The translations under genes were made by a program, and so were the position numbers. This document shows, in pieces, positions 1-64,000 of a stretch of 64,000 bases of DNA. Source of the stretch: Pseudomonas koreensis (GTDB lineage Bacteria; Pseudomonadota; Gammaproteobacteria; Pseudomonadales; Pseudomonadaceae); the NCBI RefSeq assembly GCF_024169245.1, contig NZ_JALJWP010000001.1, positions 4,527,501-4,591,500 of the forward strand. The letters are read 5' to 3'. A model generated the notes under the pieces. The model searched no databases and was not told where the DNA came from. It saw only the letters and a program-made list of their open reading frames with translations. The stretch's first letter is position 1, and every line of letters starts with the position of its first letter.

Positions 1-2
1 GG

Positions 3-284
3 GCCGATCGCGAAGACTTCGACGACGCGATCGACTTCGTCGGCTGGTACATGGACAAGACCACCTCGATCAACGGCGTGTACAAATACGACGCCTATAA
101 TCAGTACCTGAACTACAACGAAGGCTGGGGCGGCTTCCGCAACAAGACCTACGCGAGCAAAGCCTGGCTACTGCCGACCGCACGCAAGGTGCAAAACCGG
201 TCGGATATGTATGCGCAGCAGTATGCCGGCTGCAAGGAAGACCTCAATCGCGGGTTCTGGAGCCGGTTCTGGCATTGGTTGTAG
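3..284 (+). CDS. Transglycosylase SLT-domain protein, C-terminal fragment
   Basis: The window opens inside this gene, so only about the last 93 residues are visible and no start can be given. The frame runs from the window edge (ADREDFDDAIDFVGWYMD) to a TAG stop. The Tyr/Trp/Asn-rich stretch (YDAYNQYLNYNEGWGGF, then the KAWLLPTARKV region) resembles the C-terminal end of Pseudomonas lipoprotein-type lytic transglycosylases, which cleave peptidoglycan glycan strands in the periplasm. The catalytic SLT core lies outside the window, so the family call rests on recall of the tail only. A REP doublet follows directly. Confidence 0.6.
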   Translation, partial: ADREDFDDAIDFVGWYMDKTTSINGVYKYDAYNQYLNYNEGWGGFRNKTYASKAWLLPTARKVQNRSDMYAQQYAGCKEDLNRGFWSRFWHWL

Positions 285-298
285 GGTGATCCGAAGGC

Positions 299-399
299 CT
301 CATCGCGAGCAGGCTCACTCCTACAAAAGATCTTCGGTGGACGCGGTAATCATGCCCGCCACCCATCCAGTGTAGGAGTGAGCCTGCTCGCGATAGCGC
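299..399. repeat. REP doublet (family A)
   Basis: Two inverted copies of a palindromic unit built on GAGTGAGCCTGCTCGCGA face each other: minus orientation near 303-325 and plus orientation near 371-398. This is the Pseudomonas BIME/REPIN arrangement, lying between the transglycosylase gene and vgrG. Confidence 0.9.
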
Positions 400-572
400 C
401 CGATCAGACACTAAAAATCCATTCACTGCCCGGTTTTACTGGCCAAAACCGCCCTCCTAAGGGTTTTCCCTATGGCACGGACGCCCGACACCTACGCCAT
501 TTGCGCCTTGAATGAGGCCGTCTAATCCTGCAACATCCATCACCTGCTTATTCAACGGACGGAATTCAAGGC

Positions 573-2645
573 ATGCTGGACGCCAATGCAACCCACATCA
601 CCCTCTCGATCGAAGACGCCAACGCCGACCTGCAAGTCCTCAGTTTCACCGGTCGCGAAGCCCTCAACGAACCGTTCCGTTTCGACCTCGAACTGGTCAG
701 CGCCCGCCCCGATCTGAAGCTCGAAGAGCTGCTGCACAAGCGTGCTTGTCTGACCTTCGGCGCCACCGGCGAAGGCAAGATTCACGGCCAGGTCTATCGC
801 ATCGAGCAGGGCGACTCCGGCAAGACCCTGACCCGCTACAGCATCAGCCTGATACCACAATTGGCCTATCTGCAGCACAACCATGATCAGCAGATCTTCC
901 AGCAACTGACGGTGCCGAAAATCATCGCCCAGGTGCTGGAAGATCGCGGCATTCTCTCTGACGCCTACAGCTTCCAGCTCGGCGCCGAGTACCCGGAACG
1001 TGAGTATTGCGTGCAATACGACGAGTCCGACCTGCATTTCATCCAGCGTCTGTGCGAAGAGGAAGGCATTCACTTCCACTTCCAGCACAGCAGCAGCGGC
1101 CACAAACTGGTGTTCGGCGACGACCAGACTGTATTCCGCAAACTGAAACCGGTCAGCTACCAGCAGGACTCGGGCATGGCCGCCGAGAAGCCGGTGATCA
1201 AGCGCTTCAACCTGCGCCTGGAAACCCGCACCACCCGCGTCAGCCGCCGCGACTACGATTTCGAAAAACCCAAGTTGCTCCCGGAAGGCGCGGTCAAATC
1301 CGAATTCGCCCCGGATCTGGAAGACTACGATTACCCCGGCCGCTTCACGACTCGCGAGCGCGGCAAGTTCCTCTCGACCCGCGCCCTGGAGCGCCATCGC
1401 AGCGACTACAAACTCGCCGAAGGCAAAGGTGACGAACCGACCCTCACCAGCGGCCATTTCCTCACCCTCGCCGAACACCCGCGCGCCGAGTGGAACGACC
1501 TGTGGCTGCTGCTGGAAGTCTTCCACGAAGGCAAACAGCCGCAGGTGCTCGGCGAAAACGTCACCAGCGACGTCACCGACAACAAAAGCGATTTCCACCA
1601 GGGCTACCGCAACAGCTTCCTTGCCACCCCGTGGGACGCCCACTACCGCCCTGCCCTCGAACACCCGAAACCGAAAGTCCTCGGCAGCCAGACCGCCGTC
1701 GTCACCGGTCCGCCCGGTGAAGAAATCCACTGCGATCAGTACGGCCGCATCAAAGTGCAATTCCACTGGGACCGCGACGGCCAGTCCGACGACAAAACCA
1801 CCTGCTGGATGCGCGTCGCCAGCGGCTGGGCCGGCGCAGCGTACGGCGGCATCGCCATCCCGCGCATCGGCATGGAAGTGCTCGTCACCTTCCTCGAAGG
1901 CGACCCCGACCAGCCCCTCGTCACCGGCTGCCTGTACCACAAGGAAAACGTCGTCCCCTACGACCTGCCCGCCAACAAGACCCGCAGCACCTTCAAAACC
2001 CTCAGCTCCCCGGGCGGCAAGGGCTACAACGAATTCCGCATCGAAGACAAAAAAGGCGCCGAACAGATCTACATCCACGCCCAGCGCGACTGGGACGAAA
2101 ACATCGAACACGACCAGAAAATCCGCGTCGGCAACGAACGCCACGACACCGTTGAAGCCAATGTGTTGAGCGAGTTCAAGGTCGAAGAACACCGGATCAC
2201 CCATCTGGACCGCATCAGTGAGATGCGCGCGGATGATCACCTGACGGTGGGTGTGACGCAGCATGTGAAGGTTGGGACTGGGCAGTTTGTGGAGGCCGGG
2301 ACGGAGATTCACTATCACGCTGGTGAGAAGGTAGTGATTGAGGGTGGCATGGAGCTCACGGCTAAAGCTGGCGGGAGTTTTGTGAAAGTTGATGCGGGTG
2401 GTGTGACGATTAGTGGGGCTGAGGTGAAGGTTAATACCGGTGGTGCGCCGGGGGTGGGGAGCGGGATCGGGATTCTCGAACCCGTCATTCCATGGGCCGC
2501 TGCGAAAGACAAGGCAGGTGCCCTGCTCGTTCCGGCAGCTGCGCAAATGGCCTTGGCCAAAGCTGCTCGTAAAGCAGGTGACATTCGTTGCCCGATCTGT
2601 GAGGCCTGCCGAGAAGGCGCATGTGATCTGGGAGCTACAGCATGA
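573..2645 (+). CDS. vgrG: T6SS spike protein VgrG (TssI), module A
   Basis: This 690-residue protein would form the trimeric spike at the tip of the type VI secretion tube and carry effectors into target cells. The N-terminal gp27-like part (about 8-330) begins with ATHITLSIEDANADLQVLSF and contains the ESDLHFIQRLCEEEGIHFHF motif. A gp5-like OB fold follows at about 385-470 (CDQYGRIKVQFHWDRDG). A repetitive beta-helix needle covers about 510-640. The tail ends in a short Cys-rich stretch, CPICEACREGAC. Length is normal for the family. The start is ATG after a CAAGG-type ribosome site. The stop overlaps the DUF4123 gene by ATGA, so the two are translationally coupled. No tssA-M cluster is nearby, making this an orphan vgrG island. 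Bases 692-2460 recur near 6852-8618. Confidence 0.95.
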   Translation: MLDANATHITLSIEDANADLQVLSFTGREALNEPFRFDLELVSARPDLKLEELLHKRACLTFGATGEGKIHGQVYRIEQGDSGKTLTRYSISLIPQLAYLQHNHDQQIFQQLTVPKIIAQVLEDRGILSDAYSFQLGAEYPEREYCVQYDESDLHFIQRLCEEEGIHFHFQHSSSGHKLVFGDDQTVFRKLKPVSYQQDSGMAAEKPVIKRFNLRLETRTTRVSRRDYDFEKPKLLPEGAVKSEFAPDLEDYDYPGRFTTRERGKFLSTRALERHRSDYKLAEGKGDEPTLTSGHFLTLAEHPRAEWNDLWLLLEVFHEGKQPQVLGENVTSDVTDNKSDFHQGYRNSFLATPWDAHYRPALEHPKPKVLGSQTAVVTGPPGEEIHCDQYGRIKVQFHWDRDGQSDDKTTCWMRVASGWAGAAYGGIAIPRIGMEVLVTFLEGDPDQPLVTGCLYHKENVVPYDLPANKTRSTFKTLSSPGGKGYNEFRIEDKKGAEQIYIHAQRDWDENIEHDQKIRVGNERHDTVEANVLSEFKVEEHRITHLDRISEMRADDHLTVGVTQHVKVGTGQFVEAGTEIHYHAGEKVVIEGGMELTAKAGGSFVKVDAGGVTISGAEVKVNTGGAPGVGSGIGILEPVIPWAAAKDKAGALLVPAAAQMALAKAARKAGDIRCPICEACREGACDLGATA
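692..2460 (+). repeat. Long direct repeat, vgrG copy 1
   Basis: This segment of the intact vgrG recurs in the same orientation at about 6852-8618, offset by 6160 bp (6159 bp after a one-base deletion in copy 2). Differences are scattered, mostly silent substitutions. Similarity fades toward the 3' end, where the two VgrG tails differ. Confidence 0.9.
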
Positions 2646-3493
2646 GTGACGTGCTTAATAACTGGATGAGCGAACAATTCCGTCTCAACCGAGTGCTGAT
2701 CCTCGTACTCGACAGCCTCGCGGAACCAAGCCCGGTGACACCGCTGTATAGCGCTGGGGTCATGCAGCGCTCAGTGCAATTGTACCGACGCACCGAGTTC
2801 TCAAAATTCGCCGCTATCAGTCCGTGGCTGACCGAACTGCACAACCCGGGCAACGATGCCTTTCGCAAACTGCTCGATGACCCACAGCGCAACTGGGGCT
2901 GGATCGGCAGCATGGACACGGCTGATCTAGACAGCCAGACCCAGCACTGGATTGCCCGGATGGTCATTGATGAAGACGGCGAGCGCTCGCTGTTTCGTTT
3001 CCAGGATAACCGCGTTATGGCCCGTTGCCTGGCCAATCTTAAAGAAACCGAATGGCCGCTATTGCTTGGCCCAACCAGCAGCGTGCTGTATTGGGATGAG
3101 TATCAGTGGAAAAGCGCAGATAACGGGAAACCGGGAATGTATCCGGTACCGAATCCGGCGCCGTGGTTGCAAATTCCCGCCCCACCGGAACGCACCCGCG
3201 AAATCTTGAGTGCCAACTTAAAACGCTGGTTGCTGGTCCAACACGCGGAAGCCGCCGCGAAGCTCTCGGAAACCCGCAGCATTCTGGAATGGTTGGAACA
3301 ACAGATCGACCTGCTCGAAGTCTGGCAATGGAATACGCCCGAACAGCGGGAGTTCATGTTGACTCTGCGCCTTCAGCCTAAATGTGCTGAAGATCTGGCT
3401 TGGCAGCCATTGCCGGGGGAAACATCGGAAAAGCATTTTGCGCGATGTGAACGTTTTTTCGCTAAGCAAAGCGAAGACTCCGCACTGAGTTGA
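2642..3493 (+). CDS. DUF4123-type T6SS effector adaptor, module A
   Basis: This 283-residue cytoplasmic protein is encoded directly downstream of vgrG with a 4-bp overlap. Features typical of DUF4123 (Tap/TEC) chaperones are the early VLILVLDSLAE strand, a central PWLTEL segment and the later FRFQDNRVMARCLANL segment, where the domain aligns with its conserved Phe/Tyr-Asp region. DUF4123 proteins hold a cognate effector and load it onto the VgrG C-terminus. Here the expected cargo is the lipase two genes downstream. The C-terminal third (about 175-283) is helical and less conserved, and probably recognises the effector. I infer the family from position and motif pattern rather than from an alignment. 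Confidence 0.8.
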   Translation: MSDVLNNWMSEQFRLNRVLILVLDSLAEPSPVTPLYSAGVMQRSVQLYRRTEFSKFAAISPWLTELHNPGNDAFRKLLDDPQRNWGWIGSMDTADLDSQTQHWIARMVIDEDGERSLFRFQDNRVMARCLANLKETEWPLLLGPTSSVLYWDEYQWKSADNGKPGMYPVPNPAPWLQIPAPPERTREILSANLKRWLLVQHAEAAAKLSETRSILEWLEQQIDLLEVWQWNTPEQREFMLTLRLQPKCAEDLAWQPLPGETSEKHFARCERFFAKQSEDSALS

Positions 3494-3551
3494 ATTTAGG
3501 CACTGGGCATCACACGCTCGAAATGGCCACACCTAGACTGAGGAAAATCAA

Positions 3552-4340
3552 ATGCGTCACCGCAATGTTTTCAATGGATTTGTTCGCAGTTTGATGGTTG
3601 GGCTAGGTGCGATTGGAATCACAGGTTGTTCAGCTGCTCAGCAGGACAATTTCACTTTGGTAACAGAGCTCCCGCCGGGGTTTGAAGTGAAGGGTGAGGC
3701 CGTCTATACCCCTCGCACCGGAGAGAAGTGCAAATTACCGCCGAAAGATGGCAAAAACCATCCTGGCCTAAAACTATTCAAAACTAAATTAAATGAACAC
3801 GCTCAGACAGCGAAATTTACGATCCCGCTGACAAGCGTCGAAGACGGTTGCCCGTTAGTTCTAGAAAGGTTTGACTACGAAATTGATGCAAAGTATGGTC
3901 CTGCGAGACTTAACTTGGGCCGAGATCACACAAGCATCGCATTCGAGGATGGAGCTGCTAGCGACCCAAATCTGCCGCCATCTACTTTATTGGAAAGAGA
4001 GTGTGAATGGTTATTTCGAACTATCGGCTCGAATCGTTATATAACAAAGATATTGAAGTGCAAAGCAATAAATGAACCACAGAAAAACCAATCTACCACT
4101 AGCTCTTTACAACGGGCTCAACTGGCAGGAAAAACGCTGACCGTTAGATTCTCCCTATCCAAAGAAGAACGTCCCTACATGGGGGATACCTGGGTGAAAT
4201 CACCCAAAGGCTGGAAACGTTGCATGGGAGAAAACATAGATGACCAATACGGTTTCTGTCGCGGCAACACGAAAGATTTTAAGTCTTTTAAAATGCCAGA
4301 CGGTCGCGAGTGCACTGTGTATCCAAACTGTACTGAATAG
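3552..4340 (+). CDS. Lipoprotein, probable immunity protein to the adjacent lipase effector
   Basis: This 262-residue exported lipoprotein has an N-terminal hydrophobic stretch ending in a lipobox (GITGC, Cys26), so it should be anchored in the periplasm. It starts at ATG 3552 with a clear GAGGAAA ribosome site and ends 11 bp before the lipase gene. Four or more cysteines in the mature part (for example GEKCKLPP, CEWLFRTIGSNRY, KRCMGE) suggest disulfides. The layout of signal peptide, GEKCKLPP segment and CEWLFRT segment resembles lipoproteins paired with T6SS lipases (Tli-type immunity), which neutralise phospholipase effectors in the periplasm. Base composition is lower in GC than in vgrG. 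The immunity role is inferred from context and pattern, not proven. Confidence 0.65.
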   Translation: MRHRNVFNGFVRSLMVGLGAIGITGCSAAQQDNFTLVTELPPGFEVKGEAVYTPRTGEKCKLPPKDGKNHPGLKLFKTKLNEHAQTAKFTIPLTSVEDGCPLVLERFDYEIDAKYGPARLNLGRDHTSIAFEDGAASDPNLPPSTLLERECEWLFRTIGSNRYITKILKCKAINEPQKNQSTTSSLQRAQLAGKTLTVRFSLSKEERPYMGDTWVKSPKGWKRCMGENIDDQYGFCRGNTKDFKSFKMPDGRECTVYPNCTE

Positions 4341-4351
4341 GGATATTTTTT

Positions 4352-6481
4352 ATGGCGTCACAAAAACCTTGCGATCCACTGTTAAGCGGAAAGTCTGAAG
4401 CATGTCCATTGCGTGGCGACTGGATCAGCTTTCAGCTAGTAGATGAAAATGGCGACGGCAAGCCGTATGCAGACCTTGCCTACATCTTACAAGATAGCGC
4501 GCATCAGCAATATATTGGCGTATTGGATGCAAACGGCTCGGCCAAGGTAATGAACCACTACCAAGGGCCTGTTGTACTCATGGTTGACAGCCCTTACAAG
4601 GGCTCAGAAAACCTCTACAACGCTCTTTTACAGCGAGGAAGCTACCCTCTTCCAATTACCGAACTTCAAGTGAGGGCCGAGAAAACCCGTTTTGTGCGCA
4701 AGGATGGACAGCGCGTCGAAAAGAATCCAGCAAAAGAAAGAGCTCAGCAGTTTTTCCATGTCGAAGTTAAAGACCTTGTAAAAAAGTCCGCCCACTTGCC
4801 ACCCTATTCAACTAGAAAATACCCACCAAATTTCAGCTTACTTAAAATCATGGGGGATTTAGGATTTGGCCCGGAAGAGCCGGAGCTGCGCGGAATTGCA
4901 TTATTACCGAACAAGCACACCGTGCTGGAAGTAAGACCATTACGTGCCTTCCGACCAATGCTTTCGAAAGATAACAAATTTAGCGCTTTAAATCTTTACC
5001 AACTTTCTCTATTTGCTGCTTTAAGCTATTGCAACTTCGGCCAGTCACCGGATGAAAATCCGAAAGATACAGTTAGCTTTCCTCTTGACCCCAGTGTCGG
5101 AAACATGTTTTCTGAGGGGATGGCTTGCTACAAGGAGCCTTGGAAAGTAAACGCAGAGCAAGCGAAAGCGTACTATCCATTATACGAAGACGTACCGTAT
5201 TCGAAGCGATTTGAGATCCTGCCTTTTGACCCAACACTATATGAGCAGAACAAACCTGATCTAAAGGAAAAACAAGAACACCCCGCAAAGCTGCATTTTT
5301 TTGACGACAGTAAAGAAAAAAATGGAACGAACACTCAAGCTTTCATAACTCATCATGACGAATTCATTCTGATTGCCATTCGGGGCACATTGGAGCTCGT
5401 CGATTTTTTGCGTGATACCGATGCTGAGCAAGTCGCTTTTGCGGCGGGCGTAGGTAAATCTCACCAAGGCTTTTACGATGCCTACGATGCCTTGAGCAAA
5501 TTTGTCGAAATTTATCTTGGCCAGTTCCACGTTGGGCAAAAGATAATTATTTGCGGACACAGTTTGGGCGGCGCAATCGCCACATTGCTTGCCGAGTCCC
5601 TAAGACGACACGCAAATGGTTATGACGTTTTGCTTTACACCTACGGCTCGCCAAGAGCAGGCGATGCCGACTTCGTACAGGGCGCAGGAGCCCTCGCGCA
5701 TCACCGCATGGTCAACGATAACGACCCGATCCCAAGCGTTCCCGCACCTTGGATGAACACCAGAAAAAGTGTTTGGATACCTGGTGCAGTAATCAGCTTC
5801 ATCACTGCGCCTTTGGGTGCCCTGATTTTTGCTCTGGGTCTGACGCGAATCGGTGGCGCGCCTTATGAGCACCAAGGTGAATTGCGGCACTTTATGCCGG
5901 TGCATTTCAAGGGACGCGAACAATCCGCGGTGCTCTGGAACCCAGGATGCGAGTCCATCGAAGAGGCCGCATGTACACGGGCGGTGAAGAAGTTCGGCGA
6001 TTTACCCGATCGCGCCATGTTTATCCAGCAATTGTTCCAGATGTCTGACCACTACATGGTTCCATCCTACATTCCCAATGCATGGGCGACACTTCGCCGC
6101 TGGCAGCAAACCCAGGAAGCCGGTCGTACGGTGGTGACCAAGACTGAATACGATCAGATTTACTATCAACTGCAGGAAATGCAGGAACGATTGAAGGCCA
6201 AGGAGGCCGAACTTAGTCACTCCTTCCAGCCTGATCGCCGAACCGTTCTGCAACAAATCAACTCGCTACGAGCCGAGATGGGGCGCATCGATACGTCAAG
6301 ACAACGACTGCACACCCTCAGCTTCCAGAAACTCACGCCTGAAGATATTTATGGCTCTGCAACTCAAGGGCCAGAACATAACCTCAGCGTTGAGCGTTGG
6401 CTAGCGAAGAAAGAGAACAATGTCGAGGTCCAGCTCGCAATGATTCCCCAAGCGGGTAGCGCTGAGCTAAGAACTGCATGA
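4352..6481 (+). CDS. Class 3 lipase-fold T6SS effector (Tle-like)
   Basis: This 709-residue protein is the likely toxic cargo of module A. The N-terminal 60-100 residues form a small beta-rich domain (CPLRGDWISFQLVDENGDG) typical of VgrG-delivered effectors. The alpha/beta-hydrolase core carries the nucleophile elbow GHSLGG with Ser404, and an Asp at 456-458 in the DNDPIPSVP motif, as in Lipase_3 proteins. A hydrophobic segment follows at about 478-497 (AVISFITAPLGALIFALGL), which may contact membrane. The C-terminus is charged and coiled-coil-like (about 605-665). No signal peptide is present, as expected for T6SS delivery. The predicted substrate is membrane phospholipid, but the exact Tle class is uncertain. 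Codon usage is clearly more A+T-rich than in vgrG, which suggests acquisition by transfer. Confidence 0.8.
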   Translation: MASQKPCDPLLSGKSEACPLRGDWISFQLVDENGDGKPYADLAYILQDSAHQQYIGVLDANGSAKVMNHYQGPVVLMVDSPYKGSENLYNALLQRGSYPLPITELQVRAEKTRFVRKDGQRVEKNPAKERAQQFFHVEVKDLVKKSAHLPPYSTRKYPPNFSLLKIMGDLGFGPEEPELRGIALLPNKHTVLEVRPLRAFRPMLSKDNKFSALNLYQLSLFAALSYCNFGQSPDENPKDTVSFPLDPSVGNMFSEGMACYKEPWKVNAEQAKAYYPLYEDVPYSKRFEILPFDPTLYEQNKPDLKEKQEHPAKLHFFDDSKEKNGTNTQAFITHHDEFILIAIRGTLELVDFLRDTDAEQVAFAAGVGKSHQGFYDAYDALSKFVEIYLGQFHVGQKIIICGHSLGGAIATLLAESLRRHANGYDVLLYTYGSPRAGDADFVQGAGALAHHRMVNDNDPIPSVPAPWMNTRKSVWIPGAVISFITAPLGALIFALGLTRIGGAPYEHQGELRHFMPVHFKGREQSAVLWNPGCESIEEAACTRAVKKFGDLPDRAMFIQQLFQMSDHYMVPSYIPNAWATLRRWQQTQEAGRTVVTKTEYDQIYYQLQEMQERLKAKEAELSHSFQPDRRTVLQQINSLRAEMGRIDTSRQRLHTLSFQKLTPEDIYGSATQGPEHNLSVERWLAKKENNVEVQLAMIPQAGSAELRTA

Positions 6482-6557
6482 CTTCTGCATGAACATCAAT
6501 CTAAAGTAAAGCTGTCTGGCTACGACGGCCCACGCATTCGCTATCGGTGTTGTCACG

Positions 6558-6844
6558 TCAGTGATTGATGTGATGACACCGCAAAGTGCGCTTGGCAAGG
6601 CCGTTAATTATCTGGCCAGCAACAGAGTCGTATGGAGCGCTAGTTGAGGCGGGTTTTACCGATCGACGACAGTTCGACGGAGCGTGGAATCAAGGCGTTT
6701 TTACTCGGGCACAAGGCTTCGCTGTTCAGTGATACTCCCAAAGGCGCCACCTCCAGTGCACAGATCTACAGCTTGGTCGGGACTGCCAAGGTCAGCGGCT
6801 ATGAAGTGTTGTTACCGTATAACTGCTCGCCAGAGATGTCATAG
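6558..6844 (+). pseudogene. Remnant of an IS66-family transposase (C-terminal end)
   Basis: Two adjacent frames together read like the C-terminus of an IS66 TnpC transposase. The frame at 6573 gives TPQSALGKAVNYLASN, matching the usual SPLGKAxxYxxNQ region. The frame at 6644 gives DDSSTERGIKAFLLGHKASL and then LFSDTPKGATSSAQIYSLV, matching the conserved IDNNxAERAIRPFxxGRKNWLFSxxxxGAxASAxLYSLIETAK block. A frameshift, a stop and the loss of all upstream domains show that it is dead. It lies exactly between the two vgrG modules, at the 5' breakpoint of the second vgrG. No terminal inverted repeats were found. Confidence 0.7.
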
Positions 6845-6851
6845 TCAACGA

Positions 6852-8618
6852 CTGGTCAGCGCTCGCCCCGACCTGAAGCTCGAAGAGCTGCTGCACAAGC
6901 GCGCCTGCCTGACCTTCGGCGCCACCGGCGAAGGCAAGATTCACGGCCAGGTCTATCGCATCGAGCAGGGGGACTCCGGCAAGACCCTGACCCGCTACAG
7001 CATCAGCCTGATGCCACAACTGGCCTATCTGCAGCACAACCATGATCAGCAGATCTTTCAACAACTGACGGTGCCGAAAATCATCGCCCAGGTGCTGGAA
7101 GATCGCGGCATTCTCTCCGACGCCTATAGCTTCCAGCTTGGCGCCGAGTACCCGGAACGTGAGTATTGCGTGCAATACGACGAGTCCGACCTGCATTTCA
7201 TCCAGCGTCTGTGCGAAGAGGAAGGCATTCACTTCCACTTCCAGCACAGCAGCAGCGGCCACAAACTGGTGTTCGGCGACGACCAGACCGTATTCCGCAA
7301 ACTGAAACCGGTCAGCTACCAGCAGGACTCCGGCATGGCCGCCGAGAAGCCGGTGATCAAGCGCTTCAACCTGCGCCTGGAAACCCGCACCACCCGCGTC
7401 AGCCGCCGCGACTACGATTTCGAAAAACCCAAGTTGCTGCCGGAAGGCGCGGTCAAATCCGAATTCGCCCCGGATCTGGAAGACTACGATTACCCCGGCC
7501 GCTTCACCACGCGCGAGCGCGGCAAGTTCCTCTCGACCCGCGCCCTCGAACGCCATCGCAGCGACTACAAACTCGCCGAAGGCAAAGGTGACGAACCGAC
7601 CCTCACCAGCGGCCATTTCCTCACCCTCGCCGAACACCCGCGCGCCGAGTGGAACGACCTGTGGCTGCTGCTGGAAGTCTTCCACGAAGGCAAACAACCG
7701 CAGGTGCTCGGCGAAAACGTCACCAGCGACGTCACCGACAACAAAAGCGATTTCCACCAGGGCTACCGCAACAGCTTCCTCGCCACCCCGTGGGACGCCC
7801 ACTACCGCCCTGCCCTCGAACACCCGAAACCGAAAGTCCTCGGCAGCCAGACCGCCGTCGTCACCGGCCCTGCCGGTGAAGAAATCCACTGCGACCAATA
7901 CGGCCGCATCAAAGTCCAATTCCACTGGGACCGCGACGGCCAGTCCGACGACAAAACCACCTGCTGGATGCGCGTCGCCAGCGGCTGGGCCGGCGCAGCC
8001 TACGGCGGCATCGCCATCCCGCGCATCGGCATGGAAGTGCTCGTCACCTTCCTCGAAGGCGACCCCGACCAGCCCCTCGTCACCGGCTGCCTGTACCACA
8101 AGGAAAACGTCGTCCCCTACGACCTGCCGGCCAACAAGACCCGCAGCACCTTCAAAACCCTCAGCTCCCCGGGCGGCAAGGGCTACAACGAATTCCGCAT
8201 CGAAGACAAAAAGGCGCCGAACAGATCTACATCCACGCCCAGCGCGACTGGGACGAAAACATCGAACACGACCAGAAAATCCGCGTCGGCAACGAACGGC
8301 ATGACACCGTTGAAGCTAATGTGTTGAGCGAATTCAAGGTTGAAGAACACCGGATTACCCATCTGGATCGCATCAGTGAGATGCGCGCGGATGATCACCT
8401 GACGGTCGGTGTGACGCAGCATGTGAAGGTGGGGACTGGGCAGTTTGTTGAGGCCGGAAACGAAATCCATTACTACGCCGGCCAGAGAGTCGTGGTCGAA
8501 GGCGCCATGGAACTGACCGCCAAGGCTGGCGGGAGTTTTGTGAAGGTTGATGCGGGTGGAGTGACCATCAGCGGTGCTGAGGTGAAGGTCAACACTGGCG
8601 GCTCGCCTGGGGTGGGCA
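6852..8618 (+). repeat. Long direct repeat, vgrG copy 2
   Basis: This is the second copy of the repeat at 692-2460, in direct orientation. It starts abruptly at the codons for LVSARPDLKLEELL, which replace the missing vgrG 5' end. It carries five A residues at 8208-8212 where copy 1 has six at 2049-2054. Confidence 0.9.
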
Positions 8619-8785
8619 CGCCGGCGGCGCCGTTGTTGCCGGGGCCGATGAAGGTTGTGGATGCGGATAAGGCGGGGACAGTCCCTGCCCCGCTGCCTAA
8701 ACGTCTGAACGAGTCCGGGATAACGCCGTTGTGCGGCAAGCAAAGCAACGGCGCCTGCAGCCGTAAGGATTGCACATGCATGTAA
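6852..8785 (+). pseudogene. vgrG: Second vgrG, 5'-truncated and frameshifted (module B)
   Basis: The sequence matches VgrG copy 1 from its residue 41 onward, so the first 40 codons and the start are gone; they abut the IS66 remnant. A one-base deletion in a run of A (five at 8208-8212, six in copy 1) shifts the frame near the EFRIEDKK codons. The beta-helix then continues in the next frame from about 8321 to a TAA at 8785. The C-terminal tail differs fully from copy 1 after the NTGG codons and ends in a Cys-rich CGKQSNGACSRKDCTC. Without start and frame this copy should not give a functional spike, although a sequencing error at the homopolymer could explain the frameshift. The open frame from 6684 into this region is chance read-through of IS66 DNA. 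Confidence 0.85.
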
Positions 8786-9642
8786 AAGCGCTCAGCGCCC
8801 TTCTTGAGGCCCCACGCCATGGGTTCGTTGATCTACCGAAAGACAGTTCTGAATTGACGCTGTGTTTCATTATTGACCCGGTTCGACAGCCTGACGCGAT
8901 GAGCCGTCTTTATCGTGTCGGTGAACCCGTGGTAGATGCACAGAGCCTGTTCCTCAAAACCGCCTTCGCTGAGATTGCCGCGGATGGGCCGCTCTGGGTG
9001 ACCGCACCGTGGGGCAGTCGCCTCGCGGCCGAGGCAGCAAAACTGTGCGAGGAAAACTTCTCCGGCATTGCCCTTACCACAGCTGATCCTGACAAAGCGC
9101 TGGCCCACGCGCGCTGGCTCCTGCGCGCCAATGATGGTTCAGGCGGACAGAGCCTGCTGAGCTACCACAAGCCAAGCCTGTGGGCCGCGCTGGCCTATAC
9201 CGCTGGCGACAACTCCCATCAGCTATTCGGCCCCTGGCAGCACGTATACACCCCAGCGCCGGTTCATTTTGGGCGCAATAAAGGTCCATGGCTCAGTTGG
9301 CGCGCCGTCTCGGAAGTCGAATGGCTGGGCGATACTTCGGTGTTCAGCCTGCCGCCACCAGCGGCAAAGGTTCAAGAGCATTTGGGTTGGGTTTATTGGG
9401 CAGATGAACATCACGCAGATTACGGCGAGCCGAGCGATGAGCATCTGCCCAACCTTGTGGCAAACCTCAATGTGCTGGTCGCCCACAATATTTACGAAGG
9501 CCGTCACTTGCTGAAACTGGGGCCAATCACCAACGGCCCGCTGCTGGAAACACAGCCACAGGCAATGGCCATCCTGCAATCCAGGGAAGAGTCGTTCATC
9601 AAAGTACAGCAGCTGCAGCAACTCACCACCAGCGTTGCTTGA
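8776..9642 (+). CDS. DUF4123-type T6SS effector adaptor, module B
   Basis: This protein of about 288 residues occupies the same place behind vgrG copy 2 as the first DUF4123 protein does behind copy 1. I chose ATG 8776 because TAAGGA lies 7 bases upstream; an in-frame TTG at 8770 is possible. The start overlaps the vgrG stop at 8785. The N-terminal half has the expected strands (LTLCFIIDPVRQPD, and PLWVTAPWGSRLA for the DUF4123 acidic/hydrophobic block). A Trp-rich segment (GPWLSWRAVSEVEWLG) and a variable helical C-terminus follow. By analogy it should load the large downstream protein onto a VgrG tip. It is clearly diverged from the module A adaptor, which fits a different cargo. Confidence 0.75.
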   Translation: MHVKALSALLEAPRHGFVDLPKDSSELTLCFIIDPVRQPDAMSRLYRVGEPVVDAQSLFLKTAFAEIAADGPLWVTAPWGSRLAAEAAKLCEENFSGIALTTADPDKALAHARWLLRANDGSGGQSLLSYHKPSLWAALAYTAGDNSHQLFGPWQHVYTPAPVHFGRNKGPWLSWRAVSEVEWLGDTSVFSLPPPAAKVQEHLGWVYWADEHHADYGEPSDEHLPNLVANLNVLVAHNIYEGRHLLKLGPITNGPLLETQPQAMAILQSREESFIKVQQLQQLTTSVA

Positions 9643-9675
9643 TGAACCCGTCCGTTAAGAATGAATGGAAGCGAA

Positions 9676-12600
9676 ATGGATACTGAAATCTCAGAAGCGA
9701 CAAAGACAGATAGCGACAGCTCTGCGGCAGGTGCCTCCTCCCCGGCGGTACAGGTTGAAACGAAACCTGCCTTGGAGCTTGATCCTCAGCCTGTAATGCC
9801 TGCCAGTTGCCCCAACGCGTTCGACAAAGTGGAAACGGCTTGCTCGACAAGTTATGGCGAGGTGATCTACGCCACCAAGGAAAGAATGTTCTATCTGCTG
9901 CCTGAACGCGCTGCGAGCTCGATCAAAGAGGCAATGAATGAACTTGAGCAACATATCAGCGCAAGCAAGTCTCCTGAGGAACGTTTGAAGGGGATGAACA
10001 CCGCAGGGTTGCTTGAGTATTTTCTCGAACCCAAGTTGTCTAACTTCCTGCAAGGTGAACAGAAAAGTCGAATGCTGGAAATCGAAGCTCAGGAGCCGGA
10101 TATTGCGCAGCCAACCATGGCCATGCGCTTGAAAGCAGTGAGCCGTGAAGCCCGAAATTCAGCTGCGCTGGACAAGTTGCCGGATCAGAGTGAGTACGCA
10201 CGGAACCGGGCACTGGCCGGTCAGCAACAGGCTAGCCTGCTTGAGGCCAACTCCGAGGGGCAAAAGCTGCAACGACTCTACAACGAGTGGAAGAAGCTGA
10301 AGGCTGTAGCAATCGAGCAAGCCAGGATAGCTGGCTACACCTATGAAAGCGGCAACCTGTTTTCGCCCGGTGCTCTTGAGGCTAGAACTCGTGTTCAGAC
10401 CTATCTGAAAGCCCGTGCAGCGCTCACAACCAGCGGCAAGCTGACTACTCTTAAAGAAGAAGATTTCAAGAAGAACAAGAAGGCGTATCTGGACGCCACA
10501 AACTGTGTGATTGATGGCAAGGCCCGGATGTGCGGTTATTTGAACGATGTGGCTAACGAACGCAAAAAAATCGAAAAAGACTTTTCTGCCTATATCGATT
10601 CGATTTTGAAAGTCGCTGACTATGGCCTGGCACTTCCTGAGTTTGCCCTCATTCCTGACACAGGCGAAATCAGCGCAGGTATCGAGAAATTCAAGTCATA
10701 TATCGAGATGGAACAGCGGCAGGTCAAACTGGCTGAACAAATCCGCACCAAATACAAAGCCTGGATTGACGCCAGCGGCCAAAACGTAGCGGCACCAGCG
10801 GGCATCGTGGAGGCGGAACGAGCCGAGTGGCAACGCATTCAACAAGATCGCATGAAGCTTCGCGATGATGCAGAAGCCGCTGTAGCCGCAGCCCTGCCAC
10901 TTCGCCATCTGTTGTGGGAGCCTGAGCAGTTTCAGCCGAAACCGGAAGAGCGCCTGGTCAAGGCCGGCTTTCCGTTGCGCGAAGTAGCGCTTTTCAATAG
11001 CCCCAACAGTCCGGTCAAGCATTTGAGTCTGCTTAATCTGGAAGGCATTGAAAAAGCCTTGAAAAAAGACGTAAGCGCGCTCGGTGCTACTGCAAGCAAA
11101 GACCTGCAGAAACTTCCCGGCAACAGCAATGGAAAAGCGCAATCTGACACAGACGATAACCCTTTCCATGAATGGCTACGCCTCGAAGGCGCGATGGCCA
11201 TCAAGGATCAGGAAAGCAACTGGTTCGATGAAAAAGGCTGGTTCGATGTAGAAGCCTTTTATTCCTATCTCAAGTCGAAAAAGCTCAAGGTGGACACTCT
11301 CGAGGACACTGGCGCCCGCAAAGACTGGGGGCTTCGCCTTCGGCAGCTGCTGTTCAAAGAAGAAGTTCGAAGTTCGTTGCGTCTGTTCGATAACAGTCCT
11401 CAAGCACAATTAGTTCGTTGCCTCACGCCACCACAGTCCTCCATCCACACTGGAACAAAGGTCACTGGTCCGAGCTTCAGCGTAACCGATAACTTCAAGG
11501 CCTCCGCCAAAGCCGAAGCCAGCCTTGGGATTGACTTGGCACGCGGCGAAGTTGAGTTGATGAAGATGGATCTGCCGGGTAAAGATCAAGCAAAAGACAT
11601 CCTGATCCCGTACCTGGATTACGAGAAAAATCGTAAAAACCTGAATCTCGGCAGGTTTTCGATCCATTTGGGCGCTAGAGCGTGGGGCTACACAGGCGCT
11701 ACCCTCCTCCTCTCCTCCAGCGTGCAGTTGGGGCGTGCAAACGTACAAGGCGGCCTCAATCTTCCGGAAATCACCGATGCAAAACGTCCGGAGACCACCA
11801 ATGCCGTAGCAGCTACAACTAGAAGCGAACCTGTTCTGACGGGCGACGCCGCGAAAGTACGGATTGAAGATGGGGCTAAAGCCCAGTTCAACCTCTTTGC
11901 CGGAGTACAGGCTGGAATTCTGCTTACAGGCGCCTTGAACTGGGCTCCGCCGAAAGACATCGCTGCGTTGCGCACTGCCCCTTCGCCCGGCATGGCGAAT
12001 ACCGTCAACAGCACGAAAGCTAGCCAATGGTCGAGCCTGGCCAGACTCACAGCGGGCTTTACTGCCGCGTACGGGCTGGGTACTGCGGCAGACATTGGGA
12101 TCTCCTTGCATGAAGGCCGCTTCATCATGCGATTCAAGGCTTCCGTCATCGTCGGCGCTGGCGTCGGCGGCGAATTTCAATTTGAAGTAGGCTATGACGG
12201 TGTTACTGACTTGATTAACTTGCTGCGACGGGAAATGCATAAAAATCAGGATAAATCGCTAATTTTTGTGACGGACGAAGCCGCTGATTACATCGACAAA
12301 CTAAACTTTCTTGGCGCTGCCGGGATGGAAGTCGCGATGACTTACATGCAAGGCGTTGATATGGTGATGTCGTTATATGAGGCGTTAACTGGGGGCGGCA
12401 GAGGAGCAATTATCGCTCATACGATTATGAATTATCATAATCAAGTTGAGTTAGACCAATGGATCTTGGCAGCGACTCCAGGTGCGCTTGGCCCAATGTT
12501 GATGACATTGATTTCTGCGCCGGAGAAATTCAAGATTTCGGAATATGGAGCGCCTAGTGCAAGCTCTAAAGCCACAGAAAAGTCTTATACAAAGGACCAG

Positions 12601-12984
12601 TGTCAACTGCTTCAGCAGCAGGCTGTTGAGCGCATACTAGGATTGATTGTCCGCCAAGCGGAAAAGCAAGGAACAATAACCCTTGCCCAAGCACAATTTG
12701 AAGAAGCATGCATGAGCATGAATCGGTTCGGAACCAAAGCCGCAGACGAAGCAGAACAGCTATATTGCGAGAATCGGCTGCATATGGACAATTTCATGTC
12801 AGAAGCAATTCTGCGACTGCACGACGATGCGAACGACGAAATGCGTGCCCGGTATAAAGCGCACGTGAACCTTTTAGGCGCGAACCTAGATGGCTTTTGT
12901 CACAGAACCCGATACTACGGACAAACTTTTGTTCCTGGCGGAAAAGCAAAATATGTCTCTCCAGCTAAATACATCAAGGGATAA
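9676..12984 (+). CDS. Large protein of unknown family, candidate T6SS effector
   Basis: This protein of about 1100 residues is placed where an effector is expected, 33 bp after a DUF4123 adaptor and before two exported Sel1 proteins. I favour ATG 9676 (GGAAGC five bases upstream) over ATG 9661. Visible parts are a disordered Ser/Ala/Pro-rich N-terminus (about 1-45), a long charged helical region (about 60-480), and a Gly/Ala-rich hydrophobic region of beta-like and possibly membrane-active segments at about 620-880 (SIHLGARAWGYTGATLLLSS, AGVQAGILLTGALNW, ASVIVGAGVGGEFQFEVGY). A helical C-terminus carries scattered cysteines. I see no signal peptide, no recognised catalytic motif and no RHS or PAAR motif. 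The hydrophobic region would fit pore formation, but this is inference. Base composition falls toward A+T at the 3' end. Confidence 0.7.
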   Translation: MDTEISEATKTDSDSSAAGASSPAVQVETKPALELDPQPVMPASCPNAFDKVETACSTSYGEVIYATKERMFYLLPERAASSIKEAMNELEQHISASKSPEERLKGMNTAGLLEYFLEPKLSNFLQGEQKSRMLEIEAQEPDIAQPTMAMRLKAVSREARNSAALDKLPDQSEYARNRALAGQQQASLLEANSEGQKLQRLYNEWKKLKAVAIEQARIAGYTYESGNLFSPGALEARTRVQTYLKARAALTTSGKLTTLKEEDFKKNKKAYLDATNCVIDGKARMCGYLNDVANERKKIEKDFSAYIDSILKVADYGLALPEFALIPDTGEISAGIEKFKSYIEMEQRQVKLAEQIRTKYKAWIDASGQNVAAPAGIVEAERAEWQRIQQDRMKLRDDAEAAVAAALPLRHLLWEPEQFQPKPEERLVKAGFPLREVALFNSPNSPVKHLSLLNLEGIEKALKKDVSALGATASKDLQKLPGNSNGKAQSDTDDNPFHEWLRLEGAMAIKDQESNWFDEKGWFDVEAFYSYLKSKKLKVDTLEDTGARKDWGLRLRQLLFKEEVRSSLRLFDNSPQAQLVRCLTPPQSSIHTGTKVTGPSFSVTDNFKASAKAEASLGIDLARGEVELMKMDLPGKDQAKDILIPYLDYEKNRKNLNLGRFSIHLGARAWGYTGATLLLSSSVQLGRANVQGGLNLPEITDAKRPETTNAVAATTRSEPVLTGDAAKVRIEDGAKAQFNLFAGVQAGILLTGALNWAPPKDIAALRTAPSPGMANTVNSTKASQWSSLARLTAGFTAAYGLGTAADIGISLHEGRFIMRFKASVIVGAGVGGEFQFEVGYDGVTDLINLLRREMHKNQDKSLIFVTDEAADYIDKLNFLGAAGMEVAMTYMQGVDMVMSLYEALTGGGRGAIIAHTIMNYHNQVELDQWILAATPGALGPMLMTLISAPEKFKISEYGAPSASSKATEKSYTKDQCQLLQQQAVERILGLIVRQAEKQGTITLAQAQFEEACMSMNRFGTKAADEAEQLYCENRLHMDNFMSEAILRLHDDANDEMRARYKAHVNLLGANLDGFCHRTRYYGQTFVPGGKAKYVSPAKYIKG

Positions 12985-12988
12985 AAAA

Positions 12989-13963
12989 ATGTCGCGCACA
13001 CTTATATATATAGCAACCGCAATTGCAACCCTTTTATCAAACAATGTACTTGCCGAGCTTACACCAACTCAGCAGGCCGCAAAAACTCGTGGGATAATGC
13101 TTTTTAATCAATACAAACCAGCAGAACTGGAACTTCGCATAGCAGCCGAAGCGGGCGATGCGGAAGCACAATTCTATTTAGCTGACGAGCTTCGTCAAAA
13201 AAAACAAGGAATGACTGTCGAAGCGCAAAAATGGTACGAGGCATCAGCATCACAGGGTGATTATTATGCGATGTTTAAACTCGCCACCGTATCGGGAGAC
13301 CTGTGCTCGGTTGTCAACCAATGTCCTGCTAGTAGTAAAAAACCAAGTGACTGGCGAGATTTATTGATAAAAACTGCTACGCCTCGCGCTTTGGGTGGCG
13401 ACGGCGAAGCGATGGCTGTGCTTTACAACGCGACTGCAGAGTTGGATTGGTTGCAGAAATCAGCAGCGGCTGGATATGCGCCGTCACAGTGGTTGCTCGC
13501 TAATCGTTACGCCGAGGGGGAAGGCACATTTTTGCTACCTTGGAAAAGAAAGAGTGCCGAGGAGGAGTTGCTAAAGGCTGCTTCGGAAGGAGGTTACCCT
13601 CCTGCAATGATCGAATATATTTCAATTCTTTCCCAGCGAAATGATCTGGCAGGTGTTCGGCATTGGTGGGAAGAAGCGGCGAAAACCGGTTATCAAAATG
13701 CCGTCGCAACCTATGGTGCATATCTTTCCCACACGCCCGACAAAGTTGGCTACCCCGTCGATTTGATCAAGGGCTACGCACTGGTCTCTTTGCTTAAAGA
13801 ATTGGATGGCGGTGGAAACGTTCAAGTCTATGTGGAAGGGAAGCTTCCTAAAATTGCTGCAAAAATGACATCGAACCAGATTGAGGAAGCGGAAAAATAT
13901 GCAATTGAGTGGAAGGCCACCCACCCGCCCCTTTCTTTCTTTCCAAGGAAATTAGGTTTTTAA
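12989..13963 (+). CDS. Exported Sel1-repeat protein, probable immunity protein (copy 1)
   Basis: The 324-residue protein starts at ATG 12989, 7 bases after AAGGGA. The open frame extends upstream into the previous gene but lacks a ribosome site there. A signal peptide (hydrophobic core YIATAIATLLSNNVLA) directs it to the periplasm. Several Sel1/TPR-like repeats follow, recognisable by AEAGDAEAQFYLADELRQ, the KSAAAGYAPSQWLLANRYAE block and AAKTGYQNAVATYGAYL. Sel1-repeat proteins act as periplasmic immunity proteins to some T6SS effectors, such as those beside PldB in P. aeruginosa. The gene begins 5 bp after the large effector-like gene, so it is very likely co-transcribed. Its DNA is distinctly A+T-rich. 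The protein ends HPPLSFFPRKLGF, nearly the same as its neighbour. Confidence 0.8.
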   Translation: MSRTLIYIATAIATLLSNNVLAELTPTQQAAKTRGIMLFNQYKPAELELRIAAEAGDAEAQFYLADELRQKKQGMTVEAQKWYEASASQGDYYAMFKLATVSGDLCSVVNQCPASSKKPSDWRDLLIKTATPRALGGDGEAMAVLYNATAELDWLQKSAAAGYAPSQWLLANRYAEGEGTFLLPWKRKSAEEELLKAASEGGYPPAMIEYISILSQRNDLAGVRHWWEEAAKTGYQNAVATYGAYLSHTPDKVGYPVDLIKGYALVSLLKELDGGGNVQVYVEGKLPKIAAKMTSNQIEEAEKYAIEWKATHPPLSFFPRKLGF

Positions 13964-13969
13964 TTAGTA

Positions 13970-15106
13970 ATGAAGCAGAATGCAAGAAATAACCGGTACG
14001 AGGCTAATCTTCCCGAATTAGAACAATCGACAGCCTTGTCGTTCGCGCTCTGCCGTATCGTTTTCAAAAGTTTTGCAAAGACCGATATACCAGCTAAACA
14101 ACTGCAATCGAGAAACAACTTAGCACTTACACTACCAAAAGTGATTACCACTACGCTTATTTTATTAACGTTAGCGTCGCCCCAGTCATTGGCGCTTACG
14201 AACGAACAATCTCAGGCAAAAATCAAGGGCATTGAACTATACACTCAACACAAAGCCATCTCCGCAATTGAACCATTACAAATAGCAGCCGAAGGCGGTG
14301 ATGATGAAGCACTTTACTATCTAGGAGAATCAATAAGAAAAAACAACAGATACATGACTCAAGAAGCGCAAAGGGCTTACGAGGAGTCAGCAAAAAAAGG
14401 CAATATTTACTCTATGATTCGACTCGGCGGAGCAGATCAAGACCTGTGCGTAACTATGAAGAATTGTTCTCCCTCTGAGCAATCTCCTGAAGATTGGATG
14501 AACAACGCCAAAAAGCTTGCTACTGATCAGGCATCTCATGGTGATGCTGAGTCGATGTACCTACTATGGGAGATAACAGGAAACGATGAATGGCTGGAAA
14601 AATCTGCAGAAAAAGGTTTTGCGTTGGCGCAATTCCGTTTAGCGACGAAGTATAAAGAGGGGGGAGGGATATTCTTACTACCCTCCAGCAGGTCAGATGA
14701 AATCGAAAAATGGATGAAAGCCGCTGCAGAAAATGGTTATCCTCCAGCTATGATGGGTTTCGCCGCTTCTAGAATTGAAAAAGCCGATTTGTCATCATTT
14801 AGAAAATGGAATGAAAAAGCTGCAGCCTCAGGCTATGTATCTGCGGTTTTTGGTTATGCATCATATATTGGCGAAGCTGAACCAAAATACGGATTCGAAT
14901 CAGACCCAGTGAAGTCATACGCGCTATTGTCGAATCTACTAGAGCTTGATGGTGGTGGAAACGTAATAAATAATGTTAACGACGTATTGCCGGGAGTGGC
15001 AAAAAACCTGTCAAAAGAGCAATTAGAAAAAGCAAAAGAACTTGCAAAAACGTGGAAGACCACCCACCCGCCACTCTCGTTTTTTCCAGATAAGTTAGGG
15101 TACTGA
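13970..15106 (+). CDS. Exported Sel1-repeat protein, probable immunity protein (copy 2)
   Basis: This paralogue of the preceding gene has the same repeat order and the same ending (HPPLSFFPDKLGY). Its sequence has diverged strongly in between, so the duplication is old. Sel1 units include AEGGDDEALYYLGESI and the KSAEKGFALAQFRLATKYKE block. The start is uncertain. ATG 13970, six bases after the previous stop, adds about 57 residues before the hydrophobic segment (ITTTLILLTLASPQSLA). GTG 14141 would place that segment at the N-terminus as in copy 1 but has no ribosome site. If ATG is used, the protein is either anchored by an internal segment or has an unusual export signal. The role is probably immunity to the same effector or to variants of it. 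Confidence 0.75.
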   Translation: MKQNARNNRYEANLPELEQSTALSFALCRIVFKSFAKTDIPAKQLQSRNNLALTLPKVITTTLILLTLASPQSLALTNEQSQAKIKGIELYTQHKAISAIEPLQIAAEGGDDEALYYLGESIRKNNRYMTQEAQRAYEESAKKGNIYSMIRLGGADQDLCVTMKNCSPSEQSPEDWMNNAKKLATDQASHGDAESMYLLWEITGNDEWLEKSAEKGFALAQFRLATKYKEGGGIFLLPSSRSDEIEKWMKAAAENGYPPAMMGFAASRIEKADLSSFRKWNEKAAASGYVSAVFGYASYIGEAEPKYGFESDPVKSYALLSNLLELDGGGNVINNVNDVLPGVAKNLSKEQLEKAKELAKTWKTTHPPLSFFPDKLGY

Positions 15107-15377
15107 GAATTTACACCACAACCTTATTATTGATCTTCTCTTGAGTATGCCAAAGCTTGCCCCCTAATAATTCAAATCGCAAACGACAAAGTGCCCAAGA
15201 TAAGGTAAAAGCAACAGTGAATAACTCAGCCTACATTTACCTCGGGCAACTCAGCCTTAACGCCGCAGTCATAGACTTCACAGCACCGCACACCCTCAGC
15301 TCTCCCCGCTGACACCCAGTGCTACAGGCTCGCCCGGCTTCACGCCGGGCGCCTATCAGCAACGCTGGAGTCCCCTC

Positions 15378-15643
15378 ATGAACATTCGTCCCTTCCTGCT
15401 CACCGCCACCCTCGCCTGCAGCTCATTCGTCGGGATGGCCCAGGCCAATCATCAGCCAAATCCGATCCAGTGCCCTACCGATACGACATACCGCTCCACG
15501 TAGCAGAGGTACTTTCGCTAACCGAGCCGCCGACCCTGAAATGCAAAATCATCACCGCCGACATGGAATACATCGACAGCACCGGCAAGCCCGCACAAAT
15601 CAGTTACAGGAAATTATCTGACGCGTGCAGTCAGCAGAACTGA
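15378..15643 (+). pseudogene. Frameshifted DUF2790 family protein
   Basis: The ATG at 15378 begins a good signal peptide (MNIRPFLLTATLACSSFVGM) but its frame stops at a TAG soon after. The rest of a typical small Pseudomonas DUF2790 protein continues in another frame: YRYDIPLHVAEVLSLTEPP, then MEYIDSTGKPAQISYRKLSD and a final Cys before TGA 15643. DUF2790 proteins are about 80-90-residue secreted proteins of unknown function with exactly this central VAEV and C-terminal MxYxDSxGxxxxxxY pattern. An indel near 15470-15480 explains the break. The gene is inactive unless the base is a sequencing error. Confidence 0.65.
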
Positions 15644-15733
15644 CAGACGATTCTGATTTTCCGCTTGGCCATAGGCGTGCGGTGGTTTCGGCGGGTATGC
15701 TCGGAGCCTTCCCTACTGCCGCAAGGATTGGCC

Positions 15734-16132
15734 ATGCAGTTGTCGTTCTGCACGTTGTCGAGCTTCACTTCAATCCTGTGTTTTCTGCTGGCGCTGGTCT
15801 GGGGATTTTTTCCGGAGGTGTTGCTGGCGATCTGGAGCATTGGCTATTCGGAAGGCACTGGCGTAGTCGCAAGGCGCAGCGCGGTGCTGTTTGCGGCGTT
15901 GGGGGTGATGTTTTATTTGCTGCGCAATGCTCCGCCGTCAGCGGCACGCAGTGCACTGAGCAATGGTTTCATCGTCGGCTGTTTCGGTTTGGCGGCGTTG
16001 GGTTTTGGCGAATGGCTCAACGGCCACGCCGGCCCCGGGATTTTGCTCGCGGTGCTGGTCGAGTTCGCGCTGGGCCTTGGTTTTGTGCAGGCCCGGCGCG
16101 TGACGGTCGAACTGGGTGAAACGGTGGGTTAA
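15734..16132 (+). CDS. Small inner-membrane protein, four predicted helices
   Basis: I do not recognise a family. The start is ATG 15734 with AAGGA seven bases upstream; the frame opens earlier (15665) but without a ribosome site. The 132-residue product is almost wholly hydrophobic. Segments lie near SILCFLLALVWGFFPEVLLA, RRSAVLFAALGVMFYLLRN, the FIVGCFGLAALGFGEWL stretch and ILLAVLVEFALGLGFVQARR, so it should sit in the inner membrane. It lies between the dead DUF2790 gene and the convergent DUF1652 gene and seems to be transcribed alone. Confidence 0.7.
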   Translation: MQLSFCTLSSFTSILCFLLALVWGFFPEVLLAIWSIGYSEGTGVVARRSAVLFAALGVMFYLLRNAPPSAARSALSNGFIVGCFGLAALGFGEWLNGHAGPGILLAVLVEFALGLGFVQARRVTVELGETVG

Positions 16133-16398
16133 ACGGCTCGAGAACGAGCGCTGGTTTGATGTGTCGTGGTTTGAAGCGCGAGATCGGAACGCAGGCCCGC
16201 GACCAGGTTGTTGATTTCACGGCAGCTGTTCAGGCGGCTGGCATCGATGCCGCTGACGTAGAGCTCGGCCTGATCGGTTCGATGATCGCCAAATACTTTG
16301 ACGGACATCGACAAGTCTGGTGACAGCGTGCACTGGCAGCGTTTCGGCAGGAAGCTGCTTTCAATGATATTGCGTAATTCCAAGGCAGATAAAAACAT
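16129..16398 (-). CDS. DUF1652 domain protein
   Basis: This 89-residue protein contains the DUF1652 signature FLSALELRNIIESSFLPKRC at its N-terminus. It is followed by a CTLSPDLSMSVKVF strand block and a C-terminal helix (REINNLVAGLRSDL). The family is small, of unknown function and found mainly in Pseudomonas. I chose the ATG at 16398 because GGAGAGGG lies upstream and the family begins there; the frame is open further upstream to 16557. The stop overlaps the convergent membrane protein gene by 4 bp. Confidence 0.85.
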   Translation of the reverse strand: MFLSALELRNIIESSFLPKRCQCTLSPDLSMSVKVFGDHRTDQAELYVSGIDASRLNSCREINNLVAGLRSDLALQTTTHQTSARSRAV

Positions 16399-16766
16399 GG
16401 CGAACCCTCTCCTTTCTGTGCGATTGCCAATCAAGTATTCACGCTGACCCTTTGCTGCGCCTTCACGGGTGTGCCCCCGCTGTTTCCCTGGTGCGGCAAG
16501 TGGTGGTACTGCGAAATGCCCATTGGAGTGTAGGCGCCCAGATCCGGTGCGCCGCACTTACATAACGCATAAAACGTGCCTTTGGTCGGCTAGTTTCGAC
16601 TCCCGCAGAATCAAGCACTTGGAAACGTCGCCAGCATTTTGCTATTTGCAAAATGCATGAATCGACCACCCATCCCCTGCAATATGCAATCCCGGGTGGG
16701 TTTGCTTTCGAAGACCATGACGGCAAGAATGTCTACCATTCCAGTTCAACCCGCACGGAGGCCTCC
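16399..16766. other. Intergenic region between divergent DUF1652 and ecotin genes
   Basis: This 368-bp region holds the promoters of two divergent genes. I see no convincing ORF, repeat or operator. A short GC-rich stretch (16455-16520) is followed by A+T-richer DNA near 16560-16660 that may carry the ecotin promoter. Confidence 0.4.
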
Positions 16767-17252
16767 ATGAATTCCTTACGCATTTGCGCGATCACTGGGC
16801 TGTGTATCGCCAGCCTGTCCACCCTCGCCAACGCCGCCAAGCTCGAAGATGTCGCGCCGTATCCCAAAGCCGAAGCCGGGTTCACCCGCCAGGTCATTCA
16901 TCTGCCCAAGCAAGAGCACGAAGAGAATTTCCAGGTTGAAATCCTCGCCGGCAAAACGCTGGAAGTGGATTGCAACCGCCAGCGTCTGGGTGGTGTGCTC
17001 GATGAAAAGAATCTGCAAGGCTGGGGCTATCCGTTCTATCGCCTGGAAAAGGTCATCGGCCCGATGAGCACGATGATGGCCTGCCCGCCTGGCAGCAAGA
17101 AAAAGCGCGCTTTCGTTCCGGTCGTCGGTGATGGCTTCATGTTGCGCTACAACAGCAAGCTGCCAGTCGTGGTGTACGCGCCTTCGGACGTCGAAGTGCG
17201 CTATCGCATCTGGTCGGCGTCGGACAAAGTCGGCACCGCCCTGCAGGAATGA
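16767..17252 (+). CDS. eco: Ecotin, periplasmic serine protease inhibitor
   Basis: Ecotin is a dimeric periplasmic inhibitor of trypsin-fold proteases such as trypsin, elastase and factor Xa. The 161-residue precursor has a signal peptide cleaved after TLANA. The mature protein starts [20 protein letters not shown], the standard ecotin opening. It contains [22 protein letters not shown], the reactive loop STMMAC with the P1 methionine and the disulfide cysteine, and the [15 protein letters not shown] block. All hallmarks of active ecotin are present. Translation starts at ATG 16767 after GGAGG. The stop overlaps the NIPSNAP gene (ATGA), so the pair is co-translated. Confidence 0.96.
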
Positions 17253-17572
17253 CCGGAGCCCAGCCCTTGATTACTTGCCACGTCAGATATGTGATCGATC
17301 CTTACCAGTTACCCGCTTTCGAAGGCTATGCCAAAGCGTGGCTCGACATCGTTGAGCGCTTGGGCGGCACCCATCACGGCTACTTCCTCCCCTCGGAGGG
17401 CGCGAGCAACATTGCTTATTGCCTGTTCAGTTTCCCGTCGCTGGCCGATTACGAGAGCTATCGACATATTGCAATGACCGACCCGGAAAGCACCGCACTG
17501 GTGGCCGACCTGGTAGAGAAAAAATTCATTGTCAGTTACGAGCGCACGTTTCTGCGCCCGTTGCTGCCCTGA
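17249..17572 (+). CDS. NIPSNAP family protein
   Basis: This 107-residue protein has a ferredoxin-like dimeric alpha/beta-barrel pattern. It opens with [20 protein letters not shown], has a central [14 protein letters not shown] loop and ends with [13 protein letters not shown], as NIPSNAP proteins do. Their function is unclear in bacteria. The gene starts inside the ecotin stop codon (4-bp overlap), so it depends on ecotin translation, but a functional link is not obvious. It converges on the threonine dehydratase gene with 6 bp between. Confidence 0.85.
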
Positions 17573-17578
17573 TCGCCA

Positions 17579-18592
17579 TCACGCCGGCACGCCGCAAGCA
17601 GCGGCGCGCTCGACGACATGACGCAGACTGTCAAAGTTGATGTTGGCCCCTGAATCAATGGCAACAAAGGTCTGGCCACTGACGCCATTGCGCGCTACGT
17701 ACTGCTTGATCCCCGCAACAGCCAGCGCCCCTGACGGTTCAGTAATCGAACGCGTATCGTCATAAATGTTCTTGATCGCGGCGCAGAGTTCGTCATTGCT
17801 GACCGTGATCACTTCATCTACGCAGAAGCGGCAAACCTCGAAGCCATATGCACCGATCTGCGCCACCGCCACGCCATCGGCGAAGGTGCCGACGCTCGGT
17901 AGAACCACCCGCTCGTCCGCGCTCATAGCCGCTTGCAGGCACGCTGAATGTTCCGATTCGACGCCGATGATCCGCACTTCCGGGCGCAAGTATTTGACGT
18001 AGGCCGCGATACCGGCGATCAAACCTCCGCCACCGACCGGGATAAAGATCGCGTCCAGCGTGCCTTGATGCTGGCGCAGGATTTCCATGGCCACGGTGCC
18101 TTGGCCGGCGATCACGTCAGGATCATCGAAGGGTGAAACGAACGTGCATCCGGTCTGCTCGGCCAATTGAAGCGCATGTGCCAAAGCAAAGGGGAAACTA
18201 TCACCGTGCAGCAATGCGTCGGCACCGCGACTGCGCACGCCGAGCACCTTGAGCTCAGGGGTGGTGGAAGGCATGACGATCGTCGCGGCAATGCCCAATT
18301 CCCGTGCCGCCAGCGCTACACCCTGCGCGTGATTACCCGCCGATGCCGTAATCACCCCCCGTGCTCTCTGCTCATCGCTCAGTTGCACAAGTTTGTTGTA
18401 AGCACCACGGATCTTGAAAGAGAACGTTGGTTGCAGATCTTCGCGCTTGAGCAGGATCCGGTTGCCCAATACTTCCGACAACGCTGGCGCAAGCTGCAAC
18501 GGCGTGCGCACCGCAATGTCGTACACCGGCGCGGCCAGGATCTTTTTCACGTAGTGCTCGAGCAGGGCTTGTTGGTCGGGGCTGTGCGGCAT
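17579..18592 (-). CDS. ilvA: Threonine dehydratase (threonine ammonia-lyase), catalytic domain only
   Basis: This PLP enzyme deaminates threonine to 2-oxobutyrate, the first step toward isoleucine, and probably serine to pyruvate. The 337-residue sequence has the PLP lysine in FSFKIRGAYNKL, the substrate loop SAGNHAQG, the phosphate-binding GGGGLIAG, and the late EPSGALAVAG and SGANINFD motifs. The protein ends shortly after NFDSLRHVVERA, where biosynthetic IlvA proteins continue into two ACT-like regulatory domains. It should therefore lack isoleucine feedback inhibition by that route. No remains of the ACT region are visible downstream. Translation starts at ATG 18592 after AGGAG. The leader holds a putative Ile/Thr attenuator, so control appears to be at transcription. 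Another full-length ilvA may exist elsewhere. Confidence 0.88.
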   Translation of the reverse strand: MPHSPDQQALLEHYVKKILAAPVYDIAVRTPLQLAPALSEVLGNRILLKREDLQPTFSFKIRGAYNKLVQLSDEQRARGVITASAGNHAQGVALAARELGIAATIVMPSTTPELKVLGVRSRGADALLHGDSFPFALAHALQLAEQTGCTFVSPFDDPDVIAGQGTVAMEILRQHQGTLDAIFIPVGGGGLIAGIAAYVKYLRPEVRIIGVESEHSACLQAAMSADERVVLPSVGTFADGVAVAQIGAYGFEVCRFCVDEVITVSNDELCAAIKNIYDDTRSITEPSGALAVAGIKQYVARNGVSGQTFVAIDSGANINFDSLRHVVERAAACGVPA

Positions 18593-18630
18593 GATCGTCT
18601 CCTGACATTTATCAGAACCCCGGAGACAGA

Positions 18631-18703
18631 AAGTAAAAACCCGCCTCTAGGGCGGGTTGGGTGCTGCAGTCGTGAGCTAGCCCGCCAAATAAGGAATGGC
18701 GGT
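18631..18703 (-). promoter_or_regulatory. Putative transcription attenuator upstream of threonine dehydratase
   Basis: Reading the minus strand, ACCGCCA (18703-18697) can pair with TGGCGGG (18687-18681). The same TGGCGGG can instead pair with CCCGCC at 18656-18651, the 5' arm of an intrinsic terminator. That terminator is an 8-bp stem (AACCCGCC/GGCGGGTT) with a CTAGA loop, followed by TTTTTACTTT, and it lies about 45 bases before the start codon. The first arm overlaps Thr and Ile codons of a leader ORF. Mutually exclusive hairpins of this kind are the hallmark of ribosome-dependent attenuation. Confidence 0.65.
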
Positions 18704-18742
18704 AATAATGCTTGGCTGGCAGCGCGATACGGTGAAAGTCAT
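18677..18742 (-). CDS. Candidate leader peptide of the threonine dehydratase attenuator
   Basis: A 21-codon ORF runs from ATG 18742 to TAG 18677. It contains the run Ile-Ile-Thr-Ala-Ile (codons at 18709-18695), matching the end product and substrate of threonine dehydratase. Three further Thr/Val codons lie near the start. The stop codon falls just past the TGGCGGG arm, where a terminating ribosome would mask it. The ribosome site is weak, and an upstream mini-ORF ends in an ATGA overlap with this start, so coupling is possible. The peptide itself has no expected function. Confidence 0.55.
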   Translation of the reverse strand: MTFTVSRCQPSIITAIPYLAG

Positions 18743-18842
18743 GGGCTGGAAATTAGCCTGCCGGCAGATGGCAAGTCAATGGTCATTTGCGCGCCGCACC
18801 GGTAGGCTGGCGATTCTGCTCATCACACCAAGGAAGGAAAGC

Positions 18843-19181
18843 ATGATGTCCATCGCCCTGCCCCTCACCGCTTTGCTCGCGTTCAGCGGTTACACCATTT
18901 CGGTAATGCTCCAGGCTGAACAATCCCTGATCGACTTCGGCATCAGCCTGATGTCACGGCCGGACACTGCGCAGGTAGTGATCGATTTGTACCTGTTGGC
19001 GACACTGGCCGGGGTATGGATGGTCAAGGACGCCCAGGCTCGCGGGCAGTCGGTCTGGTCTGTGCTGCCTTATTTGTTGCTGACGGCGGTTTTTGTCTCG
19101 GTTGGGCCATTGTTGTATCTAGTGGTACGCGGGATTCGTGAGCGCAACAAGAAGGCGGTGGATCTGGCTCGGGTGGTTTGA
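18843..19181 (+). CDS. DUF2834-like membrane protein
   Basis: This 112-residue hydrophobic protein has three predicted helices: LTALLAFSGYTISVMLQ, VVIDLYLLATLAGVWMV and a LPYLLLTAVFVSVGPLLYLV stretch. A basic tail (RGIRERNKK) probably faces the cytoplasm. The central DLYLLATLAGVWMVKDAQARG resembles DUF2834 proteins, small membrane proteins of unknown function. I start it at ATG 18843 because AAGGAAGGAAA precedes it; the frame is open upstream but without a ribosome site. It is divergent from the threonine dehydratase attenuator. Confidence 0.7.
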   Translation: MMSIALPLTALLAFSGYTISVMLQAEQSLIDFGISLMSRPDTAQVVIDLYLLATLAGVWMVKDAQARGQSVWSVLPYLLLTAVFVSVGPLLYLVVRGIRERNKKAVDLARVV

Positions 19182-19204
19182 TCCGGATTATTCCGCGTCG
19201 GCCG

Positions 19205-19240
19205 GATTGCCTTCGCGGGCAAGCCCGCTTCCACAGGGGA
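19205..19240. repeat. Single REP-like palindrome
   Basis: CTTCGCGGGCAAGCCCGCTT is an imperfect palindrome of another Pseudomonas REP type, followed by CCACAGGGG. It stands alone after the DUF2834-like gene. Confidence 0.6.
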
Positions 19241-19391
19241 ATTGTCAGGATAAAAGACGAGGTCTCCAGAACCTGAATATCGCGGCTGTCAACTGTAAAG
19301 TCTGACAGTTATGCCACCAACCCTGATGCGGTAACTTGAGCCTTCACCGGGAGCTTGCCCCCATTAACGTCCTGCGTCAGGAGCATGAGCG

Positions 19392-19855
19392 ATGAGTGAT
19401 TCAGCGTCCACATCTACAGGAGAGTTTTCTGCCGAGACGGAAGGTGGTGACGCTTGTTGTTTTATACGACGTTAGTGAATCTTGCGATCAGCTCTCGCCC
19501 GGTGCCTGTCCCCTTTTGGCAAGCTATTGGTGATCAGGAATTCGACGAACCGCTTCCGCGGCGACACGCCTATCTGAGTGTCTATTTCCCTGTGGGGGTA
19601 ACGGCAGGCACCTATCCGCTGACCAGGGACGGCGACTATCGAGGGAGCTATGCGGTCGGCACTCTCGGTGATGCGCAGTCGTACTATTCAACATCAGGAG
19701 AAATAACGCTGACTATCGTGCCGTCATCGGAAGGCGGACAAGTTGAGGGCACAGTGTTCTTTACAGCGCTAAATGATAAAAACGGGAAGACAGTCACTAT
19801 CAAAGATGGCAAGTTCAACATGAAAAACCAGGCCTTACCTCGGCAGCGACCATGA
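19392..19855 (+). pseudogene. Probable broken gene of unknown family
   Basis: An ATG at 19392 opens a short frame (MSDSASTSTGEFSAETEGG) that ends in a stop near 19475. A longer coding-like frame continues to 19855, with EFDEPLPRRHAYLSVYFPVG, AGTYPLTRDGDYRGSYAVGT and SYYSTSGEITLTIVPSSEGG. It has no good start of its own. The second part looks like a real beta-rich domain with a TSGEITLT repeat-like strand, so I interpret the whole as one small gene broken by an indel. I do not recognise the family. Confidence 0.4.
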
Positions 19856-19907
19856 GCGGGGGTAAGCTTTTGAATGGTCAGCCCGGCGTTCTCGCGGCCC
19901 CGCTGCC

Positions 19908-20681
19908 TCAGCCCCGCCTCACCGCAACAAACGCCGCCGTTTCATACGGCACCGTCACCACATCCCTGCCGAGCAGCTCAGGCTCTGCGGCAATCAACGC
20001 ACGAATCTGCCCATCGACCTGCGCTCGCTGCGCATCCGGCAGCGCGGCGATGAAACTGGTCGAGCGCACGCGGTTGAAGATCACGTCTTCCGGCGATCCG
20101 GTATGGTCATGGTGAAAACGCTCAACCTGCAATGGCGCAAATGCCGGGTGCGGAAACGCTGCGCGCCAGGCGCCGGTGTAATAGCGCGGCGTGTCACCTT
20201 CGAGCGCGTTGACGATGGCGTCCAGTTTCCGCACCCAACTGACACGGGTGTCGCGCAGGTTCCAGATCAACCCCAACTGGCCACCGGGCTTAATTACCCG
20301 GGCGATTTCCGTCAGCGCTTCGGTGCTGGCGAACCAGTGAAACGCTTGCGCGCAAATCACCACATCCACAGAAGCATCCGGCAGCGGCAGATCAGTCGCC
20401 GTGCCACTCACCGCCAAGACTTGCGGCCATGCGTCAGAGAGCTTCTCCAACATCTGCGCCACCGGTTCCACGGCAATCACCTGGGCGCCGGTCGCCACAA
20501 GCCGCCCGGTGAACTTGCCGGTGCCGGCGCCCAGATCGAGCACGGTTTTATGCCCATCCAGACCCAGCGTCGCGGTCAACCATTGACTGACTTGCGGCGG
20601 ATAGTCCGGCCGCCCTTTGACGTAGGTGTCGGCAGCGCTTTTGTAGCCGGCAGCGGCTGAGTGATGGACCTGATCGTTCAT
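19908..20681 (-). CDS. Class I SAM-dependent methyltransferase
   Basis: This 257-residue cytoplasmic enzyme has the Methyltransf_11 pattern. Motif I is VLDLGAGTGKFTGRLVATGA, motif II acidic residue is in VIAVEPV, and motif III/IV is LPLPDASVDVVICAQAFHWF. FHWF with the preceding Gln-Ala is typical of the Trm112-independent UbiE-like and 'FkbM-neighbour' type small methyltransferases with unknown substrates. The start codon at 20681 is preceded by AAAGGAG. The gene stands alone and converges on the broken gene at 19392-19855. The substrate cannot be told from sequence. Confidence 0.85.
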   Translation of the reverse strand: MNDQVHHSAAAGYKSAADTYVKGRPDYPPQVSQWLTATLGLDGHKTVLDLGAGTGKFTGRLVATGAQVIAVEPVAQMLEKLSDAWPQVLAVSGTATDLPLPDASVDVVICAQAFHWFASTEALTEIARVIKPGGQLGLIWNLRDTRVSWVRKLDAIVNALEGDTPRYYTGAWRAAFPHPAFAPLQVERFHHDHTGSPEDVIFNRVRSTSFIAALPDAQRAQVDGQIRALIAAEPELLGRDVVTVPYETAAFVAVRRG

Positions 20682-20839
20682 GACAATGCTCCTTTAGGCA
20701 AAACATCGGATCAACGGCAGACGCTCCCGAGCATAGCGCTTGAATTTACGCTGAACTTGAACAGTCACTGATAAAGCAATGAATAAAGTTTCACCCTGTG
20801 GTGTTCAAAGTGAAACATAACCCCTGTGGAGCCTTGTCC

Positions 20840-21470
20840 ATGACTATTCGTTCCGTTATGTTCGCCGCCCCGTTGCTGCTGGTCGCGGCGATGGCCAGCC
20901 ATTTGGCCTTGGCCAATAATGAACAAGAGGTGCAAAAACCCGAATGCCCGAAAGGCCAGGTTTGGGACAGCAAAACGCAAAAGTGCGTAATGCAAACAAG
21001 CAGCCTGTTGCCGGACGCTGACCGTACCGACTACGTCTGGCGCCTCGCCAGGGTTGGTCGCTGTGAAGAAGCTCTGGCGCAGCTCGATACGCCCAGGCAA
21101 CCGACCACCGCCTAGCCCTTGACTAGCGCGGTTACGCCACACGCAAACTGGGGCGCACCGACGAGGGCGTCGGTTATTGTCTGCAATCGGCGAGGCTCGA
21201 TCCGCAGTACGCGCAAGTGCGCGAATACTTTGGCGACGCCGCCGGTTTATCGGTGGCGCTGCTGCTGCTGCGCGGTTGGCCGGTGGCGTGTTGGTCGACC
21301 GCTTGTTCCTCGGCCTGAATCTTTCTCCAGTCACATTGAAGTTGCCGGGCGCGGAATTCAAACGTGCACAAATGCTTGAGTACGACGGCGTGCCGATTGC
21401 GCAGATTGTTTATCTGGATGGGAAACACGTGCCACCGGCGCGGTGTGTGACCCTGCACTATCCCAAGTGA
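20840..21470 (+). pseudogene. Chimeric gene remnant: TPR protein 5' part joined to a membrane-protein 3' part
   Basis: The ATG at 20840 opens a secreted protein (signal MTIRSVMFAAPLLLVAAMAS, then PECPKGQVWDSKTQKCV) and a TPR start (DADRTDYVWRLARVGRCEEA), ending in TAG at 21113. The TPR continues in another frame: YATRKLGRTDEGVGYCLQS and ARLDPQYAQVREYFGDA. At about 21240 it changes abruptly into unrelated sequence (RRRFIGGAAAAARLAGGVLV, then AQMLEYDGVPIAQIVYLDGK) that ends at TGA 21470 and resembles the membrane segment and C-terminus of a different protein, perhaps an anti-sigma factor. An indel plus a deletion joining two genes explains this. Confidence 0.55.
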
Positions 21471-21492
21471 GAGAATTTCCAAGGACTCCACG

Positions 21493-22119
21493 ATGTCTGA
21501 TACATCCCGCTCTGCCTTACTGGTAATCGACGTTCAAAACGACTTCACCCCCGGCGGCCAATTAGCGGTACCGGAAGGTGACCTGATTGTGCCGCTGATC
21601 AACCAGCTCGCCCGCCAGTTCACGCAGGTCGTCATTACACAGGATTGGCACCCTGCTGGTCATGCTTCATTCGCGTCGAGTCATCCAGGTCACCAGCCCT
21701 ACGATGTCATCCATCTGCCTTATGGCGAGCAGACACTCTGGCCCGATCACTGTGTGCAATCGACAGCGGGGGCGGATTTGCGCCGAGAACTCGACTTGCC
21801 TCATGCCCAACTGATTATTCGCAAGGGCTGCAATCCTGATATCGACAGCTATTCGGCCTTTCTGGAAGCCGATCGCCGCAGCACCACGGGCCTGACCGGC
21901 TACCTGAAAGAGCGCGGGATCGATACCGTCTACATGGTGGGGCTGGCACTGGATTTCTGCGTGATGTTTTCGGCGCTGGATGCTCGGGCAGCGGGGTTCA
22001 ATGCTTACGTGGTACTGGACGCCTGTCGGGCCATCGATCTGAATGGATCAGAGGCGGCAGCGATCGAGCGGATGCAAAGTGCCGGGGTCGGGTTGATTCA
22101 ATCCACAAAACTGGTTTGA
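21493..22119 (+). CDS. pncA: Nicotinamidase/pyrazinamidase
   Basis: PncA hydrolyses nicotinamide to nicotinate for NAD salvage in the cytoplasm. The 208-residue sequence is close to the E. coli length. It shows the catalytic Asp in LLVIDVQNDFTPGG, the metal-binding DWHPAGHASF cluster (Asp and two His), the catalytic Lys in LIIRKGCNPDIDSYSAF, and the nucleophilic Cys in LALDFCVMFSALDA. All three catalytic residues are present. The ATG at 21493 follows AAGGA. It is probably transcribed alone, and a REP doublet follows it. Confidence 0.95.
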   Translation: MSDTSRSALLVIDVQNDFTPGGQLAVPEGDLIVPLINQLARQFTQVVITQDWHPAGHASFASSHPGHQPYDVIHLPYGEQTLWPDHCVQSTAGADLRRELDLPHAQLIIRKGCNPDIDSYSAFLEADRRSTTGLTGYLKERGIDTVYMVGLALDFCVMFSALDARAAGFNAYVVLDACRAIDLNGSEAAAIERMQSAGVGLIQSTKLV

Positions 22120-22134
22120 ACAACCACAGCCATC

Positions 22135-22223
22135 TGTGGGAGCGAGCCTGCTCGCGAAAGCGTTGGGTCAGTCAACGCAAACTTGGCTGACAGACCGCCT
22201 TCGCGAGCAAGCTCGCTCCCACA
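22135..22223. repeat. REP doublet (family A)
   Basis: GAGCGAGCCTGCTCGCGA (plus) near 22140-22157 faces an inverted copy near 22199-22221. It lies between convergent pncA and the sensor kinase gene. Confidence 0.9.
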
Positions 22224-22247
22224 AGCATATTTTCAACGTCACGAGCC

Positions 22248-23549
22248 TCAGGTGTCAGTGGGCAACCACAGTCTGAATCGCGCCCCACCCAACGGCGAAC
22301 TCTCAACCGTCAATGTGCCGCCCTGCGCCTCGAGGGCGCGGCGGCTGATCGCCAGACCGAGTCCGAACCCACCCGTCGCACGATCGCGACTCCGGTCAAG
22401 TCGGTAAAACGGTTCGAAAATCCGCTCACGCTCGTCGTCGGGAATGCCAATGCCATCATCGTCGACCCAGATCTCACACCCGCCAGCGCTGACCTGCACA
22501 CCAATCTGAATGCGTTTTTCGCAATAGCGCATGGCGTTGCGCAACAGATTCTGAATAGCCCGCGCGGTCAAGCGCGGGTCCAGTGCGAAGCGTTCGAGCT
22601 GACCGTGCAGCAGAACATCGATCACGATGTCCGGCGATTCCAGCTCCTCATCGACACTGCCGAGAATGCTGTCGATGAACTCGTCCAGCGACACCTCAAT
22701 GCACTCGGGCGATTGCGCCGGATTCTGCAAGCGGCTGTAGGAGAGCAGCTCCAGTACCAGTTCATCCAGTTCACGGATGTGTGCGACCAGGCTCTGCAAG
22801 CGCTCGCGACTGGCGGCTGGCAAGTCTTCGGACAACGCCAGCGCCAGGCCGAAATCCAGACGCGTCAGCGGCGTGCGCAGTTCGTGGGACACGGCGTTGA
22901 GCAGATCGCGTTGCTGGTTGAGCAGGTTTTCAATATCGCCAGCCATGGTGTCGAAGACATTGGCAAGGCTGCCGATGTTGGAACTGGGTGCGATTCTGGT
23001 TCGCTCGCTCAAGTGGCCTTTACCGAAGCGTTCGGCGGTACCTTTCAGGCGTTCCAGATCGCGCCAGTGCGGACGTAGCCAAAGCAGCAGGCAGCCGAGC
23101 AACATGGCACCGATCAGGACGTTGATGCTCCAGTACAGCAGATCAACGTCGACCGGATCGGGCGGCACGACCATGCGCACAGCCATTTCCGCATTCAGCG
23201 GAGTCACCGCCAGCGTTCGCCAGCCCCAGTCGCCGATGCGCACAACGTTTTCGCCACGGTGCAGACGTTCCTGCTCAATGGGCGTGAACACCGGGTCGTT
23301 GATCGGCGTGAGGACGATGTGCAGCGGCTGGAATTCCTTGTCCATCGCCGCCGCAATCGCCGGCCACTGCTCTTGCGGCGCAGCATGAAACTGCTTGGTG
23401 ATCAGCGATTGCAGACCTCGGGAAAAGTCCAGGTTGTAGGTGACGAAGCGATCGCGGAAAGCCATGACTACCAGGTCCGGCACCAGATAGATCGCCGCAC
23501 TATAGGAGACGATCGTCACCAGATACAGGCGAAACAGGATGCGAAACAT
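22248..23549 (-). CDS. Sensor histidine kinase, RstB-like
   Basis: This 433-residue inner-membrane kinase has an N-terminal helix (FRLYLVTIVSYSAAIYLVP), a periplasmic sensor of about 110 residues and a second helix (about 148-168, INVLIGAMLLGCLLLWLRP). A HAMP-like linker, the H-box AVSHELRTPLTRLDF, and the ATP-binding N, G1 and G2 boxes follow (NLLRNAMRYCEK, DDDGIGIPDDE, GFGLGLAISRR). The start at 23549 gives the expected TM1; the longer open frame from 23636 is spurious. The response regulator gene ends 4 bp upstream, so both are one operon. The signal is unknown. Confidence 0.9.
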   Translation of the reverse strand: MFRILFRLYLVTIVSYSAAIYLVPDLVVMAFRDRFVTYNLDFSRGLQSLITKQFHAAPQEQWPAIAAAMDKEFQPLHIVLTPINDPVFTPIEQERLHRGENVVRIGDWGWRTLAVTPLNAEMAVRMVVPPDPVDVDLLYWSINVLIGAMLLGCLLLWLRPHWRDLERLKGTAERFGKGHLSERTRIAPSSNIGSLANVFDTMAGDIENLLNQQRDLLNAVSHELRTPLTRLDFGLALALSEDLPAASRERLQSLVAHIRELDELVLELLSYSRLQNPAQSPECIEVSLDEFIDSILGSVDEELESPDIVIDVLLHGQLERFALDPRLTARAIQNLLRNAMRYCEKRIQIGVQVSAGGCEIWVDDDGIGIPDDERERIFEPFYRLDRSRDRATGGFGLGLAISRRALEAQGGTLTVESSPLGGARFRLWLPTDT

Positions 23550-23553
23550 CAGC

Positions 23554-24255
23554 TCAGCATTCCCATTCGGAGCGGCTGAACAGATAGCCCTTGCCCCACA
23601 CGGTCTTGATCTTGCGCGCTTCGCCGGCGTGATCATCGAACTTGCGCCGCAGCTTGGAAATCGCCACGTCCACCGAGCGGTCGGTGCCGTTGAATTCGAT
23701 ACCGCGCAGTCGCTGCAGAATCTGATCGCGACTCAGCACTTCGCCGGCGTGCCGCGCCAGCACCACCAGCAAATTGTATTCGCCGCTTGACAGTTCAACC
23801 GCTTGGTCGCGCCAGGTCACGGTGCGTTCGGACAGATCAATGCACAGATTGCCCATGACAATGCGGTCATTGACCGTCAGCGGTTCGCCGAGGCTGCTGC
23901 GTCGCAGCAACGTGCGCACCCGCGCCAGCAGCACCCGTGGCTCGCAAGGCTTGGTGACGTAATCGTCAGCGCCCATTTCCAGGCCCAGCACCTGATCATG
24001 ACTGTCGTCGCGGGCCGTGAGCATGAGGATCGGCAGTGTCGCCGAATCAGCGCGCAGCAGGCGGCAAACCTGCAGGCCGTCGAGGCCCGGGAGCATGAGG
24101 TCGAGGATCACCAGATCCGGCGGACTGATCCGCGCCCGCTCGCGCACATGGTCGCCACGGCCAATGACGCTGACGGTATAACCGTTGCGCTCCAGGTAGC
24201 TGGAGATCAGTTCGGCGAGGGCGGTGTCGTCTTCGACCAGGAGGATGTTGGGCAT
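23554..24255 (-). CDS. OmpR-family response regulator, RstA-like
   Basis: This 233-residue DNA-binding regulator is the partner of the kinase directly downstream. The receiver domain (1-120) has the acidic pocket LLVEDD, the phospho-accepting Asp in LVILDLMLPGLDG, and the Lys in DDYVTKP. The winged-helix domain (about 135-230) shows ELSSGEYNLLVVLARHAGEV and the recognition helix region GTDRSVDVAISKLRRKF. I use ATG 24255, where the receiver begins; the frame upstream to 24378 is made of REP DNA. It is divergent from the RND efflux operon 265 bp away, so it may regulate that operon, but no binding site could be assigned. Confidence 0.92.
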   Translation of the reverse strand: MPNILLVEDDTALAELISSYLERNGYTVSVIGRGDHVRERARISPPDLVILDLMLPGLDGLQVCRLLRADSATLPILMLTARDDSHDQVLGLEMGADDYVTKPCEPRVLLARVRTLLRRSSLGEPLTVNDRIVMGNLCIDLSERTVTWRDQAVELSSGEYNLLVVLARHAGEVLSRDQILQRLRGIEFNGTDRSVDVAISKLRRKFDDHAGEARKIKTVWGKGYLFSRSEWEC

Positions 24256-24293
24256 GGGTGTTCCAGAAAATGCTGTGGCGACAGTTCGGGCCT

Positions 24294-24364
24294 GATCGCG
24301 AGCAGGCTCACTCCTACAGATGGAATGTAATCCTCTGTGGGAGCGAGCCTGCTCGCGAAAGCGA
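24294..24364. repeat. REP doublet (family A)
   Basis: Two facing palindromic units (24295-24317 and 24338-24362) lie between the response regulator start and the efflux operon. This is one of the few doublets in a divergent rather than convergent region. Confidence 0.9.
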
Positions 24365-24520
24365 TCGAACTGTCGCAATAAATTTCAAGGCCTGCAGGAT
24401 ATACGCCCTCACCCGCCACTGAGCAAAACCCTTACACAATTTCACACAGCAACTACAAAGCTTCACCGCTAACCTCCCCGTCTGGCCGTAGGATGCGGCC
24501 TTCAATATTGGGGGTTGTAC

Positions 24521-25678
24521 ATGTCTGGAAAACTGCTGGCCGCGCTCGGCCTGATCGCATTGGCGCTGACGCTGAGCGCTTGTGATTCGTCCTCGAATGC
24601 CGAAGTGCAAGCGCCACCAGCCACGGTACGCATCGAGACCATCAAAACCCAGCCACTATCGATCAGCAGCGAATTGAGCGGCCGCATCGCCGCGCCACGG
24701 ATTGCCGAAGTGCGTGCGCGCGTGGCCGGCGTGGTGTTGCAGCGCACCTATCGCGAAGGTAGCGACGTGAAAAAAGGCGATGTGCTGTTCCGCATCGACC
24801 CGGCACCGTTCAAGGCCGATCTGGACAGTGCCGAAGCCGCGCTGCGCAAAGCCGAGGCCAATGCCTTTCAGGCCAGACTGCAAGAACAACGCTACGCACA
24901 GTTGATCGAAGACAAGGCCATCAGCGGTCAGGACTACGACAACGCCCGCGCCGCTGCCCGGCAGACGGCGGCCGATGTCGCCGCCAGCAAGGCAGCGCTT
25001 GAACGGGCGAAACTGAACCTCGGTTATGCTACCGTCACCGCGCCGATTTCCGGCCGCATCGGCCGCGCGCTGGTCACCGAAGGTGCACTGGTCGGGCAGA
25101 ACGAGACCACGCCGCTGGCGTTGATTCAGCAACTCAACCCGATTCATGCGGACCTGACCCAGTCGACCCGCGAGCTCAACGAACTGCGTCGCGCATTTCG
25201 TTCCGGGCAGTTGCAGGAAGTCGGTCAGGATCAGGTCAAGGCCACGCTGATTCAGGATGACGGCAGCCTGTATCCGTTACCCGGTAAGCTGCTGTTCAGC
25301 GATATAACCGTTGACCCGGGCACTGGTCAGATCATCCTGCGCAGCGAATTCCCCAACCCCGATCTCGACCTGCTGCCGGGCAGCTTCATCCGCGTACGCC
25401 TTGAACAGGCGACCATCCAGAACGGCATCACCGTGCCGCAACGCGCGGTGCAGCGTGACAGTGCCGGCATTGCCCAGGTGCTGACCGTCGATGAACAGAT
25501 GCGCGTGGCACAGCAACCGGTGCAACTGGGTGCGGTGCAGAACAATCGCTGGATCGTCACCGGCGGCCTGAAGCCCGGCGACCGTGTTGTCATCGAAGGC
25601 CTGCAACATGCCCGTCCCGGGGAAAAGGTGCAGATCGACGAAACCCCACTTCCACTTGCCCAGACCGCTGGTCAGTAA
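24521..25678 (+). CDS. RND efflux periplasmic adaptor (membrane fusion protein)
   Basis: This 385-residue lipoprotein links an RND pump to an outer-membrane channel. It has a lipobox (LTLSAC), the first lipoyl half VRARVAGVVLQRTYREGSDV, a coiled-coil hairpin rich in Ala/Glu (about 95-165), the second lipoyl half (YATVTAPISGRIGRALVTEG), then beta-barrel and membrane-proximal domains (PGSFIRVRLEQ, GLKPGDRVVIEGLQ). The pattern matches the MexA/AcrA type. I chose ATG 24521 after GGGGG; TTG 24515 is less likely. The pump gene follows after 15 bp. No outer-membrane factor gene is present, so the pair must use an OprM-like channel from elsewhere. Confidence 0.93.
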   Translation: MSGKLLAALGLIALALTLSACDSSSNAEVQAPPATVRIETIKTQPLSISSELSGRIAAPRIAEVRARVAGVVLQRTYREGSDVKKGDVLFRIDPAPFKADLDSAEAALRKAEANAFQARLQEQRYAQLIEDKAISGQDYDNARAAARQTAADVAASKAALERAKLNLGYATVTAPISGRIGRALVTEGALVGQNETTPLALIQQLNPIHADLTQSTRELNELRRAFRSGQLQEVGQDQVKATLIQDDGSLYPLPGKLLFSDITVDPGTGQIILRSEFPNPDLDLLPGSFIRVRLEQATIQNGITVPQRAVQRDSAGIAQVLTVDEQMRVAQQPVQLGAVQNNRWIVTGGLKPGDRVVIEGLQHARPGEKVQIDETPLPLAQTAGQ

Positions 25679-25693
25679 GCAGGACGCTCTTAT

Positions 25694-28600
25694 ATGCCGC
25701 AGTTCTTTATCGACCGCCCGGTGTTCGCCTGGGTGGTCGCCCTGTTCATTCTGTTGGCCGGTGCGCTGGCCATTCCGCAGTTGCCGGTGGCGCAATACCC
25801 CGACGTTGCACCGCCGCAGATCGAGATCTACGCCGTCTACCCTGGTGCCTCGGCGCAAACCGTCGATGAAAGCGTGGTCAGCCTGATCGAGGAAGAGCTC
25901 AACGGTGCCGATCACTTGCTCTATTTCGAATCGCAGAGCAGCCTGGGCAGCGCGACGATCAAGGCGACTTTCCAGCCGGGCACCAACCCGGAACTGGCGC
26001 AGGTCGATGTGCAAAACCGCCTCAAGGTGGTCGAGTCGCGCCTGCCGCAAGCGGTCAATCAGCAGGGTTTGCAGGTGGAGAAGGTTTCTTCCGGTTTCCT
26101 GTTGCTGATTACTCTGACCTCCAGCGACGGCAAGCTCGATGAGGTCGCGCTCAGCGATTATCTGGCGCGCAACGTGATGAACGAAATCAAGCGTCTGGAG
26201 GGTGTCGGCAAAGCGCAGTTGTACGGTGCCGAACGGGCGATGCGCATCTGGATCGATCCGCAGAAACTCATCGCTTTCAATCTGACGCCGGCCGACGTCA
26301 ACGCCGCCATCGTTGCGCAGAACGCCCAGGTTTCGGCCGGCAGCATCGGCGATCTGCCGTCACCTTCGACCCAGGAAATCACCGCGACGATTCTCGTCAA
26401 AGGCCAGTTGTCGACGCCGCAGGAATTTGCCGACATCGTGCTCAAAGCCAATCGCGACGGCTCCACCGTACGCATCGGTGATGTCGCGCGGGTTGAGATT
26501 GGCAGTCAGGAATACCAGTTCGGCACACGGCTGAATGGCAAGCCGTCCACCGCTGTCGGCGTACAACTGTCGCCGGGCGCCAACGCGCTGAGTACCGCGA
26601 CCCTGGTCCGGGCGAAGATGGACGAACTGGCGCGCTACTTCCCGGCAGGCGTCGAATACAAGATTCCGTACGACACGTCGCCGTTCGTCAAAGTCTCGAT
26701 CACCAAAGTGATCTACACCCTTGGCGAGGCCATGCTGCTGGTGTTTGCGGTGATGTTCCTGTTCCTGCAGAACGTGCGCTACACGCTGATCCCGACACTG
26801 GTCGTGCCGGTGGCACTGATGGGCACTTTCGCGACCATGCTCGCGCTGGGTTTTTCCATCAACGTGCTGACCATGTTTGGCATGGTGCTGGCCATCGGCA
26901 TTCTGGTGGACGACGCCATCGTCGTGGTGGAAAACGTCGAACGGATCATGGCCAGCGAGGGCTTATCGCCCAAGGACGCCACGCGCAAAGCGATGACGCA
27001 GATCACCGGGGCGATCATCGGCATCACTCTGGTGTTGGTCGCGGTGTTTATTCCGATGGCGTTCATGCAAGGTTCTGTCGGGGTGATCTACAAGCAGTTC
27101 TCGCTGTCGATGGCAACATCGATTCTGTTCTCGGCGTTCCTCGCCCTGACGTTAACCCCGGCACTGTGCGCGACACTGCTCAAGCCGATTGCCAAGGGTG
27201 AGCATCACGAGAAGTCCGGATTTTTTGGCTGGTTCAACCGCCGCTTCGAGCGCCTGACCGATCGTTATCAGGGCTGGGTCGGCTATGCGCTGAAACGTAG
27301 CGGGCGTTACCTGCTGATCTACGTCGTGCTGCTGGTCGGACTGGGCCTCTGCTTCGCGCGACTGCCCTCCTCTTTTCTACCCACCGAAGATCAGGGCTAC
27401 ACCATCACCGATATTCAATTGCCGCCCGGCGCGACCAAGACCCGCACGGTGCAAGTAGCCGAGCAGCTTGAAGCGCATAACGCTGGCGAGCCGGGGATCA
27501 GTGACAGCGTGATCATTCTGGGCTTCAGTTTTTCCGGTAGCGGGCAGAACGCGGCGCTGGCGTTTTCAACGCTCAAGGATTGGTCGGAACGTGGCGGTGA
27601 CGATGCCGCCAGCTCCATTGCCGAGCGCGCCAACGCTGCACTGAGTCAGATCAAGGACGCCATGGCGTTCTCGGTGCTGCCGCCGCCGGTGGATGGCCTC
27701 GGCACATCCAGCGGCTTCGAGTTCCGCTTGCAGGACCGCGGCGGCCTGGGCCACGCGACGTTGATGCAGGCGCGCAGCGAATTGCTCGCCGCCGCCGAGA
27801 AAAGCCCGATATTGATGAACGTGCGTGAAAGCGCACTGGCCGAAGCGCCGCAAGTGCAGTTGGTCGTTGATCGCAAACAGGCGAATGCCTTGGGCATATC
27901 GTTTGCCGACATCGGCAGCGTGCTGTCCACTGCGGTCGGTTCCAGCTACATCAATGATTTCCCCAATCAGGGGCGCATGCAGCGGGTGGTGGTGCAAGCC
28001 GAAGGTGATCAGCGCAGTCAGGTGGATGACTTGCTGAAGATGCACGTGCGCAATACCGCCGGGGACATGGTGCCGCTGTCGGCATTCGTTCAGGCCAACT
28101 GGATTCAGGGCCCGGCGCAGCTCACCCGCTACAACGGCTATCCGGCGATTGCGATTTCCGGCGAACCGTCAGCTGGGCACAGCACCGGTGAGGCCATGGC
28201 GGAAATCGAGCGACTGGTAGCACTGGGGCCGAAAGGCCTTGGCCAGGAGTGGACCGGTTTGTCGTTGCAAGAACGCCTGTCAGGCAATCAAGCGCCGATT
28301 CTGCTTGGTTTGTCGCTGTTGGTGGTGTTCCTGTGTCTGGCAGCGCTGTACGAAAGCTGGTCGATCCCGACTTCGGTGCTCTTGGTGGTGCCGCTGGGGG
28401 TGCTGGGCGCGGTGCTGGCGGTCACGTTGCGCGGGATGCCTAACGACGTGTTCTTCAAGGTTGGCCTGATTACCATCATCGGCCTGTCGGCGAAGAACGC
28501 GATCCTGATCATCGAGTTCGCCAAGAGCCTGTATGACGAAGGTCATGACCTGATCGATGCGACGTTGCAGGCTGCACGTTTGCGGCTGCGACCGATCGTG

Positions 28601-28792
28601 ATGACTTCGCTGGCGTTCATTCTTGGCGTGGTGCCGTTGGCGATTGCCACGGGTGCCAGTTCGGCAAGCCAACAGGCAATTGGCACTGGCGTGATTGGCG
28701 GGATGATTACGGCAACGCTGGCGGTGATCTTCGTGCCCGTCTTCTTTGTCGTCGTCATGAAGCTCGTAAAACGATTCTCCAAACAACACTGA
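25694..28792 (+). CDS. RND multidrug efflux pump, HAE1 family
   Basis: This 1032-residue inner-membrane transporter exports hydrophobic compounds by proton exchange. The N-terminus MPQFFIDRPVFAWVVALFI is the standard HAE1 opening. TM4 has the proton-relay aspartates in GILVDDAIVVVENVER. GFSFSGSGQNAALAF lies in the second large periplasmic loop, and TM10-12 include KVGLITIIGLSAKNAILIIE with its relay Lys. Twelve TM segments and two large loops are evident, and the length matches MexB/MexF-type pumps. It sits in an operon with the adaptor upstream. The substrate range cannot be read from sequence. Confidence 0.95.
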   Translation: MPQFFIDRPVFAWVVALFILLAGALAIPQLPVAQYPDVAPPQIEIYAVYPGASAQTVDESVVSLIEEELNGADHLLYFESQSSLGSATIKATFQPGTNPELAQVDVQNRLKVVESRLPQAVNQQGLQVEKVSSGFLLLITLTSSDGKLDEVALSDYLARNVMNEIKRLEGVGKAQLYGAERAMRIWIDPQKLIAFNLTPADVNAAIVAQNAQVSAGSIGDLPSPSTQEITATILVKGQLSTPQEFADIVLKANRDGSTVRIGDVARVEIGSQEYQFGTRLNGKPSTAVGVQLSPGANALSTATLVRAKMDELARYFPAGVEYKIPYDTSPFVKVSITKVIYTLGEAMLLVFAVMFLFLQNVRYTLIPTLVVPVALMGTFATMLALGFSINVLTMFGMVLAIGILVDDAIVVVENVERIMASEGLSPKDATRKAMTQITGAIIGITLVLVAVFIPMAFMQGSVGVIYKQFSLSMATSILFSAFLALTLTPALCATLLKPIAKGEHHEKSGFFGWFNRRFERLTDRYQGWVGYALKRSGRYLLIYVVLLVGLGLCFARLPSSFLPTEDQGYTITDIQLPPGATKTRTVQVAEQLEAHNAGEPGISDSVIILGFSFSGSGQNAALAFSTLKDWSERGGDDAASSIAERANAALSQIKDAMAFSVLPPPVDGLGTSSGFEFRLQDRGGLGHATLMQARSELLAAAEKSPILMNVRESALAEAPQVQLVVDRKQANALGISFADIGSVLSTAVGSSYINDFPNQGRMQRVVVQAEGDQRSQVDDLLKMHVRNTAGDMVPLSAFVQANWIQGPAQLTRYNGYPAIAISGEPSAGHSTGEAMAEIERLVALGPKGLGQEWTGLSLQERLSGNQAPILLGLSLLVVFLCLAALYESWSIPTSVLLVVPLGVLGAVLAVTLRGMPNDVFFKVGLITIIGLSAKNAILIIEFAKSLYDEGHDLIDATLQAARLRLRPIVMTSLAFILGVVPLAIATGASSASQQAIGTGVIGGMITATLAVIFVPVFFVVVMKLVKRFSKQH

Positions 28793-28799
28793 TGCAATT

Positions 28800-28878
28800 G
28801 TAGGAGCTGCCGAAGGCTGCGATCTTTTGACTTTGCTTTTAGAAGATCAAAAGATCGCAGCCTGCGACAGCTCCTACA
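28800..28878. repeat. Inverted repeat (family B, GCTGCCGAAGG type)
   Basis: GGAGCTGCCGAAGGCTGCGA plus TCTTTTGA faces its inverted copy (TCAAAAGATCGCAGCC) about 35 bp away, directly after the RND pump gene. It may also act as a transcription terminator. Confidence 0.85.
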
Positions 28879-28932
28879 AAAGCAGGGTTGCGTGCGCTAT
28901 GGTGCAGGGACAGTTCACCGACGTGAGTCTCC

Positions 28933-29574
28933 ATGCGCTTCCTCGCCCGCACCCACCCTCGCCTCTCCGCCGCCGCTCTGCTCGGACTCGCCACCGGCGT
29001 GCTGGTCCCCGCCGATTCGATCGTCAGCAAAATCCTCATCGGCTGGAACGTCGGTGTCTGGACTTATCTGGTCCTGATGTTCTGGCTGACCGTGCGCGCC
29101 AAAGCAACGGACGTCCAACGCATCGCTGAAGTCGAAGATGAAAATGCCAGCCTGGTGCTGTTCGTGGTGTGCATTGCCGCGCTGGCGAGCCTGGCCACCA
29201 TCACCTTCGAACTGGCCGGCAGCAAGGATCTGGATAGCACCCACAAACTGATGCATTACGCTTTCACAGCATTCACGGTCATTGGCTCATGGCTGCTGAT
29301 CGGGGTGATTTTCTGCGTGCACTACGCAAGATTGTTTTACACCTGGGATGGCAAGGAGCCGGCGCTGCGTTTCGCCGAAGGACTGACCACCCCCAATTAT
29401 TGGGATTTTCTGTACTTCTCGTTCACCGTCGGCGTCGCTGTGCAAACTTCGGATGTGGGCGTAGCGACTCGGGGCGTGCGCAAAATCGTTTTGGCGCAGT
29501 CGCTGATTGGTTTTGTGTTCAACACTGCGATTCTGGGTTTTTCGATCAATATTGCCGCCGGCTTATTCGGGTAG
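28933..29574 (+). CDS. DUF1345 membrane protein
   Basis: This 213-residue inner-membrane protein matches the DUF1345 pattern: a basic start ([12 protein letters not shown]), five or six hydrophobic helices and the late signature [20 protein letters not shown] followed by SDVGV. DUF1345 proteins are predicted ion-channel-like membrane proteins of unknown function; the FTVGxxxQTSDV block resembles a K+ channel pore region. The gene is alone between a family B repeat and the ptxS regulatory site. Confidence 0.88.
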
Positions 29575-29651
29575 GCAATCGTCCGCCTGTCGGTATCGAC
29601 GGGCAACCTCACAACCATTCACTTGACGGCCGATTTGTTTCTGGTGTTTCC

Positions 29652-29665
29652 TGAAACCGGTTTCA
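29652..29665. promoter_or_regulatory. PtxS operator upstream of ptxS
   Basis: TGAAACCGGTTTCA is a perfect 14-bp palindrome identical to the published PtxS binding site. It lies 50 bp before the ptxS start, as expected for autoregulation that is relieved by 2-ketogluconate. Confidence 0.92.
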
Positions 29666-29714
29666 GGGTGATTTCCGCCTTGGGCCTATAAATCCAATAA
29701 CAAGGTTTCAGACC

Positions 29715-30743
29715 GTGAACGACTTTTCCGCCGCCCAGCGCAGCCGCGTCACCATGCTTGATGTTGCCGAACGCGCAGGCGTGTCCAAGGCCAGCGTGTC
29801 GCGTTTCATCGGTGATGACCGCACCCTGCTGTCTGACGCCATTGCCTTGCGCATCGAACAAGCCATCAGCGAACTGGGCTACCGCCCCAACCAAATGGCC
29901 CGTGGCCTGAAACGCGGGCGTACGCGCCTGATCGGCATGCTTGTCGCCGATATCCGTAACCCTTATTCAATTGCCGTGATGCACGGGGTGGAAACCGCCT
30001 GCCGTGCGCACGGCTACAGCCTGGTGGTGTGCAACACCGACCGCGATGACGAGCAGGAGCGCCAGCATCTGGCGCTGTTGCGCTCGTACAACATCGAAGG
30101 GCTGATCGTGAACACGCTGGGCCATCACCGTGACGAATTGCATGAGCTGCGCCGCGAGATGCCACTGGTGCTGGTCGATCGCAAGGTCGATGGGCTCGAC
30201 AGCGACATGGTCGGCTTGAACAACCCGCTGGCGATAGAGATGGCGCTCGCGCATCTGGAGCTGCGCGGTTATCGGGATCTGGTGATGGTCACGGAACCGT
30301 TTGACGGCACCAGTTCGCGGATCGAGCGGGTCAGCAGTTTCAAGGCGCAGATTGCTCAGCGCTCGGGATTGGCCGGTGCGGTGCTGGAAACCGGCGACGC
30401 TCTGAACGCGCAACTTCAAACATTTTTAAACACATCCGGCAAGGGCCCGAAAGCGCTCTTTTGCGCCAATGGTGTGGCGGCGTTGGCGGCCACATCGGCA
30501 TTGCGAGTATTGGATGTTCGGTTGTTCGAGGATGTCGGGCTGATTGCGCTGGATGATCTGGATTGGTATCTGTTGGTGGGCAGCGGGATTACCGCGCTGG
30601 CTCAGCCGACACAAGAGATAGGCGCGCGGGCGTTCGACTGTTTGCTCAAGCGCTTGCACGGTGATGATGAGGTGGCGCGAATTGTGGATTTTGCGCCGGT
30701 GCTTATTGAGCGTGGGTCGACCCGTGAGGTTGGCGGTGTCTGA
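29715..30743 (+). CDS. ptxS: LacI-family repressor of 2-ketogluconate use (PtxS)
   Basis: The 342-residue regulator has a LacI helix-turn-helix (VTMLDVAERAGVSKASVSRF), the hinge region YRPNQMARGLKRGRTRLIGM, and a periplasmic-binding-protein-like effector domain (about 65-335). In P. aeruginosa and P. putida PtxS represses itself and the kgu genes and releases DNA on binding 2-ketogluconate. Two exact operator copies flank this gene, one before it and one before kguE. The start near 29715 is preceded by a GTTTCAG stretch rather than a strong ribosome site. The position at the head of kguEKTD confirms the assignment. Confidence 0.95.
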   Translation: MNDFSAAQRSRVTMLDVAERAGVSKASVSRFIGDDRTLLSDAIALRIEQAISELGYRPNQMARGLKRGRTRLIGMLVADIRNPYSIAVMHGVETACRAHGYSLVVCNTDRDDEQERQHLALLRSYNIEGLIVNTLGHHRDELHELRREMPLVLVDRKVDGLDSDMVGLNNPLAIEMALAHLELRGYRDLVMVTEPFDGTSSRIERVSSFKAQIAQRSGLAGAVLETGDALNAQLQTFLNTSGKGPKALFCANGVAALAATSALRVLDVRLFEDVGLIALDDLDWYLLVGSGITALAQPTQEIGARAFDCLLKRLHGDDEVARIVDFAPVLIERGSTREVGGV

Positions 30744-30748
30744 TCTGA

Positions 30749-30822
30749 CGCTATCGCGAGCAGGCTCACTCCTACATTTGGAATGCGTCCCCTGTAGGAG
30801 TGAGCCTGCTCGCGATAGCGCC
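30749..30822. repeat. REP doublet (family A)
   Basis: Facing units with GAGTGAGCCTGCTCGCGA and its inverse lie between ptxS and the kguE operator. This doublet sits inside a co-oriented gene cluster and could separate the transcripts. Confidence 0.9.
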
Positions 30823-30866
30823 CGAGGGAACAACGCAGAAACACCTGATATTTTTTTGAATAAAAA

Positions 30867-30880
30867 TGAAACCGGTTTCA
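30867..30880. promoter_or_regulatory. PtxS operator upstream of kguE
   Basis: This second perfect TGAAACCGGTTTCA lies only 12 bp before the kguE start codon, so bound PtxS would block transcription or early elongation of kguEKTD. Confidence 0.92.
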
Positions 30881-30892
30881 GAGGTCAAAACA

Positions 30893-31675
30893 ATGAATAA
30901 ACCAGCCGTTTCCATCAGTCTGTCCAGCTACGGCGCCGAGCTTGTGCGCCAGCGTGGCCAGGATTCCTTCATCGATATTCTCGCGGCGGCCGGGGCCAAT
31001 CGCATCGAGTGGCGCGAAGAGCTGCTGACCCGTGAAGACCCGGCGCAACTGGCTCAGGCTACCCAGGCGCAGGGCCTGCAAAGCATTTATTCCTCACCCA
31101 CCGAACTTTGGCTCGCAGGGCAAGCGCAGCCCAATCCCGAATTGATTACCGCGCTGCAACAGGCCCAGGTGTTCGGTTCGAAGTGGCTGAAAGTGTCGCT
31201 CGGCTATTTCACTGACAACTCTGACTTGCAGGCACTGGCCGAGCTACTCAAGCCCAGCCCGGTGCAGTTGCTGGTGGAAAACGACCAGACCCTGCATGGC
31301 GGTCGCATCGAGCCGTTTCAGCGTTTCTTCGCCGCCGTCGAGCAGCACAACCTGCCGATCAAGATGACTTTCGATATCGGCAACTGGCATTGGCAAGACC
31401 AGTCTGCCGCCAGCGCTGCACGTGCGCTCGGCCGTCATGTCGGTTATGTGCATTGCAAAGCCGTGGCTCGCCGCGCCGACGGCAAACTGGTCGCCGTACC
31501 ACCAGCCATCAGCGACCTGCATCTGTGGGAACAACTGCTGCGGCACATGGACCAAGGCGTTATGCGCGCCGCCGAATACCCGTTGCAAGGCGATGACCTG
31601 GTGCAACTGACCCGCGAACACGTCGCCGCCCTCGCCCGCCTTGGTCAATCGCGCCTGGAGCCAGCTCATGTCTGA
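30893..31675 (+). CDS. kguE: KguE, TIM-barrel epimerase-like protein of 2-ketogluconate metabolism
   Basis: The 260-residue protein belongs to the sugar phosphate isomerase/epimerase TIM-barrel family. Visible features are the IEWREELL acidic strand, VENDQTLHGGRIEPF with metal-binding Glu/Asn, the MTFDIGNWHWQDQ strand with Asp/His, and YVHCKAVARRADGK. Its exact reaction in the kgu pathway is not well defined; it is always co-located with kguK and kguD. Translation starts at ATG 30893 after GAGG; the frame opens slightly earlier within the operator. Its stop overlaps kguK by 8 bp. Confidence 0.9.
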   Translation: MNKPAVSISLSSYGAELVRQRGQDSFIDILAAAGANRIEWREELLTREDPAQLAQATQAQGLQSIYSSPTELWLAGQAQPNPELITALQQAQVFGSKWLKVSLGYFTDNSDLQALAELLKPSPVQLLVENDQTLHGGRIEPFQRFFAAVEQHNLPIKMTFDIGNWHWQDQSAASAARALGRHVGYVHCKAVARRADGKLVAVPPAISDLHLWEQLLRHMDQGVMRAAEYPLQGDDLVQLTREHVAALARLGQSRLEPAHV

Positions 31676-32687
31676 GATCGATATTCTTTCTTTCGGTGAA
31701 ACCATGGCGATGCTGGTTGCCGAACAGACCGGTGATCTGGCGAAGGTCGAGCAGTTTCATAAACGTATTGCCGGGGCCGACAGTAACGTAGCGATCGGCT
31801 TGTCGCGGCTGGGTTTCAACGTCGCCTGGCTGAGCCGGGTCGGTAATGATTCACTCGGGCGCTTTGTGGTCGAGACGTTGATCAAGGAAGGTCTGGATTG
31901 CAGCCACGTTGAAGTCGATAAAACCCATCCGACCGGGTTTCAGTTCAAATCGCGCAATGACGATGGCAGCGACCCGCAAGTCGAATACTTCCGCCGTGGC
32001 TCCGCGGCCAGTCACCTGTCGCCGCGCTCCATCACTGACAACCTGCTTAACGCCCGCCATCTGCATGCCACCGGTATCCCACCGGCGCTATCCGGCTCGG
32101 CACGGGAAATGTCCTTCGAACTGATGACCCGCATGCGCAACGCCGGGCGCAGCGTGTCCTTCGACCCCAATCTGCGGCCGAGCCTGTGGGCCAGCGAGGG
32201 CGAGATGATCCGCGAGATCAACCGCCTCGCCGCCCTTGCACACTGGGTGCTGCCGGGTTTGAGCGAAGGTCGTTTGCTCACCGGCTTTGACGACCCGGCG
32301 GACATCGCTGCGTTTTATATTGATCAAGGTGCGGAAGCGGTGGCGATCAAGCTCGGGCCTGAAGGAGCTTACTACCGCACGCAGCTGGATCAGGGTTTCG
32401 TCGCTGGCGTGCCGGTGGCCAATGTCGTCGATACGGTTGGCGCCGGAGATGGCTTTGCGGTGGGGATGATCAGTGCCCTGCTCGAGCATCAGAGCTTTGC
32501 CGAAGCGGTGCAGCGGGCGAACTGGATTGGCAGTCGCGCGGTGCAGAGTCGCGGGGATATGGAGGGCCTTCCAACCCTTCTGGAGTTGAGAGCTGAATTC
32601 GAGATCGCCTTCGCGAGCAGGCTCGCTCCCACAGGGGAACGCGTATCAAATGTGGGAGCGAGCCTGCTCGCGAAGAGGCCTGCCTAG
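31668..32687 (+). CDS. kguK: 2-ketogluconate kinase, with a REP-encoded C-terminal tail
   Basis: KguK phosphorylates 2-ketogluconate to 2-keto-6-phosphogluconate in the cytoplasm. It is a PfkB-type sugar kinase: an N-terminal substrate site (FGETMAMLVAEQTGDLA, GADSNVAIGLSRLGF), a central FDPNLRPSLW, and the C-terminal catalytic signature VDTVGAGDGFAVGMISALLE with the catalytic Asp. Translation starts at ATG 31668, overlapping kguE. The final 28 or so residues (FASRLAPTGERVSNVGASLL and beyond) are encoded by an inverted REP pair at 32606-32682, so the natural stop seems lost and the frame reads through. The core ends near LLELRAEFE and should be unaffected, but the tail is unlike anything in the family. 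Confidence 0.93.
   Translation: MSEIDILSFGETMAMLVAEQTGDLAKVEQFHKRIAGADSNVAIGLSRLGFNVAWLSRVGNDSLGRFVVETLIKEGLDCSHVEVDKTHPTGFQFKSRNDDGSDPQVEYFRRGSAASHLSPRSITDNLLNARHLHATGIPPALSGSAREMSFELMTRMRNAGRSVSFDPNLRPSLWASEGEMIREINRLAALAHWVLPGLSEGRLLTGFDDPADIAAFYIDQGAEAVAIKLGPEGAYYRTQLDQGFVAGVPVANVVDTVGAGDGFAVGMISALLEHQSFAEAVQRANWIGSRAVQSRGDMEGLPTLLELRAEFEIAFASRLAPTGERVSNVGASLLAKRPA
32606..32682. repeat. REP doublet (family A) inside the kguK 3' end
   Basis: Facing units around 32610-32632 and 32651-32674 encode the last residues of kguK in frame before the TAG stop at 32685-32687. All other doublets here lie outside intact coding sequence. Confidence 0.92.
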
Positions 32688-32744
32688 GCAACGCAAATTT
32701 TTGAACCTGCTGCGACAAAAACAACAAGCTCAGGAGTCACACCG

Positions 32745-34043
32745 ATGAAAACCGCAACCTTCGCCACCCGCCGCTGGTGGTACATCATGCCGATTGTGTT
32801 CATCACTTACAGCCTGGCCTATCTCGATCGAGCCAACTACGGCTTTGCCGCTGCATCGGGCATGGCCGAAGACCTGATGATCACCCCAGGCCTGTCTTCG
32901 CTGCTCGGTGCGCTGTTCTTTCTCGGTTACTTTTTCTTCCAGGTACCGGGCGCGATCTACGCGCAAAAGCACAGTGTGAAGAAGCTGATTTTCGTCAGCC
33001 TGATTCTCTGGGGCGGCCTCGCCACGCTGACCGGCGTGGTCTCCAACGCCTACTGGCTGATCGTTATTCGCTTCATGCTCGGCGTGGTCGAAGCGGCGGT
33101 GATGCCGGCGATGCTGGTCTACCTCTGCCATTGGTTTACCCGTGCCGAACGCTCGCGGGCCAACACCTTTCTGATTCTCGGCAACCCGGTGACCATGCTG
33201 TGGATGTCGGTGGTCTCGGGTTATCTGGTGCAGCATTTCAGCTGGCGCTGGATGTTCATTATCGAGGGGCTGCCGGCGGTGCTTTGGGCGTTTATCTGGT
33301 GGCGTCTGGCCGACGATCGTCCGGCCCAGGCCAAGTGGCTCAATGACCAGGAAAAGCAGGATCTGGAAAGCGCCCTCGCCGCTGAACAGGTCGGGATCAA
33401 AGCGGTGAAGAACTATGCCGAGGCATTCCGTTCGCCGAAGGTGATCATCTTGGCGCTGCAGTTTTTTTGCTGGAGCATCGGCGTCTACGGTTTCGTGTTG
33501 TGGCTGCCGTCGATCCTCAAGGCCGGCGCGCAGATGGACATGATCGAGGCTGGCTGGCTGTCGGCGCTGCCATATCTGGCGGCGGTGATCGGCATGCTCG
33601 CGGTGTCGTGGGGCTCGGACAAGTTGCAGAAGCGCAAACGCTTCGTCTGGCCGCCGCTGCTGATCGCTTCGATCGCGTTTTATGGCTCGTATGCCTTGGG
33701 CGCCGAACATTTCTGGTGGTCGTACACGCTGCTGGTGATTGCCGGCGCCTGCATGTATGCGCCGTACGGTCCGTTCTTCGCCATCGTTCCGGAAATCCTG
33801 CCGGCCAACGTCGCGGGCGGCGCCATGGCGCTGATCAACAGCATGGGCGCGCTCGGCTCGTTCGGCGGTTCATATCTGGTCGGTTATCTGAACAGCTCTA
33901 CCGGTTCGCCCGGCGCCTCGTATCTATTGATGAGCGGCGCGCTATTGCTGTCAGTGGTGCTGACGATTTTTCTCAAGCCCGGCGCCAGTGATCGCGTCGT
34001 CGCCAAAGCCGCCGCCACACCGCGTGTGCCGGCGCATTCCTGA
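32745..34043 (+). CDS. kguT: 2-ketogluconate MFS transporter
   Basis: The 432-residue inner-membrane protein belongs to the anion:cation symporter group of the major facilitator superfamily. TM1 is followed by the family signature LAYLDRANYGFAAASG. The second loop motif is GAIYAQKHSVKK, and WFTRAERSRANTFLI precedes TM5. Twelve helices are evident. Position between kguK and kguD and operon spacing (57 and 14 bp) identify it as the importer of 2-ketogluconate, which is made outside the inner membrane by gluconate dehydrogenase. The start follows CAGGAG. Confidence 0.92.
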   Translation: MKTATFATRRWWYIMPIVFITYSLAYLDRANYGFAAASGMAEDLMITPGLSSLLGALFFLGYFFFQVPGAIYAQKHSVKKLIFVSLILWGGLATLTGVVSNAYWLIVIRFMLGVVEAAVMPAMLVYLCHWFTRAERSRANTFLILGNPVTMLWMSVVSGYLVQHFSWRWMFIIEGLPAVLWAFIWWRLADDRPAQAKWLNDQEKQDLESALAAEQVGIKAVKNYAEAFRSPKVIILALQFFCWSIGVYGFVLWLPSILKAGAQMDMIEAGWLSALPYLAAVIGMLAVSWGSDKLQKRKRFVWPPLLIASIAFYGSYALGAEHFWWSYTLLVIAGACMYAPYGPFFAIVPEILPANVAGGAMALINSMGALGSFGGSYLVGYLNSSTGSPGASYLLMSGALLLSVVLTIFLKPGASDRVVAKAAATPRVPAHS

Positions 34044-34057
34044 AAGGACTTTTTGCC

Positions 34058-35023
34058 ATGAAAAAACAGGTCGTGCTGTACAAGAAACTTTCGCCCGCGC
34101 TGATGGCGCGCCTGCAAGAGCAATTCGACGTAACGCTGATCGAGAGCCTCGACGCCGATGGCCTCATGCAGCTGCGTGACGCCCTGCCCCGTGCCCACGG
34201 TTTGCTCGGCGCCAGCCTGAAACTCGATGCCGCCCTGCTCGATCTGGCGCCGCAATTGGAGGCCATCGCCAGCGTTTCGGTGGGCGTCGACAACTACGAC
34301 ATCGATTACCTGAGCCGGCGCAAGATCCTGTTGACCAACACGCCGGATGTGCTCACCGAGACCACCGCCGACACCGGTTTCGCCCTGATCCTCGCCGCTG
34401 CCCGGCGGGTGGTCGAACTGGCGAACATGGTCCGTGGCGGGCAGTGGAGCCGCAACATCGGCCCGGCGCATTTCGGCACCGATGTACATGGCAAGACGCT
34501 GGGCATCATCGGTATGGGCCGCATCGGCGAGGCATTGGCCCAGCGCGGGCATTTCGGTTTCGGCATGCCGGTGATCTATCACAGCCAGTCGCGCAAGCCG
34601 GCGGTGGAGGCGCGTTTTGATGCGCAGTATCGAAGCCTCGAAGAGTTGCTCAAGCAGGCCGATTTCATTTGCCTGACCTTGCCGCTGACGGCGCAGACCG
34701 AACGCTTGATCGGCGCCGAGCAGTTTGCGTTGATGCGCCCGGAGAGCATCTTCATCAATATCTCACGGGGCAAAGTGGTTGATGAGGCGGCAATGATCGA
34801 AGCGTTGCGCAACAAGCGCATTCGCGCGGCAGGGCTGGATGTGTTCGAGCGCGAGCCGTTGAATCATGACTCGGCGTTGTTGCAGCTGAGCAATGTGGTG
34901 GCGACGCCGCACATGGGCTCGGCGACGCATGAAACCCGTGAGGCCATGGCGCGGTGTGCGGTGGAGAATCTGTTGGCGGCGCTGGGTGGGCAGCGGCCGG
35001 CGAATCTGGTGAATCCGAATTAA
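34058..35023 (+). CDS. kguD: 2-keto-6-phosphogluconate reductase
   Basis: KguD reduces 2-keto-6-phosphogluconate to 6-phosphogluconate, which enters the Entner-Doudoroff pathway. The 321-residue D-2-hydroxyacid dehydrogenase has the Rossmann motif LGIIGMGRIGEALAQRG, the NAD-domain substrate Arg in NISRGKVVDEAAMIEAL, the Glu in GLDVFEREPL and the catalytic His in TPHMGSATHETRE. The catalytic Arg-Glu-His set is complete. It is the last gene of the kgu operon; a REP doublet follows. Confidence 0.95.
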   Translation: MKKQVVLYKKLSPALMARLQEQFDVTLIESLDADGLMQLRDALPRAHGLLGASLKLDAALLDLAPQLEAIASVSVGVDNYDIDYLSRRKILLTNTPDVLTETTADTGFALILAAARRVVELANMVRGGQWSRNIGPAHFGTDVHGKTLGIIGMGRIGEALAQRGHFGFGMPVIYHSQSRKPAVEARFDAQYRSLEELLKQADFICLTLPLTAQTERLIGAEQFALMRPESIFINISRGKVVDEAAMIEALRNKRIRAAGLDVFEREPLNHDSALLQLSNVVATPHMGSATHETREAMARCAVENLLAALGGQRPANLVNPN

Positions 35024-35040
35024 TCGTTGGCGGTAATACC

Positions 35041-35114
35041 GCTTTCGCGAGCAGGCTCGCTCCCACATTTGAAATGCATTTCTCTGTGGGAGCGAGCCCG
35101 CTCGCGAAGAGGCC
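35041..35114. repeat. REP doublet (family A)
   Basis: Facing palindromic units end the kgu operon and separate it from the convergent aminotransferase gene. Confidence 0.9.
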
Positions 35115-35135
35115 TTTACAGACTACGCAAATCCA

Positions 35136-36323
35136 TCAGGCACTGCGCGCCTGCAGAAGCTGCACCGCACACAACGCAATCCGCGCGCAGGCATCCGCCA
35201 GTTTGACCCGATCCACCACCAGCCCAATTCGAATGTGCCCCGCCGCGCTCGGCCCGAACGCTTCACCGGCCAACACTGACACTCCGTAACCTTCCAGCAA
35301 TCGCTCGGCAAACGCCTGAGCGCCGAGCCCAGTCTGGCGCACGTCGACCATCACGAACATGCCGCCATCCGGGCGAATCGGCTGCAAACCGGGGCAACCC
35401 TGCAACCGCTCGCACACCAGATCGCGCCGCAACCGGTATTCCTCGCGCATTTGCGTAACTTCCGGCAGATCGCTTTGCAGCGCCACTTGCGCGGCTTTCT
35501 GCACGAAATCCGGCAGACCGAAAAGCATGCTCAGTGACAGGTTCACCAGATGTTCGGCCAAGGGTTTCGGGCCGATCATCCAGCCGATGCGCCAACCGGT
35601 CATCGCATGGGATTTCGACAGACTGTTGATCGTCGCGGTGCGCTCGGCCATGCCCGGCAGGCTCGCCGGGCTGATGTGCTCGCCTTCATATAACAGCTCG
35701 CTGTACACCTCATCGCTGATCAGCCACAAATCGTGATGAATGCACAGCGCTGCGAGCTGCTGCCAGATCAGCAAGTGCAAACTGGCGCCGCTGGGATTGT
35801 TCGGGCTGTTGAGCAGCATCGCGCGGGTTTTTGGGGTGATGCGCGCGGCGACATCGGCCGGATCGACACGGAAACCGTTTTCCGGGCGAACCGGCACCGC
35901 GATCACCGTGGCTCCGCAGGCGCCGAACACGCCTTCGTAGGTGACGTACATCGGCTCAGCGACGATCACTTCATCACCCGGATCGAGCAGACATTGCGCC
36001 ACCGAATACACCGCGCATTGCGCGCCGGGCAGGACAATCACTTGGTCAGGATCAACCCGCTGACCACTGCGCTGGCGATGACGCTCGGCAATCAGCTTGC
36101 GCAATTCGAACCGACCACGCACATCGGCATAATGCGTATCACCGGCCAGCAGGCTGTCGATAGCGCCATGGACGATCGGCAACGGCGTATCGAAATCCGG
36201 ATCGCCGACGCTCAACAGCAAAACATCGACGCCCTCGTCGCGCAGTTCCAGCGCTCGGTCGTGAATCTGCCAGGCAGCGGCACCCTCCCCGGCGATTCGT
36301 TGGGTCAAGGCTGAATAGCGCAT
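35136..36323 (-). CDS. aruH: PLP-dependent aminotransferase, AruH-like (arginine:pyruvate transaminase)
   Basis: This 395-residue fold-type I aminotransferase has the Schiff-base lysine in NSLSKSHAMTGWRIGW, the PLP-binding Asp-Tyr region ISDEVYSELLYEG, the NNPSGA motif, and a conserved C-terminal Arg in GHIRIGLV. The whole sequence, from MRYSALTQRIAGEGAAAW to VSVLAGEAFGPSAAGHIRIG, closely recalls P. aeruginosa AruH, which transaminates arginine with pyruvate to 2-ketoarginine and alanine. In P. aeruginosa aruH is followed by aruI (2-ketoarginine decarboxylase); no aruI is next to it here. Other substrates are possible. It starts at 36323 after AGGAG. Confidence 0.8.
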   Translation of the reverse strand: MRYSALTQRIAGEGAAAWQIHDRALELRDEGVDVLLLSVGDPDFDTPLPIVHGAIDSLLAGDTHYADVRGRFELRKLIAERHRQRSGQRVDPDQVIVLPGAQCAVYSVAQCLLDPGDEVIVAEPMYVTYEGVFGACGATVIAVPVRPENGFRVDPADVAARITPKTRAMLLNSPNNPSGASLHLLIWQQLAALCIHHDLWLISDEVYSELLYEGEHISPASLPGMAERTATINSLSKSHAMTGWRIGWMIGPKPLAEHLVNLSLSMLFGLPDFVQKAAQVALQSDLPEVTQMREEYRLRRDLVCERLQGCPGLQPIRPDGGMFVMVDVRQTGLGAQAFAERLLEGYGVSVLAGEAFGPSAAGHIRIGLVVDRVKLADACARIALCAVQLLQARSA

Positions 36324-36364
36324 CTACGTCTCCTGTTAGCGCGGTTTCCAGCCTTCACCGTATC

Positions 36365-37990
36365 TCAAATCACGAAACGCGCCACCATGGCGTTCAAATC
36401 CACTGCGAGACGCGACAGTTCATGGGTCGCGGCGCTGGTCTGGTTGGCCCCGGCGGCCGATTGTGTGGCCAGATCACGGATGTTCACCAGGTTACGATCG
36501 ACTTCGCGCGAGACTTGGGCCTGCTCTTCCGAGGCGCTGGCAATCACCAGATTGCGTTCGTTGATCTGATGGATCGACTGGGTGATCTGCTCCAGCGCCA
36601 CACCGGCCGCGCGGGCCATTTCCAGGGTGGACTGGGTACGCTGATTGCTTTGCTGCATCGACGAGACCGCTTCACCCGTGCCGTTCTGGATGCCGGCGAC
36701 CATTTTTTCGATTTCCTGAGTCGACTGCGCGGTGCGATGGGCCAACGCGCGTACCTCGTCAGCGACCACAGCAAAACCACGGCCAGCCTCGCCGGCACGC
36801 GCGGCTTCGATGGCAGCGTTGAGCGCCAAGAGGTTGGTCTGCTCGGCGATGGCACGAATCACGTCCAGCACCTTGCCGATGTCACGGCCCTGCGCGGCGA
36901 GGCCTTCGATCATCTGTGCGGTGTTCAGCACGTCGTGGGTCATGGTCTGGATCGCGTCGACGGTTTTCACCACTTGATCACGGCCTTCGCGGGCGGCGTG
37001 GGTCGACTGGTTGGAGGCCTCGGAAGTCGACACGGCGTTGCGCGCCACTTCTTCCACTGCTGCAGTCATCTCGTTGACGGCGGTGGCGGCCTGTTCGATT
37101 TCGTTGTTCTGCTGTTGCAGTCCGCGCGACGCTTCTTCAGTGACGGCGCTGAGTTCTTCGGCAGCGGCGCCCAGTTGCGTGGCAGAACCGGCGATCTGCT
37201 CGATGGTTTTACGCAGGTTGGTCTGCATCGCGGCCAAGGCTTCGAGCAAGCGCGCCGGTTCATCCTTGCCGTCGACTTCGATGGCTTTGCTCAGATCGCC
37301 ACCGGCAATGGTTTGCGCAGCGAAGACCGCACGGTTGAGCGGCGTGACGATGCTGCGGGTCAGCAACCAGGCGAGCAATACGGTGGCCAGCGCTGCGATC
37401 ACGGCGACGATGATGATCCCGGTGATGGCGCTGTCATAGTTTTCACCAGCCTTGGTGGCCGCCGCTCTGGCCCCGGCCGTATTCATGCCGATCAGCTTGT
37501 TGAGCTGCTCGCCCATTTGATCGGTGCCTTCCTTGATGCGCGTGTTGATCAACGCACGCATCGCTTCCAGATCGCCTTTGCGCGATAGCTCAATCATCTG
37601 ATTCTGCGCTTGCAGGTAATTATCGAGGGTGGTCGAAAATGTCTGGAAGACCGCTTGCTCCTCTGGGCCTGCCGGCAGCGCGGCGTAACTGGTCTGGGCT
37701 TTGCGCACCTTGTCGACCAGCACAGCGATGCGGGTTTCTGCCTCTTGCAGGCTGGCCGGTTCGCGATTGACCAGCACACGGAATGAGAGGATGCGCATAC
37801 GCAGGACGTTTTCCGTGACCACGCTGAGGTGAGTCACGCTAGGCAATTGGTTGGTGTCCATGTCGATCGACGCCTGACGAATGACCGTCATACGGCTGAC
37901 GGCGAACACGCCGAGGACAATCACCAGCAAGGCGATAAAGGCAAAACCGAGGAAAGCACGGGGCGCGATATTCAGATTACGCAGGGACAT
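36365..37990 (-). CDS. Methyl-accepting chemotaxis protein
   Basis: This 541-residue chemoreceptor has TM1 at about 12-32 ([20 protein letters not shown]), a four-helix-bundle sensor (about 33-190), TM2 (about 192-212, [19 protein letters not shown]), HAMP (about 213-265) and a long signalling coiled coil. The conserved hairpin tip is [20 protein letters not shown]. Methylation-site helices flank it. It ends FVI without a CheR-tethering pentapeptide. The ligand is unknown, although the 4HB_MCP class often senses organic acids or amino acids. The gene stands alone. Confidence 0.93.
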
Positions 37991-38188
37991 GGTCGGACTC
38001 TCGAAAGAAAGAAACTACGAGCGTCCATGCCGTGAGTACTGGCCCTTGGCGGGCGGCAGTCCGGCGTCACTGGGTTATGGTTTTGTGCGCGCCTGACCGT
38101 TGTATCGGCCAGGCTTGAGGAAGGTTTTGGGTCTGCAGTAAATATTTTTCGGAACGTTACAACAATCAACCCAGCTCCGCTGCCTTTG

Positions 38189-38281
38189 GTAGGGGCTGTC
38201 GAGTGCAACGAGGCTGCGATCTTTTGATCCTGCTTTTAAAAGTCAAAGGATCGCAGCCTCGTTGCACTCGACAGCTCCTAC
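38189..38281. repeat. Inverted repeat (family B)
   Basis: GGGGCTGTCGAGTGCAACGA followed by GGCTGCGATC faces an almost perfect inverted copy ending in CGACAGCTCC. This is the longest family B hairpin here, with arms over 35 bases. It fills much of the 303-bp gap between the MCP and the glycerate kinase gene. Confidence 0.85.
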
Positions 38282-38294
38282 ATAGGCAAGCCGA

Positions 38295-39434
38295 TCAGCG
38301 TTTGGCGGCCAGTTGCCAGACCCGAGCGATATCGGTGGCGCGTTCACGCAGCAGCCGTGGGGCTTCGGCGCAAGCCTGTTCCAGGGTCATCGGTCCGCTG
38401 GTAACGGCGAACGCGGCGTCGATGCCGTGTTGATAGAGTTCCTGATAGCCCTCGCCCAAGGTTCCGGCAATCACAATCACCGGCACGGCATGCTGTTTGG
38501 CAATCCGCGCGACACCGAACGGCGTTTTGCCGCGCAAGGTTTGCGCATCGAAACGGCCTTCGCCGGTGATCACCAGATCCGCACCGTTGACCGCCTCAGC
38601 AAGCCCGACCAGTTCCGCCACCACCTCGACGCCCGCCTGAAACTGCGCGCCGAGAAAAGCCTTGGCGGCAAACCCCAGGCCACCCGCCGCGCCGCTGCCC
38701 GGCTCATCGCGCACGTCCTTGCCCAACGCCCGCGCACAGAGTTCGGCGAAGTGCCCCAGCGCCTGATCGAGTTGCTCAACCTGCGCTGGCGACGCGCCCT
38801 TCTGCGGGCCGAAAATCGCTGAGGCGCCATGAGCGCCGCACAGCGGATTGTTGACATCGGCGGCGATGTCGAAACGCACATCGGCCAGACGTGGATCAAG
38901 CCCACTCAGATCGAGTCGCGACAGTTGCGCCAAGGCCAGGCCGCCGCGCACCAACGATTGATTTTGCGCATCCAGCAATTTCACCCCCAACGCTTGCATC
39001 GCCCCGGCACCGCCGTCGTTGGTCGCGCTGCCGCCGATCGCCAGAATCACCCGTTGCGCGCCGGCATCCAGCGCTGCACGAATCAACTCACCGGTGCCAA
39101 ACGTGCTACTGATGCAGGCATCGCGCTGACCCGGCGGCACCAGTTGCAGACCGCTAGCCTCGGCCATTTCGATGATCGCGGTGTGGTTGTGCGGCAGCCA
39201 GCCCCACGCCGCATCCACCGGCGCGCCTAACGGACCGCGCACGCGGGTGCGGCGCAACTCGCCTTCACAGGCCGCGAGAATCGATTCGACCGTGCCTTCG
39301 CCGCCATCGGCCATCGGGCACTTGATCAGCGTCGCCTGCGGCCAGACCTGGGCCAGTCCGAGGGCGATGGCTTCGGCAACGCCCTGGGCACTCAGGCTGT
39401 CCTTGAACGAATCGGGGGCGATGACGATCTTCAT
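38295..39434 (-). CDS. garK: Glycerate 2-kinase, class I (GarK/GlxK type)
   Basis: This 379-residue cytoplasmic enzyme phosphorylates D-glycerate to 2-phosphoglycerate. Class I glycerate kinase hallmarks are the opening MKIVIAPDSFKDSLSA, the MADGGEGTVES loop, GSATNDGGAGAMQALGV, and the DLVITGEGRFDAQTLRGK block near the C-terminus. Start ATG 39434 fits the family N-terminus; the frame upstream is spurious. It is in the same orientation as the CdaR-type regulator, which is encoded upstream, and it fits with the sugar-acid MFS transporter in a glucarate/galactarate/glycerate pathway, since these acids yield tartronate semialdehyde and then glycerate. Confidence 0.92.
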   Translation of the reverse strand: MKIVIAPDSFKDSLSAQGVAEAIALGLAQVWPQATLIKCPMADGGEGTVESILAACEGELRRTRVRGPLGAPVDAAWGWLPHNHTAIIEMAEASGLQLVPPGQRDACISSTFGTGELIRAALDAGAQRVILAIGGSATNDGGAGAMQALGVKLLDAQNQSLVRGGLALAQLSRLDLSGLDPRLADVRFDIAADVNNPLCGAHGASAIFGPQKGASPAQVEQLDQALGHFAELCARALGKDVRDEPGSGAAGGLGFAAKAFLGAQFQAGVEVVAELVGLAEAVNGADLVITGEGRFDAQTLRGKTPFGVARIAKQHAVPVIVIAGTLGEGYQELYQHGIDAAFAVTSGPMTLEQACAEAPRLLRERATDIARVWQLAAKR

Positions 39435-39563
39435 GGGAATTCTCCGGTTGCATTGGCGTTCATGCTGCCAGTCGCCATGGGCGTTGACGCCGGTCGGGTG
39501 CACAAGTGGCGTCGGCGTTTATTGTTCATTTCCACAAAAGGCTCTGCGGTGAATGTACCGCCG

Positions 39564-39634
39564 CCATCGCGAGCAGGCTCACTCCTACAGGGGAATGCAT
39601 TCCAAATGTAGGAGTGAGCCTGCTCGCGATGGCG
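39564..39634. repeat. REP doublet (family A)
   Basis: Facing palindromic units lie between the regulator gene and the downstream glycerate kinase gene, both on the minus strand. Confidence 0.9.
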
Positions 39635-39651
39635 TCTTTGAAGACGCCCAA

Positions 39652-40770
39652 TTAATCCGGATCCGTCTGCGGCAACAGCTGCACCCCCAGATACAACGCC
39701 AGCATCCCGTCCAGCTTCAACGGATCAACCCCGCTCAACTCGGCAATCCGCTCCATCCGATAACGCAGGCTGTTGCGATGAATGCCCAACGCCTCGGCGC
39801 AGGCCTGACTCTGACCGTCGTGCTCGCACCAACTGCGCAGGGTCGCCAGCAACTGGCCGTTGCTGTCCTTGGCGATGACCTCGCGCAGTGGCTTGAGCAG
39901 TTCGTCCAGCGCATCGTCGTTGCGATGGCGCCACAACATGACCGGCAAGCGATAGCGATTGAGCGTCAGCAGCCGTGAGTGTGGCAGGACGTCACGACCA
40001 TAAGCGAGCAAATCGCCGACCCGTCGATAGCAGCGACGCAACCCGGCCAGCCCCTCCGCCTGCCCGCCGATAGCGATGCGCAGAATTTTCCAGCCGAGGC
40101 CATCGAGTTTTTCCAGCAGCCGATCATGCTCGACGTTGTGGCTCGCCGGGCGACACCAGAGCAGCGAAGACTTTGCCGAACTCACACACCAACTGTCGGG
40201 ATAACGCGAGGTCAGCCATGCACTCAAAGCTTCTACGGTTTGCCCCGGTCCGTGCTCAAGCCCCAGTTCAAACAGGCACGGCACCCGCGTCAATTGCGGC
40301 TTGAGCCCAAGCTGCTGCGCCTCGTCGACCAGACGCGGGGAGTCCCCCGCCTCGCTCAACAGCAACGCCAGAAGATCATCGCAGCGCTGCCGCCGCCATT
40401 GTTGTTCGGCCTGCTGATTGCGCTGGCCGACAAGCATTTCGGCGGTCATGCGCACCAGTTCGGCGTAGGTGCGCAATTGCTCCGGCTCGCCAGTGAGGCC
40501 AAGCACGCCAATCAAACGCTGATCGAGCAGCAGCGGCAGATTGATCCCCGGCTGCACGCCTTTTAGGTGTACCGCCGTCTGCGCATCGATTTCAACCACA
40601 CGTCCGTTGGCCAGCACCAGTTGCGCGCCTTCATGTCGGGTGTTGATGCGCTCCGGTTCGCCGCTGCCGAGGATCAGGCCCTGACTGTCCATGACATTGA
40701 CGTTGTACGGCAAAATGGCCATGGCCCGGTCGACGATGTCCTGGGCAAGGTCGTGATCGAGTTCGAACAT
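39652..40770 (-). CDS. cdaR: Sugar diacid regulator, CdaR type
   Basis: The 372-residue transcription factor has an N-terminal diacid-recognition domain (about 3-135: FELDHDLAQDIVDRAMAILP, NVMDSQGLILGSGEPERI, PLLLDQRLIGVLGLTG) and a C-terminal PucR-type helix-turn-helix (about 310-360: CAEALGIHRNSLRYRMERIA). CdaR activates glucarate, galactarate and glycerate genes in E. coli. It is divergent from an MFS transporter and upstream of a glycerate kinase, a classic CdaR setting. The 171-bp divergent region should contain its target site, which I could not assign. Confidence 0.9.
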   Translation of the reverse strand: MFELDHDLAQDIVDRAMAILPYNVNVMDSQGLILGSGEPERINTRHEGAQLVLANGRVVEIDAQTAVHLKGVQPGINLPLLLDQRLIGVLGLTGEPEQLRTYAELVRMTAEMLVGQRNQQAEQQWRRQRCDDLLALLLSEAGDSPRLVDEAQQLGLKPQLTRVPCLFELGLEHGPGQTVEALSAWLTSRYPDSWCVSSAKSSLLWCRPASHNVEHDRLLEKLDGLGWKILRIAIGGQAEGLAGLRRCYRRVGDLLAYGRDVLPHSRLLTLNRYRLPVMLWRHRNDDALDELLKPLREVIAKDSNGQLLATLRSWCEHDGQSQACAEALGIHRNSLRYRMERIAELSGVDPLKLDGMLALYLGVQLLPQTDPD

Positions 40771-40941
40771 GGTGGCGGCAATCCTTCAGTTCGGGCACGA
40801 ACGGTTGTTCAGCCGCACAGGGTCTGGCGGCAAACCCTGTGCTCAGGCACAAAGACAATCCGGCCAAAGGTGGCCGAGACTCTCAGGGCGATCAACGTTA
40901 CCCTTTGCATCGCAAAAAATCATAATAAAGAGAGAGCCGCT

Positions 40942-42252
40942 ATGTCGCAGAGCGCCGCAGCTACCCAGACCATCGATGACGGTAAAAACGCCGTCTACAA
41001 ACGCATCACCCTGCGTTTGATTCCCTTCATTTTCATCTGCTACCTGTTCAACTACCTCGACCGGGTCAACGTTGGCTTCGCCAAGTTGCAGATGCTCGAT
41101 GCACTGAAATTCAGCGAAACCGTATACGGCCTCGGCGCCGGGATTTTCTTCATCGGCTACGTGCTGTGCGGCGTGCCGAGCAACCTGGCACTGACCCGCT
41201 TCGGCCCCCGGCGCTGGATTGCCTTGATGATGATCACCTGGGGCACGCTGTCGACCTGCCTGCTGTTCGTCACCACCCCGACGGAGTTCTACACCCTGCG
41301 CTTTTTCACCGGTGCGGCTGAAGCCGGTTTCTTCCCGGGCGTCGTGCTGTATCTCTCGCAGTGGTTCCCGACCTTCCGTCGTGGTCGGATCATGGCGTTG
41401 TTCATGTCGGCAATCCCGGTGTCCGGTTTGCTCGGCAGCCCGTTTTCCGGCTGGATCCTCAACCACTTCGCCGCCGGCCAGGGTGGTCTTGCCGGCTGGC
41501 AGTGGATGTTCCTGCTGCAAGGTATTCCGACCGTGATCCTCGGTGCGCTGGCGTATTTCCTGTTGAGCGACAGCTTCGCCAATGCCAAATGGCTGAACGC
41601 CCACGAACGTTCGGTGCTCGAAGCCGACCATGCCGAAGACCTCGCCAACAAACCGAAAACCGCGACCGACTCGCTGCTCGCGGTGTTCAAGAACCCGGCG
41701 ATCTGGGCCTTCGGCCTGATCTATTTCTGCATCCAGAGCGGCGTGTACGCGATCAACTTCTGGCTGCCGTCGATCATCAAGAACCTCGGCTTCAGCGATA
41801 ACCTGGTGATCGGCTGGCTGAGTGCGATTCCCTATCTGCTCGCAGCGGTGTTCATGCTGGTCGTCGGCCGCTCGGCGGACTTGCGCAAAGAGCGCCGCTG
41901 GCACTTGGTGGTGCCGATGCTGATGGGTGCTGTCGGTCTGGTGATCGCAGTGAATTTTGCGGCGAATCCGGCGATTGCGATTCTTGGTCTGACGATCGCA
42001 ACCATGGGCGCACTGACCGGCCTGCCGATGTTCTGGCCGGTGCCGACGGCGATGCTGAGCGCGGGCGCGGCGGCTGGCGGTCTGGCGTTGATCAACTCGA
42101 TGGGGCAGATGGCGGGGTTCTTGAGCCCGTACCTGGTGGGTTGGGTCAAGGACAGCACTGGCTCGACCGATGCGGCACTGTATGTGCTGGCGGCGGTGAT
42201 TGTCGGCGGGAGTCTGTTGGCGTTGCGGATGACGCGGGCGTTGCGGGCTTAA
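40942..42252 (+). CDS. MFS transporter of sugar acids (GudP/GarP-like)
   Basis: This 436-residue inner-membrane symporter of the anion:cation family has YLFNYLDRVNVGFAKLQMLD after TM1 (family signature D-R-x-N-x-G-F), GPRRWIALMMITWG at loop 2-3, and QWFPTFRRGRIMALFM before TM5. Twelve helices are visible. I start it at ATG 40942 with AGAGAG upstream; the frame opens much earlier without support. Divergent from cdaR and near a glycerate kinase, it probably imports glucarate, galactarate or glycerate. The substrate is inferred from context. Confidence 0.88.
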   Translation: MSQSAAATQTIDDGKNAVYKRITLRLIPFIFICYLFNYLDRVNVGFAKLQMLDALKFSETVYGLGAGIFFIGYVLCGVPSNLALTRFGPRRWIALMMITWGTLSTCLLFVTTPTEFYTLRFFTGAAEAGFFPGVVLYLSQWFPTFRRGRIMALFMSAIPVSGLLGSPFSGWILNHFAAGQGGLAGWQWMFLLQGIPTVILGALAYFLLSDSFANAKWLNAHERSVLEADHAEDLANKPKTATDSLLAVFKNPAIWAFGLIYFCIQSGVYAINFWLPSIIKNLGFSDNLVIGWLSAIPYLLAAVFMLVVGRSADLRKERRWHLVVPMLMGAVGLVIAVNFAANPAIAILGLTIATMGALTGLPMFWPVPTAMLSAGAAAGGLALINSMGQMAGFLSPYLVGWVKDSTGSTDAALYVLAAVIVGGSLLALRMTRALRA

Positions 42253-42264
42253 TCAGAGGCGCAG

Positions 42265-42341
42265 ATCAAAAGATCGCAGCCTTCGGCAGCTCCTACTCTG
42301 GAATGCGTTACCTGTAGGAACTGCCGAAGGCTGCGATCTTT
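42265..42341. repeat. Inverted repeat (family B)
   Basis: AGATCGCAGCCTTCGGCAGC and its inverted copy GCCGAAGGCTGCGATC flank about 30 bases directly after the MFS gene. It is a possible terminator. Confidence 0.85.
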
Positions 42342-42431
42342 TTGCGTTTAACCAACGCAACAATTCACTTTGCGGGCTCTGACGCTTCTGGTATTTGATT
42401 AAACCCTTCCCACCGACAAAAGGATTTCGGC

Positions 42432-43445
42432 ATGAGCTATCGCACACTGGGCCACTCGGGCTTGCAGGTCTCCACGCTCACTCTCGGCACGATGATGTTC
42501 GGCGAGCAGACCAGCGCAGAGGACTCGCTGCGGATTATCGACAAGGCCTGGGATCAGGGCATCAATTTCATCGACACGGCCGACGTTTACACCAATGGCC
42601 GTTCCGAAGAAATCGTCGGTGAAGCGATCGCCCGTCATCGGCATGAATGGGTGCTCGCTACCAAGGTCGGTTTTGGCCCGGTGGACGGTGTGCCGAACCG
42701 CAGCGGTCTGAGCCGTAAACACATTTTCAACGGACTCGAAGCCAGCCTTACGCGCCTGGACACGGATTACGTCGACATCTATTACCTGCACCGCGAAGAC
42801 CACAACACGCCCTTGGAAGTCAGCGTGTCGGCGATTGGCGATCTGATTCGCCAGGGCAAGATTCGCTATTGGGGCCTGTCGAACTATCGCGGCTGGCGGA
42901 TCGCCGAGGTGATCCGAATCGCTGACAAACTCGGCGTTGATCGCCCGGTGATCAGCCAGCCGCTATATAACATCGTCAACCGCTAGGCCGAGACCGAGCA
43001 GATCACCGCCGCGCAAACCTATGGTCTTGGTGTGGTGCCTTACAGCCCGCTGGCCCGTGGCGTGCTCAGCGGCAAGTACGCACCCGATGTGACGCCAGAC
43101 GCCAACAGCCGCGCCGGACGGCAGGACAAGCGCATTCTCGAAACGGAATGGCGTGTGGAGTCGCTGCGCATTGCCCAGCAGATTCAGCAATACACCGAAC
43201 AGCGTGGCGTTGGCATGGTCGAGTTTGCGATTGCCTGGGTGTTGAACAACAGCGCGGTGACGTCAGCGATTGTCGGGCCGCGAACCGAGCAACAGTGGGA
43301 CGCCTATACGCTGGCGCAGGCGGTGAAAATCACGGCCGAGGACGAGGCGTTTATCGATTCGCTGGTGACGCCGGGGCATGCTTCGACACCGGGTTTCAAC
43401 GATGTGAGCCATTTTGTGTCGGGGCGTAAACCGCGTCAGGCCTAA
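42432..43445 (+). pseudogene. Aldo/keto reductase interrupted by an in-frame amber codon
   Basis: One frame encodes a full 337-residue aldo/keto reductase, but codon 185 (42984-42986) is TAG. Sequence before the stop has LTLGTMMFGEQ, the catalytic Asp/Tyr region GINFIDTADVYTNGRSEEI, the Lys in ATKVGFG and the His in DYVDIYYLHREDH. After it come VVPYSPLARGVLSGKYAP and the NADPH-binding end. Relatives carry Gln in the NRQAE context, so one C-to-T change (CAG to TAG) explains the stop. No other damage is seen, so the lesion is recent or an error; suppression would restore the protein. The first half alone lacks the cofactor-binding C-terminus. Confidence 0.85.
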
Positions 43446-43502
43446 AACGGCACAAACGGGGGATGAGTGGCGTAAGCAGAGTGCGGGTTTTATACAATCA
43501 AA

Positions 43503-43591
43503 TGTGGGAGCGAGCCTGCTTGCGAAGCGGCAACGGACGCGACATTTATACTGAAGCTGCTGGCCCCTTCGCGAGCAGGCTCGCTCCCACA
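43503..43591. repeat. REP doublet (family A)
   Basis: Facing units GAGCGAGCCTGCTTGCGA and GCGAGCAGGCTCGCTC lie between the aldo/keto reductase and rarD. The left unit has one mismatch (CTTG) to the usual core. Confidence 0.88.
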
Positions 43592-43624
43592 GGTTTTGCT
43601 CTTAGCTCCTGAATGTGGGAAATA

Positions 43625-44584
43625 ATGAGCATCCGCTCAATATTCAGCACAAAAACCACGTATCCTGCGCGCCCTGTTCAACCATCACGCCGCGAGGACA
43701 GTTTGTCTAAAGGTATCGCTTTATCGGTTTCAGCCTCGGTGCTGTTTGCCGTCATGTATTACTACACGTCGCTGCTGACGCCTCTGAGCGGTGTGGAAAT
43801 CTTCGGCTGGCGGATGCTCCTGACCGTTCCGTGCATGACCTTGTTCATGCTGGTGTCCGGGGAATGGCGGCGGGTACTGGAGCTGATCCGGTTGATGGCG
43901 GCCAGACCGAAGCTGATCGCCGGGCTGCTGATTTCCTCCGCCCTGCTCGGCGTGCAGCTGTGGCTGTTCATGTGGGCACCGCTCAATGGCTACAGCCTGG
44001 ATGTATCGCTGGGCTATTTCCTGTTGCCCCTGGCGATGGTGCTGACCGGGCGGATTGCCTATGGCGAGAGCCTGTCTTACCTGCAGAAAATCGCCGTGTT
44101 TTTCGCCAGCCTTGGCGTGTTGAACGAGTTGTATCAGGTTGGCGGATTTTCCTGGGCGACGCTGGTGGTCGTGGTCGGCTATCCGCTGTATTTCGTGCTG
44201 CGCAAATACCTGAAAACCGACAACCTCGGTGGGCTGTGGGTCGACATGACCCTGATGCTGCCGGTCGCCTACTGGTTTGTGCAGGGCGGTGAACAAGGGC
44301 TGGCAGTGTTCGATCAATACCCGGCGTTGATGTGGCTGATTCCGCTGCTCGGCCTGATCAGTGCTTCGGCGCTGGTGGTGTACATCATCGCCAGCCGCTT
44401 GCTGCCGTTCAGTCTGTTTGGGTTGTTGAGTTATGTGGAACCGGTGTTGTTGCTTGCAGTGGCATTGTTGCTCGGGGAAAGCATCAAGTCCGGAGAATGG
44501 CTGACCTATATACCGATCTGGCTGGCGGTGGTGGTGCTGGTTTTCGAGGGCTTCAAGCATTTGACGCGCCAACGCCGCTCCTGA
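43625..44584 (+). CDS. rarD: RarD, EamA-family transporter
   Basis: RarD is a ten-helix drug/metabolite-superfamily membrane protein, first found as a chloramphenicol sensitivity protein. The core begins SKGIALSVSASVLFAVMYYY and includes FGWRMLLTVPCMTLFMLVSG, WLFMWAPLNGYSLDVSLGYF and FGLLSYVEPVLLLAVALLLG, as in RarD. Three starts are possible: ATG 43613, ATG 43625 (GGGA upstream) and TTG 43703 (GAGGA upstream). The last would match the usual family N-terminus, so the first 26 residues may be untranslated. The substrate is unknown. Confidence 0.88.
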   Translation: MSIRSIFSTKTTYPARPVQPSRREDSLSKGIALSVSASVLFAVMYYYTSLLTPLSGVEIFGWRMLLTVPCMTLFMLVSGEWRRVLELIRLMAARPKLIAGLLISSALLGVQLWLFMWAPLNGYSLDVSLGYFLLPLAMVLTGRIAYGESLSYLQKIAVFFASLGVLNELYQVGGFSWATLVVVVGYPLYFVLRKYLKTDNLGGLWVDMTLMLPVAYWFVQGGEQGLAVFDQYPALMWLIPLLGLISASALVVYIIASRLLPFSLFGLLSYVEPVLLLAVALLLGESIKSGEWLTYIPIWLAVVVLVFEGFKHLTRQRRS

Positions 44585-44586
44585 AA

Positions 44587-44668
44587 GCAAAAGATCGCAG
44601 CCTTCGGCAGCTCCTACATTTGGAATGCGTTTTTCCTGTAGGAGCTGCCGAAGGCTGCGATCTTTTGA
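44587..44668. repeat. Inverted repeat (family B)
   Basis: AAAGATCGCAGCCTTCGGCA and its inverted copy face each other across about 25 bases, right after rarD and before the hppD terminator. Confidence 0.85.
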
Positions 44669-44673
44669 TTCTG

Positions 44674-44715
44674 AAAAAAATCCCGGCCCTGCATCTCTGC
44701 AGGCTGGGATTTTTC
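44674..44715 (-). terminator. Intrinsic terminator of hppD
   Basis: AAAAAAATCCC(G) is followed by a stem with CTGCA..TGCAG and GGGATTTTT. The stem is flanked by A-run and T-run, so it can stop transcription from both rarD and hppD. Confidence 0.75.
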
Positions 44716-44729
44716 ATTTCAGGTGCAAA

Positions 44730-45806
44730 TTACTCGGTGGTCAGCACACCACGACGCACCTGGTCACGCTCGATCGATTCGAACAACGCCTTGAAGTTGC
44801 CTTCGCCGAAACCATCGTCGCCCTTGCGCTGGATGAATTCGAAAAACACTGGGCCCATCAGGGTTTCCGAGAAGATTTGCAGCAGCAGGCGCTTATCGCC
44901 CTGCTCCGACGCGCCATCAAGCAGGATGCCGCGCGATTGCAGCTGATCGACCGGCTCGCCGTGGTTCGGCAGGCGACCTTCAAGCATTTCGTAGTAAGTG
45001 TCCGGCGGCGCGGTCATGAAGCGCATGCCGATTTTCTTCAACTGATCCCAGGTCTTGATCAGGTCGTCGGTGAGGAATGCAACGTGCTGGATGCCCTCGC
45101 CGTTGAACTGCATCAGGAACTCTTCGATCTGGCCCGCGCCTTTGGACGACTCTTCGTTCAACGGGATGCGGATCATGCCATCCGGTGCGGTCATGGCTTT
45201 CGAAGTCAGACCGGTGTACTCGCCTTTGATGTCGAAGTAACGGATTTCACGGAAGTTGAACAGCTTCTCGTAGAAGTTCGCCCAGTAGGCCATGCGACCG
45301 CGATAAACGTTGTGAGTCAGGTGGTCGATGATCTTCAGGCCGGCACCGACCGGGTTGCGATCAACGCCTTCGATGAACACGAAGTCGATGTCGTAGATCG
45401 AGCTGCCTTCGCCGAAACGGTCGATCAGGTACAGCGGCGCGCCGCCGATGCCTTTGATCGCTGGCAGATTGAGCTCCATCGGACCGGTTTCGATGTGGAT
45501 CGGCTGAGCGCCGAGTTCCAGTGCACGGCTGTAGGCTTTCTGCGAATCCTTGACGCGGAACGCCATGCCGCAAACGGACGGGCCGTGTTCGGCGGCGAAG
45601 TACGAGGCGACGCTGTTGGGTTCGTTGTTGAGGATCAGGTTGATCGCGCCCTGACGGTACAGGTGCACGTTCTTGGAGCGGTGGGTCGCGACTTTGGTGA
45701 AGCCCATGATCTCGAAGATCGGCTCCAGCGTGCCGGGAGTCGGCGCTGCGAACTCGATGAACTCAAAGCCCATCAGGCCCATTGGGTTTTCGTATAAATC
45801 TGCCAT
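44730..45806 (-). CDS. hppD: 4-hydroxyphenylpyruvate dioxygenase
   Basis: HppD converts 4-hydroxyphenylpyruvate to homogentisate in tyrosine catabolism using Fe(II) and O2. The 358-residue protein has the two-domain vicinal-oxygen-chelate fold. The C-terminal domain carries the iron ligands: His in [13 protein letters not shown], His in [11 protein letters not shown], and Glu in [30 protein letters not shown] matches the C-terminal gating helix. Length equals that of the P. fluorescens enzyme. It stands alone, with a strong GAGG ribosome site and its own terminator. Confidence 0.97.
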
Positions 45807-46157
45807 GGTGACGCCTCATCATTTCTTATCAATTAACCAGGGTTATTTGTCAGGAAAGTGATGGAGTGGGAGGCGCACAGGAGATGCCGCGCACGCTGCG
45901 AGCGAGGAAGTCTCCGTAGATCAGTTGGAACCCGAATATCTTCATTGTCGACCCAAGGCTCTTGCGGGCGAGGCTTCTGCTGCCAGAAGACGATTATTAT
46001 TGTATGCGTAACCCGATTCTACACAGCGTAACCTGGCTTGTCTGCCCTCCCTTTAGAATCCGCTTTTTTGCCTACTGTACAAGAGCCATCTGCCATCTAT
46101 TCTCCCCTCTGGCTCGATTGTTTACCGGGCCCGACTTCGAAGCCACAGGATGTGCTT
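45807..46157. other. Divergent intergenic region between hppD and the EAL gene
   Basis: This 351-bp region holds both promoters. The hppD side is A+T-rich (ATTTCTTATCAATTAACCAG near 45820). On the other side, GCGTAACC occurs twice (46006-46013 and 46026-46033), exactly 20 bp apart. No credible ORF is seen. Confidence 0.5.
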
Positions 46158-47693
46158 ATGCCGCTGACCCGCAGACCCCGCCGCAAACGCAGCACCCGCA
46201 ACGTTCTGACTTTGCTAAGCGGCCTGCTGCCAATCGTGCTTGGCAGTGTGATTCTCTACATGCAGGCAGAACGCACTTTGCAGCAAAGCGCCGGAGAAAC
46301 TGCCGAGCAAGCGTTGCGACAGTTCGACTTGATGCTCGATAACACGGCAGAAGCCGCCCGGATTCTGTTGCCGCTTGCCGGGAAAAATTGCGAAGAGGTG
46401 AAACTGGCCCTGCGTGAGCAGGTGACCCGCCGGCCTTTCGTACGCTCGACCAATCTGGTCTGGGATAACAATCTCTACTGTAGTTCGCTATTCGGCCAGT
46501 TCAACGAAGCCGTCAATGCCGGCGACTACCATGAAGGCAAACTGTGGCTGATGAACGGCAACCCGGTCACGCCCAATACGGCATTGTTGATTTATCGCCT
46601 CAGCGACGGTCGCGGCGGCGCGCTGACCACCCTTGATGGTTATCACCTGAGCAATATCCTGCGTCTGATCGGCCGCCAGACGCTACTGATGTTGCAAGTG
46701 GGCGAGAATTGGCTGTCCGCAGACGGCAAAGTGCATCAGGGATCCCTGCCCGCCCTGCCGGTAGCGCAGAGCATGCTGGAATCCGAGCGTTACGGTTTCA
46801 AAGTGTCGGCAGGTTTCGCCGAGGGCGAAATCTGGCGTTACATGGCGGCTGAGTATCCACCGCTGTTCAGTCTGTTGATTTTCTTCGGTGCAGTCTCCGG
46901 AGCCATTGGCCACTTCGTCCAACAGCGATCGACCTCGCCGAGCCACGAAATGCTCCGCGCGCTGGAAGCCGGGGAGTTCATTCCTTACTTCCAGCCCGTG
47001 GTTCATGGTGACAGCAAGCAATGGTCAGGTGCCGAAGTGCTGATGCGCTGGAATCATCCGAAAGAGGGCTTGGTACGCCCGGATCTGTTTATTCCGTTTG
47101 CCGAGCACTCGGGCTTGATCGTGCCGATGACCCGCGCCCTGATGCAACAGACTGCGGTCCTGCTGGGGCCGCACTCCGCAGCCTTCGCCAAACCTTTTCA
47201 TATCAGCCTCAATATCACCGCCAGCCACTGCCAGGATCTGGAGCTGGTCGAGGATTGTCGTGACCTCCTGGCGGCGTTTGCGCCTGGCAGCGTCGAACTG
47301 GTGCTGGAACTGACGGAGCGCCAGCTGGTCGAGCCGAATGACATCACCCTGCAGCTCTTCGAGCAGCTGCATGCACTGGGCGTAAAAATCGCAATCGACG
47401 ACTTTGGTACCGGACATTCAAGTCTTGGCTATCTGCGCACCTTCAATGTCGACTTTCTGAAGATCGATCAGAGCTTCGTGGCCATGATCGGTGTAGACGC
47501 GTTATCAAGGCATATTCTCGACACCATTATCGAGCTGTCGGCCAAACTGGACTTGGGCATTGTTGCCGAAGGTGTCGAAACTCAGGCCCAGGCTGATTAC
47601 CTGACCGAGCATAACGTTAATTTTTTGCAGGGCTATTTGTACGGTAGACCAATGCCTGGCACTGATTTCCTCGACGCATTAACTCATCATTAA
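46158..47693 (+). CDS. Cyclic-di-GMP phosphodiesterase with CSS-motif sensor and EAL domain
   Basis: The 511-residue inner-membrane enzyme has TM1 (about 17-37), a periplasmic CSS-motif domain (about 38-235, with NCEEVK and the YCSS motif), TM2 (about 238-258) and a cytoplasmic EAL domain (about 265-508). In E. coli such proteins are redox-controlled by DsbA/DsbB through the periplasmic cysteines. EAL residues are intact: SGAEVLMRW (EVL variant of the signature), NITASHCQDLEL, ELTERQLV, DDFGTGHSSLGYL, FLKIDQSF, and AEGVETQAQADYL. It is therefore probably an active c-di-GMP hydrolase promoting motility. I start at ATG 46158 after AGGA; the longer frame to 46038 is unsupported. Confidence 0.9.
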   Translation: MPLTRRPRRKRSTRNVLTLLSGLLPIVLGSVILYMQAERTLQQSAGETAEQALRQFDLMLDNTAEAARILLPLAGKNCEEVKLALREQVTRRPFVRSTNLVWDNNLYCSSLFGQFNEAVNAGDYHEGKLWLMNGNPVTPNTALLIYRLSDGRGGALTTLDGYHLSNILRLIGRQTLLMLQVGENWLSADGKVHQGSLPALPVAQSMLESERYGFKVSAGFAEGEIWRYMAAEYPPLFSLLIFFGAVSGAIGHFVQQRSTSPSHEMLRALEAGEFIPYFQPVVHGDSKQWSGAEVLMRWNHPKEGLVRPDLFIPFAEHSGLIVPMTRALMQQTAVLLGPHSAAFAKPFHISLNITASHCQDLELVEDCRDLLAAFAPGSVELVLELTERQLVEPNDITLQLFEQLHALGVKIAIDDFGTGHSSLGYLRTFNVDFLKIDQSFVAMIGVDALSRHILDTIIELSAKLDLGIVAEGVETQAQADYLTEHNVNFLQGYLYGRPMPGTDFLDALTHH

Positions 47694-47920
47694 GTCGCCG
47701 ACATGGTCCGCCGAACAGCCGCACCAAATTGATACAAAAAGTCATTGTTGTTACATGACGACAACATCAGGATTTACTCTTGTCGCATTAACTACTACAA
47801 TTTTTTCAACCTGAGCCAGACTGGCGGGTGAGCCAATTATCACCGAGTCGCTTCCAGGCTCTTGGCTTATAGCTTTGTTTGCGGTTGGTATCAGCCAAAC
47901 ACACTATTGGAGTAAAGATA

Positions 47921-48286
47921 TTGTCCAGACTCGCTGAATTTCGCGCAGCTGAAAAGGCCCTTCAGGAACAGCTCAAACAGCTGGAATCGCTGAAGAACGA
48001 TGCCGGGCTCAAGAAAGAAATCGAATTCGAAGAAAAGCTCCAGGGACTGATGAAAACCTATGGCAAAGGCCTGAAAGACATCATCGCCATCCTCGATCCG
48101 AACCCGGCAAAATCGGGCCTGCAGCTGTCCACAGCGCCGAAGACCCGCCGCGCTCGCGTGGTCAAGGTTTACCAGAATCCGCACACTGGCGAGCTGATCG
48201 AAACCAAGGGCGGCAATCATCGCGGCCTCAAGGCCTGGAAAGAACAGTACGGTGCAGCCACCGTTGATTCCTGGTTGCGCGGTTGA
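47921..48286 (+). CDS. mvaU: H-NS-family transcriptional silencer MvaU
   Basis: MvaU is an H-NS-like xenogeneic silencer that coats A+T-rich DNA together with MvaT. The 121-residue sequence has the N-terminal oligomerisation coiled coil (SRLAEFRAAEKALQEQLKQL), the middle helix AILDP linker, and the C-terminal DNA-binding domain (ARVVKVYQNPHTGELIETKG and GNHRGLKAWKEQYGA). The N-terminus matches MvaU rather than MvaT. The start is a TTG at 47921 with GGAG about 10 bases upstream, unusual for such a protein and perhaps a limit on its level. The promoter region is A+T-rich, fitting autorepression. A strong terminator follows. Confidence 0.92.
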   Translation: MSRLAEFRAAEKALQEQLKQLESLKNDAGLKKEIEFEEKLQGLMKTYGKGLKDIIAILDPNPAKSGLQLSTAPKTRRARVVKVYQNPHTGELIETKGGNHRGLKAWKEQYGAATVDSWLRG

Positions 48287-48298
48287 TCTGACGCCAAC

Positions 48299-48330
48299 AA
48301 AAAGCCCTGCTCGATGCAGGGCTTTTTTAT
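48299..48330 (+). terminator. Intrinsic terminator of mvaU
   Basis: AAAAAGCCCTGC(TCGAT)GCAGGGCTTTTTT is a perfect 8-9-bp stem with a T-run, 13 bp after the mvaU stop. Confidence 0.9.
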
Positions 48331-48502
48331 TGACAATATCTAACAAATGAGATGATTTTCATCGAACAAGTTGGAAATTTGTGTAACGTTACTGAATCAG
48401 CAAGCTAAACATTTTGCTGCGCAATGTTGCTACGAGAAGCGGGATCAAACTTTGTGCTTAATCCTTTTCGGCATTCACAGCACTGCTAGTTAGTACGGAC
48501 GT

Positions 48503-49021
48503 TTATAATTTCAGGCTGTTGCGTGCCGCCTCTATGTCGTCTGCACTCGCCTTATAAACCTCGGCCTGACCGGCATATGAAAGTACATATGCCTTGTCTG
48601 TTTCCACGGCGGCTACCAATGTTTGTGATAATACGTGTCGGCCGTTTTCAGTCACCGTGCAGGTCGTTTCCAAGCCGCTCAACGAACCGAGTGCTGCCGG
48701 GTGAATCCGGTTGCAGACGCTCTGATAGCCACTGCGGAAAAAATCCTTCTGAATGGATTTGCGCATCTCCAGCAGCACGCCTTGCAGATTGACCTGATGC
48801 CCCGCTTCCACTTGAGTCATGGTCAACTCCATCACCATCACCTGATTGCCATCGGCGTCGAGCTTTACCGCCCTTTGCCGCGAGACTGGCGGCGCGCTGC
48901 CGGGCAATGCTTCAACCTTCCAGCCAGCCGGCCAGGTGATGCTCGGTTCGGCAATTGCAGGAAAAACCATGCCCAACGACAAAGCCAAAAAAACAAACAC
49001 GGATTTCAACAGTCGGATCAT
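48503..49021 (-). CDS. DUF4946 secreted protein
   Basis: The protein of about 172 residues has a signal peptide ([18 protein letters not shown]...AIA) and a mature domain with the DUF4946 pattern: [10 protein letters not shown] near the N-terminus, [20 protein letters not shown], and two cysteines ([14 protein letters not shown]) likely to form a disulfide. These are periplasmic proteins of unknown function, common in Pseudomonas. ATG 49021 is chosen because the signal peptide begins cleanly there; ATG 49033 is possible. It is divergent from gloA. Confidence 0.82.
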
Positions 49022-49158
49022 TGCCGGACGCACTCGTAGATAGAAGGCAAAGTCTGAGCCCCGCCCTCGAGCAGGGCAAGCCCGCCTTGCATTTGGCGAT
49101 GCCGGCCGGCATGCGTATCATTGCGCCCATACACTTGCCCATTGTTATTGGAGGGCCC

Positions 49159-49680
49159 ATGAGCCTCAACGAACTGAACACTTTTCCCGGCGTGACTGCC
49201 ACGCCAGACAGCGCAACCCGCAACTTCGTGTTCAACCACACCATGCTGCGCGTCAAGGACATCACCAAGTCGCTGGACTTCTACACCCGCGTGCTGGGTT
49301 TTTCGCTGGTGGAGAAGCGTGATTTCCCGGAAGCCGAGTTCAGCCTGTACTTTCTCGCGCTGGTCGATAAAGCGCAGATCCCGGCCGACGCGGCTGCGCG
49401 CACCGAGTGGATGAAATCGATCCCGGGCATTCTCGAACTGACCCACAACCATGGCACCGAAAACGATGCCGACTTCGCCTATCACAACGGCAACACCGAT
49501 CCGCGCGGTTTCGGCCACATCTGCATTTCAGTGCCGGATATCGTCGCGGCATGTGCACGTTTTGAAGAGCTGGGTTGCGATTTCCAGAAGCGCTTGACCG
49601 ATGGCCGCATGAAGAGCCTGGCCTTCATCAAGGATCCGGATGGCTACTGGGTCGAAATCATTCAGCCTGCGCCGCTTTAA
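49159..49680 (+). CDS. gloA: Lactoylglutathione lyase (glyoxalase I)
   Basis: GloA isomerises the hemithioacetal of methylglyoxal and glutathione to S-lactoylglutathione. The 173-residue sequence has the vicinal-oxygen-chelate fold with [20 protein letters not shown] (metal-binding His), [11 protein letters not shown] (Glu), [12 protein letters not shown] (His), and [12 protein letters not shown] (Glu). This is the longer, eukaryote-like zinc-type form with the YFLALVD and FAYHNGN loops. I start at ATG 49159 after GGAGGG; an open frame upstream is not real. Confidence 0.95.
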
Positions 49681-49697
49681 CAGACACCACAAAAACC

Positions 49698-49787
49698 TGT
49701 AGGAGTGAGCCTGCTCGCGATAGCGGTTTGTCAGTCAATGAGATATTGAATGCGCTATTGCCATCGCGAGCAGGCTCACTCCTACAG
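49698..49787. repeat. REP doublet (family A)
   Basis: Facing units (49698-49722 and 49762-49787) lie between convergent gloA and ahpF, just before a terminator. Confidence 0.9.
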
Positions 49788-49806
49788 ATGGATTTGTGTC
49801 AGGCCT

Positions 49807-49838
49807 AAAAAAACCCATGATCGCTCATGGGTTTTTTC
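49807..49838. terminator. Bidirectional terminator between gloA and ahpF
   Basis: AAAAAAACCCATGA(TCGC)TCATGGGTTTTTT is a perfect stem with A-run and T-run, so it can serve both convergent genes. Confidence 0.9.
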
Positions 49839-49854
49839 GTTTCCGGCCTGGCAA

Positions 49855-51417
49855 TTACGCCGGTGCCGAAGTCCGGATCAAGTGATCGAACGCACTCAGC
49901 GAAGCCTTGGCGCCCTCGCCTACCGCAATCACGATCTGCTTGTACGGCACAGTCGTCACATCACCCGCTGCAAAGATCCCCGGGATCGAAGTCTCGCCCC
50001 GGTTATCGACAATGATCTCGCCACGCGGCGACAGCTCGATGGTGCCCTTCAGCCAATCGGTGTTCGGCAGCAACCCGATCTGCACGAAGATGCCTTCCAG
50101 CTCGACCGTGCGCAGTTCATCAGTGGTGCGATCCTTGTAGCGCAGGCCGTTGACCTTCTCGCCGTTACCGGTGACTTCAGTGGTTTGCGCACTGGTGATC
50201 ACGGTGACGTTCGGCAGGCTGTGCAGTTTGCGTTGCAGCACGGCGTCAGCACGCAGCTGTACATCAAACTCCAGCAGCGTGACGTGCGAGACGATACCGG
50301 CCAGATCGATGGCTGCTTCAACGCCGGAGTTACCGCCGCCGATCACCGCCACACGCTTGCCCTTGAATAGCGGGCCGTCGCAGTGCGGGCAGTACGCCAC
50401 GCCTTTGTTGCGGTATTCCTGCTCACCCGGGACGTTCATTTCGCGCCAGCGTGCGCCGGTCGCGAGAATCACACTCTTGGCTTTCAGGGTTGCACCGCTG
50501 GCGAAGCGGACTTCGTGCAGCTCGCCATTCTTGCCCGGGATCAGCTTGTCGGCGCGTTGCAGGTTCATGATGTCGACGTCGTATTGCTTGACGTGTTCTT
50601 CCAGCGCCGTGGCCAGTTTCGGACCTTCGGTTTCCTGTACGGAAATGAAGTTCTCGATGGCCATGGTGTCCAGCACCTGACCGCCGAAGCGCTCAGCGAC
50701 GACACCGGTGCGAATACCTTTACGTGCAGCATAAATCGCTGCCGACGCACCGGCCGGGCCACCGCCGACGACCAGCACGTCAAAAGCTTCTTTGGCGCTG
50801 ATCTTCTCGGCCTGACGCACGATGGCACCGGTGTCGAGTTTGGCGAGGATTTCTTCCAGGCCCATGCGGCCCTGGCCGAAGTTTTCGCCGTTCAGGTAGA
50901 TGCTCGGCACGGCCATGATCTTGCGATCGTTGACTTCGTCCTGGAACAACGCGCCGTCGATGGCGACGTGGCGGATGTTCGGGTTGAGCACGGCCATCAG
51001 GTTCAACGCCTGGACGACGTCCGGGCAGTTCTGGCAGGACAGCGAGAAGTAAGTCTCGAAGCTGAACTCGCCTTTGAGCGAGCGAATCTGCTCGATCACT
51101 TCAACGCTCGCCTTCGATGGGTGGCCGCCGACTTGCAGCAGGGCCAGCACCAGAGAGGTGAATTCGTGGCCCATCGGGATGCCGGCAAAATGCAGGCTGA
51201 TGTCGGCTCCGGGGCGATTGATCGAAAACGATGGTTTGCGGGCATCGTCACCGCTGTCGATCAGGGTAATCTGGCTCGAAAGACTGGCAACGTCTTTGAG
51301 CAGGTCGAGCATTTCACGGGATTTCGCACCGTCGTCGAGGGATGCAACGATCTCGATCGGTTGGGTGACCCGTTCCAGGTACGATTTCAACTGGGCTTTA
51401 AGATTGGCGTCCAACAT
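49855..51417 (-). CDS. ahpF: Alkyl hydroperoxide reductase subunit F
   Basis: AhpF passes electrons from NADH through FAD and two disulfide centres to AhpC. The 520-residue protein has an N-terminal tandem thioredoxin-like domain with the CxxC in [13 protein letters not shown]-binding [19 protein letters not shown] lies at about 215, the second redox pair is in [16 protein letters not shown], followed by NAD-binding [17 protein letters not shown] and the late [13 protein letters not shown]. All redox cysteines are present. It lies downstream of ahpC on the same strand, separated by a terminator, so ahpF is probably expressed less than ahpC. Confidence 0.97.
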
Positions 51418-51443
51418 ACGGGCGATTTCCTTTATTTGAGGCG

Positions 51444-51480
51444 AAAAAAAGCCCGAGCGAATCTCGCCCGGGCATTTTTA
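51444..51480 (-). terminator. Terminator between ahpC and ahpF
   Basis: On the minus strand AAAATGCCCGGGCGAGA..TCGCTCGGGCTTTTTTT forms a stem with a T-run. It probably lowers read-through from ahpC into ahpF. Confidence 0.85.
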
Positions 51481-51541
51481 TTGGGCGGTGCAGCTAACTT
51501 ATGAAGGTGCGGCGTGCCGCCCTGCGTTGCATGTCACAGAC

Positions 51542-52105
51542 TCAGATCTTGCCGACCAGGTCCAGGGACGGAGCCAGAGTGGCCTCGCCTTCTTTCCACT
51601 TGGCCGGGCAAACTTCGCCTGGGTGTGCAGCGACGTACTGAGCAGCCTTGATCTTGCGCAGCAGCTCGGAAGCGTCACGGCCAACGCCGCCATCGTTCAG
51701 TTCAACGATTTTGATCTGGCCTTCAGGGTTGATCACGAAGGTGCCACGGTCAGCCAGACCAGCTTCTTCGATCAGCACGTCGAAGTTGCGGGAGATAACG
51801 TGGGTCGGGTCGCCGATCATGGTGTATTCGATTTTGCCGATGGCTGGCGAAGTGTTGTGCCAGGCAGCGTGAGCAAAGTGGGTGTCGGTCGAAACGCTGT
51901 AGATTTCCACGCCCAGCTTCTTGAATTCAGCGTAGTTGTCGGCCAGGTCTTCCAGCTCGGTTGGGCAAACGAAGGTGAAGTCGGCTGGGTAGAAGAACAC
52001 TACGGACCACTTGCCTTTCAAGTCAGCATCCGAGACTTGAACGAAGTCGCCGTTTTTGAACGCGGTAGCTTTGAACGGTTTTACTTGGCTGTTGATGATA
52101 GGCAT
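51542..52105 (-). CDS. ahpC: Alkyl hydroperoxide reductase subunit C (peroxiredoxin)
   Basis: AhpC is a typical 2-Cys peroxiredoxin reducing H2O2 and organic peroxides. The 187-residue sequence has the peroxidatic Cys in [19 protein letters not shown], the conserved Arg in [14 protein letters not shown], and the resolving Cys in [13 protein letters not shown]. Length and motifs match E. coli AhpC. The 137-bp upstream region is A+T-rich. An OxyR site is expected but cannot be assigned with confidence. Confidence 0.97.
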
Positions 52106-52242
52106 CGATGACTCTCCGTCAGGGGTTATGAAGTTGATGGGTGAATCCTACCCACTCACTCGACGGAAGGCTCATTGGCAAACCTGATACTGCTGATTTG
52201 TTTTCGCTATTAGCTGACTGTATTAATAGAAGAAAACGATCT

Positions 52243-53181
52243 CTACGGTTGATCCGGCTTATCCATAATCCGAGCCATTCCCTGGAATGGGCTGACCTCA
52301 ACATAGCGCATGGCGGATTTCATGTCCTTCCAGCCGACGTAACTCATCAGCGATTTCAGATCCCAACCGCTTTGATGCGCCCAGGTTGCAAAGCCGCGCC
52401 GCAACGAGTGACTGGTATAACCGGCGGCGGCAATCCCGGCGCGCTGCAAGGCCTGGCGCAGCAGAGGAATGATGCTGTTGGCGTGCAAGCCCTCTTCGCT
52501 CAGATTGCCCCAGCGATCAATGCTGCGGAAAACCGCGCCGCGTACCAGCGCGGCTTCCGTAATCCAGTCGATGTAAGCCTGCACCGGGCACAGTTTCAAC
52601 AGCGCTGGCGCCTGATAGGTCTGCCCGAGATTTTCCCGATCACCCTTGCTGCGCGGCAGATACAAAGTGATTCCCTTGCCAGCACTCGCCTGCACATGCT
52701 CGATCTGCAAGCGGCACAACTCATCGCTGCGAAAGCCCCGCCAGAATCCCAACAGAATCAGCGCGCGATCACGATAGGCCTTGAGCAACGTCGGGCGGTC
52801 CTGTTCCTGCCGGGCGGTCTGCGCCTCGTGCTCCAGCCAATCGATCACTCGCTGCAGATCCTGCAGTTGCAACGGCTCGGCCTGTTTTTCCTGCGCCGGA
52901 TGCAAGGCGCGAATCCCCTTGAACACCTTGCGCACCACTGGCGCCTTGGTCGGGTCGGCAAAACCCTGACTGCTGTGCCACTGCGCCAGCGCCGACAGAC
53001 GCAGTTTCAGCGTATTAATCGACAACACCCCGGCGTGCTCCACCAGATAACGCGCAACGCTGTCGGCGGTGGCCGGCAGGAAACCGCCCCAAGACACCTC
53101 GAAATGCTCGATGGCCATGCGATAGCTGCGGCGGGTGTTGTCACGGGTGGCGGCTTGCAGATAGCGATCAATGTCACTCAT
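52243..53181 (-). CDS. Tyrosine site-specific recombinase
   Basis: This 312-residue integrase has an N-terminal SAM-like arm/core-binding domain (about 1-100: YLQAATRDNTRRSYRMAIEH) and a catalytic domain (about 120-300). The catalytic Arg lies in LGFWRGFRSDELCRL, the His-x-x-Arg in YTSHSLRRGFATWAH, a Trp in YVGWKDMKSAMRY and the nucleophilic Tyr in MRYVEVSPF. All catalytic residues are present. The gene is divergent from a KfrA-like coiled-coil gene and lies between ahpC and gor, without att repeats or other mobile genes. It may be a domesticated recombinase. Confidence 0.88.
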   Translation of the reverse strand: MSDIDRYLQAATRDNTRRSYRMAIEHFEVSWGGFLPATADSVARYLVEHAGVLSINTLKLRLSALAQWHSSQGFADPTKAPVVRKVFKGIRALHPAQEKQAEPLQLQDLQRVIDWLEHEAQTARQEQDRPTLLKAYRDRALILLGFWRGFRSDELCRLQIEHVQASAGKGITLYLPRSKGDRENLGQTYQAPALLKLCPVQAYIDWITEAALVRGAVFRSIDRWGNLSEEGLHANSIIPLLRQALQRAGIAAAGYTSHSLRRGFATWAHQSGWDLKSLMSYVGWKDMKSAMRYVEVSPFQGMARIMDKPDQP

Positions 53182-53302
53182 GGGCAGTTTTCTCGCTGGC
53201 GTACTGGATCAGGCATGCAGATGCGCATTTTGCCGCCTGACACTGGGTAATACCAGTATATCCCGTCTGTTTTATTTTAAGGATTTACCTAAAAGTTCAG
53301 CA

Positions 53303-53341
53303 TGGTACACTGCGTACTTTAGTGGCATGTACCACAGTACG
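53303..53341. promoter_or_regulatory. Interleaved GTAC palindromes, candidate operator
   Basis: Four half-sites occur in order: TGGTAC (53303-53308), CGTACT (53313-53318), GTACCA (53329-53334) and AGTACG (53336-53341). The first pairs with the third and the second with the fourth, with nearly equal spacing. The cluster lies 18-56 bp before the KfrA-like start, in the divergent promoter region of the recombinase. Confidence 0.55.
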
Positions 53342-53358
53342 TAACCGTAGGAGTTCAC

Positions 53359-54375
53359 ATGGCCCGTGGCGGCATTACCAAAGCGCTGGTGCAAATCGCG
53401 CGCACTGCGATTCTGGCTCGCGGCGAACACCCGAGCATCGATGCAGTACGCATCGAAATGGGCAACACCGGCTCGAAAACCACGATCCATCGCTATCTGA
53501 AAGAATTGGATGACGGCGCGCAGCCGACCGAAGCGTCGGCGGAACCGATCGATGATGAGCTGACCGCCCTCGTCTCGCGCCTTGCTCAGCGCCTGAAAGA
53601 ACAGGCGCAGGAACCCATCGAGCAAGCCCGCGAGCAGTTCGAAGAGCAGCGCGAAGCACTGGAAGCCGAGCTGAAACAGGCTCGCCAGGCGCTGGAAAAG
53701 CTCGAACACGACCACGATATTCAGGGTGCCGCGCTGCAACGCGAATCCGAAGCGCTAAGCAACACCCGCTCGATGCTGCAAACCGAACAGACGCGCAACG
53801 CTGGTCTGAATCAGGCATTGGCCGACTTTGAATTGCGCTTGCAGGACAAGGACGAACAGATCCGCTCGCTGGAAGAAAAGCACCTGCACGCCCGCGATGC
53901 GCTGGAGCATTACCGCAATGCCACCAAGGAACAGCGCGAGCAGGAACAGGCCCGCCATGAAGGGCAAATCCAGCAGATCCAGGCAGAACTGCGCCAGGCT
54001 CAGCAGAGCGCGCTGGTGCGTCAGGATGAGATTACTCAGCTGCACCGCGACAACGAACGCCTGCTCACCGAGAACCGTGGCACCCAGCGCGAGCTGAACC
54101 TGCTGCAGGACCAGCTCAAGCAGAGTAATCAGCGTCAGGATCAATTGCTCGAACAGGCCACACGAATGGACAGCGAGCGCACCCTGCTCCAGGAACGTCT
54201 GCGCGTGGCGACACTGGAAAGCCAGGCGCTCAAGCAGAGCGTCGACGAGCAGACGCAGCTAAATCAGTCCCTGGAAAAGGAATTGCTCAAGGCTCAGGCA
54301 AGCCTGGAAGACAGCCAGCGTCTGGCGGCTGCCGTTGCGGCAGCGCCAGACTCGGCCAAAGCGAAGGATGCTTAA
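53359..54375 (+). CDS. KfrA-like DNA-binding coiled-coil protein
   Basis: This 338-residue protein has an N-terminal KfrA_N-type helix-turn-helix domain (about 1-60: [20 protein letters not shown], then STHxxLKEL-like [13 protein letters not shown]). A very long charged coiled coil follows (about 70-320), rich in Glu, Gln, Arg and Leu. KfrA proteins on plasmids bind their own promoters and help segregation. On the chromosome the role is unknown. The ATG at 53359 follows GTAGGAG. Upstream lies a cluster of GTAC palindromes, a likely autoregulatory site. It converges on gor with a 4-bp overlap. Confidence 0.85.
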
Positions 54376-55730
54376 GCGCTGACTGGCGTGCGCATGGTGA
54401 CGAACTCTTCGGCGGCCGTCGGGTGCACCCCGATCGTGTCGTCGAAGTCGCGCTTGGTGGCGCCAGCCTTCAAGGCAATCGCCAGGCCCTGCACGATCTC
54501 GCCAGCGTCCGGGCCGACCATATGGCAGCCAAGCACCTTGTCAGTCCTGGCGTCGACCACCAGTTTCATCAGGGTTTTCTCCTGACAGCCTGTCAGGGTC
54601 AGCTTCATCGGGCGGAAGCGACTCTCGAAAATCACCACCTCATGGCCGCATTCGCGCGCTTCTTCTTCGCTTAAACCAACCGTGCCGATATTCGGCAGAC
54701 TGAACACGGCGGTCGGGATCATCTTGTAATCCACCGGGCGATATTGCTCTGGCTTGAACAAGCGTCGAGCCACGGCCATGCCTTCAGCGAGTGCGACCGG
54801 GGTCAATTGCACACGACCGATGACATCGCCCAGCGCCAGAATCGACGGCTCGGTGGTTTGATACTCGTCGTCGACCTTGATGAAGCCCTTGTCGTCGAGC
54901 TGCACATCGGTGTTTTCCAGACCCAGATTGTCCAGCATCGGACGTCGGCCCGTGGCGTAGAACACGCAATCGGCTTCGAGTATGCGACCATCCTTGAGTG
55001 TGGCCTTCACGCTGCCATCGGCCTGCTTGTCGATGCGTGCGATGTCGGCATTGAATTGCAGATCCAGGCCGCGCTTGGTCAGCTCTTCCTGCAGATGCTT
55101 GCGCACCGAGCCGTCGAAACCGCGCAGGAACAGATCGCCGCGATACAGCAGCGTGGTATTGGCGCCAAGACCATGGAAAATCCCGGCGAACTCGACGGCG
55201 ATATAACCGCCGCCGACCACCAGCACACGCTTGGGCAATTCCTTCAGGAAAAACGCTTCGTTCGAACCGATCGCGTGTTCATGGCCCGGGATCTGAGGGA
55301 TCTGCGGCCAGCCGCCAGTGGCGATCAGGATGTTTTTCGCCGTGAAGCGCTTGCCATCCACCTCAACCTCGTGCGGCCCGACAATTTTCGCGTGCGCCTC
55401 GTGTAGCGTCACGCCGCTGTTGACCAGCAGATTGCGATAAATACCGTTGAGACGATTGATCTCGCGATCCTTGTTGGCGATCAGCGTGGCCCAGTCGAAG
55501 TTGGCTTCGCCCAGACTCCAGCCGAAACCGGACGCCTGTTCAAAGTCCTCCGCAAAGTGCGCGCCGTAGACCAACAGCTTTTTCGGCACGCAACCGACGT
55601 TGACGCACGTGCCACCCAGATAACGGCTCTCGGCCACCGCCACTCTCGCCCCAAAGCCGGCAGCAAACCGCGCAGCCCGCACACCGCCGGAACCGGCACC
55701 AATCACATAAAGGTCAAAATCGTAGGCCAT
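54372..55730 (-). CDS. gor: Glutathione reductase
   Basis: Gor reduces glutathione disulfide with NADPH. The 452-residue flavoprotein has FAD-binding [20 protein letters not shown], the redox pair in [24 protein letters not shown]-binding [22 protein letters not shown]-ribityl-binding ILALGDVIG, and the catalytic His-Glu pair in [16 protein letters not shown]. The active-site set is complete. It starts at ATG 55730 after GAGGAG. Confidence 0.96.
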
Positions 55731-55810
55731 TTCTATCTCCTCGGCAGGCCATCAGCATACCCGCAGACATCCATTGGGCAAGCACTGCTGTCCATATAAG
55801 GGCGGAAAAT

Positions 55811-55836
55811 GAAAAAGCCACCCGAAGGTGGCTTTA
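55811..55836 (-). terminator. Terminator of galU
   Basis: GAAAAAGCCACC(CGAA)GGTGGCTTTATC is a 7-9-bp stem with a GNRA-like loop, located 24-49 bp after the galU stop. The T-run on the minus strand (GGCTTTTTC) fits galU. Confidence 0.85.
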
Positions 55837-55859
55837 TCTTGCAGACGGGGCAAATGCTA

Positions 55860-56699
55860 TTAGTAAGCCTTGCCAGTCTTGTAGAAGTTTTCGAAGCAGA
55901 AGTTGGTCGCGTCGATGTAGCCTTCAGCACCACCGCAGTCGAAACGCTTGCCCTTGAATTTATAGGCCATGACGCAGCCGTTCTGGGCCTGCTTCATCAG
56001 GGCGTCGGTGATCTGGATTTCACCGCCCTTGCCTGGCTCGGTCTGTTCGATCAGGTCGAAGATATCCGGGGTCAGGATGTAACGACCGATGATCGCCAGG
56101 TTCGACGGCGCGTCTTCCGGCTTTGGCTTCTCGACCATGCTGTGCACGCGGTAGATGTCGTCGCGGATCATTTCGCCAGCAATCACACCGTACTTGTTGG
56201 TTTCCTGCGGATCGACTTCCTGGATGGCGACGATCGAGCAGCGGAACTGCTTGTACAGCTTGACCATCTGGGTCAGGACGCCGTCGCCATCGATGTTGAC
56301 GCACAGGTCGTCCGCCAGGACCACGGCGAACGGTTCGTCACCGATCAGCGGGCGGCCAGTGAGGATCGCGTGGCCCAGACCTTTCATTTCGGTCTGACGG
56401 GTGTAGGAGAACGAGCACTCGTCCAACAGTTTGCGGATCCCGACCAGGTATTTTTCCTTGTCGGTGCCCTTGATCTGGTTCTCCAGCTCGTAGCTGATGT
56501 CGAAGTGGTCTTCCAGAGCACGCTTGCCACGACCGGTAACGATGGAGATTTCAGTCAGGCCCGCGTCCAGTGCTTCTTCAACGCCGTACTGGATCAGTGG
56601 CTTGTTTACCACCGGCAGCATTTCTTTAGGCATGGCTTTGGTCGCTGGGAGGAAGCGAGTGCCGTAACCGGCTGCTGGAAACAAGCATTTCTTGATCAT
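55860..56699 (-). CDS. galU: UTP-glucose-1-phosphate uridylyltransferase
   Basis: GalU makes UDP-glucose for lipopolysaccharide, exopolysaccharide and trehalose pathways. The 279-residue cytoplasmic enzyme has the nucleotide-binding opening FPAAGYGTRFLPATKAMPKE, the metal-binding Asp in AVVLADDLC, the glucose-phosphate site VEKPKPEDAPSNLAIIGRYI, and the C-terminal FDCGGAEGYIDATN. Length matches Pseudomonas GalU. It is followed by its own terminator. Confidence 0.97.
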   Translation of the reverse strand: MIKKCLFPAAGYGTRFLPATKAMPKEMLPVVNKPLIQYGVEEALDAGLTEISIVTGRGKRALEDHFDISYELENQIKGTDKEKYLVGIRKLLDECSFSYTRQTEMKGLGHAILTGRPLIGDEPFAVVLADDLCVNIDGDGVLTQMVKLYKQFRCSIVAIQEVDPQETNKYGVIAGEMIRDDIYRVHSMVEKPKPEDAPSNLAIIGRYILTPDIFDLIEQTEPGKGGEIQITDALMKQAQNGCVMAYKFKGKRFDCGGAEGYIDATNFCFENFYKTGKAY

Positions 56700-56957
56700 A
56701 TAAGTCCTTGAAAAGGCTGTGTGTACGAGTTTCGAGGCAGTCTAATCAGGCGGCGTGCGCCTTACAATGCCCCGCGCTGGCTAACCGATGCCAACATAGA
56801 GAAATATTCGCGCGGATAGTTCCTTGCGGTTTTTTCAGCGGCGAATTCAGCGTAGCCCAGGATCGTGAGCATCGTCGTCACCATACGCTTATCAGCCCCC
56901 AATGCGAGCATTTGCCGCTATCATGGCGCCTTTGAACCAGCGAATGAGACAGACTAG

Positions 56958-57143
56958 ATGGCCGCGGTAAAAATCATCAACGGGTATGTGATCGACAAGA
57001 AAGACGGCAAGTGGACGCTGACCACCACCAACGGCGAACACATCGCCGGCCCTTTCGACAGTGAGCAGATGGCGACGGACGTGGCCTCGGTGTTCACCGA
57101 TACGCCTGCATCATCCAAGCGTCGTGGCAAAGATCAGGACTGA
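56958..57143 (+). CDS. Small conserved protein of unknown function
   Basis: This 61-residue protein has a compact beta-strand pattern (VKIINGYVIDKKDGKWTLTT, then GEHIAGPFDSEQMATDVASV) and a basic, disordered tail (KRRGKDQD). I do not recognise a named family. The ATG at 56958 lies after a short GACAGAC leader, and a perfect terminator follows the stop, which supports real expression. Confidence 0.7.
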   Translation: MAAVKIINGYVIDKKDGKWTLTTTNGEHIAGPFDSEQMATDVASVFTDTPASSKRRGKDQD

Positions 57144-57164
57144 TCCCGTTGCCGCACGTCCCAG

Positions 57165-57191
57165 GCCCTGCCAGCACGCAGGGCTTTTTTG
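57165..57191 (+). terminator. Intrinsic terminator
   Basis: CCCTGC(CAGCAC)GCAGGGCTTTTTTG is a 6-bp GC-rich stem with a T-run, downstream of the 61-residue protein gene. Confidence 0.88.
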
Positions 57192-57283
57192 TGGCTTGTT
57201 GGCAAACAAGTGGCCAATCGCTATAACCTTTTCATCGCGGCGCTGTCAGAGCCTCCAGTCCCCCACTTGAAGACCACGCAACC

Positions 57284-57571
57284 ATGAACCTGAACAAACT
57301 GCAGCCGCTCTTCGCGGCATTGGTACTGAGCGGCTGTGCCACCTCGCAGCCGACCTATCTGAACAATGGCGAACAGGGCCTGAGCATCGATTGTTCCGGC
57401 GAAGCCAACTCCTGGGCCATGTGCTACGAGAAGGCCGACGCTTCTTGCGCAGGCACCGGCTATCGCATCGTCGGCACAGACGGCACACCGGCGCCAAAGG
57501 AAGATGATAAAACCCTCGGCGTCGACGTCGGCAATTACAAGACCCGCAACGTCGTGGTCGTGTGCAAATAG
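57284..57571 (+). CDS. Small lipoprotein
   Basis: The 95-residue precursor has a short signal sequence and a clear lipobox (LVLSGC, Cys18). The mature part has four more cysteines (IDCSGEANSWAMCYEKADAS, SCAGTGY, VVCK), probably forming disulfides in the periplasm. The SWAMCYEKADASCAGTGYRI block resembles small lipoproteins of the outer-membrane stress group, but I do not recognise a specific family. It converges on a small minus-strand gene with 3 bp between. Confidence 0.75.
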   Translation: MNLNKLQPLFAALVLSGCATSQPTYLNNGEQGLSIDCSGEANSWAMCYEKADASCAGTGYRIVGTDGTPAPKEDDKTLGVDVGNYKTRNVVVVCK

Positions 57572-57574
57572 CCG

Positions 57575-57805
57575 CTACATGTGGATTTCGGCGAATTTGA
57601 TCCCGAGGCCACGGACGACCTCGATCAGATCGTCGAGCCGACTGAAGGACTCGACTTCATCATTGTCGTCCACCAAAAAGTAACTGCGCCCTGCACTCTT
57701 CTTGAAAAACACGATCCATTCACCAGGATTCGCCGGATTCTGGATGACATGGGTAGCAGAGATAAGGCCCTCTGCGTGGCGCTCGCGCACGTGCTCTCGC
57801 TTCAT
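57575..57805 (-). CDS. Small conserved protein of unknown function
   Basis: The 76-residue protein starts at ATG 57805 with GGAG five bases upstream; the longer open frame to 57853 runs into a hairpin. Visible pattern: REHVRERHAEGLISATHVIQ, EWIVFFKKSAGRSYFLVDDN, then a helix (DDLIEVVRGLGIKFAEIHM). It is a small alpha/beta protein with no known motif and no export signal. Confidence 0.7.
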   Translation of the reverse strand: MKREHVRERHAEGLISATHVIQNPANPGEWIVFFKKSAGRSYFLVDDNDEVESFSRLDDLIEVVRGLGIKFAEIHM

Positions 57806-57822
57806 CGCAACTCCAAATATGA

Positions 57823-57853
57823 CGATGCCGTCACAGCAGGACTGTGACGGCAT
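57823..57853 (-). terminator. Perfect 13-bp hairpin, possible terminator
   Basis: GATGCCGTCACAG and CTGTGACGGCATC pair perfectly across a five-base loop. It lies between two minus-strand genes, 25 bp after the stop of the upstream one, and is followed on that strand by GTCATATTT, a weak T-tract. Confidence 0.65.
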
Positions 57854-57877
57854 CGGGTGCTGATGTTCGGTAGTCTA

Positions 57878-58234
57878 TCAGCCGGAAATACAGGCGTTCG
57901 CGGCTTTCTGCACATCATGAGGGCGGACCGGCACATTGGACATGCGCTCATGCAGTTTGATGCTGCTGCCGCCAGCGCGATCTTCGATATCAAATACCGC
58001 CGCCGGGCCTGAAGAAAGTTTGCCCGGGACGATCACCCGAACCCCGTCTTTCTGCGCCTGGACCTGCAACGCACCACGGCTATCAGCGAGCTTGTCGGTC
58101 AGGCACTGCGCGTACTCCTGGGGCTTTTTGCCGGAGATCACGCTCATGGTTGGCAGCGTTTCATTGATTTCGGAAACATTTGCACAACCGGCCATCGCCA
58201 GAATCAACGGCACACACACCACACCCCACTTCAT
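57878..58234 (-). CDS. Small lipoprotein of unknown function
   Basis: The 118-residue precursor has a signal sequence with lipobox (LAMAGC, Cys17). The mature part contains SGKKPQEYAQCLTDKLADSR, a VRVIVPGKLSSGPAAVFDIE strand region and a final Cys (NACISG). The YAQCLxxK plus C-terminal Cys pattern is seen in small Pseudomonas lipoproteins without assigned function. It is divergent from the DUF1883 gene. Confidence 0.75.
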   Translation of the reverse strand: MKWGVVCVPLILAMAGCANVSEINETLPTMSVISGKKPQEYAQCLTDKLADSRGALQVQAQKDGVRVIVPGKLSSGPAAVFDIEDRAGGSSIKLHERMSNVPVRPHDVQKAANACISG

Positions 58235-58445
58235 ATGAATCCTCCGTTAAAGACCGTCCGACAGCACAAACGCCGCTTTTCTCCGGGGCCTTGTGCATTT
58301 AACCCGCCTGCCATGGCGAAGTTCTGTTCAAAATTTGTCAAAGCAACGCCCGACGGCCAGATAATAACCCGTGCGGGCTGATAAACTGCGCCCATCGACA
58401 AGCTATCGTTTTGATTTAGTAGAAAAAGCCCTTCTGGAGGCGCCC

Positions 58446-58748
58446 ATGAAATTCATTCACCAGCGCGAGCACCTCAACGAAGACGACATCGTCGTCATTC
58501 AATGCTCGCAGATGTGCAACATCCGTTTGATGAACGACGCCAACTTCCGCAGCTTTAAAAACGGCGGCCGTCATACCTATCACGGCGGCGCGTTCGACAC
58601 CTTCCCGGCGCGTATCACCGCACCGAGCACCGGCTTCTGGAACATCACCATCGACACCGTCAACCGCCGCGCAATCAGCGTGACGCGCAAGCCGACCCTG
58701 ACCCATTCGATCAAGATCATCCGTCGCTCCAGCACCAAACTGAGCTGA
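58446..58748 (+). CDS. DUF1883 domain protein
   Basis: This 100-residue protein matches DUF1883 over its length: FIHQREHLNEDDIVVIQCSQ, CNIRLMNDANFRSFKNG, then RHTYHGGAFDTFPARIT and STGFWNITIDT. DUF1883 is a small beta-rich domain found alone or with TIR domains and has no known function. ATG 58446 follows CTGGAGG. The frame opens upstream without support. It is followed by a 54-codon gene and alkB on the same strand. Confidence 0.88.
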   Translation: MKFIHQREHLNEDDIVVIQCSQMCNIRLMNDANFRSFKNGGRHTYHGGAFDTFPARITAPSTGFWNITIDTVNRRAISVTRKPTLTHSIKIIRRSSTKLS

Positions 58749-58782
58749 GACGCGCAGCCTATTCTGAAAGGAAACCACCACC

Positions 58783-58947
58783 GTGGCGCAAACAACCAAA
58801 TACGTGATTAAGTACAAACTGGACGGCGAGCAGCGTTTCGAGTTCGCCGAGCTGGAAAACGGCACTGACGAGGAAGCAAAAGCGGCGCTGAAAAAAATGC
58901 ACGCTGACGAAGAGCTCAGTGACATCAAGGTCAGCAAAGCGCTGTAA
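58783..58947 (+). CDS. Small 54-residue protein with GTG start
   Basis: A GTG at 58783 with AAGGAAA nine bases upstream opens a 54-codon gene ending TAA 58947. The product (AQTTKYVIKYKLDGEQRFEF, then EEAKAALKKMHADEEL) has a strand-strand-helix pattern, high Lys/Glu content and strong GC3 codon bias. It fits exactly between DUF1883 and alkB (8 bp before the alkB start), which supports a real gene. I do not recognise the family. Confidence 0.7.
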   Translation: MAQTTKYVIKYKLDGEQRFEFAELENGTDEEAKAALKKMHADEELSDIKVSKAL

Positions 58948-58955
58948 CCAACACC

Positions 58956-59627
58956 ATGCAACCGACCACGTTTGACCTGTTCGCCGACAACGAACCCGTG
59001 CAGCAACCCCGCACCGAGCAGATCGGCGAACAATCGTGGGTGCTGCGCGGATTCGCCTTGCCGCGGGTCGAGCAACTGCTGACGGCGCTCGAGGCCATTC
59101 TTGCTGTCGCCCCTCTACGCCACATGGTCACGCCGGGCGGATTCAGCATGTCGGTCGGCACCAGCAGTTGCGGCCAGTTGGGCTGGATCACCGATCGCAG
59201 CGGTTACCGCTATTCCAGCGTCGATCCACTCAGCGGTTTGCCGTGGCCATCGATGCCAGCGGTGTTTGCCGATCTGGCGCACGAGGCGGCGGAACGCGCC
59301 GGGTTTACGGATTTTCAAGCCGACTCCTGCCTGATCAACCAATACGTCCCCGGCGCCAAGATGTCGCTGCATCAGGACAAAGACGAAAAAGGTTATGCCG
59401 CGCCAATCGTTTCGTTGTCGCTGGGTCTGCCGGCGATGTTTCTGTTCGGTGGCTTCGAGCGCAGCGACAAGAGCCAGCGCATCCCGCTGCTGCATGGCGA
59501 CATGGTGGTCTGGGGCGGCGTGGATCGACTGCGCTATCACGGCGTGCTGCCGATCAAACCCGGCTATCACCCACGCCTGGGCGAACGACGCATCAACATC
59601 ACCTTCCGCGTCGCCGGGGATCAGTAA
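58956..59627 (+). CDS. alkB: AlkB-type 2-oxoglutarate-dependent DNA dioxygenase
   Basis: AlkB removes 1-methyladenine and 3-methylcytosine lesions from DNA by oxidative demethylation. The 223-residue sequence has the iron ligands in MSLHQDKDE (HxD) and the distal His in LRYHGVLPIKPG. The 2-oxoglutarate-binding RINITFR arginines lie at the C-terminus, and NQYVPGAKMSLHQD is the family signature. Length matches E. coli AlkB. ada follows after 80 bp, so this is an alkylation-damage cluster, possibly under Ada control. Confidence 0.95.
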   Translation: MQPTTFDLFADNEPVQQPRTEQIGEQSWVLRGFALPRVEQLLTALEAILAVAPLRHMVTPGGFSMSVGTSSCGQLGWITDRSGYRYSSVDPLSGLPWPSMPAVFADLAHEAAERAGFTDFQADSCLINQYVPGAKMSLHQDKDEKGYAAPIVSLSLGLPAMFLFGGFERSDKSQRIPLLHGDMVVWGGVDRLRYHGVLPIKPGYHPRLGERRINITFRVAGDQ

Positions 59628-59707
59628 AAGTTTGACCGCAAGGCGCGGAGTGTTGCGAGTTACGATGCTGGTTAACCTGAATCAAACAGGTCAACGGATT
59701 CCCTCTC

Positions 59708-60769
59708 ATGGACACACTTTCAAACAAGATCAGCATTGAAGACGATCCACGCTGGGCCGCCGTGGTCGCGCGCGATCCGAGTGCTGACGGGCAATTTGTT
59801 TACGCGGTGAAGACCACCGGCGTCTATTGCCGGCCGAGCAGCCTTGCACGTCTCCCAAAACGACAGAACGTCGAGTTTTTCGAAACCGCCGAACTGGCTG
59901 AAGCCGCCGGATATCGGCCAAGTAAACGCGCCAGCAAGGATCAGAATGATGTGCAGCGCGCAGCAATCATTGCTGCGGCTTGTCGTCAGATAGAGGCGTC
60001 GGAGACCTTGCCGACGCTCAACAGCCTCGCAACCAGCGCTGGCCTCAGCCCTTTTCATTTCCACCGGGTATTCAAAGCCGTGACAGGCTTGACGCCCAAT
60101 GGCTACGCCATGGCGCATCGTTCGCGCAAGGTGCGTGCGCGGTTGGCGGACGGCGGCTCGGTGACCGATGCGCTGTATGACGCTGGCTTCAATTCCAACA
60201 GCCGTTTCTACGAATCAGCCGATCACCTGCTGGGGATGAAGCCCACCGACTACCGCGCCGCCGGGCAGAACAACGACATTCGCTTCGCCGTCGGCCAATG
60301 TTCGCTCGGGGCGATTCTGGTGGCACAAAGCGAACGCGGGATCTGCGCGATTCTGCTCGGTGACGATCCGCATCAACTGGCCTGCGACCTTCAGGACCGG
60401 TTTCGCAACGCCAACCTGATCGGCGCCGACCACGAATTTGAACAGTTGATCGCCGGCGTCGTCGGATTTGTCGAAGCACCGGCGACAGGCTTGAACCTGC
60501 CGCTGGATATACGCGGCACCGCGTTTCAGGAGCGCGTCTGGCAGGCGCTGCGCGAGATCCCCGCAGGCAGCACCGCCAGTTACGCAGAGATCGCGCAACG
60601 CATTGGCGCGCCGACTTCGATGCGCGCCGTGGCCCAGGCTTGCGGGGCCAATCGCCTGGCGGTGGCCATCCCCTGCCACCGCGTGGTGCGCAGTGACGGC
60701 AATCTTTCCGGCTACCGCTGGGGCGTCGAGCGCAAGCGCCAGTTGCTTGAGCGCGAACTCAACGATTGA
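59708..60769 (+). CDS. ada: Ada-type methyltransferase/regulator with a degenerate zinc site
   Basis: The 353-residue protein has the three-part Ada layout: an N-terminal methyl-phosphotriester domain (about 10-80), an AraC-type helix-turn-helix (about 95-180: FHFHRVFKAVTGLTPNGYAM) and a C-terminal O6-methylguanine methyltransferase domain with acceptor PCHR (Cys323). In E. coli Ada the N-terminal zinc is held by Cys38, 42, 69 and 72. Here only the first is present (VYCRPSS, Cys41); the others are Ser45, Ser72 and Ala75. Sensing through a Cys4 zinc thiolate as in E. coli is therefore unlikely, while base repair should work. Similar variants occur in related bacteria as far as I recall. It converges with the downstream reductase pseudogene and overlaps it by about 11 bp. 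Confidence 0.93.
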   Translation: MDTLSNKISIEDDPRWAAVVARDPSADGQFVYAVKTTGVYCRPSSLARLPKRQNVEFFETAELAEAAGYRPSKRASKDQNDVQRAAIIAAACRQIEASETLPTLNSLATSAGLSPFHFHRVFKAVTGLTPNGYAMAHRSRKVRARLADGGSVTDALYDAGFNSNSRFYESADHLLGMKPTDYRAAGQNNDIRFAVGQCSLGAILVAQSERGICAILLGDDPHQLACDLQDRFRNANLIGADHEFEQLIAGVVGFVEAPATGLNLPLDIRGTAFQERVWQALREIPAGSTASYAEIAQRIGAPTSMRAVAQACGANRLAVAIPCHRVVRSDGNLSGYRWGVERKRQLLERELND

Positions 60770-61741
60770 CGTCGACCACCACCCTGCCCCGCAGTTGCCC
60801 GGCAAGCAGTTTGGGCGCAGCCTCGAGGGCTTCGCTCAAACTGATTTCGTTGCTGATCAGCTTTAGCAAGGAGAAATCCAGATCCTGGCCAGTCGGTCCC
60901 AGGCCTCGATACGCCGTGCTTTAGGCTGGGTCACGCTGTTGATCCCGGCCAGCGTCACACCGCGCAAAATGAAAGGCGCTACCGAGGCCGGAAAATCCAT
61001 GCCCTGGGCCAGTCCGCACGCCGCGACCACACCTTCCGAGCGTGTGCTGGCGCAAGCATTCGCCAGCGTGTGACTACCGACCGAATCGACCACCGCCGCC
61101 CACCGCTCTTTAGCCAACGGCTTGCCCGGTTCGGACAAGGTGGCTCGATCGATGATTTCGGCAGCACCCAGTTGCTGCAGATATTCATGCTCGGACACCC
61201 GCCCCGTAGAGGCCACCACCCGGTATCCCAACTTGCTGAGCAAGGCGATGGCAAAGCTGCCGACTCCGCCATTGGCGCCAGTGACCAGCACTTCGCCGTG
61301 ATCCGGCGTCACGCCATGCCGCTCCAGCGCTAGAATGCACAGCATCGCCGTGTAGCCTGCGGTGCCGATGGCCATGGCTTGCGAGGGGGTGAAAGCTTCG
61401 GGCAGTGGAATCAGCCAGTCACCGTTGAGCCGGGCCTTTTGCGCCAGTCCGCCCCAGTGGCTTTCACCGACGCCCCAACCGTTGAGCAGCACTCGATCGC
61501 CCGCCTTGAAATCCGCGTGCGAACTGGACTCGACCGTTCCCGCCAGATCGATCCCCGGCACCATGGGAAACTTGCGCACCACCGGACTGCTGCCGGTGAT
61601 CGCCAGCCCATCCTTGAAATTCAGGGTGCTGTACGACACGTTCACGCTGACGTTGCCTTCGGGCAATTGTTGCTCATCGATTTGCTGCAGGTCGGCGCGA
61701 TAACCGTTGTCGTCTTTGTCGATCAGAATGGCGTTGAACAT
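60759..61741 (-). pseudogene. acuI: AcuI/YhdH-type quinone-like oxidoreductase, frameshifted near its 3' end
   Basis: From ATG 61741 the frame encodes an MDR-family reductase: [51 protein letters not shown], and NADPH-binding [20 protein letters not shown]. After DRLAR it stops early (60863), but the correct C-terminus continues in another frame to TGA at 60761-60759: [20 protein letters not shown] and LAGQLRGRVVVDVNR. A missing base at 60881-60886 explains this. AcuI-type enzymes reduce acryloyl-CoA and related compounds. The truncated product would lack the last 40 or so residues of the fold. A sequencing error is possible. Confidence 0.85.
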
Positions 61742-61947
61742 GACGGCCTCTCGAAGATGATTTGTAAAAAGCATGCCTTGAAATAGCACATCGCAACACA
61801 TTGCCACACTCGACTTTCGCTGAGCCACCCGCACCGCCGCTGAAAAACTGCACGTGATGTTCAGAATTTCAGACTGGCCCCGCAGCCGGTTTTGCTGCTA
61901 AAACCGATTGCCGTCCCTGCCCGTTTCATCGTTCGGAGAATTGCTAT

Positions 61948-63012
61948 ATGAGCCAGTGGCCAGACACCCGCATCCTTGATCTTCTCGGTATCGAACTGCC
62001 GATCATCCAGGGCCCGATGGCCGGCGCGACCAACTCTTCGATGGTGATTGCCGTATGCAATGCCGGCGGCCTCGGTTCAATGCCGGCGGCGATGCTGAGC
62101 ATCGAGCAATTGCGCGAGGAGCTGAAGACGATTCGCCAGCAGACCAGCAAGCCGTTCAACGTCAATTTCTTCTGCCATCAGCCGCCGGCGCCTGATGAGC
62201 AGCGAGCCCGTGACTGGAAAAATCTGCTGGAACCTTACTACCGCGAACTGGGCGCCGATTTCGACGCGCCGACTCCGGTCTCCAACCGCGCTCCATTCGA
62301 CGAAGCCGCATGTGCAGTGCTCGAAGAATTCCGGCCCGAGGTGGTGAGTTTTCATTTCGGTCTGCCGGAGAAAAACCTGCTCGATCGGGTCAAGGCCACC
62401 GGGGCGAAAATTCTTTCGTCCGCCACCACGGTCGAAGAAGCGATCTGGCTGGAGCAGCACGGCTGCGACGCGATCATCGCTATGGGTTATGAGGCAGGCG
62501 GGCATCGCGGGATGTTTCTCAGCGATGATTTGAGCACGCAGGTCGGCACTTTCGCGCTGGTGCCGCAGGTGGTTGACGCGGTGAAAGTGCCGGTGATTGC
62601 GGCTGGCGCGATCAGCGATGCCCGGGGTGTTGCAGCGGCGTTGATGCTCGGCGCCTCGGCGGTGCAAGTCGGCACGGCGTACCTGTTTACTCCTGAAGCG
62701 AAAGTCAGCGCCTCGCACCACAAGGCCCTGCGCACCGCCAAGGAAAGCCAGACCGCCATCACCAATATTTTCACCGGCCGTCCGGCACGGGGCATTGTCA
62801 ATCGGGCGATGCGCGAACTTGGCCCGATATCAGCGCAGGCGCCGGCTTTTCCATTGGCCGGCGGTGCACTGATGCCACTGCGGGCCAAGGATGACGCCGA
62901 CTTTGCCAATCTCTGGGCTGGTCAGGCGTTGACGCTGGGCAAGGATATCGGCAGCGCTGAACTGACCCGGCAACTGGCCGAGGGCGCATTGGCGAAACTC
63001 AGCCGTCACTGA
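61948..63012 (+). CDS. Nitronate monooxygenase (2-nitropropane dioxygenase family)
   Basis: This 354-residue FMN enzyme oxidises nitronates such as propionate 3-nitronate. It has the TIM-barrel FMN pattern: GIELPIIQGPMAGATNSSMV, GGLGSMPAAMLS, the NVNFFCHQPP loop, the GCDAIIAMGYEAGGHRGMFL block with the catalytic-type His, and the VPVIAAGAISDARGVAAAL and GASAVQVGTAYLFTPEAKVS phosphate-binding end. It is class I-like by these motifs. It stands between the reductase pseudogene and the mod operon. Confidence 0.92.
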   Translation: MSQWPDTRILDLLGIELPIIQGPMAGATNSSMVIAVCNAGGLGSMPAAMLSIEQLREELKTIRQQTSKPFNVNFFCHQPPAPDEQRARDWKNLLEPYYRELGADFDAPTPVSNRAPFDEAACAVLEEFRPEVVSFHFGLPEKNLLDRVKATGAKILSSATTVEEAIWLEQHGCDAIIAMGYEAGGHRGMFLSDDLSTQVGTFALVPQVVDAVKVPVIAAGAISDARGVAAALMLGASAVQVGTAYLFTPEAKVSASHHKALRTAKESQTAITNIFTGRPARGIVNRAMRELGPISAQAPAFPLAGGALMPLRAKDDADFANLWAGQALTLGKDIGSAELTRQLAEGALAKLSRH

Positions 63013-63017
63013 ATTAA

Positions 63018-63914
<897 letters not shown>

Positions 63915-64000
63915 ATGTCGCTGACCAGTGCCGACTTCGCCGCCATCTGGCTGACCCTGAAACTGGCGTCGCTGACGACCGTGATCCTGCTGGTAATAGG
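63915..64000 (+). CDS. modB: Molybdate ABC transporter permease, N-terminal fragment
   Basis: The gene begins at ATG 63915, directly after the modA stop, and runs off the window. The visible residues (MSLTSADFAAIWLTLKLASL, then a hydrophobic TTVILLVI helix) match the start of ModB, the inner-membrane permease of the molybdate importer. Together with modA this is the start of modABC. Confidence 0.9.
   Translation, partial: MSLTSADFAAIWLTLKLASLTTVILLVI

Follow-up and report, generated by a model that had tools for sequence, protein, structure and literature searches.

The small RNA P9 of Pseudomonas (Rfam family RF00624) very probably arises by termination in the leader of ilvA, which would act as a ribosome-dependent attenuator sensing charged isoleucine tRNA through an open reading frame (ORF) predicted to be leaderless. 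P9 was reportedly first described by Livny et al. in 2006. The window, i.e., the whole 64,000-nucleotide stretch of Pseudomonas koreensis DNA that was analyzed, carries the same RNA as a full-length RF00624 match on the minus strand (18636..18712; 86.3 bits against a gathering score of 43). The family, left unnamed in the original prediction of an attenuator at this site, is listed in Rfam as a small RNA gene, and the matched stretch starts 30 nt past the leader ATG. The claim that no description existed for Pseudomonas has therefore to be divided: the RNA had been catalogued already as P9, but no account of P9 or of ilvA attenuation in Pseudomonas was found in open-access full texts, most subscription papers being outside the scope of that search. 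Neither is described in the accessible portions of PMC7298713, PMC5542712, PMC2965389, PMC7308464, PMC2375449, and PMC8297930. If the proposed reading is true, it provides a function for a catalogued small RNA that a search with the Rfam model located in 224 of the 298 sampled Pseudomonas genomes (217 above the cut-off) and in none of the 14 control genomes; isoleucine supply would then be sensed in Pseudomonas by attenuation, a mode of control undescribed for this genus in the open-access literature searched, and P9 would be a well-conserved example of attenuation from a leaderless ORF.

All parts of the locus lie on the minus strand. The candidate promoter, read directly and supported by promoter-pair scoring, consists of a -35-like hexamer, TTGACT (18774..18779), and, after a 16-nt spacer, a -10-like hexamer, GCTAAT (18752..18757), ending 9 nt before the leader ATG. 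The leader ORF (18677..18742) has 21 codons, from the ATG at 18742 to the TAG at 18679-18677, and reads MTFTVSRCQPSIITAIPYLAG followed by the stop; it was delimited by direct reading and by comparison with other leaders, which also defined the regulatory codons ATT ATT ACC GCC ATT (18695..18709). Arm 1, CCGCCA (18697..18702), overlaps these codons. Arm 2, TGGCGGG (18681..18687), adjoins the leader stop codon and can pair either with arm 1 or with the 5' arm of an intrinsic terminator (18658-18638) detected by a terminator scan and followed by TTTACTTTCT. This 5' arm, AACCCGCC (18651..18658), is arm 3, the alternative pairing partner of arm 2, and the terminator 3' arm, GGCGGGTT (18638..18645), placed by the scan and by folding, is arm 4. 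The helix 1:2 has six pairs, with A18703 opposite a G, and the core of the antiterminator helix 2:3 joins GGCGGG (18686-18681) to CCCGCC (18656-18651). Re-reading of the strand found the ORF, the Ile and Thr codons, the three arms, and the terminator where they had originally been placed; arm 1, taken there as the 7-nt ACCGCCA, had to be trimmed to the six paired bases (18702-18697). Taken as a single sequence, the window terminator is no better than chance (one found against 1.3 expected in shuffles), and a strict promoter scan found none before the leader, where the -10 hexamer is weak. The gene downstream (17579..18592) is an ilvA paralogue coding for a threonine dehydratase of 337 aa with the catalytic domain only; in domain and family profile searches a PALP domain alone was found, and the nearest relative is the catalytic half of biosynthetic IlvA.

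In the proposed mechanism, RNA polymerase would start at or beside the leader ATG. With ample isoleucine the ribosome would reach the TAG and cover arm 2, the 3:4 terminator would form, and P9, running from 18742 to about 18632 of the minus strand, would be released as the terminated ilvA leader. With isoleucine scarce the ribosome would stall at ATT ATT (ACC GCC) ATT over arm 1; arm 2, thereby freed, would hold arm 3, and the polymerase would continue into ilvA. Without translation 1:2 would form, making termination the default. What the sequences show directly are the parts, how far they are conserved, the covariation in 1:2 and 3:4, and the neighboring genes; the transcription start, translation, stalling, and response to isoleucine in this scheme are what we infer.

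In the Thr, Ilv, and Trp attenuators of enteric bacteria, regulatory codons lie over arm 1 of a three-arm switch and a terminator precedes a gene of the same pathway. P9 has this layout in common with them: its short ORF contains clustered codons for an amino acid of the pathway and stands before a gene of that pathway. It differs in that the ORF is predicted to be leaderless and has no Shine-Dalgarno (SD) sequence, and in that the usual target is ilvA alone, while related leaders precede isoleucyl-tRNA synthetase (ileS), citramalate-synthase-like, and other genes. The Rfam search of the window gave no match to the Thr leader at E up to 5, and Trp_leader reached 19.6 bits against a cut-off of 41. 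A precedent for the predicted start is trpL (rnTrpL) of S. meliloti, whose transcript begins with the ATG of the leader ORF and, when terminated in the leader, yields an RNA that has been described as a small RNA (PMC7298713); P9 is predicted to share the ATG-start transcript and is likewise catalogued as a small RNA. The S. meliloti leader, in contrast, concerns tryptophan and an alphaproteobacterium, and the likeness drawn here is one of description.

The comparison comprised 161 P9 loci, i.e., the window, 46 and 60 loci found with the Rfam model, and 54 from a DNA pattern scan; 106 of them are the better-scoring among the Rfam matches listed and the pattern behind the 54 fixes the core, so that the sample leans toward strong members. 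The 159 loci that were parsed yielded 143 distinct sequences with 125 distinct leader ORFs, and these sequences are mutually related, their counts not being counts of independent events. The other two, L107 and L146, were left out, P9 being cut inside the terminator; in both of these Pseudomonas genomes it leaves the consensus at the same base of the terminator 3' arm, in an insertion-like manner.

All 143 distinct sequences have an in-frame ATG 18-48 nt upstream of the Ile core, with a single out-of-frame ATG in the whole set; without the 36 sequences known through the pattern alone, the tally is 107 in-frame ATGs in 107 sequences, again with one out of frame. The distance from ATG to core is 10, 11, 12, or 13 codons in 15, 119, 8, and 1 distinct sequences, respectively, so the length changes by whole codons, and the entire ORF has 20-23 codons. 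The core begins with ATT ATT ACC throughout (143/143) and continues with GCC (119) or GTC (24) and then ATT (140) or ATC (3); among the 107 obtained independently of the search pattern these variants number nine (GTC) and three (ATC). A P9-ilvA leader outside the set, L273, has ACC TCC instead of ACC GCC or ACC GTC. The leader stop, TAG or TGA, adjoins arm 2. Three sequences carry a one-base change that alters the frame behind the core; their ORF ends one codon further on, at a new TGA. Isoleucine codons constitute 559 of the 3001 leader codons, against 5% in the 35 long ORFs of the window, with three to six in every leader, and ATT makes up 87% of them, against 31% in the same window ORFs.

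The open leader frame by itself would be little evidence for coding, because frame 2 is also mostly open (stops in 6 of the 143 sequences, none in 137) and the stops of frame 1 mostly reflect an ATGA overlap (40/143 without that overlap); frame 0 has no stops. In the N-terminal codons third-position variation is not in excess (entropies 1.12, 1.39, and 1.32), hence no selection on the N-terminal peptide is visible. Third positions of the core are conserved as well, a pattern that selection at the RNA level would also produce.

The RNA structure was evaluated in an alignment of 23 sequences from four gene contexts: 8 upstream of ilvA, 5 of a SnoaL-like gene, 4 of an AAA_33 kinase, and 6 of a small kinase matching 'DNA topology modulation protein' models, which we take to be FlaR-like. 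Helices 1:2 and 3:4 are paired in 96.5% of the cells and contain 21 both-sided changes, against a shuffle mean of 5.6 (0/500 as high) and at most four in slid versions, a count that kinship among the aligned sequences can inflate. The six pairs of the 2:3 core can form in all 23 sequences, one variable pair being UG, CG, or UA, and two pairs past the core form in 7 and 17 of them; across these sequences 2:3 has no covariation of its own beyond that of shuffles (one both-sided cell, 94/500 shuffles). P9 thus has mutually exclusive pairings 1:2, 2:3, and 3:4, the last being an intrinsic terminator; of these helices, 1:2 and 3:4 have the compensatory changes proposed as a check of the original prediction. 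For the window, the predicted fold of the full leader comprises 1:2 and the terminator (-35 kcal/mol, z -2.6), and arms 2 and 3 without arm 4 give the antiterminator (-13.1, z -1.5). The same was predicted for the whole set: the fold without arm 4 has 2:3 in its minimum-energy structure and the full leader forms the terminator, each in 143/143. When arms 2-4 are all available, the fold preferred in all 143 sequences is still the terminator, the window included, so antitermination would have to be kinetic.

Upstream of the leader, 142 distinct sequences had enough DNA for promoter scoring. Within a search range of 3-14 nt upstream of the ATG, the top-scoring promoter-like pair has its end at a distance of 6-10 nt in all 142; of 710 random anchors, 1.3% attain the median of these scores. 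None of the 143 sequences has an SD-like motif ahead of the leader ATG, and the ATG is flanked by C on its 5' side in 98% and by A on its 3' side in 97%. The position of the promoter pair and the lack of an SD lead to the prediction that transcription starts at the leader ATG, or no more than about 3 nt from it, and that the leader ORF is leaderless. The weak ribosome site remarked on in the original prediction is thus a general feature, and a leaderless start would account for it. The proposed coupling of the leader to an upstream mini-ORF (18786-18739) was abandoned: the mini-ORF spans the -35 and -10 hexamers, i.e., the predicted promoter, and with a start at the ATG it would lie outside the transcript and could hardly be a translated, coupled unit. 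An ATGA overlap is present in 139/143 sequences, and an upstream in-frame ATG, GTG, or TTG in 81/143.

Leaders related to P9 are also present before other genes. Among 25 loci with weak Rfam P9 matches, 21 have related leaders (L068 and L071 among them) and four, L052, L053, L054, and L072, have none; these leaders precede a SnoaL-like gene, an AAA_33 kinase, or the small kinase, which matches its models weakly. A covariance model was then run over 293 genomes of the order, 40 of the genus, and 321 of the class. The order search listed 60 matches (45 examined, 3 P9-ilvA, 12 left out) and the class search 12 (11 examined and the window); matches of the genus search outside P9-ilvA were left unclassified, save L272. 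Of the 56 examined matches outside P9-ilvA, 31 contain a leader frame in which Ile codons lie side by side, a feature partly built into the matches by the ATTATT of the model, while the downstream gene is not. The gene behind these leaders is a FlaR-like kinase in 14 cases, a SnoaL-like gene in 5, threonine dehydratase in 4, isoleucyl-tRNA synthetase in 3, and a citramalate-synthase-like gene in 2, the remaining 3 being chance frames with GTG starts. All nine matches located before isoleucine genes (4 ilvA, 2 citramalate-synthase-like, and 3 ileS) thus have such a leader, and the 25 matches without one comprise two before the kinase (one upstream of a counted leader), 23 before other genes, and none before isoleucine genes.

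The identity of these genes was assessed with NCBIfam. The ileS products of L277 and L289 score above the cut-off and that of L242, a 500-aa piece, below it (579.8 against 621.4); for L236 and L294 (R)-citramalate synthase is the best match, below its cut-off; L237, L239, and L240 encode threonine ammonia-lyases at or above the cut-off, with no regulatory domain in Pfam, and the fourth threonine dehydratase, L245, was identified by tblastn only. The ileS and citramalate-synthase-like cases all come from one genus, and the threonine dehydratases from three families. When 14 relatives were tested against the Rfam P9 cut-off, five passed (L148, L326, L062, L064, and L055) and nine did not: L048, L058, L336, and the relatives before ileS, citramalate-synthase-like, and other ilvA genes (L236, L237, L240, L242, L277, and L294). 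Across gene contexts and families the leader peptides differ, the Ile codons recur, and the logic is the same. The occurrence of one architecture before ilvA, citramalate-synthase-like genes, and ileS in other genera provides independent support for isoleucine sensing.

As far as sequences can tell, isoleucine is the common signal of P9 and its relatives and threonine is incidental, so that of the Ile/Thr sensing in the original prediction the former part is retained and the latter dropped; its logic of three arms and a leader peptide finds support in the frame kept by the leader, in the covarying helices 1:2 and 3:4, and in the separate occurrences before other isoleucine genes. It is rather likely, with less confidence than for P9 itself, that P9 is the founder of a family of leaderless isoleucine-reading attenuators in Pseudomonadales and beyond, which would unite ilvA, citramalate synthase, isoleucyl-tRNA synthetase, and several small-enzyme operons (SnoaL-like, AAA_33, and FlaR-like kinase) in one isoleucine-starvation regulon with no regulatory protein. 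The relatives point to enzymes with a possible part in isoleucine metabolism or in coping with a blocked isoleucyl-tRNA synthetase.

Several observations on individual relatives are also worth recording. In L062, L063, and L229, three SnoaL-like cases from one genus, the leader is followed by the SnoaL-like gene and then by an AAA_33 kinase, with overlapping frames in L062. Small P-loop kinases stand behind leaders such as RIIIIP-stop in L220-L225, L228, L230-L235, L238, and L328, spread over many families of the order and also present in one genome from outside the order; the kinase leader L224 has no adjacent Ile codons. A similar leader without adjacent Ile codons is found in L336, where the downstream translation looks GNAT-like by eye.

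Other explanations of P9 have to be considered against this background. That P9 is mainly a trans-acting small RNA, encoded before ilvA by chance, appears improbable. Its Rfam type is 'Gene', and it would have a promoter and terminator of its own; moreover, in S. meliloti the trp leader released by termination has a function in trans (PMC7298713), which makes the two roles compatible, and P9 may have a trans-acting role besides attenuation. Chance, however, would explain neither the presence of ilvA behind P9 in 136 of the 143 distinct sequences nor the survival of the leader frame through whole-codon length changes, and it also leaves aside the preserved ability of arm 2 to pair with the terminator arm and the relatives before other isoleucine genes.

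To an equally small degree we credit the idea that the leader senses a ribosome-stalling drug or a specific nascent peptide, as leaders of resistance genes do, rather than isoleucine tRNA. The nearly invariant IIT(A/V)I core of the ilvA set would suit it, as would the relatives before kinase, SnoaL-like, and GNAT-like genes resembling accessory enzymes; yet it is isoleucine codons and not one peptide that recur from context to context, and the targets include ilvA, citramalate-synthase-like genes, and ileS. Marginally less credible again is a riboswitch-like leader binding a ligand, or an unregulated promoter-proximal terminator, with an incidental ORF. The conservation of the core nucleotides at third positions and the low weight of frame openness by itself are compatible with it, but not so the in-frame ATG at 10-13 codons in 143/143 sequences or the other families, in which different leader peptides accompany the same logic and the same kinds of genes.

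Apart from the 136 sequences in which ilvA is shown behind P9, ilvA was not found behind 6/143, five of which have less than 260 nt of downstream sequence and one a masked ilvA; in one more a SnoaL-like gene comes first and ilvA lies behind it. A single P9 leader, a SnoaL-like gene, and then ilvA follow one another in L148 (P. otitidis) and L109 (Pseudomonas sp. RIT-PI-AD), with overlapping frames in L148. The 43 closed P9-linked ilvA frames of more than 150 aa fall into 22 of 335-361 aa, 16 of 507-518 aa, and five outside these ranges (163, 223, 223, 417, and 537 aa), of which the two of 223 aa and those of 417 and 537 aa contain masked stretches. Pfam found two Thr_dehydrat_C stretches in each of the four long proteins tested and none in the two short ones; the long form is present in named species such as P. 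viridiflava, P. congelans, P. cerasi, and P. graminis. The 'stand-alone, ACT-less' enzyme of the original prediction is therefore correct for the window and its lineage and not in general, since P9-linked ilvA has regulatory domains in species around P. syringae. The notion of P9 as a marker of the ACT-less enzyme only was rejected on the 16 long frames out of 43 and the four with Thr_dehydrat_C.

Copies of ilvA were counted at a cut-off of E <= 1e-80. Among 30 P9 genomes, 26 have two copies, three have one, and one has none. The 28 genomes without an ilvA-linked P9 that were checked (20 of the 74 without any P9 match and 8 with weak matches) all have a single ilvA, with an open frame of at least 507 codons. 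On the ilvA tree, in which bootstrap support is not settled, the P9 label has to change five times, and in two cases (L004/L315 and L007/L317) the P9-linked copy clusters with the second ilvA from its own genome. A single origin of P9-ilvA was rejected on these grounds, and the same five changes and within-genome groupings suggest that ilvA coding sequences have probably been re-duplicated or converted beneath the same leader. P9 is accordingly best regarded, on the tree and copy numbers, as the mark of a second ilvA locus, not of one protein lineage.

Between the terminator and ilvA, a predicted hairpin (18597..18627), read directly and with a weak folding control, pairs GTCTCC (18627-18622) with GGAGAC (18602-18597) and would cover the ilvA SD; by pairing CTCC with the SD GGAG it is possibly a second, translational check. 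Predicted folds were dismissed as evidence for the covered SD: at least three of its four bases are paired upstream in 123/123 of them, and so they are in 1032 of 1230 shuffled spacers. What favors the hairpin is solely the conservation of CTCC/GGAG (119/123) and the exchange of TA and AT in the adjoining outer pair (TA 39, AT 23, GC 1, mismatch 56). As for the immediate surroundings, a convergent plus-strand ORF (17249-17572) abuts the 3' end of ilvA, and another plus-strand ORF above the predicted leader promoter is oriented away from the leader and ilvA.
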